DNA of 41,736 bases, taken from NCBI GenBank assembly GCA_017619375.1, contig JAFZSL010000029.1, forward strand, positions 1 through 41,736, read 5' to 3'. The translations under genes and the position numbers were made by a program. Of the stretch, positions 1 through 41,736 are shown piece by piece. This stretch comes from Prevotella sp. Lineage in GTDB: Bacteria; Bacteroidota; Bacteroidia; Bacteroidales; Bacteroidaceae. Within the stretch, counting starts at the first letter, position 1. The number at the start of each line of letters is the position of its first letter. The notes below the pieces were generated by a model, which saw nothing but the letters and a program-made list of their open reading frames with translations, was not told the DNA's origin and ran no database searches.

Positions 1-28
1 CAATTTTCAATTTTCAATTTTCAATCTT
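1..28. repeat. Heptanucleotide tandem repeat (CAATTTT/CAATCTT), cut by window edge
   Basis: Four perfect 7-base units (three CAATTTT and one CAATCTT) run up to 4 bases short of the stop codon of the minus-strand SusC-like gene. The array probably continues to the left of the window. Related 7-base arrays lie at 2993-3027, 20274-20336 and 41546-41608, so it belongs to a recurring class in this genome. Confidence 0.85.
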
Positions 29-31
29 CAA

Positions 32-2986
32 TTAAAGAGTTACTTTCACACCGAGATTATAAAAACGTGTATAGGGCGCTCCGCCAACGTTGGTCTCCAT
101 CATCTTGCGCTCCTTGGAGAACGTGAAGAGGTCGTTGCCGTTCACATAAATTGAGAGCGCATTCACCCACTTCCCTTCAAACATTTCCGTTGGGAAGTCG
201 TAAGTAAGTTGCACCTTGCGGAGGTCGAAGCGGTCTGTGCTGTAACGCCAGAAGGTGGATGCTGAACCGTTGTGGGTGTGGGTGGTTGTAGTCAGACGAG
301 GATGGGTGGCTATATTTGCCGTCTCCGGCGTCCAACGTCCACGAGCATTCACAGAGTACTTGGCGTCTCCATTCATATAGTAGTAACTATTGTTCTTCAT
401 GCCGTATGCACCATACTGGCCATTGCCTAACACGAAGAGCGTAAATCTTTTATACTTGAGGGTGAGGTTCAAACCAAGAGTGATGGGCGCACCATATGCA
501 CCATTCTTGCCCAGGTCAACCTGGTCCTTGCCGTCGATGATGCCGTCGCCATTCACATCTTCGTACTTCAAGTCACCCGGCTGGATCGTACCGCCAATCT
601 TTGACTGCGGGAGGCTTTTCTTCAAAGTATACTTGCCATCTGCAACATCAAAGTCATCTACAGAATAGAAGCCCTGGCACTTGTAACCCCAAAGGACATC
701 AAGAGGACGTCCCTCTCTGTTTTGATGCCTCGTCAAATCATCCAAGAGTTCATCGTACTTGGTGTACTCAGTGGTGAGATAGGTGCCGACAACGCCAAGA
801 GCAGCATGGACCTGACCCAACTGTTTCTGGACAGTTACGCTGAAGTCAAGACCCTTGCGGTTCTGGATGTTGTTGTTGATGGCTGGCATGAACGTGCCAT
901 TGTTGAGCCCACCTTGCAAGTGTGAGGGGAATGTGGAAAGGTTTTGGACAATAAAACCATCCATGTCCGTATTGAAGAAGGTGAGGTCTGTGGATATCAA
1001 CTTGTTGAAGAACGAGCCACGAAGGCTGACGGATAATTCTTTGCGATGAATGAAGTCAAGGGCAGGGTTGCTACCAACTTGTGAATTGGTGAGATTCACA
1101 CTTGTTCCGTCACCCCATGAGAATCCACTATTGCCTGTTGTCCACGTAGGCTCGGTAAGATAATAATATCTGTCACCCAGATAAACGTCCATATCCTCGT
1201 TCAAGTCGCTATATGAAGCACTGAGCATCAGGTCGTCGACAAAACTATCCTCCAAGAAAATTTCCCTGGCGATGTTCCAGCCAATCGTGAACGAAGGTGA
1301 GAGGGCTTCGCGATGCCCCTCGGCAAGACGTGCGGAATGCACTGCCGCCACCGATGCTTCAGCAAAGTAACGACCCATATAGTCATAACCGAGCTGGAGG
1401 CCGAGGTTGGCATTTGCATAACGATGGTATTCGCCACTTCTTGTCGTAGTGAACATATTGGCGAGCAACATGCCAGTCACATGATGCTTGTCTGCAAACA
1501 CATGGTCGTAGTCGAAATGGCCATTCCAACTGATGGTCTGACGATATGATGAGTTTGACATGGTCATTCTACCTGTCACGACTTCATCACCCTGCTGGGT
1601 GAGGCCAACGATGGCATCCTGTGAATTGTAGTTACTCCATGTAGGAATGAACACTGCATACTTGTTGTCATACGAAAGGCTGTAACTGGCCGCGTAGTCG
1701 ATGGAGAACAGGGTCTTGAAGGTCAATCCCTTTAAGAATTTGTTCATGTCATAGATGATGCCTGCATCAAACTGGAATTGACGACTGACATCTTGTGTCT
1801 TGCCACCGAAATAGCAGTCTGCAATGGCATTGCTCGTAGTGGTTTTCGTACCACCGGGGAAATACTTTCCATCAAGAAGGTTGAGCGACTTGCCCAAGAT
1901 GGCAAGGGCCTTCGAGGCATTGGGGTCTACATAGTCAATAGGAATCAATGGGGCAGCGTTCTCTGGGAAGTTCGGACGGCCATAGCCTCGCTGCTGCCCG
2001 TTGGCATCAAATCCGCCTGCCTCAGCCCAGAAACTACCCTTGTTCTTGTTGGCATTGTAGAAGGTGGCGCTGGCGTTGGCGAAACCCTTGATGAGCTTGT
2101 TGACAACAAGGTCCACATTGCCACGAACGCTGAAACGGTCGGTGTAGTTCTTCTTTGCAACACCGAAGTTAAGCAGGTCTTCTGCACGGTAGTAGTTGAT
2201 GTTCGTGTAGAAGTGGGCACGAGTGCCACCACCCTGGATTTCCAACGTGCCTTCCGAACGGTTGTATATCTTGCGGACATACTCGTCAGAATAATAGTTG
2301 ACGTTGGGATAACGGTAGGGATTGATGCCGGAAGCATGGTTGTAGATGTCCATCTGTGAATACCTTGGCTTGTCGCCGTCGTTGACACGTGCTTCATTGT
2401 AGAGTGTCATATACTCTGCAGAGCCTAAATACTCGGGGAATTCCTTGGCCACATGGAACCCCGTGTTGGCATTGGCTACAATTTGAAGACCGTCAACCTT
2501 GCCACGCTTGGTAGTGATGAGGATGGCTCCCTTGGCACCCTTGGCACCAAACATCACTACGGCCTGTGCACCCTTGAGGAAGGTGATTTGCTCGATTTCT
2601 GAAGGTAGCACGTTGTTCGAAGGGCGCTTCACACCATCGATGATGACCAACGGAAGGTTGTAGTTGTCGTTGTTGTCAAGACGGTCGTTGTCCATGCCCC
2701 ACAGGTTGTTGCCATTCCAGCCGCCTATAAGGGCATTCAGGTCTTCAAGGCTGCTCATCGTGTAATCCTTCTTCTGCAGCTCTTCCATGTTGATGTATGA
2801 GACACCTCCGAGAAGATGGTCGGGATCCTTGTCGCGGAAGGCAACATGGACTTTCTCTTTTCTCGCGATGGAATCGGCGCTGTAAACGACATCGTCATCG
2901 GCACCGTCAGTGTTTTGGGCATTGACAGTCAGCGGCGAAACAGCTAATATGGCAAAGAGAAATATGTTTGTTGTTATCTTTTTCAT
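32..2986 (-). CDS. SusC/RagA-like TonB-dependent outer membrane receptor without N-terminal carboxypeptidase-like domain
   Basis: This is an outer-membrane beta-barrel transporter that imports bound glycan fragments using energy from TonB. A signal peptide (about residues 1-24, ending NAQ) leads almost directly into a plug domain (about 45-165). The plug contains LVIIDGVKR, EIEQITFLKGAQAVVMFG and the typical ILITTKRGK end. The rest is barrel, with an acidic DVNGDGIIDGKD loop that resembles a calcium site. It has 984 residues and lacks the N-terminal carboxypeptidase-regulatory-like domain found in the other SusC here. Reading to 2995 would use a TTG codon. ATG at 2986, giving MKKITTN and a good signal peptide, is the better start. 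It is third in a SusC-SusD-SusC operon, 55 bases after susD. Its own SusD partner may lie beyond the window edge. The substrate cannot be read from the sequence. Confidence 0.93.
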   Translation of the reverse strand: MKKITTNIFLFAILAVSPLTVNAQNTDGADDDVVYSADSIARKEKVHVAFRDKDPDHLLGGVSYINMEELQKKDYTMSSLEDLNALIGGWNGNNLWGMDNDRLDNNDNYNLPLVIIDGVKRPSNNVLPSEIEQITFLKGAQAVVMFGAKGAKGAILITTKRGKVDGLQIVANANTGFHVAKEFPEYLGSAEYMTLYNEARVNDGDKPRYSQMDIYNHASGINPYRYPNVNYYSDEYVRKIYNRSEGTLEIQGGGTRAHFYTNINYYRAEDLLNFGVAKKNYTDRFSVRGNVDLVVNKLIKGFANASATFYNANKNKGSFWAEAGGFDANGQQRGYGRPNFPENAAPLIPIDYVDPNASKALAILGKSLNLLDGKYFPGGTKTTTSNAIADCYFGGKTQDVSRQFQFDAGIIYDMNKFLKGLTFKTLFSIDYAASYSLSYDNKYAVFIPTWSNYNSQDAIVGLTQQGDEVVTGRMTMSNSSYRQTISWNGHFDYDHVFADKHHVTGMLLANMFTTTRSGEYHRYANANLGLQLGYDYMGRYFAEASVAAVHSARLAEGHREALSPSFTIGWNIAREIFLEDSFVDDLMLSASYSDLNEDMDVYLGDRYYYLTEPTWTTGNSGFSWGDGTSVNLTNSQVGSNPALDFIHRKELSVSLRGSFFNKLISTDLTFFNTDMDGFIVQNLSTFPSHLQGGLNNGTFMPAINNNIQNRKGLDFSVTVQKQLGQVHAALGVVGTYLTTEYTKYDELLDDLTRHQNREGRPLDVLWGYKCQGFYSVDDFDVADGKYTLKKSLPQSKIGGTIQPGDLKYEDVNGDGIIDGKDQVDLGKNGAYGAPITLGLNLTLKYKRFTLFVLGNGQYGAYGMKNNSYYYMNGDAKYSVNARGRWTPETANIATHPRLTTTTHTHNGSASTFWRYSTDRFDLRKVQLTYDFPTEMFEGKWVNALSIYVNGNDLFTFSKERKMMETNVGGAPYTRFYNLGVKVTL

Positions 2987-2992
2987 ATACTT

Positions 2993-3027
2993 CAATATTC
3001 AATATTCAATATTCAATATTCAATCTT
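2993..3027. repeat. Heptanucleotide tandem repeat (CAATATT)4 CAATCTT
   Basis: Five 7-base units fill most of the 55-base gap between the susD stop and the ATG of the downstream SusC-like gene. The array ends 6 bases before that ATG, so it occupies the ribosome-binding position. A change in copy number would shift the spacing between the two cistrons without touching either reading frame. Confidence 0.85.
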
Positions 3028-3041
3028 CTATATCCAATCTC

Positions 3042-5066
3042 CTACCATCCTGGATTCTGGGGGAATCCTTCGTAAAGATAAATATCCTTGTCGGGAAGAG
3101 GGAACCAGTAGTGCTTTGATTCAAAACGACGGGTAATCAACTCTTCCTTGTGGAAATTGCCTATGTGTGCATCCTTGGGATCGTGGCTCTTGAACCAGTC
3201 GGCTGTTTCCAAACGCTCGAACTCGTGAGAGTATTTCACCGTGTAAGGAGGTTCTGTCAAGAGAAGCCAACGCTGAAGGTCGCACCAGCGGAAGCCTTCG
3301 AAGGAAAGTTCCACAGCACGCTCGCGGCGTACCTCGTCAATGAAGTGCTCGCGGGTGTCACGGCAGTTAGCCACCACACGCTCCATTGGATAATCGGCAG
3401 TATTGACGCGGTCGCGGAGTGCGTTGATGGCATCGATGGCAGACAGTTGACAATAATCCCTGCGGTCAAGACCCTTTGCATCGGTTGCTATGGCAGCCAT
3501 TGCCTCGGCATACATCAGATAGATGTCGGCAAGACGCATGTAGGGGAGATAACTTTGGAAGGCATGGTCATAGTCATACCACTTGTCGCCTTCGTTGCAT
3601 TGGTGAGGAATCAGTTTCTGAATGAAATAGCCTGTGCTGCTGCCATCGGCCACGGAGCGCATGGCACCACCGGTGTAAAGGTCGCAATACTCCAGTTTCT
3701 TCTGGTCGGAGTTCAAGGCATCCGTACTGAGCACATAGTGGAAACCGTCGAAGATGATGTCGTGATAGAAGCGGGGGTCGCGGTCCTTGTAGGGATGCTC
3801 CGGGTCCCAACCTGAGGCTGGGTTCACAACATATTCACCATTCTTCACCAAATAGATGGGCTGCCCGTTGGCCATGCCGTATTGGTCGATGACGTTGGCC
3901 GTTGGGTGGTGGATGATCTTGTCATGAGCCACAAGGCCTGCAACCTTGGGGCCGAAAATCTTGGCACAGTTCCAGTTGGCTTTGTTGACACCGGGATATG
4001 CACCCCGGAAAATGGCCTCGGAGGAACCGGGATAGAGCCAACTTTGCCTATGTGTGTAGAAGATGTCGGAGTAGTTGGTCTCTGAATTATCATCCTTCGT
4101 GTGATTATAGAGGTCGGAATACTTATACTCTGCAAGTTTGTAAGAGACTTGCCCTTTCTTGACAAAGTCAAGGGCCTTGCCTAAAGCCTCAGCAGCCTTC
4201 TTACAGTAGTTGACGTCATAATCATATGTCTTGCCGTTGGAACTGGCGTTCAATACCTGAGCAACACCACCGGTCTTGGTTTTCTCAAACTCCTTCATGA
4301 GTGGGGAGCCTGCCCAAAGATAGCACTTGCCAAGATAGCAGAGAGCCATGAAACCATTGACACGTAAATCGTTCTTTCCTGAGGTCTGCATACCTGCCAA
4401 TGTCTCGTCCCAGGCTGTCGGATCCAAAGGAAGAAGGTTGTACGCCATTTCAAAGTCTGCAGCACAGCGCTCTGCACATTCCTGGAAGGAAAGGCGGGGA
4501 AGTTCGGGTATCTCTGTGGCCTCATAAGCCTGGTCTATGTAGGGCAGGCCGCCGAAGTAACACATCAGTTCGAAATGCCACCAAGCACGGAAGAAATACA
4601 TCTGTCCAAGCAACAGGTCACGCTCTTCGTCAGTGCCGACAAGGGACTTGATGTTCGCAATACCCATGTTGCACTTGCGGATGCAGTACCAAGAGTTGTT
4701 CCAAAGTGATTGTTGCCTGCCGTTGTAAGTACCACCCATAAGCCAGCATTGGGTGTTGCTCAACCAGTTGCGATAGTTGCCAAGGTCTACCTGATGGTCC
4801 ATGTGCGCATAGCCTTCTGGATTGTGAACGGCGTCGTCGCCAAAATTCCAGGCCGTACAATAGTTGCAACTCTCCTTGTCCGGAATCAAGTTGTAGATTT
4901 CCTCGATATACCCTTGGAAGTTGCGGTAGTTCTTGAATGCCTCATCCTCTGCCACGATGGACTCTGGATCCTTGTCGAGCCAGTCGGTGCAAGAAGTAAT
5001 GGAAGCACCGGCTATAAGCAACAGCGAACCACACAAAAGGGTTTTGATGTTATGTAGATATTTCAT
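3042..5066 (-). CDS. SusD/RagB family glycan-binding surface lipoprotein
   Basis: This is the surface lipoprotein that caps the SusC barrel encoded just upstream and captures oligosaccharides. The N-terminus is a lipoprotein signal with the lipobox ASITSC (cysteine near residue 26), followed by DWLDKDPES, a usual SusD beginning. The TPR-type core shows RAWWHFELMCYFGGLPYID near residue 160. The C-terminal SusD segment has RLADIYLMYAEAM and RRERAVELSFEGFRW, and the protein ends GFPQNPGW, a typical SusD tail. At 674 residues it is at the long end of the family. It starts 11 bases after the upstream SusC stop, so the two are co-transcribed. No glycan specificity can be read directly. Confidence 0.95.
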   Translation of the reverse strand: MKYLHNIKTLLCGSLLLIAGASITSCTDWLDKDPESIVAEDEAFKNYRNFQGYIEEIYNLIPDKESCNYCTAWNFGDDAVHNPEGYAHMDHQVDLGNYRNWLSNTQCWLMGGTYNGRQQSLWNNSWYCIRKCNMGIANIKSLVGTDEERDLLLGQMYFFRAWWHFELMCYFGGLPYIDQAYEATEIPELPRLSFQECAERCAADFEMAYNLLPLDPTAWDETLAGMQTSGKNDLRVNGFMALCYLGKCYLWAGSPLMKEFEKTKTGGVAQVLNASSNGKTYDYDVNYCKKAAEALGKALDFVKKGQVSYKLAEYKYSDLYNHTKDDNSETNYSDIFYTHRQSWLYPGSSEAIFRGAYPGVNKANWNCAKIFGPKVAGLVAHDKIIHHPTANVIDQYGMANGQPIYLVKNGEYVVNPASGWDPEHPYKDRDPRFYHDIIFDGFHYVLSTDALNSDQKKLEYCDLYTGGAMRSVADGSSTGYFIQKLIPHQCNEGDKWYDYDHAFQSYLPYMRLADIYLMYAEAMAAIATDAKGLDRRDYCQLSAIDAINALRDRVNTADYPMERVVANCRDTREHFIDEVRRERAVELSFEGFRWCDLQRWLLLTEPPYTVKYSHEFERLETADWFKSHDPKDAHIGNFHKEELITRRFESKHYWFPLPDKDIYLYEGFPQNPGW

Positions 5067-5077
5067 GTTATACGCAA

Positions 5078-8000
5078 TTAAATGTATAGTTTGAATCCTA
5101 TGTTATAACGTCTGACAGTGGGGTAAGCACCCTGTCCGCCACTAAAGTACGAACCGCTGCTGGTCATATTGCTCTCACGGTCATCGGGCATCTTTGTGAT
5201 AAGTAAGAGGTTGTTGCCATTCAAGTAAATCTTCAAACTGGTGAAACCAAGTTTCTTGATCCAGCCCTTGGTCCATGTGTAAGCGATTTCCACATTCTTC
5301 AGTCGGAAATAGGAACCGTCGAAGAGGAATTGCGTACCGTTGTTGTAGGCAACCTGGGTGGTGAAGCGTGGTACAACGACTTCGCCATCACCGTCAACAG
5401 GATTCCACCACTTGCCGGTGTCATATACGGTGAGAAGTTGGTCGGGGAAAGAAGTGAGCGTTACGTCACGGGTGACGCCTGTTACGCCATACAACTGTGC
5501 AAACATGCTGAAACCCTTCCACTCCCAGCCGATTGTGGCATTGTAAGTGTGCTCTGGAGTTCCGGTATAGCCGAATGGGGCCTGGTCGTTGGTCTCGTCA
5601 ACGACACCATCGCCATTGAAGTCAACGATGTAATGGTCGCCGATGAGCACTTGTTCATCACTCGTCTGACGCTCTGGCGTACTATAAAGTTCGTCGTAGG
5701 TCTTGATATAGCCGTTGTCTATGAATGACCAGACTTGTCCTTGAGAATATCCTTGAGCCTTGCGGTAATTGGGAATCAAGGCGGGGTCGTCCTTCAACTT
5801 GATGACGTTGTGCGCATATGTGTAGTTGGTGTTTGCCCAAAAACGCATACCGTTTCTCAACACCTTGTTGAAGCGAACCTCAATTTCAAAACCAGTGTTC
5901 TTGATCTTACCCTTGTTGATGTCCGGGGTCTTGTATGCACCATAGTACGAAGGTACGGATCGGTCGGATCCGTAAATGAAGATGTCATAACGGTCATCGC
6001 GGAACCAATCGAAACTACCTGCAAACATACCATTGAGGACGGCATAGTCGAAACCTATGTTCTTCTTCTGCACCGTTGCCCAACGGAGGTCTGGGTTGGC
6101 AATGCTGGCCTCCCTGTAACTGACAAAATTGCTTGAAGAACCATCAAGGTTCATATTGAAGCCATTACCGTTATTCAATACTTCCCAACTGGTGAGGTAA
6201 GCCCAGCGGTCACCTGCGCTGTCGTCACCGATTTCACCAATGGAGCCACGAATCTTGAACATCTCGACGATTCTCTTGTCAACAAGCCATTTCATGAATT
6301 TCTCTTCAGTAACCATCCAACCGACGGCTCCTGAGCAGAAGAATGCAAAGCGGTTGTCGGGAGAGAACTTCTGCGAACCATTGTAGGCTCCGTTGAATTC
6401 GGCGAAATATCTGTTCTTGAAGTCATAGGTGGTACGGAAGACCCAGTCCTCACGACGGAACTCAAGTTCGGAGTTTGCTGCATTGTTACGACGTTTCCAG
6501 TTGCCCATCAAGGTCACGTTATGTTGGCCGAGCTGACGTCCCCAGTAAAGTTGGAGTGACATTTCCGTTGCACGACTTGTTTGAGAGACATTACCTGCCT
6601 CATGCCACCAGTCGCGCTTTTCAAAGAAGTCGAAACCTGTTGAAGCGAAAATCTCATTCTCGAAAAGAAGTTGGCCGTCCTCGGGTAGGATGTATGCCGT
6701 ATTGTTGACATGGCCGCCACCGGCAGCAGAAATACCACGGTTGCTCTCTCTGAATTGGTTGTCCCAAGAAATCGTACCGCGAGCAACAAGGCCCTTGGTG
6801 ACGAAATCAAGATTCTGTTCGAGAGAGAAGTCGGTGAATATGCGTGTGTTGGTGTTCTGCTCAAAACCTGATGTTGCCACACTCATTGGAGAGTTCGCCA
6901 TGTTGGATGCAGCCAATCTGGAGTAACCCCAGGCACCATTCGAGAATTGGACAGGGAAGACGTTTGGCGGCATGCGATAGGCACCAGCCCATTGTTGCGA
7001 CTGGAAGAACTCGCCACTGTTACCATAATAATAGCGTGGGGTCTTTTGCTGGGCATTGGAACCTGCCAGGTTGACCTTGAACTGGGTGGTCTTCGTGATT
7101 TGGAAGTCCAGGTTCGAGCGGACATTCAAACGATTGTATGAGTAGCCACCTTCATACCCCTGACGGTTGTCCCAAATCCTGGTCATGTCACCTTCGTTCT
7201 GGAAGTCGAAGGCCACAAAATACTTGACGGCCTTTGTACCACCGGAAAGATTGAGGTTGGTGTTATAAGAAAAGGTGTAATTTTTGAACATTTCCTCCTG
7301 CCAGTCAACATTGGGATAACGTTCAGCCTGACTATAGTCGCCGAGGTAGTTGCCATCGACATCATAGTTCGGCCTTACCGTATAGTCCTGGTTGCGGAAA
7401 TTGTTGATGAAGGTCTGAGGACGATAGTATGCCCATGAACCTGCACCGCCCAAGGCGAGCTCGTGCTCGATAGCCTCGTTGCGGAGCATGTAGCCATCGT
7501 AGGAGTCATACTTGCGTGGGAGTTTCGAGACGGCCTTCAAGGTGGCGTTGAAGCCTACATCAATCCTTGCCTTGCCTTCCTGCCCGCGCTTCGTAGTGAT
7601 AAGGATGACGCCGTTGGCACCTTCCACACCGTAAACGGCGGTGGCAGAGGCATCTTTCAACACAGAGATGGTTGCCACAGATGTGATGTCAACGGACTGA
7701 ATCTCACGCTTCACACCATCGACGAGGATAAGAGGTTGGGCATCTTGGTTCCAAGCTGCTGCACCACGAATGTAAATTCGGGGGTCCTCTTCACCAGGCT
7801 GACCTGTAGAAGCAATCGTGGCGATACCGGGGAGGTTACCCGTGAGGGCCGCACCGACACTACCGATACCTGCAGCGCGTTCAAGGACTTCACCTGTGGT
7901 CTGGGTGATGGCACCCACCACAGATGCTTTTTTCTGTTGGCCGTAACCTACCACAACCACTTCTTCCAATGTGGCGTCTTCAGAGAGCGATACACTGATG

Positions 8001-8314
8001 TCGCGCTGTTTGCCAACCTTCACTTCCTTAGTTGTCATACCGACATAAGAAATCACAAGCACTGAATTCTCCGATGGCACCGACAATTGGAAATGCCCGT
8101 CGATATCAGTAACCGTTCCCAGGGATGCTTGTCCTTTCACTATCACAGTGGCACCAATCAATGGCTCCAAGGTGTTGTCCGTGACTGTACCCCTTACCGT
8201 AATACCGTTCTGGGCATAAAGCATAGAGTTGAATGCGAACAGCATCAGAAGCATGGGAATGGTCTGTCTAATCAGTCGCTTTAGAATCTTCGATTTTGAC
8301 AGATTTTCATTCAT
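5078..8314 (-). CDS. SusC/RagA family TonB-linked outer membrane transporter
   Basis: This is the principal nutrient transporter of the operon, 1078 residues. In order it has a signal peptide (about 1-35), a carboxypeptidase-regulatory-like beta-sandwich (about 38-110, with GTVTDNTLEPLIGATVIVKG and ISYVGMTTKEVKVG), a TonB-box-like LEEVVVVGYG (about 115-124), a plug (about 130-245, ending ILITTKRGQEG) and a 22-strand-type barrel ending IGFKLYI. An acidic loop, VDFNGDGVVDETND, is present. It is the first gene of the operon and is followed by susD after 11 bases. A -7 box at 8377-8384 and an AT-rich leader lie upstream. No SusR-like hybrid sensor or ECF sigma/anti-sigma pair lies next to it, so the regulator is encoded elsewhere. 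Confidence 0.96.
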   Translation of the reverse strand: MNENLSKSKILKRLIRQTIPMLLMLFAFNSMLYAQNGITVRGTVTDNTLEPLIGATVIVKGQASLGTVTDIDGHFQLSVPSENSVLVISYVGMTTKEVKVGKQRDISVSLSEDATLEEVVVVGYGQQKKASVVGAITQTTGEVLERAAGIGSVGAALTGNLPGIATIASTGQPGEEDPRIYIRGAAAWNQDAQPLILVDGVKREIQSVDITSVATISVLKDASATAVYGVEGANGVILITTKRGQEGKARIDVGFNATLKAVSKLPRKYDSYDGYMLRNEAIEHELALGGAGSWAYYRPQTFINNFRNQDYTVRPNYDVDGNYLGDYSQAERYPNVDWQEEMFKNYTFSYNTNLNLSGGTKAVKYFVAFDFQNEGDMTRIWDNRQGYEGGYSYNRLNVRSNLDFQITKTTQFKVNLAGSNAQQKTPRYYYGNSGEFFQSQQWAGAYRMPPNVFPVQFSNGAWGYSRLAASNMANSPMSVATSGFEQNTNTRIFTDFSLEQNLDFVTKGLVARGTISWDNQFRESNRGISAAGGGHVNNTAYILPEDGQLLFENEIFASTGFDFFEKRDWWHEAGNVSQTSRATEMSLQLYWGRQLGQHNVTLMGNWKRRNNAANSELEFRREDWVFRTTYDFKNRYFAEFNGAYNGSQKFSPDNRFAFFCSGAVGWMVTEEKFMKWLVDKRIVEMFKIRGSIGEIGDDSAGDRWAYLTSWEVLNNGNGFNMNLDGSSSNFVSYREASIANPDLRWATVQKKNIGFDYAVLNGMFAGSFDWFRDDRYDIFIYGSDRSVPSYYGAYKTPDINKGKIKNTGFEIEVRFNKVLRNGMRFWANTNYTYAHNVIKLKDDPALIPNYRKAQGYSQGQVWSFIDNGYIKTYDELYSTPERQTSDEQVLIGDHYIVDFNGDGVVDETNDQAPFGYTGTPEHTYNATIGWEWKGFSMFAQLYGVTGVTRDVTLTSFPDQLLTVYDTGKWWNPVDGDGEVVVPRFTTQVAYNNGTQFLFDGSYFRLKNVEIAYTWTKGWIKKLGFTSLKIYLNGNNLLLITKMPDDRESNMTSSGSYFSGGQGAYPTVRRYNIGFKLYI

Positions 8315-8376
8315 AAGTTTATGTTAGTTAGTTAATTAAATATTTTAATATTTCGGTTTGCATTTAATTGGCGTTG

Positions 8377-8384
8377 CAAAGTTA
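8377..8384 (-). promoter_or_regulatory. Bacteroidetes -7 box upstream of the SusC operon
   Basis: TAACTTTG on the minus strand matches the Bacteroidetes -7 consensus TAnnTTTG and lies 62 bases before the susC ATG. No clear TTTG -33 element was found at 19-20 bases. The surrounding 8315-8607 region is very AT-rich and otherwise shows no gene. Confidence 0.5.
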
Positions 8385-8607
8385 ATAAATTATATTATAT
8401 TTTCTTATAAGGGATTGTTACATTATTTTTATAAAATGTTACAAAGTTTAAAAGTTTTTTATTTTTGATAAAAATGTTAAATGGTTGATTTTCAAAGTGA
8501 TTGATGTTTTTCTGGCTCCTTTGTATCCATAAAATAGATATATGCCCATTTGTCTTTTCCTCTTTTCCTTGCTTTATGAGGGCATATCCATAGTTTGAAC
8601 GGGAAAA

Positions 8608-9192
8608 TTACAGCTTGAAGGTCACTGGCAGATGGTATCTCACTTTCACGGGCTTGCCGGAAGCTTTTTCCTTGGCTGGATTCCAGGCGGGCATCTGGCG
8701 AATCACACGCAGCGCCTCACGGTCGAGCAGCGGATGGGAAGAGTGTTCTATACGCGATTCGGAAATGGCTCCATCGACATCGACGATGAATCCTACCAAC
8801 ACACGCCCCTGGATGCTGTTCTTCTCCGCTTCCTTGGGATATTTGATGTTGTCGCTGAGGAACTGCGACAAGGCTGCCTGGCCACCGGGGTAGGTGGGTG
8901 GGTCTATGAAGTCGGGGATGTCGGAGTTCTCTCCATAGATGCCATCAACGGGTTTGTCGACGACGGCAGCATTGATGATGGTGGTGTCGGCCTGTTCGTG
9001 TGCTGTGTTGCCATCGGCCTCTATGGCAACAGGGGAGGCAGAGGCCTGACTTGCGACTTGTTCCACAGGGATGGACGTATTGGGAAGAGTTCCACTCAAG
9101 GTGTTCGATGTCTTGCACCCCGTGATGGCAGTCAGACTCATGCTCACACCCAACATTACGACAAGCTTGCACGTCTTCTTTTCTCTTTCCAT
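8608..9192 (-). CDS. Lipoprotein with C-terminal TonB domain
   Basis: A 194-residue protein with a C-terminal TonB domain (about residues 103-194). It shows YPGGQAALSQFLSDNIKYP, then GRVLVGFIVDVDGAISE, then EALRVIRQMPAWNPAKEKGKPVKVRY-type sequence with an intact family pattern. Ordinary TonB is held in the inner membrane by an N-terminal helix. Here the N-terminus is a lipoprotein signal with lipobox LTAITGC (cysteine near residue 26), followed by a low-complexity Ser/Ala-rich linker. It is transcribed on its own, upstream of and in the same direction as the Sus operon. It may be a membrane-tethered periplasmic protein that contacts TonB-dependent receptors or peptidoglycan rather than a classic energy transducer. 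The domain call is firm; the role is inference. Confidence 0.85.
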   Translation of the reverse strand: MEREKKTCKLVVMLGVSMSLTAITGCKTSNTLSGTLPNTSIPVEQVASQASASPVAIEADGNTAHEQADTTIINAAVVDKPVDGIYGENSDIPDFIDPPTYPGGQAALSQFLSDNIKYPKEAEKNSIQGRVLVGFIVDVDGAISESRIEHSSHPLLDREALRVIRQMPAWNPAKEKASGKPVKVRYHLPVTFKL

Positions 9193-9330
9193 AATGCTTG
9201 ATCCGTTTTGTTCCTTGAAAATTGTTTGTAAAAAAATCTGCTATACGTTGACCCTATAACTGACCATGTTGGATTCTTCATTTTTCCAAATGGTGCAAAT
9301 CTAAGTCAATCAAGATTTCTTCAGATTCGG

Positions 9331-9338
9331 CAAAGTTA
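9331..9338 (-). promoter_or_regulatory. -7 box for the TonB-domain lipoprotein
   Basis: TAACTTTG on the minus strand matches TAnnTTTG. It would give a leader of roughly 130 bases. No convincing -33 element was seen. Confidence 0.4.
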
Positions 9339-9468
9339 GCAATAAAAAAGGAAACGACCGCTTTTGTGTGGAGATATTTCTTTTTTGAGTCCATCATAAT
9401 GTTTCCAAATAGAAGTGTAACCTTTTTGCGTCTAAGAACATCCTGAATTCCTTAACAAAAGTTAAACT

Positions 9469-9483
9469 TATCGTTTTTCGATA
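9469..9483. promoter_or_regulatory. Palindromic operator 1, TATCG-TTTTT-CGATA
   Basis: A perfect 5+5+5 inverted repeat lies just upstream of the -33 element of the 9573 promoter. A half site, TATCGTTTT, follows at 9490-9498. The same TATCG arms recur in the second palindrome at 9535-9549. The likely binder is the XRE regulator encoded at the end of this operon. Confidence 0.6.
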
Positions 9484-9500
9484 ATATTTTATCGTTTTCA

Positions 9501-9532
9501 TTTGGCAGATATTTGGGATAATACTACTTTTG
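9501..9532 (+). promoter_or_regulatory. Bacteroidetes promoter of the DUF2975/XRE module
   Basis: TTTG at 9501-9504, a 20-base gap, then TACTTTTG at 9525-9532 match both the -33/-7 consensus and its spacing. The predicted start of transcription falls inside the palindrome at 9535-9549. A repressor bound there would block initiation. Confidence 0.75.
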
Positions 9533-9534
9533 CA

Positions 9535-9549
9535 TATCGAAAATCGATA
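9535..9549. promoter_or_regulatory. Palindromic operator 2, TATCGA-AAA-TCGATA
   Basis: A perfect inverted repeat with 6-base arms, 2 bases downstream of the -7 box and overlapping the expected transcription start. It shares the TATCG core with operator 1. A further half site, ACGATAAAA, overlaps the approach to the ATG at 9573. Confidence 0.65.
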
Positions 9550-9572
9550 AATAAACAAAACAAAACGATAAA

Positions 9573-10064
9573 ATGAATATGATAACATCCTTTCTATACC
9601 GTAAGGTAGTGAAAAATCCAATACCGATGATTCTTTTGGTGGCATTGGCAAGTGTGATGGCTTTCTTAATTGCTAATGATATCAAAAAAATGCAAGCGGC
9701 CACTACAGGCTACGACTATTGTTTAAACCTAAGCTATCTGGTAGGAAATATCAGCATCACTTATTTCATAGGCATTTTCCTTTTGATCATATACCTAATT
9801 TATAATAATAGGCAAAACTCTAAATGGACAAAACGACTGTTTTATGTGCTTGGAGTGTCGAGCTTCGTCTTTTTCGTCGTGGCAGGACAGGTGTTTGATT
9901 ATGTGTTTCATCACGTTGAGAACAACTATATGGAGAAACTGCCATCTTTGGCTCGTAATGTCTTCACCGGACCTGTGTATTGGATCATCATTGCATATTT
10001 TTTCATCCCCAGGATGTTGAAGAACGATTGGAAGACGAAAGTTGAGCATGAGGTGACCAAATGA
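9573..10064 (+). CDS. Four-helix membrane protein of a DUF2975/XRE module
   Basis: I do not recognise a named family. The 163-residue protein has about four hydrophobic segments (near residues 17-34, 48-71, 86-106 and 130-147) with short polar loops and a lysine-rich C-terminus. Its size and topology resemble the DUF2975 protein encoded 88 bases downstream, so it may be a diverged relative. It is the first gene after the operator-bearing promoter, and the ATG at 9573 follows the operator directly. The context suggests a small membrane module controlled by the XRE protein at 10645. No catalytic motif is visible. Confidence 0.75.
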   Translation: MNMITSFLYRKVVKNPIPMILLVALASVMAFLIANDIKKMQAATTGYDYCLNLSYLVGNISITYFIGIFLLIIYLIYNNRQNSKWTKRLFYVLGVSSFVFFVVAGQVFDYVFHHVENNYMEKLPSLARNVFTGPVYWIIIAYFFIPRMLKNDWKTKVEHEVTK

Positions 10065-10152
10065 AAGAGGGGGAATGGATAATACCACAAGATTGTCTTC
10101 TATTAGGGTGAAGCAATATAACAGAAATAACAACTGAAAGAAATCAAAGAAT

Positions 10153-10638
10153 ATGAAAAAGAAATTGAATGTTTTTTGCATCTTGATGCTTGTGCTTATG
10201 GCTACGAACATCATCATCGGCCTTGTCTTCAACTTCAGCGAAAGCGCTCAGGCGTTCCAGCAGGGGTGGGACGAAGGCAGAAAGGGGAGGGCAATGGATG
10301 GCCTTGACTCTCTCAGTAGCATTGTGATGGCGCTGTTGGCGCTCGCTTGCATCTTCCTACTGATACGTTCGTTCATAGCCCTTGTACGATTCATCCTTAA
10401 CGTCAATCGCGACAAAGTGTTTGTCTGGGAGAACATACCTTTGTTGCGCTGGACGGGTTGGGGCATATTGATTCCAACAGTGGTATTCTCTACCTACGAC
10501 CTGCTGGCACATGTTCCCGCAGACAAAATCTACAATGAGTCGATGGATGATATTATCTTCGGCCTTTTCTGCCTGATTGTGGCTGAGGTGTTCGCTATAG
10601 GATTGAAATTGAAGGAGGAACAGGATTTAACCATTTAG
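10153..10638 (+). CDS. DUF2975 family membrane protein
   Basis: A 161-residue protein with an N-terminal hydrophobic helix (about 8-28) and further helices near 54-78, 95-115 and 128-150. The family hallmark LKLKEEQDLTI forms the C-terminus, and the region around FVWENIPLLRWTGWG matches the family's loop before its third helix. The function of DUF2975 is unknown. The family is regularly encoded next to a YozG-type small XRE regulator, as here, where the regulator begins 6 bases after this stop. The tight spacing implies co-translation. Confidence 0.9.
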   Translation: MKKKLNVFCILMLVLMATNIIIGLVFNFSESAQAFQQGWDEGRKGRAMDGLDSLSSIVMALLALACIFLLIRSFIALVRFILNVNRDKVFVWENIPLLRWTGWGILIPTVVFSTYDLLAHVPADKIYNESMDDIIFGLFCLIVAEVFAIGLKLKEEQDLTI

Positions 10639-10644
10639 AAGCCT

Positions 10645-10854
10645 ATGGGAAAGATTATTGTCAACCTCGATGTCATGATGGCCAAACGTAAGATATCGCT
10701 CGGAGAATTGTCTGAACGTGTGGGACTGACACAGGCCAACCTGTCAATCCTGAAGACGGGAAAGGCAAAGGCCGTGAGGTTCACCACGCTTGAAGCCATC
10801 TGTCGCGAACTGGGCTGTCAGCCTGGCGATATATTAGAGTACAGTGAAGATTGA
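10645..10854 (+). CDS. YozG-like XRE/Cro-CI family transcriptional regulator
   Basis: A 69-residue protein made almost wholly of one helix-turn-helix domain: SLGELSERVGLTQANLSILK (about 18-37) carries the two core helices, followed by AVRFTTLEAICRELGCQPGD and a short acidic tail. This is the small regulator normally paired with DUF2975. It lies 6 bases after the DUF2975 stop and probably binds the TATCGA palindromes upstream of the module, giving negative autoregulation. That last step is inferred from position and symmetry only. Confidence 0.92.
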   Translation: MGKIIVNLDVMMAKRKISLGELSERVGLTQANLSILKTGKAKAVRFTTLEAICRELGCQPGDILEYSED

Positions 10855-10965
10855 AACGTTGTCATTCAAGGATAATAAATATTCATGCAACAGAAGATGG
10901 AAGAAATCAAAGTATGTCAATCATTTTGGCCTTGCCATTTGATTTGATAGTAAACCCCGACCTAT

Positions 10966-13428
10966 ATGAAACGAATTTTTATACTGTTCATTGTTTTGTT
11001 GTTGTCTACCATGTCACTTCGTGCGGCAGACATCGTTTGGTTTGACGGCCAACATCCCGTGACCTATCAGGTCGTCGGACATGTAGACCCTGTGGTGAAT
11101 ATGGCCATCCAGATGTTTTGTGATGACATGCGGCAGGTGACAGGAATGTGGGCGGTGCCTGATCGACAGGCTGCCATCCGTATCGTGCAAGGCAATGGTA
11201 ACGATGACGGGTTCCGCTTGAGTGTCAACAAGCATGGACAAATCATGGTGGAGGGACACAATGGGCGGGGTACTGCCTATGGCATCTTGGAATTGAGCCG
11301 TATGGCTGGCGTTTCTCCATGGGTGTGGTGGGGAGACGTAGTGCCTGAACGTCGAAACCGATTGACCATCGACAGTGGTTTCATCATGGAACATACGCCA
11401 AGTGTGGCCTATCGTGGCATATTCATCAATGATGAGGATTGGAGCCTGCGCAATTGGGCGTGGAAAAACTATGAGCCGACGGAAGATTTTGGAACCATGG
11501 GCCCCAAGACCTACAAGGCCATCTTCCAACTATTGTTGCGTTTGCGTGCCAACACCATCTGGCCGGCCATGCATCCGGGGACGCCGGGATTCTTCACTGT
11601 CAAGGGAAACAAGGAGATGGCCGACTCGTGCGGCATTGTCATTGGAACCAGTCATTGCGAACCGCTCCTGAGAAACAACGTGGATGAGTGGGACGTGAAG
11701 AAACGGGGCCCCTACAATTACGTCACCAACCGCGAACAGGTGCGGAACTATTGGGCGGAGCGACTGCGGCAGGTAAAGGGCAGTGAGGAACTGTTCACCC
11801 TGGGCATGCGGGGCATACACGATGGTTCGATGGAGGGCGTGAACACTAAGGAAGAGAAACTGGCGGGGTTGCAGCAGGTCGTGGATGACCAACGGGAACT
11901 CATCCGTCAGCATTATGACAAGCATGTGGAGCGGGTGCCCCAGGTGTTCATACCTTACAAGGAGGTGTTGGAAATCATGGAAAGCGGACTCCGCGTGCCC
12001 GATGACGTGACGCTGATGTGGTGTGACGACAATTATGGTTACATGACCAGGCTATCGGATGCCGAACAGCAAAAACGAAGCGGAGGCGGCGGTGTCTATT
12101 ACCACCTCAGTTATTGGGGGCGCCCTCACGATTATCTTTGGCTCACCACCACACAGCCCGGCCTCATATACAATGAGATGAAGGCTGCCTACGACCACAA
12201 CTGCCGCAAGGTGTGGATTGTCAACGTGCATGACGTGAAGGTGGCCGCCTATGACCTGGAATTGGTCATGGATATGGCGTGGGATATTGAACAAGTCGGT
12301 CCGTCAACGTTGAACCGACATTTGGAAAGATGGCTATGCACGCAGTTTGGCGAAGAGGCTGGCAAACGACTCTTCCCTGCCATGCAGGGCTATTATCGCC
12401 TTTGTGGCATTCGCAAGCCGGAGTTCATGGGGTGGACCCAGGTTGAACTGGCCGACCGAAAGGCTTATCCGAATGGTCGCTCCCAGGTCGTCGATACGGA
12501 ATTCTCAATGAAGGAATTTGATTGTGAACTCAAGCAATACCTTTGCGATTATGATCATGTGTGCTTGGTCGTAAAGGAAGTAGAGGCTCTTGTCCGGCCG
12601 GAATTGAAGGATGCCTTCTTCGCCGCTGTCAAATATCCCGTCTATGCAGCACGTGCCATGGCTGTGAAAATGCTTGAGGCCCAGAACGCACGCTCAATGT
12701 ACATGGGGCAGACTGGCAAGTCGGCCGAGGGGCGCTACAATAACATGATGCTGGCCTCGGCTCGTGCCATACAGGCTTACCGTGAAATCCAACAGCTTAC
12801 GACATTCTATAATGACAGTCTTGCCGGTGGAAAGTGGAAGGGACTCATGAACATGATGCCGCGCGACCTGAATGTGTTCAATCCACCTATCGTGCCATAC
12901 CTACCTCCCGCAGACTATCAGCCGGGTTACGGTTCCTACCTTGCACATCCGGTGTTTCCCGAGGATGCTGTCGCCCGCAATGCCTGTCGGTATCATTCTG
13001 CGACGGAGGGCGTGAAGGTCATCCAGATGTTGGGGCATTCAATGAACGCTGTCGCCATTCCCAAGGGGGGAGAGGTGACTTATGAGTTCAATAGGGAGCA
13101 GGAGGGAGATGCTGTTCTGTACACGGCAATGATACCCACGCAACCCAACGATAGGGGAGACTTGCGCTATCAGGTGACTCTCGACGACCATGAGCCTGTC
13201 GTCATCTCGCTGAAGGAAAAATACCGTTCTGAAGGTTGGAAGCAGAACGTGCTGCGTGGCCAGGCGTTGAAGGCTACACAGGTGAAAGTGAGGAAAGGCA
13301 ACCATACGCTCCGCATCAAGGCCCTGGACGACCACATCATCTTCGACCAGTGGATGCTGGATTTCAAGCCGGGACGCAAGTTCTATGTCATTCCCGTCAC
13401 CATAAAAATAGATGACCTTCATGAATAG
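10966..13428 (+). CDS. Glycoside hydrolase family 115 xylan alpha-1,2-glucuronidase
   Basis: The enzyme removes (4-O-methyl)glucuronic acid side chains from glucuronoxylan. An N-terminal signal peptide (about 1-20) sends it to the periplasm or surface. GH115 hallmarks include GRGTAYGILELSRMAGVSPW (about 100), YRGIFINDEDWSLRNWAWKN (about 148), RLRANTIWPAMHP (about 190), LGMRGIHDGSM (about 281), WCDDNYGYMTRL (about 350), YYHLSYWGRPHDYLWL and KVWIVNVHDVK. The C-terminal region (about 640-815) matches the family's C-terminal beta domain. At 820 residues it is full-length. It stands alone, without an adjacent Sus pair or xylanase. No matching promoter was seen in the 111 bases upstream. Confidence 0.95.
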   Translation: MKRIFILFIVLLLSTMSLRAADIVWFDGQHPVTYQVVGHVDPVVNMAIQMFCDDMRQVTGMWAVPDRQAAIRIVQGNGNDDGFRLSVNKHGQIMVEGHNGRGTAYGILELSRMAGVSPWVWWGDVVPERRNRLTIDSGFIMEHTPSVAYRGIFINDEDWSLRNWAWKNYEPTEDFGTMGPKTYKAIFQLLLRLRANTIWPAMHPGTPGFFTVKGNKEMADSCGIVIGTSHCEPLLRNNVDEWDVKKRGPYNYVTNREQVRNYWAERLRQVKGSEELFTLGMRGIHDGSMEGVNTKEEKLAGLQQVVDDQRELIRQHYDKHVERVPQVFIPYKEVLEIMESGLRVPDDVTLMWCDDNYGYMTRLSDAEQQKRSGGGGVYYHLSYWGRPHDYLWLTTTQPGLIYNEMKAAYDHNCRKVWIVNVHDVKVAAYDLELVMDMAWDIEQVGPSTLNRHLERWLCTQFGEEAGKRLFPAMQGYYRLCGIRKPEFMGWTQVELADRKAYPNGRSQVVDTEFSMKEFDCELKQYLCDYDHVCLVVKEVEALVRPELKDAFFAAVKYPVYAARAMAVKMLEAQNARSMYMGQTGKSAEGRYNNMMLASARAIQAYREIQQLTTFYNDSLAGGKWKGLMNMMPRDLNVFNPPIVPYLPPADYQPGYGSYLAHPVFPEDAVARNACRYHSATEGVKVIQMLGHSMNAVAIPKGGEVTYEFNREQEGDAVLYTAMIPTQPNDRGDLRYQVTLDDHEPVVISLKEKYRSEGWKQNVLRGQALKATQVKVRKGNHTLRIKALDDHIIFDQWMLDFKPGRKFYVIPVTIKIDDLHE

Positions 13429-13530
13429 CCCATTGAAACAAGTACCATAATTATGAAATGTTGAAAAAGATAATGTTAAATCCATGTTAAAATACCTCGT
13501 TCCTCTTGACTCGTCCCTTAGGGCATGCAT

Positions 13531-13538
13531 TAATTTTG
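13531..13538 (+). promoter_or_regulatory. -7 box and small palindrome upstream of the MerR-type gene
   Basis: TAATTTTG matches TAnnTTTG. Upstream lie CTTGAC (13504-13509) and a 9-base palindrome CCCTTAGGG (13515-13523) between the two elements. MerR proteins typically bind in that spacer, so it is a candidate autoregulatory site. The palindrome is short and could be chance. Confidence 0.4.
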
Positions 13539-13567
13539 CACTCGCTTAGCAATAACATCGCGCGATT

Positions 13568-14392
13568 ATGAGTTATAAAACGAAATTGAAAATCGGAGAG
13601 TTCTCACGGTTGATGCAGGTTACAGTAAAAACCTTGCGTCACTATGAACAGAAGGGATTGCTGTTACCTGACGAAGTGGACGAGTGGACTGGATACCGTT
13701 ACTATAGCATCGACCAGATGCAGAAGTTGCAAACCATCCGCGACCTGCAACGACTCGGTTTCTCATTGGATGAAATAAAGGATTTGTTCGAGGACAACTC
13801 ACATGTTCCAAGCATCCGGCAACTGACTGAGAAAATCAAGGAAACGGAAACGCAACTGAAAAAACTGATTGCCCGTCGCAACCGACTGCTCAACTGGAGG
13901 AACGCTCGCAAAGAAATGAAAACAATGGAAAAATTCAGCATTCAGTCTCTGCCAGAAATCATTGTGGCAAGTCATCGTGAAGTCATCCCTGATTTCGCCG
14001 CCATCGGTCCCATGTGTGTCAATATGATTGGTCCTGAGATGCAACGCCTCGGCTGCAAGTGCCCACCTCCGGGCTACTGCTTCACCATTGAGCATAACAA
14101 GGAATACACCCCTACAGACATCGACCTCGAGTATTGCGAACAGGTGGAGGAAATGGGTGAAGACAGCGCCATCATCCAGTTCAAGCGTCTGCCAGCAGTC
14201 CCCAAGGCGCTATGTATGAAACACTACGGACCATATGAACGCTTTTACGAGTCCTTCACAGAAGCTTTCCGCTATATCGAAGAGCAAGGCTATAAAGTCA
14301 TCGGCCAGCACCGCACCTGTTATATCGACGGTGTCTGGAACCAGGAAGATCCTGAGAAATGGCTTTCTATCATTCAGATTCCGATAGAATAA
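13568..14392 (+). CDS. MerR family regulator with GyrI-like effector-binding domain
   Basis: A 274-residue transcriptional regulator. The N-terminal MerR helix-turn-helix (about 8-75) shows IGEFSRLMQVTVKTLRHYEQ, the wing LLLPDEVDEWTGYRYY and QLQRLGFSLDEIKDLF-type sequence. A coiled-coil linker follows (about 80-112, KIKETETQLKKLIARRNRLL). A GyrI/AraC-type effector-binding domain (about 123-274) includes RLPAVPKALCMKHYGPYE and ends EKWLSIIQIPIE. The architecture is that of BmrR/BltR-like multidrug-sensing activators. No transporter is next to it; the nearest efflux operon starts about 14 kb downstream on the other strand. The ligand is unknown. Confidence 0.92.
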   Translation: MSYKTKLKIGEFSRLMQVTVKTLRHYEQKGLLLPDEVDEWTGYRYYSIDQMQKLQTIRDLQRLGFSLDEIKDLFEDNSHVPSIRQLTEKIKETETQLKKLIARRNRLLNWRNARKEMKTMEKFSIQSLPEIIVASHREVIPDFAAIGPMCVNMIGPEMQRLGCKCPPPGYCFTIEHNKEYTPTDIDLEYCEQVEEMGEDSAIIQFKRLPAVPKALCMKHYGPYERFYESFTEAFRYIEEQGYKVIGQHRTCYIDGVWNQEDPEKWLSIIQIPIE

Positions 14393-14464
14393 ATGATTGA
14401 CAATGAGATTAGAACCAGCGACACGAAAGACAAACAGTAATAGATTTGGAATTACAATAACGCT

Positions 14465-14809
14465 ATGGATACAATAAAAAACAACCCACTGATGATTGCC
14501 GCTTGTGGCCTATATTGTGGAGCATGCAGAAAATTCTTGAACGGGAAATGCCCTGGATGCAAGGAGAACGAGAAGGCTTCATGGTGCAAGATACGCAAGT
14601 GCTGTCAGGAAAAAGGCATCCATACTTGTGCTGAATGTGAAAAAGACGTGAAGGAATGCAAGATTCACAACAACTTTGTCGGAAAACTGTTTGCCTTCTT
14701 GTTCAACAGCGACAGGGCTGCCTGCATCCATTATATACGTGAATACGGCGAGGACTCCTTCGCCAAAAAGATGACAGAAGACAAACAAATGACGATGAAG
14801 AAGAGATGA
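14465..14809 (+). CDS. DUF3795 cysteine-rich protein
   Basis: A 114-residue soluble protein with the DUF3795 pattern. It opens AACGLYCGACRKFLNGKCPG, continues KENEKASWCKIRKCCQEKGI and ends its cysteine set at CAECEKDVKECKIHN. There are 13 cysteines in about 110 residues, mostly in CxxC-like pairs, suggesting a metal or zinc-ribbon-like centre. The family's function is unknown. It follows the MerR gene after 72 bases on the same strand and could share its transcript. A small hairpin follows the stop. Confidence 0.88.
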   Translation: MDTIKNNPLMIAACGLYCGACRKFLNGKCPGCKENEKASWCKIRKCCQEKGIHTCAECEKDVKECKIHNNFVGKLFAFLFNSDRAACIHYIREYGEDSFAKKMTEDKQMTMKKR

Positions 14810-14830
14810 ACTTCCTTCGGAGTTCTTCTT
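14808..14830 (+). terminator. Weak hairpin after DUF3795
   Basis: GAACTTCC-TTC-GGAGTTC forms a short stem with one bulge, followed by the pyrimidine-rich TTCTT. It overlaps the last base of the stop codon. It is a weak intrinsic terminator candidate. Confidence 0.35.
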
Positions 14831-14889
14831 GAAGACCATGTGCTTCTACAGCGGTACTTCGAAATCATTTATCAGTTGAAGGAAAAGTT

Positions 14890-15930
14890 ATGAACATACC
14901 TAAAAGGGAAAGATTCGAAATGTTGGACCAGTTCTTGCAGAAAGGTTCGCATACCACTTCGCAACTCCACCAATTGGTCAACAAGGAATTGGAAGACCTG
15001 GGGATGGAGAAGGTCACGTTGCGGGCCATTCAGAAAGACTTGAAGGAAATGGCCGAGAGATACAAGGCTCCCATCAATTTCATGGGAAGATTTCGGTATT
15101 ATACGGAAGATTACACTTTGTTCCCGGAGAACATGTCCGAGAAAGAACATGAACTTATTGCTGAAGTGCTGAGAACTTTGGGGATGTTTGACGGACTCAA
15201 GGATTTCGAGTGGATACAAAAATACATGATCGGTCTCGATGCCGATAGAAGACCGCCGATTCTCAGCTTTTCGTCAACTGCGGAGTTGAAGGGGACCCAA
15301 TGGCTTCCGCGACTTTTCGATGTCATTGTGAATAGGCAGGTCATCAAACTGACCTACAAGCCATTTAATGGAAAAATCAAAGAACATGTCCTTCATCCAT
15401 ATTTATTGAAAGAATATAATAATAGATGGTTCTTGATAGGTGCCATCGACGGCAACGATTTTATCATTACTTTTGCCATTGACCGTATCAAGGATTTTCG
15501 CATCATGGATAAAATTGCTTATCGTGATTATGCCGATGGCGACATCAATGATAGGTTCACCGACCTCATTGGGGTGACGCTTCGTAAGGATGCCAAATTG
15601 GAACATATCATCATCTGGGTCGATGATGTCACTTTCAACTATGTGAATACAAAACACATCACCAGATTCCAAACCAATTTGATAGGTCAAAAGGAAAAGG
15701 ATTTACGAGCCATGTATCCACAATTGGAGGGAGGGCGTTTTATCGATTTGTACACTTATGTTTGTGAGTTGAATGGCGAGCCGGATGACAAATACAAGAA
15801 CTATGAGTTGGTTCGTGAGTTGAGTTCTTACGCTGGAGGTCTTTTAGTGTTGACTCCCAAATACCTCCAAAACCAGATCTTCGAGAAAATTGCTGCCCAC
15901 AAAGATAGATATTCCTTGATACGGACATGA
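14890..15930 (+). CDS. WYL domain-containing transcriptional regulator
   Basis: A 346-residue regulator. A winged helix-turn-helix occupies about residues 1-65 (ERFEMLDQFLQKG, then VTLRAIQKDLKEMAERY). The WYL sensor domain (about 138-212) includes LTYKPFNGKIKEHVLHPYLL, NNRWFLIGAIDGNDFIITFA and the basic IDRIKDFRIMD end. A C-terminal WCX-like region (about 240-340) carries TLRKDAKLEHIIIWV and SYAGGLLVLTPKYLQNQI. WYL proteins bind nucleotides or nucleic acids and often control defence or DNA-damage genes. No defence system was recognised next to it. The ATG at 14890 is preceded by the purine-rich AAGGAAAAG. Confidence 0.92.
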   Translation: MNIPKRERFEMLDQFLQKGSHTTSQLHQLVNKELEDLGMEKVTLRAIQKDLKEMAERYKAPINFMGRFRYYTEDYTLFPENMSEKEHELIAEVLRTLGMFDGLKDFEWIQKYMIGLDADRRPPILSFSSTAELKGTQWLPRLFDVIVNRQVIKLTYKPFNGKIKEHVLHPYLLKEYNNRWFLIGAIDGNDFIITFAIDRIKDFRIMDKIAYRDYADGDINDRFTDLIGVTLRKDAKLEHIIIWVDDVTFNYVNTKHITRFQTNLIGQKEKDLRAMYPQLEGGRFIDLYTYVCELNGEPDDKYKNYELVRELSSYAGGLLVLTPKYLQNQIFEKIAAHKDRYSLIRT

Positions 15931-15956
15931 AAAACCGCAACAATGTAGCGTATAAA

Positions 15957-15980
15957 GGAGACGGAGAGAATCTCGTCTCC
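15957..15980. other. Stem-loop after the WYL regulator
   Basis: GGAGACGGAGA pairs with TCTCGTCTCC across a GAA loop, with one bulged G. It lies 27 bases after the WYL stop. No T-run follows, so it may be a 3' end stabiliser rather than an intrinsic terminator. Confidence 0.5.
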
Positions 15981-16027
15981 ACAAGTTAGCATACTGAGTG
16001 CCGTGATCAAAAGGCCCGTGCTCATAT

Positions 16028-16068
16028 CCCCGCAGGGGGGCACCACCACTCCGATGATTCGTGGTGCC
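16028..16068. other. GC-rich double stem-loop
   Basis: CCCC-GCA-GGGG (16028-16038) is followed immediately by GGCACCAC (16039-16046) pairing with GTGGTGCC (16061-16068). It is unlike the surrounding AT-rich spacers. It could be an RNA structure, a terminator remnant or the edge of a lost element. Confidence 0.45.
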
Positions 16069-16109
16069 TCCTTCCTCAGACTTTGTACTCCTGAATCAAA
16101 CAGACATAT

Positions 16110-16164
16110 GTCTCTTTAACTCCCCTTTAACTCCTCTTTAACTCCCCTTTAACTCCTCTTTAAC
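16110..16164. repeat. 11-base tandem repeat, TCCCCTTTAAC alternating with TCCTCTTTAAC
   Basis: After a partial unit at 16110-16120, four 11-base units alternate strictly between TCCCCTTTAAC and TCCTCTTTAAC (16121-16164), giving a 22-base higher-order period. Two more TCCCCTTTAAC units lie at 16839-16860 on the other side of the MmcQ/YjbR gene. Confidence 0.88.
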
Positions 16165-16268
16165 TCCATCTCCCCTCCGAGCGGGCACTTGCAACCGAAA
16201 ATCGTTCCCCTTTAGCTGAAAAAAATCAAAAAAACGTAGTTTTTATTGTTTGGATGGATTTTTATACT

Positions 16269-16276
16269 TAATTTTG
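16269..16276 (+). promoter_or_regulatory. -7 box for the MmcQ/YjbR gene
   Basis: TAATTTTG matches TAnnTTTG and lies 25 bases before the ATG at 16302. A degenerate -33 element (ATTG, 16245-16248) sits 20 bases upstream. Confidence 0.5.
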
Positions 16277-16301
16277 TGGGAGAACGTAAAAAGATAACTC
16301 A

Positions 16302-16649
16302 ATGAACATCGAGGAAGTGCGTGAATATGCCTTAACACTGAAAGGAACCACGGAGGACATGCCGTATGGCTCCGATTGGTTGGCCTTCCGTATAGGAGGG
16401 AAGATATTCTTGCATATATGGCTCGAATCACCCGAACCCGTCTGCGCCGTCAAACTGCTGCCACAAATGGGACAACAACTGAGAGAGCGGTATGAGGGAG
16501 TGCGTCCTGCCTATCACCTGAACAAGGCTCATTGGAACGACATCTATTTGGAAATGATGGATGACACCCTTGTCAGGCAGTGGATTCGTGACTCATACAA
16601 GTTGGTGCTGTCCGGACTGCCAAAACGGTTGAGGGAGGAGTTCGAATGA
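16302..16649 (+). CDS. MmcQ/YjbR family protein
   Basis: A 115-residue, full-length member of the MmcQ/YjbR (CyaY-like DNA-binding fold) family. It shows the family pattern throughout: EVREYALTLKGTTEDMPYG at the start, AFRIGGKIFLHIWL, AVKLLPQMGQQLRERYEGV, AYHLNKAHWNDIYLE, and the C-terminal DSYKLVLSGLPKRLR. Family members are thought to bind DNA in a sequence-independent way; the physiological role is unclear. The gene stands alone, framed by TCCCCTTTAAC repeats on both sides, with its own -7 box. Confidence 0.92.
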   Translation: MNIEEVREYALTLKGTTEDMPYGSDWLAFRIGGKIFLHIWLESPEPVCAVKLLPQMGQQLRERYEGVRPAYHLNKAHWNDIYLEMMDDTLVRQWIRDSYKLVLSGLPKRLREEFE

Positions 16650-16838
16650 CACAATGGTAACTCATACAATCCGTCTTGTTGACTACAACCTTGTTTCAAA
16701 CCCTCCATGCGCACTGTAGTGCCGGGTCTTGTGCCCGTCTGAATTGTTATTCTATTACTCCCAATCGGTCGTGGGTCTTCGACAAATCTATAGAATACGT
16801 GATGACAACTATATTATCGGGCTGGCAAGTTGACATAC

Positions 16839-16860
16839 TCCCCTTTAACTCCCCTTTAAC
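16839..16860. repeat. Two copies of the 11-base repeat TCCCCTTTAAC
   Basis: Two perfect adjacent units of the same 11-mer seen at 16121-16164, in the same orientation, on the other side of the MmcQ/YjbR gene. Confidence 0.85.
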
Positions 16861-16893
16861 AGAAGGCTATGTCTAACCATTTTTTTTTTTTTT

Positions 16894-16928
16894 GCGAACA
16901 TGACGTTCGCGAAAACCCTCTATCTTTG
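16894..16928 (+). promoter_or_regulatory. -7 box with upstream inverted repeat for the HD/DnaE-like pair
   Basis: TATCTTTG (16921-16928) matches TAnnTTTG and is followed by the HD gene ATG 30 bases later. Just upstream, GCGAAC-ATGAC-GTTCGC (16894-16910) is a 17-base inverted repeat sitting between the usual -33 and -7 positions and following a poly-T run. This is a plausible operator. No -33 TTTG occurs at standard spacing; the nearest is 26 bases away. Confidence 0.55.
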
Positions 16929-16958
16929 CACTATGAAAAACCCAATATATGAAGTCTT

Positions 16959-17576
16959 ATGAATAATCATGTTGACAATAAAAAAGAGGAGTTTTGCCGA
17001 CGTTTGCGTTTGACAAATCGGGACGGTGTAGAGCAAATCATCACGTTTTTGGATGACCTTGGCTTTTTTACGGCACCGGCGAGCACCCGCTTTCACCTCA
17101 ACCATGAGGGTGGCCTTGTGGAACATTCTTTAAATGTATGTGATGTGGCCTTGGACATTCGTGAGGCGATAGTGAAGAGAAATGACGACTTGGAAGACAG
17201 GCTTCATGTCGACAGTGTTGTAATTGCCGCACTGCTCCATGATGTCTGCAAGGCTGACATCTATCGTCCTTTATCTCGTCGATTCGAGAAAGTGGCCAAT
17301 GTATTCGGTTTGGGGAACAAGATTCCACCATATCGTGTGGATTATGGAGACCACCCGTTCGGGCATGGTGAGAAGTCGGTCATCTTATTGCTCAAAAATG
17401 GTTTGGAAATGACCGATGACGAGATGCTGGCCATCCGTTGGCATATGAGTGCTTGGAATCTGCCTTTCCAAGCTTCGGAAATCTTGGGTAATTTCAACAA
17501 GGCGAAAGCAATCAGTCCTCTCGTCACGCTGATACAGTCTGCTGATGAGTTGGCTTCACAGATTATGGAAAGATGA
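16959..17576 (+). CDS. HD domain-containing phosphohydrolase-like protein
   Basis: A 205-residue soluble protein with an HD metal-dependent phosphohydrolase fold. Metal ligands visible in order are H56 (GGLVEHSLNV), H94-D95 (AALLHDVCKAD), H136 (GHGEKSV), H162 (IRWHMSAW) and D196 (QSADELAS), so the active site looks intact. The family acts on phosphate esters, often nucleotides; the substrate is unknown. The stop overlaps the ATG of the next gene (ATGA at 17573-17576), so the two are translationally coupled. A -7 box and inverted repeat lie upstream. The partner resembles an inactivated DnaE palm, which makes a nucleic-acid or nucleotide role plausible but unproven. Confidence 0.9.
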   Translation: MNNHVDNKKEEFCRRLRLTNRDGVEQIITFLDDLGFFTAPASTRFHLNHEGGLVEHSLNVCDVALDIREAIVKRNDDLEDRLHVDSVVIAALLHDVCKADIYRPLSRRFEKVANVFGLGNKIPPYRVDYGDHPFGHGEKSVILLLKNGLEMTDDEMLAIRWHMSAWNLPFQASEILGNFNKAKAISPLVTLIQSADELASQIMER

Positions 17577-18319
17577 TTGGCCATTTATCACAAACCTTAG
17601 GAAAAATGAAAGAAAACCAGATTAACATGCATTGGCCCAAAATGGAATTCCCTGCAGGATTCGAGGATGCTGAATCCTATCTCAGGCACCTCGTTGAGGA
17701 AGGGGCCAAGAGAAGGTACGGCGACATTGATTCGTTGGTGGCGGCAAGGGTGGATGAAGAATTGTGTCGCTTTAAAGGCTTTGAACCCTATTTCCTGGTC
17801 CTTCACGACCTTGTGGAGTTTTGCAAAGGCAAAAATATCTTTGTTTCTGTGCTCTTCCGGAGTGCCACATGTTCCATTGTCAACTATTGCTTGGGGATAA
17901 CGACGGTCGACCCTATTCTAAATGGACTGTCATTTGAACTATTCTTCTTGAATACAGACAAGGATTCACCTTATTTTAGATTGATGGTGAACATGGATGA
18001 CCTTGGATTAGTCATTTATCACTTGGAAAAGAAATATGGCTTTGGCTGTGTGTCGAAAGTGTATGATGGCTACAAGGATTACAAAACGTATTATGGCGAT
18101 TTCATCCGCGTACCTTCGGTCGATTCTTCTTGCATCTTTTTTTTCGACAAGCCGTTTCAAGAAGCCGTGGGGGCCATCTCGGTAGAAGGGGGATTTTTTT
18201 ATCCCGAGGAGGAAATTCCCAAGTATTCCAAAGAGATATTGGATGAATTGGGGTATATGCATATTGACTTTTGCCTTTATTATGACTCGGATGATATTAT
18301 TGATGACCTTAGTTGTTGA
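17573..18319 (+). CDS. Short protein resembling an inactivated DNA polymerase III alpha (DnaE) palm
   Basis: A 248-residue protein whose order of motifs follows C-family polymerase DnaE. YLRHLVEEGAKRRYG (36-50) resembles the sequence before the palm, and RVDEELCRFKGFEPYFLVLHD (from about 59) the stretch usually read as MGFPGYFLIV. VSVLFRSATCS (91-101) stands where GPGRGSxAG is expected, then NYCLGITTVDP (104-114) and LSFELFFLN (119-127). FRLMVNMDD (135-143) replaces the catalytic PDIDIDF, losing both aspartates. MHIDFCL (229-235) resembles the third-aspartate region and keeps its D. PHP, thumb, fingers and OB parts are missing (normal DnaE exceeds 1100 residues). It overlaps the HD gene by 4 bases. 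M12 at 17606 is an alternative start. It is not a simple truncation: the frame is intact and several motifs are rewritten. The DnaE relation is my reading and is unsearched. Confidence 0.6.
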   Translation: MIGHLSQTLGKMKENQINMHWPKMEFPAGFEDAESYLRHLVEEGAKRRYGDIDSLVAARVDEELCRFKGFEPYFLVLHDLVEFCKGKNIFVSVLFRSATCSIVNYCLGITTVDPILNGLSFELFFLNTDKDSPYFRLMVNMDDLGLVIYHLEKKYGFGCVSKVYDGYKDYKTYYGDFIRVPSVDSSCIFFFDKPFQEAVGAISVEGGFFYPEEEIPKYSKEILDELGYMHIDFCLYYDSDDIIDDLSC

Positions 18320-18386
18320 GGTGAAACAAAAAGTGTGAATTGTAAATAAATATGCTAAACAAACAACATGATAAATTGAAACGAAT

Positions 18387-18698
18387 ATGGAATCAAGAAT
18401 TTCGTTAATTGTAAAGCTTGCACTTGCTGCATTGCTGATGCTATGCCTGGCAGACATGCCTTATGGCTTTTATCAATTAGTCAGGTTTATAGCCATGGTG
18501 TCTTTCGCCTATTTTTCCTACGAGTTTTTCAAGGACGAGAAGGACAAACTGGGATTTGCTTTTGCTGCATTGGCATTGTTGTTCCAGCCTTTTTTCAAGA
18601 TTACGTTAGGACGGACCATTTGGAACGTTCTTGACGTGGTGGTTGCCATAGGATTGGCTTGGCTGGCCATCATGGCTTTTAGGAAAAAGAACGAATGA
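18387..18698 (+). CDS. DUF6804-type small membrane protein
   Basis: A 103-residue protein with four hydrophobic segments (about 7-22, 30-46, 54-68 and 76-97). The pattern YGFYQLVRFIAMVSFAYFSY followed by LALLFQPFFKITLGRTIWN and VVVAIGLAWL is that of a small Bacteroidetes/proteobacterial membrane family (I recall it as DUF6804). The function is unknown. It lies 67 bases after the DnaE-like gene on the same strand and is followed by a strong bidirectional terminator, so it may end that transcript. Confidence 0.75.
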   Translation: MESRISLIVKLALAALLMLCLADMPYGFYQLVRFIAMVSFAYFSYEFFKDEKDKLGFAFAALALLFQPFFKITLGRTIWNVLDVVVAIGLAWLAIMAFRKKNE

Positions 18699-18727
18699 AC
18701 ACTTAGACCTAACGGGGTTTGCAATAG

Positions 18728-18764
18728 AAAAATCTGGCGTATGGAAACCATGCACCAGATTTTT
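18728..18764. terminator. Bidirectional intrinsic terminator
   Basis: AAAAATCTGG and CCAGATTTTT are perfect 10-base arms, with an inner ATGG/CCAT pair around AAA. The A-run on one side and T-run on the other let it stop transcription from both the plus-strand DUF6804 gene and the minus-strand efflux operon that converge here. Confidence 0.9.
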
Positions 18765-18811
18765 AATCATTAGAAAGTGACGTCGCCTAAGTCGATGAAG
18801 TGAGATGGAGC

Positions 18812-20254
18812 TTACTTGGTGCCTCCTCCAAGGGCGATGTATAAGGCGATGACGGCCTGAGCACCATTGTACATGTTCATCGCTTCACTGAGCTGGGCGT
18901 TGAGCAGGCTTTCCTGAGCGGTAAGCACTTCCAGATAGTTGGATTTGCCGTTGTCCATCAGTTCGTGGGTTCCCATATAAGCTTCGCGCAGCACCTCCAC
19001 TTGCCTATGGTAGTAGGCATGTTTCTCACGCGCTGCCTGACAGTCTGCCAAAGCTTCGTTCACTTGGTTGCCGGCATCAATGACAGTCTGCACGTACTTG
19101 TGTTGCAGGTCTTCCTCCGTGAGTTGGGCAATCCTATGGTTGGCCTTGATGGTGCCGCGGGCAAAGATGGGCTGTGTGAGTTGGGCCACGGCGTTGAGCA
19201 ATATCTTGCCGGGATTCACTGTGCCTTCCCTATTGGTCCATCCGACAACACCTTGTAATGTGACGTTTGGGAAGAATGCCGCGCGGGCTGCCTTGGTGTT
19301 ATAGAATGCTTCCTCCATGGCGAAATTGGCCATGCGGATGTCGGGGCGCTTTTGAAGCACCTCGGCAGGAACACCAATCTTGATGAACTTCGTGTCAAAC
19401 ATCCTTTGTCCTGTTGTGGAGTCGGAACTTTCAGTAAGGGCGGCACTGCCCCATTGACTGCGTTCTATGTGTTGAGGCGTTTCTGCCAGCAGACGGCAGA
19501 GGGCGTTCTCCACACTGCGTATGTTGCGACGGATATCGACAATCTGGGTCTTCACATTAAGGTAAGAGGACTCCATTTGGTTGACGGCGGTGGAATATAC
19601 CTTTCCATTTTCCCATAATATCTTCTCTGTCTCCAATGAGGCGTTCCAAAGACTGTCGGTGGCTGTCAGGATTACCAACTGGCGGTCGAGGAGTTGCAAC
19701 ATATAATACTGTTGGGCAACGGCGGAGACGAGATTGGATCGGACGGATTCCTCTCGCATCTGGGCCTGCAGCATCACGGCATTGGCAGCACGCTTCTTGT
19801 TGGTGATGGAGCCAAACAAGTCGGCGTCCCAACTGACTTGAAGCGGCATGTTATAGGCTTTGCTGACGGGACCGAAGTCGAAACTTGACAATGAACCAGA
19901 CGGCGAGAAGTAGAGCGATGGCAGGTAGCCCATCTTGGCGGCTTTCAATGACTCCAAGCTCTTTTCCACGGCAATGCAGGCGGAATTCAAGTCGGTGTTG
20001 TTGGCCAGCACTTGGTCGATGAGCTTTTGCAGCAATGGATCGGTGAAGAAGTCACGCCATGAGATGTCTGCCAAAGAGCCGTTGGTAGGATAATCTTCTA
20101 AATCATCACTTGTGCCGTATGCATTGGCTGTAACCTTTGCTTGTGACTCATACTCGCCATGCAAAACTTTCGCTTCTTTATACAAACCGCAGCCCGTGAG
20201 CAAGATGCTCACGGTGGCTGCAGCCATCATTATTTTTGAAACGTTCTTCATCAT
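18812..20254 (-). CDS. RND efflux outer membrane factor lipoprotein (NodT/OprM family)
   Basis: This is the TolC-like channel that carries the efflux pump's substrates across the outer membrane. The 480-residue protein has a lipoprotein signal with lipobox LLTGC (C22). Its two outer-membrane-efflux repeats are about residues 60-260 and 275-475. WRDFFTDPLLQKLIDQVLANN opens the first, VSWDADLFGSITNKK is the OprM/NodT core motif, and PAEVLQKRPDIRMANF opens the second. It ends with YLEVLTAQESLLNAQ and the terminal ALGGG. It is the last gene of the operon, separated from pump genes by an inserted secreted-protein gene and a small peptide gene. The ATG is preceded by a heptamer repeat array. Confidence 0.95.
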   Translation of the reverse strand: MMKNVSKIMMAAATVSILLTGCGLYKEAKVLHGEYESQAKVTANAYGTSDDLEDYPTNGSLADISWRDFFTDPLLQKLIDQVLANNTDLNSACIAVEKSLESLKAAKMGYLPSLYFSPSGSLSSFDFGPVSKAYNMPLQVSWDADLFGSITNKKRAANAVMLQAQMREESVRSNLVSAVAQQYYMLQLLDRQLVILTATDSLWNASLETEKILWENGKVYSTAVNQMESSYLNVKTQIVDIRRNIRSVENALCRLLAETPQHIERSQWGSAALTESSDSTTGQRMFDTKFIKIGVPAEVLQKRPDIRMANFAMEEAFYNTKAARAAFFPNVTLQGVVGWTNREGTVNPGKILLNAVAQLTQPIFARGTIKANHRIAQLTEEDLQHKYVQTVIDAGNQVNEALADCQAAREKHAYYHRQVEVLREAYMGTHELMDNGKSNYLEVLTAQESLLNAQLSEAMNMYNGAQAVIALYIALGGGTK

Positions 20255-20273
20255 TGGTTATGATTATAGAATT

Positions 20274-20336
20274 ATCAATCTCCAATCTTAAATCTTAAAT
20301 CTTAAATCTCCAATTTCCAATCTTAAATCTTCAATT
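20274..20336. repeat. Heptanucleotide tandem repeat, nine units (TYMAATY family)
   Basis: Nine consecutive 7-base units can be phased without a break: ATCAATC, TCCAATC, TTAAATC three times, TCCAATT, TCCAATC, TTAAATC and TTCAATT. They fill most of the gap between the acidic-peptide gene and the outer-membrane-factor gene on the minus strand, so the array lies in the leader of the latter. Confidence 0.82.
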
Positions 20337-20341
20337 GAATC

Positions 20342-20509
20342 TCATTCCTCCCAAAGGCGGTTGGCATGATTGGACAGGAGGTCATCTAAATCGTCAACAT
20401 CATCATCGTCGTCTTTGTTATAGACGGGCAGAAAACTATCTTGCATCAAGGCTTCACTGCCAATGAGTTCATGTAATGTCGTTTCGGGAATCAAATATGT
20501 TTTTTTCAT
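20342..20509 (-). CDS. Small acidic peptide of the MKKTYLIPET type
   Basis: A 55-residue peptide starting MKKTYLIPETTLHELIG. This N-terminus is common among short Bacteroidales peptides of unknown role. The middle and end are strongly acidic (NKDDDDDVDDLDDLLS, 31-46; 10 of 14 residues from 33 are Asp). No signal peptide, membrane helix or cysteine is seen. ATG at 20509 is preferred because GGAGAAAACA precedes it; the ATG at 20536 would add nine residues. It is encoded inside the efflux operon, between the secreted protein and the outer-membrane channel. Its function is unknown. An acidic metal-binding or leader-type precursor peptide are both possible; neither is shown. Confidence 0.7.
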   Translation of the reverse strand: MKKTYLIPETTLHELIGSEALMQDSFLPVYNKDDDDDVDDLDDLLSNHANRLWEE

Positions 20510-20559
20510 TGTTTTCTCCAAATTTACAATTGTCAAATAGCTTCGTTGAATGCTCTTTG

Positions 20560-20593
20560 GCTCGGCAGAATAAGAAAGCTTGTCCTGCCGAGC
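20560..20593. repeat. Stem-loop with GCTCGGCAG/CTGCCGAGC arms
   Basis: Perfect 9-base arms (20560-20568 and 20585-20593) lie 13 bases beyond the stop of the 1225-residue gene. The same CTCGGCAGA core and a nearby TAGCTTCGYTGA sequence recur at 41399-41523, so this looks like a dispersed palindromic element. It may also attenuate read-through inside the operon. Confidence 0.65.
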
Positions 20594-20605
20594 TTGTCCG
20601 AACAG

Positions 20606-23600
20606 TTACTTGATGATCACCTTGTGTCCGTTCACAATATAAATGCCCTTCGTCAACGTCTTCACGCGGCGGCCTTGCAGGTCGTAACATGGAGCGTCAT
20701 TCAACTCAGAACGGTCAATTTCCTTGATGGCATCGGACTGATTGTCATTTTCGAAGAACGAGTAGAATTCATTGGCACTTGCCTGGGTGGCATCCACAGG
20801 CAGATAGACGCGACCTTTGCCAAGCTCACCACCTGTCCACTTGTAGAAGCCAACACCCTTGCTCTTGTCGGCCAGCACATAGACCGAAGTGTTGCCTTTT
20901 TCGCCAGCGGTCTTTCTGGTGCTCACCAAAAGCATGTTCTTCTGATACGAATCTTCAGATTGCTCAGAAGTCAGCATGTCCGATAGCTCTTCTGATTCCT
21001 CATCAGTCAACAAGGTCAAGGTGTAGCTATCTGCAGGGGAGGTGCTGTGGAGCAGGTAGGGCTCACCGCCTTTTAGTTTCCTGTATTCTATGTTTTTCAG
21101 AATGGCCTTGCTCACATTCTCGCCTTGGCCTTGAACTACTCTGACTATCACGTATGCATCAACGTTATCGGGAATCGCCACATCTTTGTAGGTGACGATG
21201 GTCTTCCACTCTGTTTCACCAATCGAGATGTTGAATGTTTCATCAGGTACGAAACGATAGATGCATGGCATGAAGGCTTTCTCACCATCAATATCGGCTG
21301 GTTTCTTGGTGTTGAACGAAGCCATGAACATGTCGAAGGAACCCATGTCGAAGGTGCTTGTGCCAGTGCCACCTTCATCACCGCCTTCATCGCCACCTTC
21401 ATTTCCACCGAACATATTCATCATGGATCCCATGTCGAATGAACTGGTGAGTACGATGGTGTTCTTCTTGCCTTCCGTCTTTGTATAACCGATGGTGGCA
21501 ATGCCGTTTTCTATGGCGATGGTGGCTTTGCAACTGTCGGCGGTCACAGCCTCCTTGGTGCCTACCTTCAGACCTGAACTTGGCATGAACATTTCCATCA
21601 TCTCATCGAAGTTGAAACCAGAGCCTTGAGATTCTTCGGGGTCTTGCGTTTCTTCCTTGGTATCGGAGGCATAGAGGTAGAGCTTCTCGCCATTTTCGTC
21701 TTCGCCTACATTAAGATACCAGGAAGAACCATCCTCCGCCTTTTCGAGAACAACTTCCAGTGTGCCTTTAGGAACATCTTCACACGGAATCTTTTCCTTT
21801 GTATCGTCTCCTTCTTCAAATTCATATTTGCTGCCGCTCTTGCCGCCACCCATCATGGAGTTGTTTTCGCCCATGATGTAGTCGGTTGCCTTGTCGTCCT
21901 TGACTCTCGTGCCGAGAAGTAGCAGACGGGTACCGTCTTTCAAATCACTGGTGTTCGTTGTCAGTACATAATCACCATCGTAATAACCAGCCGGGTCGAG
22001 GTCTCTCGTCTTCACGGTCAGCTTGAACTTGCGCTTCATGGTGTAGGACTTCTCCTCGACTTTTGGATCTGCGTTGTCGTCAGCTTCCTGCAAAATCACT
22101 TTCACCTTGACAGTGATTTTGGCTGTTCCTTCCTGGACACCGATAATCTTCTTAGTGTCTTCGTCCCACTTGGCAATCTCCTCGTCGGATGACTTGTATG
22201 TGGGAGCCTCCACCCGCATATCGTTGGTAATCTTTTGCTCACTATTATAAATAAGATTAAACTCATTATCTATATGATAAAGGTCATTGCCATCCAATGG
22301 ATTATTGGACACACTGCCATCCAATGTCTTGTTGACATATATCTCTTTGTCCTCGACAAGCAATGTCGGGTCATAAATAGCCAGATAATTCATCTCATCA
22401 ACCTTCCCCGACTTTTTCGGTTCATCACTGCTTCCACCCATCAGACTGGAGAACATGCTTGTATCTTCGCTATAGACCAGTGGGCCGCAAACTACCACGC
22501 AATCGCCTGGACTCAAGTTCGGGTTTCCATCATATTCCACAGCACAGCCATTATTGCTTGTCATTACGCCACGACCGTTGACAACCTTCAACTGATTGTC
22601 TTTCGTGCCATCATCAGAGATATAATAGGTCACACCTTCGGAGGAGCCAAAGAAGGAAGACATGTCGATGCCCATGGAAGACATATCGAAGCCCATGTCG
22701 CCCATGGAATCCATGTCGAAGTCCATGTCATCCATCATATCGTCAAAATCCATGCCGCCGCTGCCGCTGCCACCCATCATATCGCCCAAATCCATGTCGC
22801 CGAACATGGCAAGCATACCGGAGTTCACCTTGCTCACCTTGCCCTTGATGTAGTAGTTGACACCTTCTTCCCAAGTAAGATATACAGTTCCGTCATGTTC
22901 AACCTTTCCTGTCTCTGCCAAATCCTTGGCTTCAGCAACAGTTAAAGGAAGATTGATAGTGCCCAGATCTTCCGTTCCACTATTATCGACCATCACCTTA
23001 CATTTGGCAGAAGCCTTGTCATGATACAGGTTCTCATCCACGGAAGCGGTGATTACCGTAGTGCCACGCTTTTTCAGTTCCAACATGCCTTGTTCGTTGA
23101 TTGTTGCTACAGCCTCATTACTGCTCGACCATTGAATTTCCGATTTTTCTGCTCCTGTGATTGTGACATTTTTCATGAAATCCATTATGGACATGGCATA
23201 ATTTTCATTCAAATCATAGTTGTAGTATTCGGCTAACTCAATATTAACCACTTTCTGTTCATTCTCAACCTTCTTGAAGAACGCAAAGCGGGTGTTTTTC
23301 ACCTTGTCATCGGGCTTACCGTCTTTAAGTTCCTTTAGTTTCCAGCTGTTGCTGAACATACTTTCTTCTACACCAGCGAGATAGTCTTTTTCGCCGGTAG
23401 TGATTTTAAGGTACCAAACATCATCAATGGAACTCATGGTAAAATCCCTATCCTTGTCTGAATCATCGCCCACTTTCAAACCCTTGCTGTCGGCATAGAG
23501 ATAGTCATTGCCGTCTGTTGTCATAAACTGAAATATAGGGCCAGTCGTATTTCCGTCGGAAGGGATTTTGAAAGTCCACTGAACTTTCTCTGCAACATCG

Positions 23601-24283
23601 CCTAAAATACGGTCCTTGTCATCGTTCAGTTTCATGGCTACGGCATCGGGATCTTTGTCAGCCTTGTCGTTCGACATGGCTGACTCCGTATTCAAATCAA
23701 CAACGACAACCACTTCGCCTTCCATAGGAAGGAGATCATTTGGCACCTTCTTCCATTTCACGTAGTTTTTGACCACTTTCTTGTAGAAGGTGAAATCGGC
23801 ATCAGTGTTTCCACTGTTTAAAGATTCAAATACAGCCTTATCCGCTTTCCATTTGATACAATATACTCCTGCTGTTCCGCTGTAGTCTATACCCAACAAC
23901 CCATTATTGTAAGTAAAATCAGATCTCGTACCTTGACCAACAATAAGATCAAAGTTACTTTTAACAGAGAGGGGGGCGTTTCCTTTTTTAAAAGTAACTG
24001 TACCGTCATTGTTTTTAGTCAATGTCCATTGGATGTTTGATAAGTCTCCATCAGCAATATTACCATCACTGATTGTGACAGGAACACCTTTAAAAGAACT
24101 GTCATCATTTGGAAGAGCAAAATTCTTGCCCTTGTCAACAAGGAGCACAACATCGCCTGACTGCAAATTAGAAAGGCTTATAGGTGCCCATTCATAATCA
24201 TAGTCTTCTGCATGGGCGCTCAACACTCCTGCTAATAGTGTACATAACAGGAAGATTGATTTTAAAAAAATTGTTTTTTTCAT
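20606..24283 (-). CDS. Large secreted Met/Asp-rich multidomain protein with C-terminal sorting-like tail
   Basis: A 1225-residue exported protein with a signal peptide (about 1-25, ending AHA). Visible parts are N-terminal beta-rich repeats (about 30-335), a BIG2/Ig-like domain (about 340-433, with IQWSSSNEAVATINEQGML), an OB-fold-like domain (about 447-641, with NYYIKGKVSKVN, YYISDDGTKDNQLKVVNG and GDCVVVCGPLV), a second Ig-like domain (about 643-731), further beta domains, and a C-terminal YDLQGRRV...GIYIVNG tail like Bacteroidetes sorting signals. Loops rich in Met, Asp and Gly interrupt several domains: about 490-548 (runs such as MDFDDMMDDMDFDMDSMGDM), 611-616, 808, 888-902 and 947-991. 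It starts 12 bases after the RND pump stop, so it belongs to the efflux operon. I do not recognise the function. Surface or outer-membrane location is inferred. Confidence 0.85.
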   Translation of the reverse strand: MKKTIFLKSIFLLCTLLAGVLSAHAEDYDYEWAPISLSNLQSGDVVLLVDKGKNFALPNDDSSFKGVPVTISDGNIADGDLSNIQWTLTKNNDGTVTFKKGNAPLSVKSNFDLIVGQGTRSDFTYNNGLLGIDYSGTAGVYCIKWKADKAVFESLNSGNTDADFTFYKKVVKNYVKWKKVPNDLLPMEGEVVVVVDLNTESAMSNDKADKDPDAVAMKLNDDKDRILGDVAEKVQWTFKIPSDGNTTGPIFQFMTTDGNDYLYADSKGLKVGDDSDKDRDFTMSSIDDVWYLKITTGEKDYLAGVEESMFSNSWKLKELKDGKPDDKVKNTRFAFFKKVENEQKVVNIELAEYYNYDLNENYAMSIMDFMKNVTITGAEKSEIQWSSSNEAVATINEQGMLELKKRGTTVITASVDENLYHDKASAKCKVMVDNSGTEDLGTINLPLTVAEAKDLAETGKVEHDGTVYLTWEEGVNYYIKGKVSKVNSGMLAMFGDMDLGDMMGGSGSGGMDFDDMMDDMDFDMDSMGDMGFDMSSMGIDMSSFFGSSEGVTYYISDDGTKDNQLKVVNGRGVMTSNNGCAVEYDGNPNLSPGDCVVVCGPLVYSEDTSMFSSLMGGSSDEPKKSGKVDEMNYLAIYDPTLLVEDKEIYVNKTLDGSVSNNPLDGNDLYHIDNEFNLIYNSEQKITNDMRVEAPTYKSSDEEIAKWDEDTKKIIGVQEGTAKITVKVKVILQEADDNADPKVEEKSYTMKRKFKLTVKTRDLDPAGYYDGDYVLTTNTSDLKDGTRLLLLGTRVKDDKATDYIMGENNSMMGGGKSGSKYEFEEGDDTKEKIPCEDVPKGTLEVVLEKAEDGSSWYLNVGEDENGEKLYLYASDTKEETQDPEESQGSGFNFDEMMEMFMPSSGLKVGTKEAVTADSCKATIAIENGIATIGYTKTEGKKNTIVLTSSFDMGSMMNMFGGNEGGDEGGDEGGTGTSTFDMGSFDMFMASFNTKKPADIDGEKAFMPCIYRFVPDETFNISIGETEWKTIVTYKDVAIPDNVDAYVIVRVVQGQGENVSKAILKNIEYRKLKGGEPYLLHSTSPADSYTLTLLTDEESEELSDMLTSEQSEDSYQKNMLLVSTRKTAGEKGNTSVYVLADKSKGVGFYKWTGGELGKGRVYLPVDATQASANEFYSFFENDNQSDAIKEIDRSELNDAPCYDLQGRRVKTLTKGIYIVNGHKVIIK

Positions 24284-24295
24284 ATACGTATTTTT

Positions 24296-27200
24296 TTATC
24301 TTGTTTCTTCTGGTTTTATTTCTGCAATTGCAACTTCGTCTGCCGTGGTAACTTCCACTTGACCTCCTTGGAACTTCTCGTGCAGTCTCTGGAACACGAT
24401 GAAGAAGGCGGGGACCACAAAGAGCAGGGCGAGTGTACCCACAGCCATGCCGGCAGTGACACCGAGTGCGAGCACGCGGTTGCCGTTGGCTCCCGCACCT
24501 CCGGCGATGATAAGCGGTATCATGCCCGCAATCATCGTGACGACAGTCATCAGGATGGGGCGCAAACGCTCTTCGCAAGCGGCGAAGGCCGCATCACGGA
24601 TGGTCATGCCTTGAGCACGGCGCTCTGAAGCGAACTCTGTAATGAGAATTGCCGTCTTTGCCAACAGACCGATCAACATGATGACACCCGTCTGCAGATA
24701 GATGTTGTTCTCCATACCAGGCAACTTGACCAGTGAGACGAGCCAGATGGCACCAAACGAACCCATTAGTCCGAACGGCACGCTCAACAGCACGGCCCAC
24801 GGCGTGAACCATGAGTTGTAGAGTGAAGCGAGGATGAGGTAGATCAGGATGACGCAGATGACATAGATGAGGGCGGTGGCGTTGGAGCCTGATGCTTCCT
24901 CCACCTCACGCGACATGCCACCGTACTCGTAGCCATAGCCATTGGGCATCGTCTCCTTGAATACCTCGGCAATGGCCTTGTGGGCATCGCCCTCAGAATA
25001 TCCGCTGGCGGTCATCACACCACAGGTGATGCTCTGGAAAAGGTTGAAGTGGTCGACGGAAGCCGAACCAACAATTTCCTTCAGAGTGACGAATTCGGAG
25101 ATGGGTGCCATCTTGCCCCCACTTACCTTCACGAAGATGTTATTCAGCGACGACGGGTCGAGACGATACTCCGGTGCGGAATTGGCCATGATGCGATAGA
25201 CCTTTCCAAACTGGTTGAAGTTGCCCACATACGAGCCACCGCAGTAGGCGCCCAACGTCCTGAGAACCGCTGCCGGCGAAACACCGGCGCGGTCGCACTG
25301 GGGAGCATCCACATCGACCTGATATTTGGGGAAACGCTCAGAATAGGTGGACATGGCCATCATGATTTCCGGGCGTTCATTCAGTTTGGCTAGGAATTTC
25401 GTGGCATCAGCATTGAACTCTGACATGTTACGGTCGTTCATATCCTGCAAAACAAGGTTGACACTGCTGTTGCTACCATAGCCAGGCACCTGCGGCATCT
25501 GGAAAGGAATGACTTTTGCATTCTTTATTTCCTTGCAGTCGTAGGCGAAGCGACCATAGACAAGCATGATATTGTGGTTCATTCCTGGACGGTCGTCCCA
25601 GTTTTTCAGACGGATGATGAGCGTGGCATAGCAACTTCCTGAACGACCTGCCATCATACCGTAACCACTGACCACAGCATAACTATCGAGTTCGGGAATC
25701 TTTTTCACCTTTTCCTCCACCTTTTTCACAATCTCCTGTGTCTCATGCAAGGTGCAGCCCTCTGGTGCACGCACCTCAGCGAAGAACACGCCTTGGTCTT
25801 CCTGCGGCACGAGCCCCGAAGGCAGGCCGCGCATGAAGAAAATGAGAAGCACGGCTGTGATGACCAGCAAGATGCCCGAGATAATCGGACGCTTGATGAA
25901 CTTGCCTACACTCTTCTTGTACTTTTTGAGGATGGCATTATAACTGGCGGTATAGGCTTTGGTGACGTAGTAGTTCAAATCCTTCTTCTCCTTCCCGTCC
26001 TTCGAGTAGCGCATCATAATGGCACACAAAGCGGGGCAGAGCGTGAGGGCCGACACACACGACAGACCGACGGCCGAGGCCAGGGTCACACCGAACTGCG
26101 TGAAGAACGAGCCCGATGTACCTGGCATGAAGGCAACGGGAATGAACACAGCCATGAAGACCAATGTACATGAGATGACGGCCACCGACACGTCGCTCAT
26201 GGCTTCACGGGTGGCTTGTTTGGCATCTGTGATGCCGCCCTCCATCTTCGCCATCACCGCCTCGACCACCACGATGGCGTCATCTACCACCGTTCCGATG
26301 GCGAGCACCAAAGCGAATAGCGTCAATATGTTGAGCGAGAATCCAGCAAGCGATACGATGGCGAAAGTTCCCAACAATGATACGATGATGGAAAGCGAGG
26401 GGATGACCGTCGCCTTGAAACTCTGCAAGAAGAAGTAAACCACCAATATCACAAGGATGATGGCGATGATAAGAGTCTCCACCACGTTGTGGATGGCGGC
26501 AAAGAGGAAGTCGTCGCTGGTTTCCAATATCTCGAACTCCAGCCCTGCCGGCATCGTCGGTTTCAGTTCCTCGTATAGTTTATTGATACGGCCATTTACT
26601 TCCGTGGCGTTGGCGCCAGGAGCCTGGAAAACCATGTAAATGGTGCCAGGCTTGCCGTCGATGTTTGACGTGAAATTATAACTTACGGCACCAATCTCCA
26701 CCTCGGCCACGTCGCCCAGGTGCAACAGGTGACCACCGTCGCTCGTTCGCAGCACGATGTCTTTGAACTCCTCTACGGTCTTCAGCGTGCCCTTATATTC
26801 CATCGAGTACTGGTAGGCATTCTCACTCTGCTCTCCCAATGAACCGGTGGCGGCGACAAAACTTTGTCCGCCGATGGCCGTAAACACGTCGTTCGGCTCC
26901 AGACCGTATTGCGCCATTACATCAGGCTTCAACCAAATGCGCAGGGCGTAAGTATTGCCCAGCGCCATCACATCACCCACACCGGTGATACGCATCAGGC
27001 GGGGGCGCACGTTGATGTCGATATAGTTGGCGATGAAGTCGGCATCATATTTGCCATCGACGCTCTTCAGTGCACCGATGTGAAGGATGTTGCTCTGCTG
27101 TTTCATCACTTGCACACCCACTTTTGTCACCTCCGAGGGTAGCAGTGCCGTGGCACGGCTGACGCGGTTCTGCACGTTCACTGCGGCGAGGTCGGGGTCG

Positions 27201-27496
27201 GTGCCCTGCTCGAAATAGACTTGAATGGAAACATCCCCCGAAGCAGAGGCCGAACTGGTGATATAGGTCATGCCAGGCACGCCGTTGATGTTCTCTTCCA
27301 AAGGCTGCACCACTGCCTTCATGATGGTGTTGGCGTCGGCGCCGGTGTACGACGTAGAGACGCGAACCGTAGGTGGTGCGATGTTGGGATATTGCTCGAT
27401 AGGCAGTGTGCTCATGCAGATGAAGCCCACCAGCGTGATGACTATCGCTATCGCACACGCCATCACGTATCTGTTGATGAATATGTTGTTCTTCAT
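24296..27496 (-). CDS. RND family efflux pump, inner membrane transporter (HAE1/AcrB type)
   Basis: This is the proton-driven pump of a tripartite system. At 1066 residues it is full-length. TM1 follows the short N-terminus MKNNIFINRYVMACAIAIVI. The TM4 charged pair is in GTVVDDAIVVVEAV (about 405), the usual proton relay. PVAFMPGTSGSFFTQFGVT is the conserved F-loop, and MLIGLLAKTAILITEFA in the C-terminal half is typical of the hydrophobe/amphiphile (HAE1) branch rather than the heavy-metal branch. It is preceded by the adaptor gene after 18 bases and followed by the secreted-protein gene after 12. The substrate range is unknown; many relatives export drugs, bile salts or dyes. Confidence 0.96.
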   Translation of the reverse strand: MKNNIFINRYVMACAIAIVITLVGFICMSTLPIEQYPNIAPPTVRVSTSYTGADANTIMKAVVQPLEENINGVPGMTYITSSASASGDVSIQVYFEQGTDPDLAAVNVQNRVSRATALLPSEVTKVGVQVMKQQSNILHIGALKSVDGKYDADFIANYIDINVRPRLMRITGVGDVMALGNTYALRIWLKPDVMAQYGLEPNDVFTAIGGQSFVAATGSLGEQSENAYQYSMEYKGTLKTVEEFKDIVLRTSDGGHLLHLGDVAEVEIGAVSYNFTSNIDGKPGTIYMVFQAPGANATEVNGRINKLYEELKPTMPAGLEFEILETSDDFLFAAIHNVVETLIIAIILVILVVYFFLQSFKATVIPSLSIIVSLLGTFAIVSLAGFSLNILTLFALVLAIGTVVDDAIVVVEAVMAKMEGGITDAKQATREAMSDVSVAVISCTLVFMAVFIPVAFMPGTSGSFFTQFGVTLASAVGLSCVSALTLCPALCAIMMRYSKDGKEKKDLNYYVTKAYTASYNAILKKYKKSVGKFIKRPIISGILLVITAVLLIFFMRGLPSGLVPQEDQGVFFAEVRAPEGCTLHETQEIVKKVEEKVKKIPELDSYAVVSGYGMMAGRSGSCYATLIIRLKNWDDRPGMNHNIMLVYGRFAYDCKEIKNAKVIPFQMPQVPGYGSNSSVNLVLQDMNDRNMSEFNADATKFLAKLNERPEIMMAMSTYSERFPKYQVDVDAPQCDRAGVSPAAVLRTLGAYCGGSYVGNFNQFGKVYRIMANSAPEYRLDPSSLNNIFVKVSGGKMAPISEFVTLKEIVGSASVDHFNLFQSITCGVMTASGYSEGDAHKAIAEVFKETMPNGYGYEYGGMSREVEEASGSNATALIYVICVILIYLILASLYNSWFTPWAVLLSVPFGLMGSFGAIWLVSLVKLPGMENNIYLQTGVIMLIGLLAKTAILITEFASERRAQGMTIRDAAFAACEERLRPILMTVVTMIAGMIPLIIAGGAGANGNRVLALGVTAGMAVGTLALLFVVPAFFIVFQRLHEKFQGGQVEVTTADEVAIAEIKPEETR

Positions 27497-27514
27497 AATG
27501 CGGAAGTTAAAACA

Positions 27515-28681
27515 CTATTCACTTTTAACTTCTTCGGGGAAGAGCACCTTCTGCCCCTCTTCCAGATTGTTAGCTCCGACAGTCACGATGCGGTCGCCCA
27601 CATTCAGTCCTGAGGTAACAATCACATCCTTGCCGTTACCGGTGTCTGTGGTCGTCACGGTCACAGCCGTGGCAGTACTGTCGGGCCTCACCATGTAGAC
27701 CAACGATTTGTCTTGCAGGCGCAACACTGCCGCCTGAGGAATCACCATCACGCCTCTCTTGTTGGCGGGAAGTACAACGGTGCCCTGTATACCAGAGAAC
27801 AGTTTACCTTCGGGATTTGGGAAGGTGGCCTTGCAGGCAATGGTGCCCGTTGCGGCGTTCACAATGCCAGTGGCACTGGTGATGCGCCCGCCGTATGGGT
27901 ATTGGGTGCCGTTCTTCATCACGAATGTCACATCAGGAAACAATTTCAAGGCAGATTCGATATTCTGAGGTTTGCCAGAGGCAAAATTCTGTTCCAAAAC
28001 AGACTCGGGCACTGAGAATTCGGCTTCCATCTGACGGTTGCCACTGACAATGGTCAGATGGGTGCCTGGCGACACCATGTCGCCGGCAAAGACAGGAATC
28101 TCACCGATGACACCCGACACCGGAGAGGTGATGGTGCAGAAGCCAAGGTTCACCTTTGCACGGTTGACACCAGCCTGAGCCTGTGTGATGGAAGACTTGG
28201 CTTGACTGACAGCAGCCAGTGCTTGGTTGTAATTGTTCTTGGAGTTCTCAAGCATATAACTGCTCACAATCTTCTTTTCATACAGGTTCTTGTTGCTCTC
28301 ATACTCCAACTTGGCGCTGTTGGCCTGAGCCTCGGCGGCCTGCAGGTTGGCTTGGGCGGCTTGAAGGTTGGCCTGGGCTGACTCTAATTCATGCTGTGCA
28401 TTGCGGGAGTCGATGATGAAGAGCGTCTGCCCCCTGCCCACTTGCTGACCTTCGGTCACGCAGATTTTCATCAACTGTCCACTCACCTGTGGTGAAATGG
28501 TCACATCGGCCTGTCCTTTCATTTTTGCACTGAACTTCACGGGCAGCACGATGTCAGTAGTATCTACAGTCATCGTCTCATACGAAGATACTGTCTCTTT
28601 GGGCATGTCAATTCCACATGATGCCAACCCAAAGATTAGGCTGAGCACACTCGCCAATCCGATAACAACTTTTCGTTTCAT
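27515..28681 (-). CDS. RND efflux periplasmic adaptor (membrane fusion protein) lipoprotein
   Basis: The adaptor bridges the pump and outer-membrane channel. The 388-residue protein starts MKRKVVIG at 28681; the longer open frame to 28846 would add an unlikely N-terminal extension in front of the signal peptide. The lipobox is GLASC (C22). A lipoyl half motif (QVSGQLMKICVTEGQQVGRG, about 65-85) is followed by a long alpha-hairpin coiled coil (about 95-172, with repeated AQANLQAAQANLQAAEA), the second lipoyl half (ITSPVSGVIGEI) and beta-barrel and membrane-proximal domains. It is the first gene of the operon. A -7 box at 28844-28851 gives a leader of about 160 bases. Confidence 0.95.
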   Translation of the reverse strand: MKRKVVIGLASVLSLIFGLASCGIDMPKETVSSYETMTVDTTDIVLPVKFSAKMKGQADVTISPQVSGQLMKICVTEGQQVGRGQTLFIIDSRNAQHELESAQANLQAAQANLQAAEAQANSAKLEYESNKNLYEKKIVSSYMLENSKNNYNQALAAVSQAKSSITQAQAGVNRAKVNLGFCTITSPVSGVIGEIPVFAGDMVSPGTHLTIVSGNRQMEAEFSVPESVLEQNFASGKPQNIESALKLFPDVTFVMKNGTQYPYGGRITSATGIVNAATGTIACKATFPNPEGKLFSGIQGTVVLPANKRGVMVIPQAAVLRLQDKSLVYMVRPDSTATAVTVTTTDTGNGKDVIVTSGLNVGDRIVTVGANNLEEGQKVLFPEEVKSE

Positions 28682-28843
28682 TACTTTATTTTTTAATTGT
28701 TTCTTGTTTTTGACCAATATTTTGAATTGTTTAAAAATTTTGGCAATTTGTAATCTTTTTAGAATCAAAGAGTTACTTTTGCCTTTGCCATATTGGGATT
28801 TAGGCCTGTAGTGATAGTGTAAGGTATTTTTATACAGACAGGG

Positions 28844-28851
28844 CAAAGTTA
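28844..28851 (-). promoter_or_regulatory. -7 box of the efflux operon
   Basis: TAACTTTG on the minus strand matches TAnnTTTG. The resulting leader to the ATG at 28681 is about 155 bases and AT-rich. No -33 element was found at standard spacing. Confidence 0.45.
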
Positions 28852-28903
28852 GTAATAAAAAACAAAAATGTCTTCCTTTTTTGCATTTTTTTTGAGGTAG
28901 TTG

Positions 28904-29177
28904 CTATTTCAATATGGAAGTGGGCTTTGCGGCTATCCAGTGAATAACGAACACGCGCTCGGCTCTGTTGCTTCGCTCATCGATGAATCAACCGAATTGT
29001 CCGAATGTTTCCCACGACAATTGCCTCTTTGCATATTCTTTTTCATACAACGTCCTCCATATTGTTGAACTACGGTTTGGTGTAGTTGGAGAGAGTTGCC
29101 TCATAGCCGTTGTTGGCCTTCTCGATTTTGACGTGTGGGATAATTGGATGGTATGTGTTGATGAAAGTCTTTTTCAT
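28904..29177 (-). pseudogene. Decayed small gene, family not recognised
   Basis: An ATG at 29177, 30 bases downstream of a TATCTTTG -7 box, opens a 35-residue frame starting MKKTFINTYHPIIPHVKIEK and stopping at TAG (29070-29072). In another frame, coding-like sequence resumes (YEKEYAKRQLSWETFGQFG), meets a TGA, and continues FIDERSNRAERVFVIHWIAA to a TAG at 28904. Joined with one frameshift and the two stops repaired, this would be a protein of about 90 residues. The quality of the joined sequence and the promoter suggest a real gene that has decayed. The family is unknown. It could alternatively be a genuine 35-residue peptide followed by unrelated sequence. Confidence 0.35.
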
Positions 29178-29206
29178 ATCCTTGCATTTTTATCATGTAT
29201 TTGATG

Positions 29207-29214
29207 CAAAGATA
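29207..29214 (-). promoter_or_regulatory. -7 box upstream of the decayed gene
   Basis: TATCTTTG on the minus strand matches TAnnTTTG, 29 bases before the ATG at 29177. No -33 TTTG was found. Confidence 0.45.
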
Positions 29215-29331
29215 CGGTTGTTTTTCATCCGGCCGGTTGTTTTTTTCGTGTTTTTCTCTCCCATTCGTTGCGACACGGCATCTCATCTGCGACAAAGAAG
29301 TTCCCCGCTTGTAAAAACTGTCGTGTCGGCG

Positions 29332-29820
29332 TTAACTTTGCTTTTCCATCTCCAACAGCCACGCTTTCTTGTCAATACCTCCGGCGTAGCCCGTCAACAA
29401 ACCTCCTTTGCCGATGACACGGTGACAAGGGATGATGAGCGAGATGTTGTTGTGACCAACGGCGCCGCCAATGGCCTGGGCTGACTTGCAGCCAAGATGT
29501 CGGGCTATGTCGCCGTAGGTCGTTGTGTGACCATAAGGGATTTCCAAGAGCTTCTGCCACACTCGTTTACGGAATTCGCTGCCGAGCATCACGAGGGATG
29601 GGATGAAGTCGGGGACTTTGCCGCTGAAATAGATGTCAAGCCAGCGACGGGTTTCAGCGAATATCGGTAGGTCGGGGCGTTCCTCATGCTCGGCGCCGTA
29701 CTTGTTGGCGAAGTGTTTCTGCCCTTCTAACCAAAGTCCCACAAGTGCCTTGCCGTCTGAGGCCATCGTGATGTCGCCAAGGGGAGACGAATAGTGTGCG
29801 GTGTAGTTTATCATTAACAA
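29332..29820 (-). CDS. ogt: Methylated-DNA--protein-cysteine methyltransferase
   Basis: This enzyme repairs O6-alkylguanine by irreversible transfer of the alkyl group to its own cysteine. The 162-residue protein shows FRKRVWQKLLEIPYGHTTTYG (helix-turn-helix, about 88-108), the arginine-finger region, then IGGAVGHNN and the active-site IIPCHRVIGKGG, followed by LTGYAGGIDKKAWLL. All catalytic parts are intact. Start ambiguity is small: MLM at 29820 or MINY two codons later. It lies 28 bases after the CPBP protease gene on the same strand and probably shares its transcript. Confidence 0.96.
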   Translation of the reverse strand: MLMINYTAHYSSPLGDITMASDGKALVGLWLEGQKHFANKYGAEHEERPDLPIFAETRRWLDIYFSGKVPDFIPSLVMLGSEFRKRVWQKLLEIPYGHTTTYGDIARHLGCKSAQAIGGAVGHNNISLIIPCHRVIGKGGLLTGYAGGIDKKAWLLEMEKQS

Positions 29821-29848
29821 ATTCGTTTGTATGTCTACTGAAAATGTT

Positions 29849-30544
29849 TTACATCGCTGATGCTATCACCAATACCGGGGGGATATTGATGATGCAGTGA
29901 AACAACACGCCCCACCAGAAACCAAGATTGACTCGAGCGTAGGTGATGGCGCAGCCACCGGCCATGGGAACAAGGATGGTTGCTATGGCGAATGGAAATA
30001 CTTGCAAGTTCAAAACAGAAAAAGCACGCAAATGGATTAATCCAAAACCAATGGCTGATATCCACATGGCAGGAATGACATATTTTTTTCTCCATACCTT
30101 CCATTGCTCATCAGTGGTAAAATGATAAACCAGCCAGGACAGAATCGCACCAATGCCTGCCACTACCAAAAGGATATACCACACCCTGCAATGATGCATA
30201 TAATAGACACAAACCAAGGGCAATAGGCCCACCCACAGGGCCACGGTTGCACGTTTGAAGGAAAGGCCAAGTCGGAACATCACTTCCTCCATGACAGGAG
30301 CGACAATCATCAGTTTCGCAATGATTGTCCATGACGCATTGTCCAAATAATTGGTTGGGTCACCGATGAACTTCGTCATTTCCATCGGGTTTAACCCTTG
30401 CAACCTGTAGATGACGACGCATATTACACGAAGCACTATGGCGATTGCCATTAAGAGGATGAGCCATTTGAAAGTTGTAACAATAATCTTTCTACGGGAT
30501 AATGACTTGGAGTCATCGGGTCTGTTTAAGATAAACTTGTTCAT
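29849..30544 (-). CDS. CPBP family intramembrane glutamic endopeptidase
   Basis: A 231-residue membrane protein with about six to seven hydrophobic segments. CPBP/Abi (CAAX-type) motifs are present: APVMEEVMFRLGL (the EExxxR motif, about 82-94), GFGLIHL (about 171-177, with the conserved His) and GVLFHCIIN (about 213-221). An intact active site is therefore likely. Such proteases process prenylated proteins in eukaryotes, and in bacteria are linked to bacteriocin immunity or membrane protein handling. No bacteriocin gene was seen nearby. It is upstream of ogt by 28 bases. A TACCTTTG -7 box lies at 30604-30611. Confidence 0.92.
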   Translation of the reverse strand: MNKFILNRPDDSKSLSRRKIIVTTFKWLILLMAIAIVLRVICVVIYRLQGLNPMEMTKFIGDPTNYLDNASWTIIAKLMIVAPVMEEVMFRLGLSFKRATVALWVGLLPLVCVYYMHHCRVWYILLVVAGIGAILSWLVYHFTTDEQWKVWRKKYVIPAMWISAIGFGLIHLRAFSVLNLQVFPFAIATILVPMAGGCAITYARVNLGFWWGVLFHCIINIPPVLVIASAM

Positions 30545-30603
30545 GGTTATACTATCAAAGTTTTTTCGTCAAAGGTTTTTGGTAAAAAAACTACCAATGT
30601 TGT

Positions 30604-30611
30604 GCAAAGGT
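30604..30611 (-). promoter_or_regulatory. -7 box of the CPBP-ogt operon
   Basis: TACCTTTG on the minus strand matches TAnnTTTG, about 60 bases before the ATG at 30544. No -33 TTTG at 19-20 bases. Confidence 0.45.
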
Positions 30612-30729
30612 AACTAAATTTTTGCGTTTTTTTATGGTGAAGCAAGATAAATTATGTGTTTAAGCCGATTAAATTGTTTACTTTTTTGTTGATTCGGGTA
30701 TATACAAGAAATGTATCTTTATTTTTTAT

Positions 30730-30737
30730 TATATTTG
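30730..30737 (+). promoter_or_regulatory. -7 box upstream of the sirtuin gene
   Basis: TATATTTG matches TAnnTTTG and lies 98 bases before the ATG at 30836. No -33 TTTG at standard spacing. Confidence 0.4.
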
Positions 30738-30835
30738 CAAGGTCATAAAGTCTGTTCGCTATATTAACATTGGTGATGACCAAGAGACCTATATGATAGA
30801 ATATGATATCATCACATACAAAACACTTTAATCTA

Positions 30836-31546
30836 ATGGCAACAAGAAAAAAAATCGTTGTTCTCTCTGGCGCGGGTATCAGCAGGGAGAGTGGAATTCC
30901 CACGTTTCGTGATTCTAATGGAATGTGGAAGCAATTTGATGCTATGAAACTGGCAAGTGTGGAAGGCTTCAAGGAAGACCCGCAGGCTGTGCTCGACTTC
31001 TACAATGCACGAAGGAAAAAACTGTTGGAGGTGCAGCCCAACCATGCACACAAGATGCTGGCGGAACTGGAGAAATATCATGATGTTGCAATTGTCACGC
31101 AGAACGTGGACGATTTGCATGAGAGGGCTGGAAGCAGCTGTGTCATACATCTGCATGGCGAATTGAAAAAAGTGACCTCTTCCATCGATAGGTTCGCCCC
31201 CGACTGTATCAAGGAGTATCCACTTGATGTGCCAATAAGATTGGGCGACAAGGCGGCCGACGGTTCACAGATGCGGCCGTATATAGTTTGGTTTGGTGAA
31301 TCTCTCGGCCAGGAAGCAGAGATAGGGGTCCTTCTGATAGAGCATGCCGACATATTCGTGGTCATCGGCACGTCATTGGTTGTCTATCCTGCAGCATTAT
31401 TTGTAAACTTTGCCAAACAAGACGCACACAAGTTCCTCATCGATCCAGGAGAAATGGAGGGCAGGCTTCCACAAGGTTTCCACCACATAAAGAAAACGGC
31501 TGTGGAGGGCATCGACATCCTGTTGGAGGAAATCAGCAAATTATAG
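30836..31546 (+). CDS. Sir2 family NAD-dependent protein deacylase, class III-like, without zinc cysteines
   Basis: The enzyme removes acyl groups from lysines using NAD. The 236-residue protein starts MATRKKIVVLSGAG; the frame extends 33 bases further upstream but without a convincing start. The NAD motif GAGISRESGIPTFRDSNGMW, TQNVDDLHERAGS and the catalytic HLHGEL are intact. YNAR (in VLDFYNARRKK) corresponds to the Tyr/Arg pair of SIRT5/CobB-type enzymes, which favours removal of succinyl or malonyl groups. The four zinc-binding cysteines normally found after HGEL are absent (the segment reads KKVTSSIDRFAPDCIK). The gene stands alone. Confidence 0.93.
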   Translation: MATRKKIVVLSGAGISRESGIPTFRDSNGMWKQFDAMKLASVEGFKEDPQAVLDFYNARRKKLLEVQPNHAHKMLAELEKYHDVAIVTQNVDDLHERAGSSCVIHLHGELKKVTSSIDRFAPDCIKEYPLDVPIRLGDKAADGSQMRPYIVWFGESLGQEAEIGVLLIEHADIFVVIGTSLVVYPAALFVNFAKQDAHKFLIDPGEMEGRLPQGFHHIKKTAVEGIDILLEEISKL

Positions 31547-31633
31547 GCACTGCGATTGATGGCTAAACCAGAGTAATTGTAATATGGTTCATAGACTCAT
31601 GGCCTCGGACTGATATAAAAAAAGTATGATGTT

Positions 31634-31804
31634 ATGAAAAAAATGATGACTTTGTTCGTGATGTGTGCAGCTGTTGCATTAGCTGCTTGTAATAAAAAAC
31701 CAGAGGAACCTTTTATCACTTGTCCTTATCCACCTGCAGATGATGATTCAATAACCATGGTAGTTAATGATTCTACCATTTCTCCAGAAGGTGAGGTAAA
31801 GTAA
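31634..31804 (+). CDS. Small putative lipoprotein (56 residues)
   Basis: A short gene. It begins MKKMMTLFVMCAAVALAACN with a clear lipoprotein signal (lipobox LAAC, C19). The mature part is about 38 residues, rich in Pro, Asp and Glu (ITCPYPPADDDSITM). There are no other features and no family was recognised. It sits between the sirtuin and the convergent symporter gene. An acidic mini-lipoprotein anchored in the membrane is the most that can be said. Confidence 0.6.
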   Translation: MKKMMTLFVMCAAVALAACNKKPEEPFITCPYPPADDDSITMVVNDSTISPEGEVK

Positions 31805-31847
31805 GAGGACGCTCTTTCAGGACGAGCACGTTACAAAGTTCCCAAAA

Positions 31848-33035
31848 TCAATCTTCAAAATCTTTGTTCACCATCGTTGCCACGCAAGAGTCCGACCAGA
31901 CATTCTCGGCGGTCTCTATCATGTCGATGATGGTGTAGATGGGCAGGATGATGCCCAAAACGGCCACGGGCGCACCTACACCCGACATCAACGAGAGGGT
32001 GAGGAAATAGCAGCCCATGGGTACGCCGGCGTTGCCAACGGCAGAGATGACGGAGATGAACAACCATGGCAAAATGGTACCCAATGTGATGGGTGTTCCT
32101 CCGTTTTGCATCACGAAGAGTGAGGTGACGAGGATGAAGGCGGCGCAGCCGTTCATGTTGATGGTGGTGCAGATGGGAAGCACGAATCTTGCAACGTTCT
32201 TCCGTATGCCGAGACGGTTTTCCGCTGTCTCCATGGTGACGGGGAGCGTGGCGGCGCTGCTCTTGGTGAAGAGCGCCATCAGCACGGCGGGCATCATCCT
32301 TCCCAGGACATGGATGGGATTATGACCCCTTGCCAACAAAAAGAGGGGGAGAATGACGAAGAATTGTATCACGTTGCCACCCAATACCACCAAGACATAT
32401 TTGCCGATGGAGTCGGCCACCATGCCTGCTGACACCTGGGCCGACAGTTGGGCGGAGAAGGCGACGATGCCAAGGGGCAGCGCCCATATCAAACCACGGA
32501 TGAGCAGGTGGAGCAGTTCCTGAAGGCCGAGGAACCCCTTGACGATGACGGCCTTGTTCTCCGACTCTGGCAGTTTGGATAGTCCGATTCCGATGGCGAA
32601 GGCCAGGAGGAGCAACGAGAGGACGTTCCCCTCAAGGAAGGGTTTGACGATGTTGTTGGGGATGACGTTGAGGATGTGTTCGGTATATGACAATGCCGGC
32701 GCCTCGACTGTCTCGCCGCCCAAGGATATGGCTTCTGTTGGCAAATTTCCCGGGGATATCAGAAGATAGAGTAGGGCACCCACAGCCGCTGCAGCGAAGG
32801 TGGTGAGCAACGTGTAGGTCAGCGTGCGCCCGAAGATTATGCCATAGCCTTTTGAACCGAAGGAGGCCAACGTGGTGATGACGGCTAACACGATGGTGGG
32901 CACTGCCAATAGTTGGAATAGCCGGGTGTATACCGTGGCCACGAAGGTCATCAGTTGATCGAGCCAAGAGACTCCAAACAACCCCATTACGGCACCCACT
33001 ACTAAAGCGCCTATCCAGATGATGGTTCTTTTCAC
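31848..33035 (-). CDS. Dicarboxylate/amino acid:cation symporter (DAACS family)
   Basis: A sodium- or proton-coupled importer of dicarboxylates or acidic amino acids (GltP/DctA/SstT superfamily). The 395-residue protein has the usual hydrophobic profile. Family signatures are the serine-rich hairpin ALFTKSSAATLPVTMETAEN (about 255-274), the TM7 NMNGCA motif in CTTINMNGCAAFI (about 291-303) and SAVGNAGVPMG (about 335-345). Which substrate is carried cannot be told from the motifs alone. It is monocistronic with a consensus promoter at 33062-33093. Confidence 0.94.
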   Translation of the reverse strand: MKRTIIWIGALVVGAVMGLFGVSWLDQLMTFVATVYTRLFQLLAVPTIVLAVITTLASFGSKGYGIIFGRTLTYTLLTTFAAAAVGALLYLLISPGNLPTEAISLGGETVEAPALSYTEHILNVIPNNIVKPFLEGNVLSLLLLAFAIGIGLSKLPESENKAVIVKGFLGLQELLHLLIRGLIWALPLGIVAFSAQLSAQVSAGMVADSIGKYVLVVLGGNVIQFFVILPLFLLARGHNPIHVLGRMMPAVLMALFTKSSAATLPVTMETAENRLGIRKNVARFVLPICTTINMNGCAAFILVTSLFVMQNGGTPITLGTILPWLFISVISAVGNAGVPMGCYFLTLSLMSGVGAPVAVLGIILPIYTIIDMIETAENVWSDSCVATMVNKDFED

Positions 33036-33061
33036 TTTTTGTTAAATAGATTTTTTCTTTG

Positions 33062-33093
33062 CAAATATACGGAAAAGATAATTCCCAAACAAA
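33062..33093 (-). promoter_or_regulatory. Consensus promoter of the symporter gene
   Basis: On the minus strand, TTTG (33090-33093), a 20-base gap and TATATTTG (33062-33069) match the Bacteroidetes -33/-7 promoter. The ATG at 33035 lies 26 bases beyond the -7 box. Confidence 0.75.
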
Positions 33094-33306
33094 TAATTGT
33101 ATGAAAATTGATAAAAGCCAAGGACATGTGCCAATGTCTTACCATGAATGTCAGTGGCGACAAATGATACGAAAAAAGACGAAAATAAAACGTTTCTTTC
33201 AAAATGTAGGTGTCAATAATCAGGCAACCGACTGCCATCACTCTGATTTTGGCATGATAATTGCGAAATGTGATGTATGAGTATTGTTTAATAAAAATAC
33301 AAAAAG

Positions 33307-33528
33307 ATGTTTACGTTATTTGCAATTTTCATTATCGTTTCCGCATTGCTGGTCATAGGCCTTGTGCTCATTCAGGAATCCAAGGGTGGAGGTTTGTCTT
33401 CACAGTTTGATGATTTCAAGAATCATTTCGGTGTCCAACAGACCGCGACATTGTTGGAGAAAAGCACATGGGTGATGGTCGGTGTCATCGTCCTACTTTG
33501 CGTCATTTGTGTGCTCGTGCTGCCATAG
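33307..33528 (+). CDS. secG: Preprotein translocase subunit SecG
   Basis: A 73-residue inner-membrane protein of the SecYEG channel. It has two hydrophobic helices (about 2-22 and 54-72) joined by the conserved loop VLIQESKGGGLSSQF, the SecG hallmark. The length is normal for the family. The start at 33307 gives the first helix directly. The gene precedes the cyclophilin gene by 110 bases, but that gene has its own promoter. Confidence 0.95.
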   Translation: MFTLFAIFIIVSALLVIGLVLIQESKGGGLSSQFDDFKNHFGVQQTATLLEKSTWVMVGVIVLLCVICVLVLP

Positions 33529-33584
33529 TCATAAGATTTGACAAGAATTCGAAAGGGCAATGAGAGTAAAATCATCGTTTTTTC

Positions 33585-33615
33585 TTTGTATTGCTCTCGG
33601 TTTTCATTATCTTTG
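33585..33615 (+). promoter_or_regulatory. Consensus promoter of the cyclophilin gene
   Basis: TTTG (33585-33588), a 19-base gap and TATCTTTG (33608-33615) match the Bacteroidetes consensus. The promoter lies downstream of the alternative start at 33591, which supports translation from 33639. Confidence 0.8.
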
Positions 33616-33638
33616 CATGCAAAACAAATGCAGAGATT

Positions 33639-34367
33639 ATGAAAGTTAAAATCCAGACCATGTTGGGCGACATCGTTGTGCGCCTATATGACGAGACACC
33701 GCTTCATCGTGACAATTTCCTGAAATTGGTGAAGGAGGGGTATTATGATGGAACCCTTTTCCACAGGGTCATCAAGGACTTCATGATACAGGGTGGCGAC
33801 CCTGAATCCAAGGGTGCACAACCTGGCAAGATGCTGGGTGCGGGTGGTCCTGGATACACCATTGAAGCTGAAATCAAGGATTCCTTGTTCCATAAGCGTG
33901 GTGCTTTGGCTGCTGCCAGGCAGGGGGATCAGGTGAACCCCGAGCGTAGAAGCAGTGGTTCTCAGTTTTATATCGTCTGGGGACAGGTCTATAGTGAAGG
34001 CCAACTGCGTCAGTTCTCCAAACAACTACGGATGCAGCGTGTCCAGGAAGCGTTCAACGCCCTCGCCGCCAAGCATCGCGTAGAAATCATCCGGATGCGA
34101 AAAGACCGTGACCGTGCCGGACTTCAAGAGTTGCAGGATAAGTTGATTGCTGAAGCGGAGAAAAGTGTAGGCGCTGTCGGCCTTTCCGAAGAGCAGGTGA
34201 GGATTTATTCCACAGTTGGGGGCACTCCGCACCTCGACGGGCAATATACCGTGTTTGGAGAGGTGGAGGAGGGGCTTGATGTAGTGGAGATGATTCAAGG
34301 CACCGCCACAAGACGTAATGACAGGCCGATTGACGACATAGAAATGAGGGCTTCCGTTATCGAATGA
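33639..34367 (+). CDS. Cyclophilin-type peptidyl-prolyl cis-trans isomerase with helical insertion
   Basis: This 242-residue protein speeds cis-trans isomerisation of proline bonds. Cyclophilin motifs are TLFHRVIKDFMIQGGDPE (active-site Arg and surrounding residues), GALAAARQGD, GSQFYIVWGQ and GQYTVFGEVEEGLDVV. Between GSQFYIVWG and GTPHLDGQYTV, about 70 residues of charged, helix-prone sequence are inserted (roughly residues 111-185, including RMRKDRDRAGLQELQDKLIA). Plain cyclophilins of about 165 residues lack this. No signal peptide is seen with the start at 33639, so it is predicted cytoplasmic. The longer frame from 33591 begins upstream of the transcription start. DUF169 follows after 23 bases. 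Confidence 0.93.
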   Translation: MKVKIQTMLGDIVVRLYDETPLHRDNFLKLVKEGYYDGTLFHRVIKDFMIQGGDPESKGAQPGKMLGAGGPGYTIEAEIKDSLFHKRGALAAARQGDQVNPERRSSGSQFYIVWGQVYSEGQLRQFSKQLRMQRVQEAFNALAAKHRVEIIRMRKDRDRAGLQELQDKLIAEAEKSVGAVGLSEEQVRIYSTVGGTPHLDGQYTVFGEVEEGLDVVEMIQGTATRRNDRPIDDIEMRASVIE

Positions 34368-34390
34368 TTTTCTTTGAATGACAGTTTCTT

Positions 34391-35110
34391 ATGGAAATAC
34401 AGGAGTTTATCAGCAATTACCAGGAGGCGTTCGGGCATAAGGCCCAGTTGCCTTTGTTGTTTGGGTATGGCGATCATCCTATTGCCCTAACGGAAAAAAT
34501 CGGCGGTTGTTTCTTCAAGGGACTGCAAGCGGCAAGGGAGGGTACTCCTGTTTGCCTCACCGTCGATGTCATCGGATGTGGAGGTGGAAAATTGTATACC
34601 GGTTTTTCTGATATGCCGGAAAGGGTGCCCGGCTTCGTTTCGTTAAAGGAGAAATATAAGAAAACACCAGAGATGGTGGTCGATTATGTACGAGGGCTTG
34701 GGATGCATAGGGCTGAGAAACCCTGCTTGAACTTTGTCAGAATAGACAAAGCCTCGTCTTTTGATGGCTTCGAAGGGGTGTTGTTCTTTGCCACACCCGA
34801 TATGCTGTCGGGGTTGTGTGGATGGGCTTTTTATGATGGCAACGAACCGGATGCTGTCGTGTCGCTCTTCGGGTCAGGCTGTAGCACAGTGGTTTCCATG
34901 ACGGTGGTGGAGAACGAACGATGTGGCCATCGTTGTTTCATGGGACTTTTCGACCCTTCCGTACGTCCGTGGGTGGGGAAGAATGAACTGAGTTTTACGA
35001 TTCCCTTCTCTCGTTTCGTTCCGATGATGGACAGCATGAGAGACTGCTTCTTGTTTGGCACACACGCTTGGGAGAAGGTGAAGAAAAGAATGGAGGAACA
35101 AGATGGATAG
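34391..35110 (+). CDS. DUF169 family protein
   Basis: A 239-residue soluble protein of the DUF169 family. Matching parts include VCLTVDVIGCGGGKLYTGF (about 53-71), ADMPERVPGF-type sequence, EGVLFFATPDMLSGL (about 128-142), SLFGSGCSTVV (about 157-167) and the C-terminal NELSFTIPFSRFVPMMDSM. Function is unproven; conserved cysteines (VIGCGGG and GSGCS) suggest a cofactor or metal site. It follows the cyclophilin gene after 23 bases and probably shares its transcript. Confidence 0.9.
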   Translation: MEIQEFISNYQEAFGHKAQLPLLFGYGDHPIALTEKIGGCFFKGLQAAREGTPVCLTVDVIGCGGGKLYTGFSDMPERVPGFVSLKEKYKKTPEMVVDYVRGLGMHRAEKPCLNFVRIDKASSFDGFEGVLFFATPDMLSGLCGWAFYDGNEPDAVVSLFGSGCSTVVSMTVVENERCGHRCFMGLFDPSVRPWVGKNELSFTIPFSRFVPMMDSMRDCFLFGTHAWEKVKKRMEEQDG

Positions 35111-35136
35111 GTTCTTCCAATATGAATGATTTATGC

Positions 35137-35144
35137 TATCTTTG
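35137..35144 (+). promoter_or_regulatory. -7 box for the GH51 gene
   Basis: TATCTTTG matches TAnnTTTG, 40 bases before the ATG at 35185. No TTTG at the -33 position. Confidence 0.5.
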
Positions 35145-35184
35145 CATCGTTTTTCCTGCAAATAATACCATTAACAAGAAACCT

Positions 35185-37380
35185 ATGAATAATATGACCA
35201 GAAAAGGATGTGCAATAGCATTTATGTTGTTGTTTGCACTGATGCAATGTTTGGCGCAGACCGAACAGCGTAGCTTGACAATCGACGTGAAAAATCTGGG
35301 CATAGAGATCAGCCCCACCCTCAGCGGCATCTTCTTTGAGGACATCAACCAGTCGCTCGATGGAGGAATCTGTGCGCAGATGATTCAGAACAATTCCTTC
35401 CAAGCTTACAATGTTCCCGACGGACCAGCGAATGAGTTTTCACAGAGCGACACCATATTCTTCGGGTGGACTGTTGTGAACAAGGGTGGTGCTGTCGGCC
35501 AGGCCCATGCCGTGAGTGACCATCCTCTGGTCAAGACGTTGGAGCGCAAATACGATTACGACCCCAATGACAAATATGATGATGAACAGCGGTATGTGCA
35601 ATATTGTGTGCGGTTCGACATCAAGGCGGCGGGCAATGGATACGGCATTGCTGCCAATGGATACGGCATCGTCCCGACATCACGTGAACGTGGAGCCATC
35701 TATTCCAATAACACACAACGCCCCTCACTACCCGTAGAAGCAAAGACGAAATATGACCTCGGCCTCTATTTGCAAGGTGACAACTACAAGGGCAAGGTGC
35801 GCGTGTGGCTTGAGGATATCGACGGAAACATCAACTCCAACGTCATCAAGATATCCAAGTTGCCTGACGGTTGGAAGAGATATTCCGGTAAGTTGAAGGC
35901 GTTGCGGTCGTCGGATAGCCGACTGGTCATCATGGGGGATGCCGCAGGCACTTTCTACCTCGATTTCGTCACACTGTTGCCAGAGGCGTCGCGTCTGTGG
36001 AAAGACGGCAAGTGGGGACCGTTTCGCAAGGATATGATGGAGGCGTTGGCCAACCTCCATCCCAAGTTCATGAGGTTCCCTGGGGGGTGCGCATCGGAGG
36101 GACCCAACTACTTCGGCCAGGTCTTCTGGAAAAACTCCATCGGCAGGCCAGAGGAACGTGTAGGATTCCGCAACCACTGGGGGTATTGGACTTCACAATA
36201 TGTCGGTTTCTATGAGTATTTCCTCATGGCAGAGTCATTAGGCGCAAGTCCATTGCCGGTGCTCAACAACGGTGTGACGTGCCAGTTTGCCGGACATCAG
36301 TATATCGCACCGCTTGAGACGGAGGCTGACCGAAGGCGTTTTCACGACATCTATGTGCAAGACGCTCTTGACCTCATCGAGTTCTGCAACGGACCGGCAA
36401 CCTCCAAATGGGGTAAGGTGCGTGCGGAGATGGGGCATCCCGAGCCGTTCAATCTGAAATATCTCGGCATTGGCAACGAGAACCGGGGAAAGGAGTTTTG
36501 GGAGCGTTTCGACATCATGTACAGGGCTGTCAAGGCCCGGTATCCCGACATCATCATCGTCTCCACAGCCGGTGCACGTGACGCTGGACGGGAGTTTGAT
36601 GCCAATTATGCAGAGATAGATTCCCTTTATCCCGATACTTATGTGGATGAGCACTATTACAAGGGTGACGACTGGTTCTTCAGCCAGGGCGACAGGTATG
36701 CACCCGGTGCCAAACGCGGGGGGCAGGGACTGACCTACGACCGCAGCAAGCCAACCCGAGTGTTTGTGGGTGAGTTTGCTAACAACAGCACCAACAACGC
36801 CTATCGTTCCACACTGGCAGAGGCTGCCTATTGGCTGAGCCTGGAGCGCAACTCCGACATGGTGGTCATGGCAGCATACGCTCCGCTCTTTTGCAAGAAA
36901 GGTTACAACAAGTGGAACTCCAACCTCATCTGGTTTGACAACCGTGGCTTGTGGCGAACCACCAACTACTACTATCAGCATCTCTTCTCGTTGGGTGGAA
37001 ACAGGGCTTTGGGACATCATGACGTGATGAATGGTAATGAGGCCGACGGAAAAGTCTATACCTCACCAACCATCGATACCGATACCGGAAACATTTTTGT
37101 GAAGTTCGTCAATGCCGAGGCGAAGGGCAAATCGATAAGCGTAGCTCTCAATACGGATGACACATATATGGCCGAGGTTGAATATATCACTTCCCACGAC
37201 CTCGATGTGAAAAACCAGGGCGACCAGAATTACTATTCGAGTCACCCGGATGTGGACAATACATTCAGTTACCATGAAGCTGTCACCCCCAAAACCGAAA
37301 CTATCGGAAACGTGAATAGGACATTCGTCTTTGTGATGCCCGAAAACTCGGTAGGTGTATTGAGGCTGACTAAAAGATAA
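35185..37380 (+). CDS. Glycoside hydrolase family 51 alpha-L-arabinofuranosidase
   Basis: The exported enzyme removes arabinofuranose side groups from arabinan or arabinoxylan. The 731-residue protein starts MNNMTRKG at 35185, giving a normal signal peptide (about 1-26); the frame open to 35068 runs back through the promoter. An N-terminal IEISPTLSGIFFEDINQSLD begins the fold and a carbohydrate-binding-like segment lies at about 110-235. The catalytic barrel shows FMRFPGGCASEG, YLGIGNENRG (acid/base E432) and RVFVGEFANN (nucleophile E530). A C-terminal beta domain follows. The length fits Bacteroidetes GH51. There is no SusC/D pair next to it. Confidence 0.95.
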   Translation: MNNMTRKGCAIAFMLLFALMQCLAQTEQRSLTIDVKNLGIEISPTLSGIFFEDINQSLDGGICAQMIQNNSFQAYNVPDGPANEFSQSDTIFFGWTVVNKGGAVGQAHAVSDHPLVKTLERKYDYDPNDKYDDEQRYVQYCVRFDIKAAGNGYGIAANGYGIVPTSRERGAIYSNNTQRPSLPVEAKTKYDLGLYLQGDNYKGKVRVWLEDIDGNINSNVIKISKLPDGWKRYSGKLKALRSSDSRLVIMGDAAGTFYLDFVTLLPEASRLWKDGKWGPFRKDMMEALANLHPKFMRFPGGCASEGPNYFGQVFWKNSIGRPEERVGFRNHWGYWTSQYVGFYEYFLMAESLGASPLPVLNNGVTCQFAGHQYIAPLETEADRRRFHDIYVQDALDLIEFCNGPATSKWGKVRAEMGHPEPFNLKYLGIGNENRGKEFWERFDIMYRAVKARYPDIIIVSTAGARDAGREFDANYAEIDSLYPDTYVDEHYYKGDDWFFSQGDRYAPGAKRGGQGLTYDRSKPTRVFVGEFANNSTNNAYRSTLAEAAYWLSLERNSDMVVMAAYAPLFCKKGYNKWNSNLIWFDNRGLWRTTNYYYQHLFSLGGNRALGHHDVMNGNEADGKVYTSPTIDTDTGNIFVKFVNAEAKGKSISVALNTDDTYMAEVEYITSHDLDVKNQGDQNYYSSHPDVDNTFSYHEAVTPKTETIGNVNRTFVFVMPENSVGVLRLTKR

Positions 37381-37442
37381 TATTACAGAAGTTTCGCATT
37401 AGCCCAACTTATAGGTTTCAAATAATGATCCTATTTGTGACG

Positions 37443-38219
37443 CTATTGTTTCTCCGTTAGATACTTCCAGTAGCGGCGGGGCATGTCGTTGAGTTGCTTG
37501 CGTGGGTTAAGGCGCTCACGGATGCAGATGGCCTTGAAATAGGTGCGCCAAAGGTCTTGCAACAAGTGGTCGTCGCTGCTGAGAACCTCGTCGGAGAGTT
37601 TGCCGTCGGTTAGAGAAAAGGGGAAGGAGGCCTCGTCCTCGAAAGTGATGTGGAGTGGAGGTGACTGGCCATCGTAGTGATAGCCGTAATGCCGGTGGGC
37701 GTCATAGATGAGCCATGGCTGGTCGTTGAAACGGTCGTGGAAATGGTTGATGATGAGGGGTAGCACGTTGTGGTCGGGTGAGATGACGGCAAGATAAGTG
37801 CCGTCCTTCGCCTTCTGGAAGCGCACGAACTGCTTCATACGATGGGCTTCGTGCACCACCCGGTGCGCAATCTGTGTCACGGTTAGCACATTAGGGTCGG
37901 CGAAGTTGCGTATTACCTCACATCCCGAGCGGAACACCTTGCAGATAACCATGAACAGCGGTTGCCACAGTTCAGGCAGTTCCGACAGTTGGCAGGTGGA
38001 AATCATCCGCATAGCCTCACGTGCCAGTTGCTTTTCCAGGCCGGTCCACACGCGGCGTGCTTTTTCGGTATCGGTGGCCACCTTGTGAGTACGGTCACAG
38101 AACAGGGGCAGTACATCGCCGCCCGTCAGCAGCCGCTCAGGTTCTTCTTTCAGAAGGAAGGCATCGAACACAGCCGAAAGCAGACCTTCCATCGTGCCGT
38201 CAAACACATACACCGTCAT
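37443..38219 (-). CDS. TIGR03915 family putative DNA-metabolism protein
   Basis: This 258-residue protein is the usual partner of the radical SAM protein encoded just upstream. It starts MTVYVFDGTMEGLLSAVFDA at 38219, its ATG overlapping the partner's TGA (ATGA, 38216-38219); the frame open to 38363 is a shadow inside that gene. Family features include VIRNFADPNVLTV, VHEAHRMKQFVRFQ, YLAVISPDHNVLPLIINHF and the C-terminal RKQLNDMPRRYWKYL. The family (DUF4130-containing) is predicted to take part in DNA repair or modification; no activity is demonstrated. The 4-base overlap argues for a complex or a coupled function. Confidence 0.92.
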   Translation of the reverse strand: MTVYVFDGTMEGLLSAVFDAFLLKEEPERLLTGGDVLPLFCDRTHKVATDTEKARRVWTGLEKQLAREAMRMISTCQLSELPELWQPLFMVICKVFRSGCEVIRNFADPNVLTVTQIAHRVVHEAHRMKQFVRFQKAKDGTYLAVISPDHNVLPLIINHFHDRFNDQPWLIYDAHRHYGYHYDGQSPPLHITFEDEASFPFSLTDGKLSDEVLSSDDHLLQDLWRTYFKAICIRERLNPRKQLNDMPRRYWKYLTEKQ

Positions 38220-39505
38220 TCCGCAAAGTCCAGTTTCAATTGCATTTCCTCCGCCGCCCGTTTCCGCTGTGCCTTCGACACGAGCAAAGGACGCAGGCGT
38301 TCGGGACGCAATTCGTTGATGCCCACGGTGGGTTGAGAGTACGTCGAGGTCAGTTCGCCACATGTGATGAAATATTGGGCTTTCTTCATCACCACGCCCA
38401 TCTTCTTCAGGTGATAGGAGGTAAGCCGTCCCGAGCGGCGTGCGTTTACAATAAGCATGGCCGACTTCGTGCCGAGTCCGGGCACGCGCAGCAACTTCTC
38501 ATAATTGGCGGTGTTAATATCGACGGGGAAGAACTCCGGGTGGCGCAATGCCCAGGCCAGTTTGGGGTCTATTTCCAGGTCGAGGTGGGTGTGGCGGTCG
38601 TCCACGATTTCGTCCACCGTGAAGTGATAGAATCGCAGCAGCCAATCGGCTTGGTACAGACGGTTCTCACGGACGAGTGGTGGCTGTTTCAAAATGGGCA
38701 GGCGGGGGTCGTAGGTGTTGACACTGACGTATCCCGAATAATAGACACGCCGCATCTGTGCCTGGCCGTAGAGTGACGATGACATCTGGAGAATGTCGCG
38801 GTCGCTTTCGCTGGTGGCTCCTACAATCATCTGTGTCGATTGCCCGGCGGGAACGAAGCGAGGTGCATGGCGGTATTTGCGGCGTTCCTCCTTGTTCTCC
38901 AGTATGCCCTGTCGGATGATCTGCATGGGTTGGAACACGCTCAGATGGTCCTTCTCTGGGGCAAGTAGTTTGAGTGACTCCTCCTTCGGTATCTCGATGT
39001 TCACGCTCATGCGGTCAGCCCAGCGGCCAGCCTCAGCGAGTAGTTCTTGTGATGCTCCGGGGATGCTTTTCAGGTGGATGTAGCCGTTGAAGCGGTGTTT
39101 CGTGCGCAGGTCGCGGACGATGGCTACGAGGCGTTCCATCGTATAGTCGGGATTGCGCACCACGCCACTCGAGAGAAACAGTCCCTCGATGTAGTTGCGG
39201 CGGTAGAACTCCATCGTGATTTCCTCCAGTTCCGACACGGAGAGAGTGGCTCGCCGAATGTCGTTGGAGCGGCGGTTGATGCAATAGGCGCAGTCGTAGA
39301 TGCAGTAGTTGGTGAGCATTACCTTCAACAGTGAGATGCAGCGTCCGTCATCGGCAAACGAGTGACAGATGCCCACGCCGCCCACGGTGTTGCCCACCAT
39401 GCCCTTGCGGCCGCTGCGCACGGTGCCGCTCGACGAACACGACACATCGTATTTCGCCGATTCTGCGAGTATCTGCAGGCGCTCCATTGTTTTCTCTGTC
39501 AACAT
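38216..39505 (-). CDS. Putative DNA modification/repair radical SAM protein (TIGR03916 type)
   Basis: A 429-residue radical S-adenosylmethionine protein. The 4Fe-4S cluster motif CIYDCAYC (CxxxCxxC) lies at about residue 70. It is followed by the TIM-barrel-type FYRRNYIEGLFLSSGV and KSIPGASQELLAEAG. The C-terminus has a helix-hairpin-helix DNA-binding motif, DINTANYEKLLRVPGLGTKS (about 335-354). The family is consistently paired with TIGR03915, as here, with a 4-base overlap. The reaction is unknown. A promoter lies at 39573-39604. Confidence 0.93.
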   Translation of the reverse strand: MLTEKTMERLQILAESAKYDVSCSSSGTVRSGRKGMVGNTVGGVGICHSFADDGRCISLLKVMLTNYCIYDCAYCINRRSNDIRRATLSVSELEEITMEFYRRNYIEGLFLSSGVVRNPDYTMERLVAIVRDLRTKHRFNGYIHLKSIPGASQELLAEAGRWADRMSVNIEIPKEESLKLLAPEKDHLSVFQPMQIIRQGILENKEERRKYRHAPRFVPAGQSTQMIVGATSESDRDILQMSSSLYGQAQMRRVYYSGYVSVNTYDPRLPILKQPPLVRENRLYQADWLLRFYHFTVDEIVDDRHTHLDLEIDPKLAWALRHPEFFPVDINTANYEKLLRVPGLGTKSAMLIVNARRSGRLTSYHLKKMGVVMKKAQYFITCGELTSTYSQPTVGINELRPERLRPLLVSKAQRKRAAEEMQLKLDFAE

Positions 39506-39572
39506 GGTTCCCTTGTCATTAGAATTTCACACCTTTCACTTCCATCCTACATCCTATCAATCAAATTCGTTG

Positions 39573-39604
39573 TAAAGGTAAGGCTTTTTGGGGAGAGTAC
39601 CAAA
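39573..39604 (-). promoter_or_regulatory. Promoter of the radical SAM/TIGR03915 operon
   Basis: On the minus strand, TTTG (39601-39604), a 20-base gap and TACCTTTA (39573-39580) match the Bacteroidetes promoter with one mismatch in the last base of the -7 box. Confidence 0.6.
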
Positions 39605-39631
39605 TTTTTACCATTACAAATCCTTTTGTTC

Positions 39632-39703
39632 TTTCTATCCTTCCTATGGTTTCTATGGTTTCTATTGTTTCTATAGCTTCTGTGGTTTCTATAGTTTCTA
39701 TCT
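39632..39703. repeat. 9-base tandem repeat, eight units of TTTCTATRG type
   Basis: Eight consecutive 9-base units can be phased: TTTCTATCC, TTCCTATGG, TTTCTATGG, TTTCTATTG, TTTCTATAG, CTTCTGTGG, TTTCTATAG and TTTCTATCT. The array begins 28 bases upstream of the -33 box of the radical SAM operon. Confidence 0.85.
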
Positions 39704-39743
39704 TTTTTTCATTTCCTCGGCAAAAATAATAGCATGTTGACTC

Positions 39744-39936
39744 AAATCGTGGCACAAGCGAGTGAAAAAGACGGAAAACTTGTTTTCCTGGTCTTTTTCC
39801 GAGCGCCAGTCGATTCAACGCAGTTAAATCGTGGTACAAGCGAGTGAAAAAGACGGAAAACTTGTTTTCCTGGTCTTTTTCCGAGCGCCAGACGATTCAA
39901 CGCAGTTAAATCGTGGTACAAGCGAGAGAAAAATGA
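39744..39936. repeat. 82-base tandem repeat (about 2.4 copies) with a hairpin in each full copy
   Basis: Units start at 39744, 39826 and 39908, an exact 82-base period, beginning AAATCGTGGYACAAGCGAG. The first two full units differ at only a couple of positions; the third is truncated and diverges after about 28 bases. Each full unit contains GAAAAAGACGGAAAAC pairing with GTTTTCCTGGTCTTTTTC, a long stem with a 2-base bulge and a TT loop. Such a unit reads as a dispersed palindromic element duplicated in place. Confidence 0.85.
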
Positions 39937-40100
39937 AGTTTAATAGAAGACCTTTATCAAGCATTGTGTCTTATGCGTAATGCATTAATAATCAGAAGAT
40001 TCGTACTGTCTTCCAAAATGGCTTGATTTTTGCAATCGTTTTTATGAATGATTCCTGTTTAGCAAAGGATGTTCAATCATAACGAATACCCCAATATACG

Positions 40101-41312
40101 ATGAATCGTAAAATTTTTGAAAAAACAAAGGCAGAGCGGTTTTTTGGAAAAAATAAAGTATTGAAATGGGTGGCAATAGTAGTTTTATCTATATTGCTAC
40201 TTCCCGTTTGTCTTTTCTTGTTGCTTGTAAAAATATTGTGGGTCATCATGGCGTCATGGCGTCATGGGAAACCTGCCAAGGAAGAGAAAGAAATCGTACG
40301 CAGAGCCAAATACCTGTCTTCCAAGATTGAAGAGGGACCGGAAAAACTGTGTGATGGAATGCCAGATTTCATAGGTACCCAATTCCAAGGGGAATGGTCT
40401 TTATATACTTGTACCATGGCTTCTGTGGCGTGGTCCAATATCGTCACCCTCTTTTCAAAACATCAAGAGAATGCCGTCAAAAGCATTGAACGAATCATAG
40501 ATGTCGCCTTGTCGCCAAAGATAAGGGAATACGACAGAAATCGATGGGGTGAGGACCCGCTTGAAGATTTGGGTGGAAGCAACAGTCATATCACCTATCT
40601 GAGCCATCTTGCATGGATGATTGGACGGTATAAGCAAATCGGAGGAGGCAACAAATATGACGACCTCTATAACACTCTTTGTGAAACCATGAATCGCAGG
40701 ATTCTTCAAAGTCCGTTTTTGAATTTACCATCTTATCCTGGAGAACCTGTCTATATGCCTGATATGCTTGTAGCCATCATAGCCCTTGATGAATATGCCC
40801 AATACCATAATGGGAAATACAAATCTACGGTGGATGAATGGTTGCGTCGGGCAAGAACGGAATGGGTTGACAAAAAGACAGGCTTGTTGGCTTCGCATTT
40901 AATAGCAAGTGGTAAACTCATACAAGATAGCAGAGGTTCATACTCTGCATCTAATTGTGCTTATTTGTCATTCATTGACACTGGATTCGCGAAAGAGCAA
41001 TATGAATGTCTCAAAAAGAATTTCAAACAGCGCTTTCCATTTACAGGTATTAAAGAATACCTTGATCGCAAATGCCTGTTTGGATGGGATAATGATGCAG
41101 GAGTGGTCATCCTTAATTTAAGTCCGTCTGGAATAGCCTTTGCCATCGGCTGTGCAACAAGGCTTGGAGATAAAAAATTCCGAAAACAACTCTTAAGAAC
41201 CGCAGAAATTGCAGGCAGCACAGTTAGATGCCATGGGAAAAGCCATTATCTTCTTGCTGATTTTTTCTTGGTTGGTGAAGCTATTACTCTTGCCATGAGA
41301 ACCTCCACTTGA
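40101..41312 (+). CDS. Membrane-anchored protein resembling linalool dehydratase/isomerase (alpha/alpha barrel)
   Basis: A 403-residue protein with one N-terminal hydrophobic anchor (about 22-53) after a basic stretch, then a soluble alpha-helical part. The order of helices and spacing resembles the linalool dehydratase/isomerase (LinD) fold. WGEDPLED (about 150) is followed by LSHLAWMIGRYKQIGGGNKY, RRILQSPFLNLPSYPG, IALDEYAQYHNGKYKSTVDE and GLLASHLIASG. The two catalytic cysteines of LinD have no counterpart in the matching LPSYPGEPVYMPDM segment, so linalool chemistry is not predicted. It is monocistronic with a strong terminator. No clear promoter was seen. The family call is tentative. 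Confidence 0.55.
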   Translation: MNRKIFEKTKAERFFGKNKVLKWVAIVVLSILLLPVCLFLLLVKILWVIMASWRHGKPAKEEKEIVRRAKYLSSKIEEGPEKLCDGMPDFIGTQFQGEWSLYTCTMASVAWSNIVTLFSKHQENAVKSIERIIDVALSPKIREYDRNRWGEDPLEDLGGSNSHITYLSHLAWMIGRYKQIGGGNKYDDLYNTLCETMNRRILQSPFLNLPSYPGEPVYMPDMLVAIIALDEYAQYHNGKYKSTVDEWLRRARTEWVDKKTGLLASHLIASGKLIQDSRGSYSASNCAYLSFIDTGFAKEQYECLKKNFKQRFPFTGIKEYLDRKCLFGWDNDAGVVILNLSPSGIAFAIGCATRLGDKKFRKQLLRTAEIAGSTVRCHGKSHYLLADFFLVGEAITLAMRTST

Positions 41313-41328
41313 AGTAGTCTGCTTGTGC

Positions 41329-41379
41329 AAAAAGTGATGCGCATCACCTGTGTGGCAGGTCTATGCGCATCACTTTTTT
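41329..41379 (+). terminator. Strong intrinsic terminator
   Basis: AAAAAGTGATGCGCAT pairs with ATGCGCATCACTTTTTT, with an inner ACCTG/CAGGT pair. The stem is long and ends in a T-run, 17 bases after the stop of the gene at 40101. The A-run on the other side makes it potentially bidirectional. Confidence 0.93.
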
Positions 41380-41385
41380 GTGGAT

Positions 41386-41399
41386 TCAATCTTCAATTT
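41386..41399. repeat. Two heptamer units TCAATCT TCAATTT
   Basis: Two copies of the 7-base repeat directly after the terminator, the same family as the larger array at 41546-41608. Confidence 0.6.
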
Positions 41400-41523
41400 T
41401 AGCTTCGCTGATTTTTGTCGCGACTCGGCAGAGTTCAAGCAAGCTTGACTCCGCTCTCGCTGCTCCAAAATTCAAAGTTGCGATTAAGCGAGGGCAGACC
41501 AAGCTTGCTTGGAGTCTGCCGAG
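41399..41523. repeat. Inverted repeat with CTCGGCAGA/TCTGCCGAG ends
   Basis: CTCGGCAGA (41424-41432) and TCTGCCGAG (41515-41523) are perfect arms. Adjoining AAGCAAGCTTG on the left and CAAGCTTGCTT on the right extend the symmetry. The preceding TAGCTTCGCTGA (from 41399) matches TAGCTTCGTTGA near 20538. The same core forms the stem-loop at 20560-20593, so this is a second copy of a dispersed palindromic element. Confidence 0.65.
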
Positions 41524-41545
41524 CGTGAGCAACTTCGACTGTAGG

Positions 41546-41608
41546 TCAATCTTCAATCTTCAATCTTCAATCTTCAATTTTCAATTTTCAATCTTCAATT
41601 TTCAATCT
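41546..41608. repeat. Heptanucleotide tandem repeat, nine units TCAATYT
   Basis: Nine unbroken 7-base units: TCAATCT four times, TCAATTT twice, TCAATCT, TCAATTT, TCAATCT. The array directly follows the palindromic element. Confidence 0.88.
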
Positions 41609-41724
41609 TGAGCCCACTTGAAAAAGTGGCATAAATTTGATTCGACATAGACCTCCGACTGGTTTTGTTTTCCAGTGTTGGTCGTTAACTTACCGAGCCA
41701 GAGATGGCGAAAATCAGTCTCCAT
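41602..41724 (-). CDS. Possible short ORF at the window end
   Basis: A 40-residue minus-strand frame begins METDFRHLWLGKLTTNTGKQ at 41724 and ends FFKWAQD at a stop inside the heptamer array. An in-frame stop lies 9 bases upstream of the ATG, so it is complete. No family was recognised and no promoter is visible. It may be part of a repeat element or a remnant. The remaining sequence from 41313 to the window end shows no other gene. Confidence 0.2.
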   Translation of the reverse strand: METDFRHLWLGKLTTNTGKQNQSEVYVESNLCHFFKWAQD

Positions 41725-41736
41725 AGACCTTCATGG

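Follow-up and report, generated by a model that had tools for sequence, protein, structure and literature searches.

ImuB (described in PMC3919608 and PMC12926913) and other inactivated polymerase homologues are dead polymerase folds that are apparently kept without catalysis. ImuB is a Y-family protein with a full domain set and a known mutasome, whereas the protein analysed here is of the C-family, consists of a palm only and has no known complex. In the two surveys, PMC12926913 discarded fragments of less than 200 residues and excluded strongly diverged or truncated sequences from its trees, and PMC3919608 removed fragments without an intact active site. Surveys filtered by the active site would miss dead DnaE palms, and a search of titles and abstract openings, mostly in open literature, found no published description of a free-standing one.

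We analysed a stretch of 41,736 nucleotides from Prevotella sp. (the window), which is one of the 78 contigs of a genome of 4.26 Mb that is 99.98% complete. In the window a 7-base unit of the TCAATCT kind is repeated in tandem at positions 1-33, 20275-20335 and 41546-41609 (and 2991-3038), and thus also at both contig ends, where the repeats may have interrupted the assembly. A further tandem repeat of 82 bases (2.3 copies, 97%) lies at 39744-39933, and a similar sequence is found at positions 6914-7203 of another locus (L076). No tRNAs were found in the window, and an Rfam scan of positions 14000-20500 gave no match.

The palm protein and its active site

The palm gene is located at 17573..18319 on the forward strand, encodes 248 residues and starts within the end of an HD-domain gene (16959..17576, forward strand), the two being joined by an ATGA overlap of stop and start (17573..17576, forward strand) that also occurs in one relative, termed G200 below. 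These frames and their overlap, reported by the initial annotation, were found unchanged in the sequence. The annotation had also derived the 248-residue protein from DnaE, and this homology is well founded: the protein matches PF07733 (DNA_pol3_alpha) at E 4.9e-19, above the gathering score, with residues 35-163 aligned to positions 1-132 of the 260-position profile, and against DnaE chains of known structure it reaches E values as low as 9.1e-14. NCBIfam DnaE models match it to E 4e-23, far below their full-length cut-offs. In Pfam no family other than PF07733 was matched at E 1, and neither a PHP domain nor the fingers domain (PF17657) was detected, the latter being found in relatives of 487 and 656 residues. 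An AlphaFold2 model from a three-row alignment reached a mean pLDDT of 45, which is too low for a fold comparison.

With DnaE-type Pol III alpha the protein shares the N-terminal half of the PF07733 profile, the pre-palm helices, the YCLGIT..DP helix and the third catalytic acid (D/E), and it differs in standing alone at 248 residues, without PHP and fingers and without the first two acids. The active site was compared in an alignment that sets the three palms and three dead forms against dnaE (eight frames from the window's family, the host's own among them, and one from Bacteroides), a form of 656 residues, two of 814 residues and four from phages or plasmids, of which one is an ImuC-type error-prone polymerase. 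At the site of the first two acids (17969..17986, forward strand; residues 133-138, PYFRLM) the PDIDxDF motif is replaced, its two acids corresponding to Y134 and R136 in the window, to Y and T in G200 and to F and T in the second relative, G049. The third acid, within KMDFLGL, is D232 in the window (codon 18266..18268, forward strand), E in G200 and D in G049, so that the proposed loss of two of the three catalytic acids holds in all three orthologues. Counted by eye, the stretch from the conserved KY to the third acid spans 77 residues in the palm and about 144 in the host's own dnaE, so that about 70 palm residues are missing here.

In DnaE a glycine loop holds the incoming triphosphate. 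The GPGRGS loop was indeed found to be rewritten, as the initial annotation had noted, though S97 and S101 remain and are identical in the three orthologues; both fall into the best-kept stretch, RSATCSIVNYCLGITTVDPI (residues 96-115; 17858..17917, forward strand), which is likewise identical in all three. Because this triphosphate-holding loop is mostly rewritten, nucleotide binding by the palm appears doubtful, as does a nucleotide-sensing partnership with the HD protein. The acids of active nucleotidyltransferases are of the hDhDh type, and both are replaced in the palm. Judged from the alignment, ordinary polymerase or nucleotidyltransferase chemistry is excluded by the lost acids.

Distribution, selection and descent of the palm

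Among the matches listed, palm orthologues of high score occur in two of the 298 other genus genomes that were sampled (3/299 with the window's own), the remaining matches being ordinary dnaE or other DnaE-like frames. Each of the three orthologues has 248 residues, with no indel and no stop. Both other palm-bearing genomes (G200 and G049) are metagenome assemblies with a listed contamination of 10 and 7%, respectively. The nearest palm-bearing relatives are the metagenome assemblies Prevotellaceae RUG13201 and, from sheep omasum, Prevotella sp. RGIG6036, and a scan of a public genome collection with patterns made from the three palm sequences, which are palm-specific and would miss remote relatives, returned the same two. 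A family sample (12/399 at E 1e-18) yielded the window's own palm, one 487-residue form and ten long dnaE frames, and a sample of relatives (10/119 at E 1e-22) the window, G049 and eight long frames.

The HD-palm pair had no DNA match among 50,697 phage records. Protein-level matches in phages (636 records) and plasmids (728 records) all stay below 60% identity and, among the matches listed, are DNA polymerases wherever annotated; an origin from phages or plasmids that carry close relatives was rejected on these grounds. Scans of viral contigs with specific queries found no relative. With a general DnaE alignment, 428 of the 509 pattern-matched stretches encoded a relative; by inspection, many of the frames listed from the best 80 of these 428 keep an active-looking acid motif. 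Many DnaE frames in the viral contigs L144-L179 measure about 520-640 residues and are perhaps split or shortened polymerases.

Selection on the palm was assessed by dN/dS from four methods, together with the HD gene, DUF6804, part of the WYL gene and dnaE. The palm values of 0.31-0.52 (window-G200), 0.33-0.45 (window-G049) and 0.45-0.70 (G200-G049) are the highest of the five genes compared, the others lying at 0.12-0.19 (HD; 165 codons, window-G200), 0.15-0.23 (DUF6804), 0.08-0.14 (WYL part) and 0.03-0.08 (dnaE). When neutral change was simulated from the transitions and transversions observed (5000 runs per pair), 0, 0 and 8 runs had as few amino-acid changes as the palm, and 4.2, 4.5 and 1.9 stops were expected where none is seen. 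For the pair G200-G049, 14% of the neutral runs had no stop at all, and the dN/dS of 0.70 was obtained by one method. Among palm positions with a clear DnaE majority, 52 of the 59 that still match it are invariant, against 69 of the 106 that do not (Fisher p 0.0016), and constraint on the palm thus follows the DnaE scaffold. The palm is hence under weak but detectable purifying selection across the three orthologues, about tenfold weaker than that on dnaE and weaker than that on the neighbouring genes. The comparison of synonymous and nonsynonymous rates proposed by the initial annotation therefore places the palm below 1 and above dnaE, and its view of a kept frame rather than debris stands in this weak form, with stops, indels and neutral substitution, the marks of a pseudogene, absent from the palm in the three genomes.

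The host's own dnaE is encoded on a separate contig and is 39% identical to the palm. A tree in which the palms were constrained with four genus dnaE frames gave a p-AU of 0.0195, the group having been chosen after the tree was viewed. A recent partial copy of the host dnaE was rejected on identity, location and this p-AU, and the absence of a flanking or recent duplication, on which the initial annotation had made its reading depend, was confirmed.

Three further dead DnaE-like proteins were found in other genera of the window genome's family, each without a PHP match and with the acids lost: a 487-residue protein with palm and fingers in G450 (L083:9011-10474), a 397-residue one in G479 (L097:8821-10014) and one of 433 residues from the first start in G380 (L098:9702-11003). 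The copies in G479 and G380 share neighbours, and the pair has a dN/dS of 0.27-0.36. These compact proteins resemble the palm in having no PHP, a shortened palm and lost acids, and differ from it in their length (397-487 residues), in keeping sequence beyond the palm and in having no HD gene in their neighbour tables. An order-level search for the trio gave 0/344 genomes at E 1e-40, but it had no known positive and is uninformative. In the alignment, the shortened palm is common to the three palms, the three dead forms and an active-looking 656-residue DnaE-like form in G052, whose frame runs to the contig end, so that the absence of PHP is uncertain for it. Two further active-looking DnaE forms of 814 residues, shorter than dnaE, are encoded at L084:2194-4638 (G260) and L099:8260-10704 (G588), the latter with a DnaB-like helicase and an AAA ATPase nearby. 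In the tree, the palms and the three dead forms come together with a support of 66/92, and a group of these six plus the 656-residue form has 49/66; a constraint of the palms with the 656-residue form alone was weakly rejected (p-AU 0.032). Because neither support is starred and long branches meet in this part of the tree, the grouping of the palms with dead compact DnaE-like forms is a lead, not proof.

The main rival to a kept domain is the decay of a once mobile compact DnaE-like gene, in which case the palm would be a functionless remnant whose frame is still intact by chance and through a recent loss of constraint. The palm's dN/dS, its presence in 3/299 genus genomes among the matches listed, and the breakage of the neighbouring WYL and HD genes in two of the three palm genomes are what such a remnant would leave, but so few neutral runs as conserved as the palm, no stop or indel in three genomes and a constraint that follows the DnaE scaffold are at odds with it. 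We regard slow decay as possible but rather doubtful.

Neighbouring genes and the HD gene

A WYL-domain gene (14890..15930, forward strand; PF13280, E 1.5e-10) lies two genes upstream of the HD gene, and a YjbR-family gene (16302..16649, forward strand; PF04237, E 1.2e-24) lies between them. Downstream of the palm, as in G200, a DUF6804 gene follows (18387..18698, forward strand; PF20619, E 9.9e-29). Upstream of the HD gene, TATCTTTG (16921..16928, forward strand) forms a putative promoter element that resembles the Bacteroidetes -7 box.

Another reading is a part in phage defence, in which the dead palm would mimic a phage DnaE-type polymerase and poison the phage replisome. DnaE-type polymerases are common in viral contigs, the 487-residue dead relative adjoins a WYL gene as the window has one too, and next to the 656-residue form lie genes of the WYL, DEDDh exonuclease and phospholipase-D-like kinds with matches to defence models. 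This support is association only, however: PADLOC models matched neither the palm nor the 487- and 656-residue relatives, and the four window genes scanned against defence models gave at most a WYL and a weak Cas3-HD match. A defence role of this kind thus seems unlikely. The gene of the 656-residue form (L082, G052:C59) has a gene for a 950-residue protein among its neighbours as well, several of which match defence models.

The HD gene encodes a metal-dependent phosphohydrolase of 205 residues (PF01966, E 6.5e-7) that matches PHROG 28876, 'metal-dependent phosphohydrolase', at E 1.1e-28. In an alignment of 32 rows, in which the window gene is counted twice, residues H46, H56, H94, D95, H136, H162 and D196 are invariant, and they include the H...HD...D metal ligands H56, H94, D95 and D196. 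The gene accordingly looks like an active hydrolase by prediction, in agreement with the initial annotation. Like known HD phosphohydrolases (PF01966; PHROG 5889, 28876), it matches over its full length with all family-invariant His and Asp residues; it differs from them in its surroundings, as its relatives are without a palm gene in 29 of 31 loci.

HD relatives occur in 52/299 genus genomes at E 1e-15. The 31 loci comprise 30 that were fetched, the window's included, and a second HD copy of the window's genome, with flanks that mostly span about 1.5 kb; a palm-profile frame stands beside HD in two of them (window and G200), and none was found within the fetched flanks of the other 29. In G200, HD is joined at window position 17079 directly to WYL, of which the 5' part (window 14884-15059) is left, so that HD lacks its first 40 residues while the palm is whole. 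In G049, WYL (to 15472) joins it at 17536, with about 13 HD codons left and the palm again whole. In both genomes the 5' part of WYL thereby runs on into the HD or palm region, with about 2.0 kb deleted in each. As the two junctions differ, the deletions look like two separate events; since both genomes are metagenome assemblies with the contamination given above, misassembly is possible at these junctions. As assembled, the palm outlives HD, and its wholeness where HD is damaged speaks against an obligatory pair. HD is not a fixed partner of the palm, although the two probably share a transcript here.

This leaves the reading of the initial annotation divided: the palm is DnaE-derived and inactivated, its frame is weakly kept and no recent duplication is apparent, but conserved coupling to HD does not stand, as two of 31 HD loci carry a palm and HD is damaged in two of the three palm genomes. 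Its analogy to nucleotidyltransferase plus HD pairings falls with it, both hDhDh acids being replaced and the genes not being conserved together. A single HD-palm complex, with the palm binding nucleotide, DNA or protein and directing the hydrolase, is in our judgement quite improbable, since the ATGA overlap in the window and G200, the intact metal site and the low dN/dS of HD are set against the damaged HD genes beside whole palms, the 29 loci without a palm-profile frame in their fetched flanks and the mostly rewritten triphosphate loop.

A candidate pseudo-polymerase of the C-family

We give about an even chance to the reading that the palm is a domesticated, catalytically dead and free-standing C-family (DnaE-type) palm domain, likely serving as an interaction or decoy module. 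The source of such a domain may be a compact DnaE-like lineage that lacks PHP, rather than the host dnaE. It would act without catalysis, as an interaction module, a role we favour because the acids and the triphosphate loop are lost and the scaffold surface remains. Acting as a regulator or decoy, it would most likely occupy a binding surface that normally meets the palm of Pol III alpha; its target could be the host replisome or phage replication proteins.

More tentatively, the window's family may hold small, PHP-less and dead C-family pseudo-polymerases of a kind not described before, which, without catalysis, would regulate Pol III-type replisomes or serve as decoys for them; the palm of the window is the smallest dead PHP-less C-family form seen in the family. 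The dead relatives in three other genomes (G450, G479 and G380) point to further places to search. A dead DnaE palm that is kept as a protein of its own would demonstrate reuse without catalysis for the replicative polymerase fold as well, and if the pseudo-polymerase group is real, it would be the C-family counterpart of ImuB.
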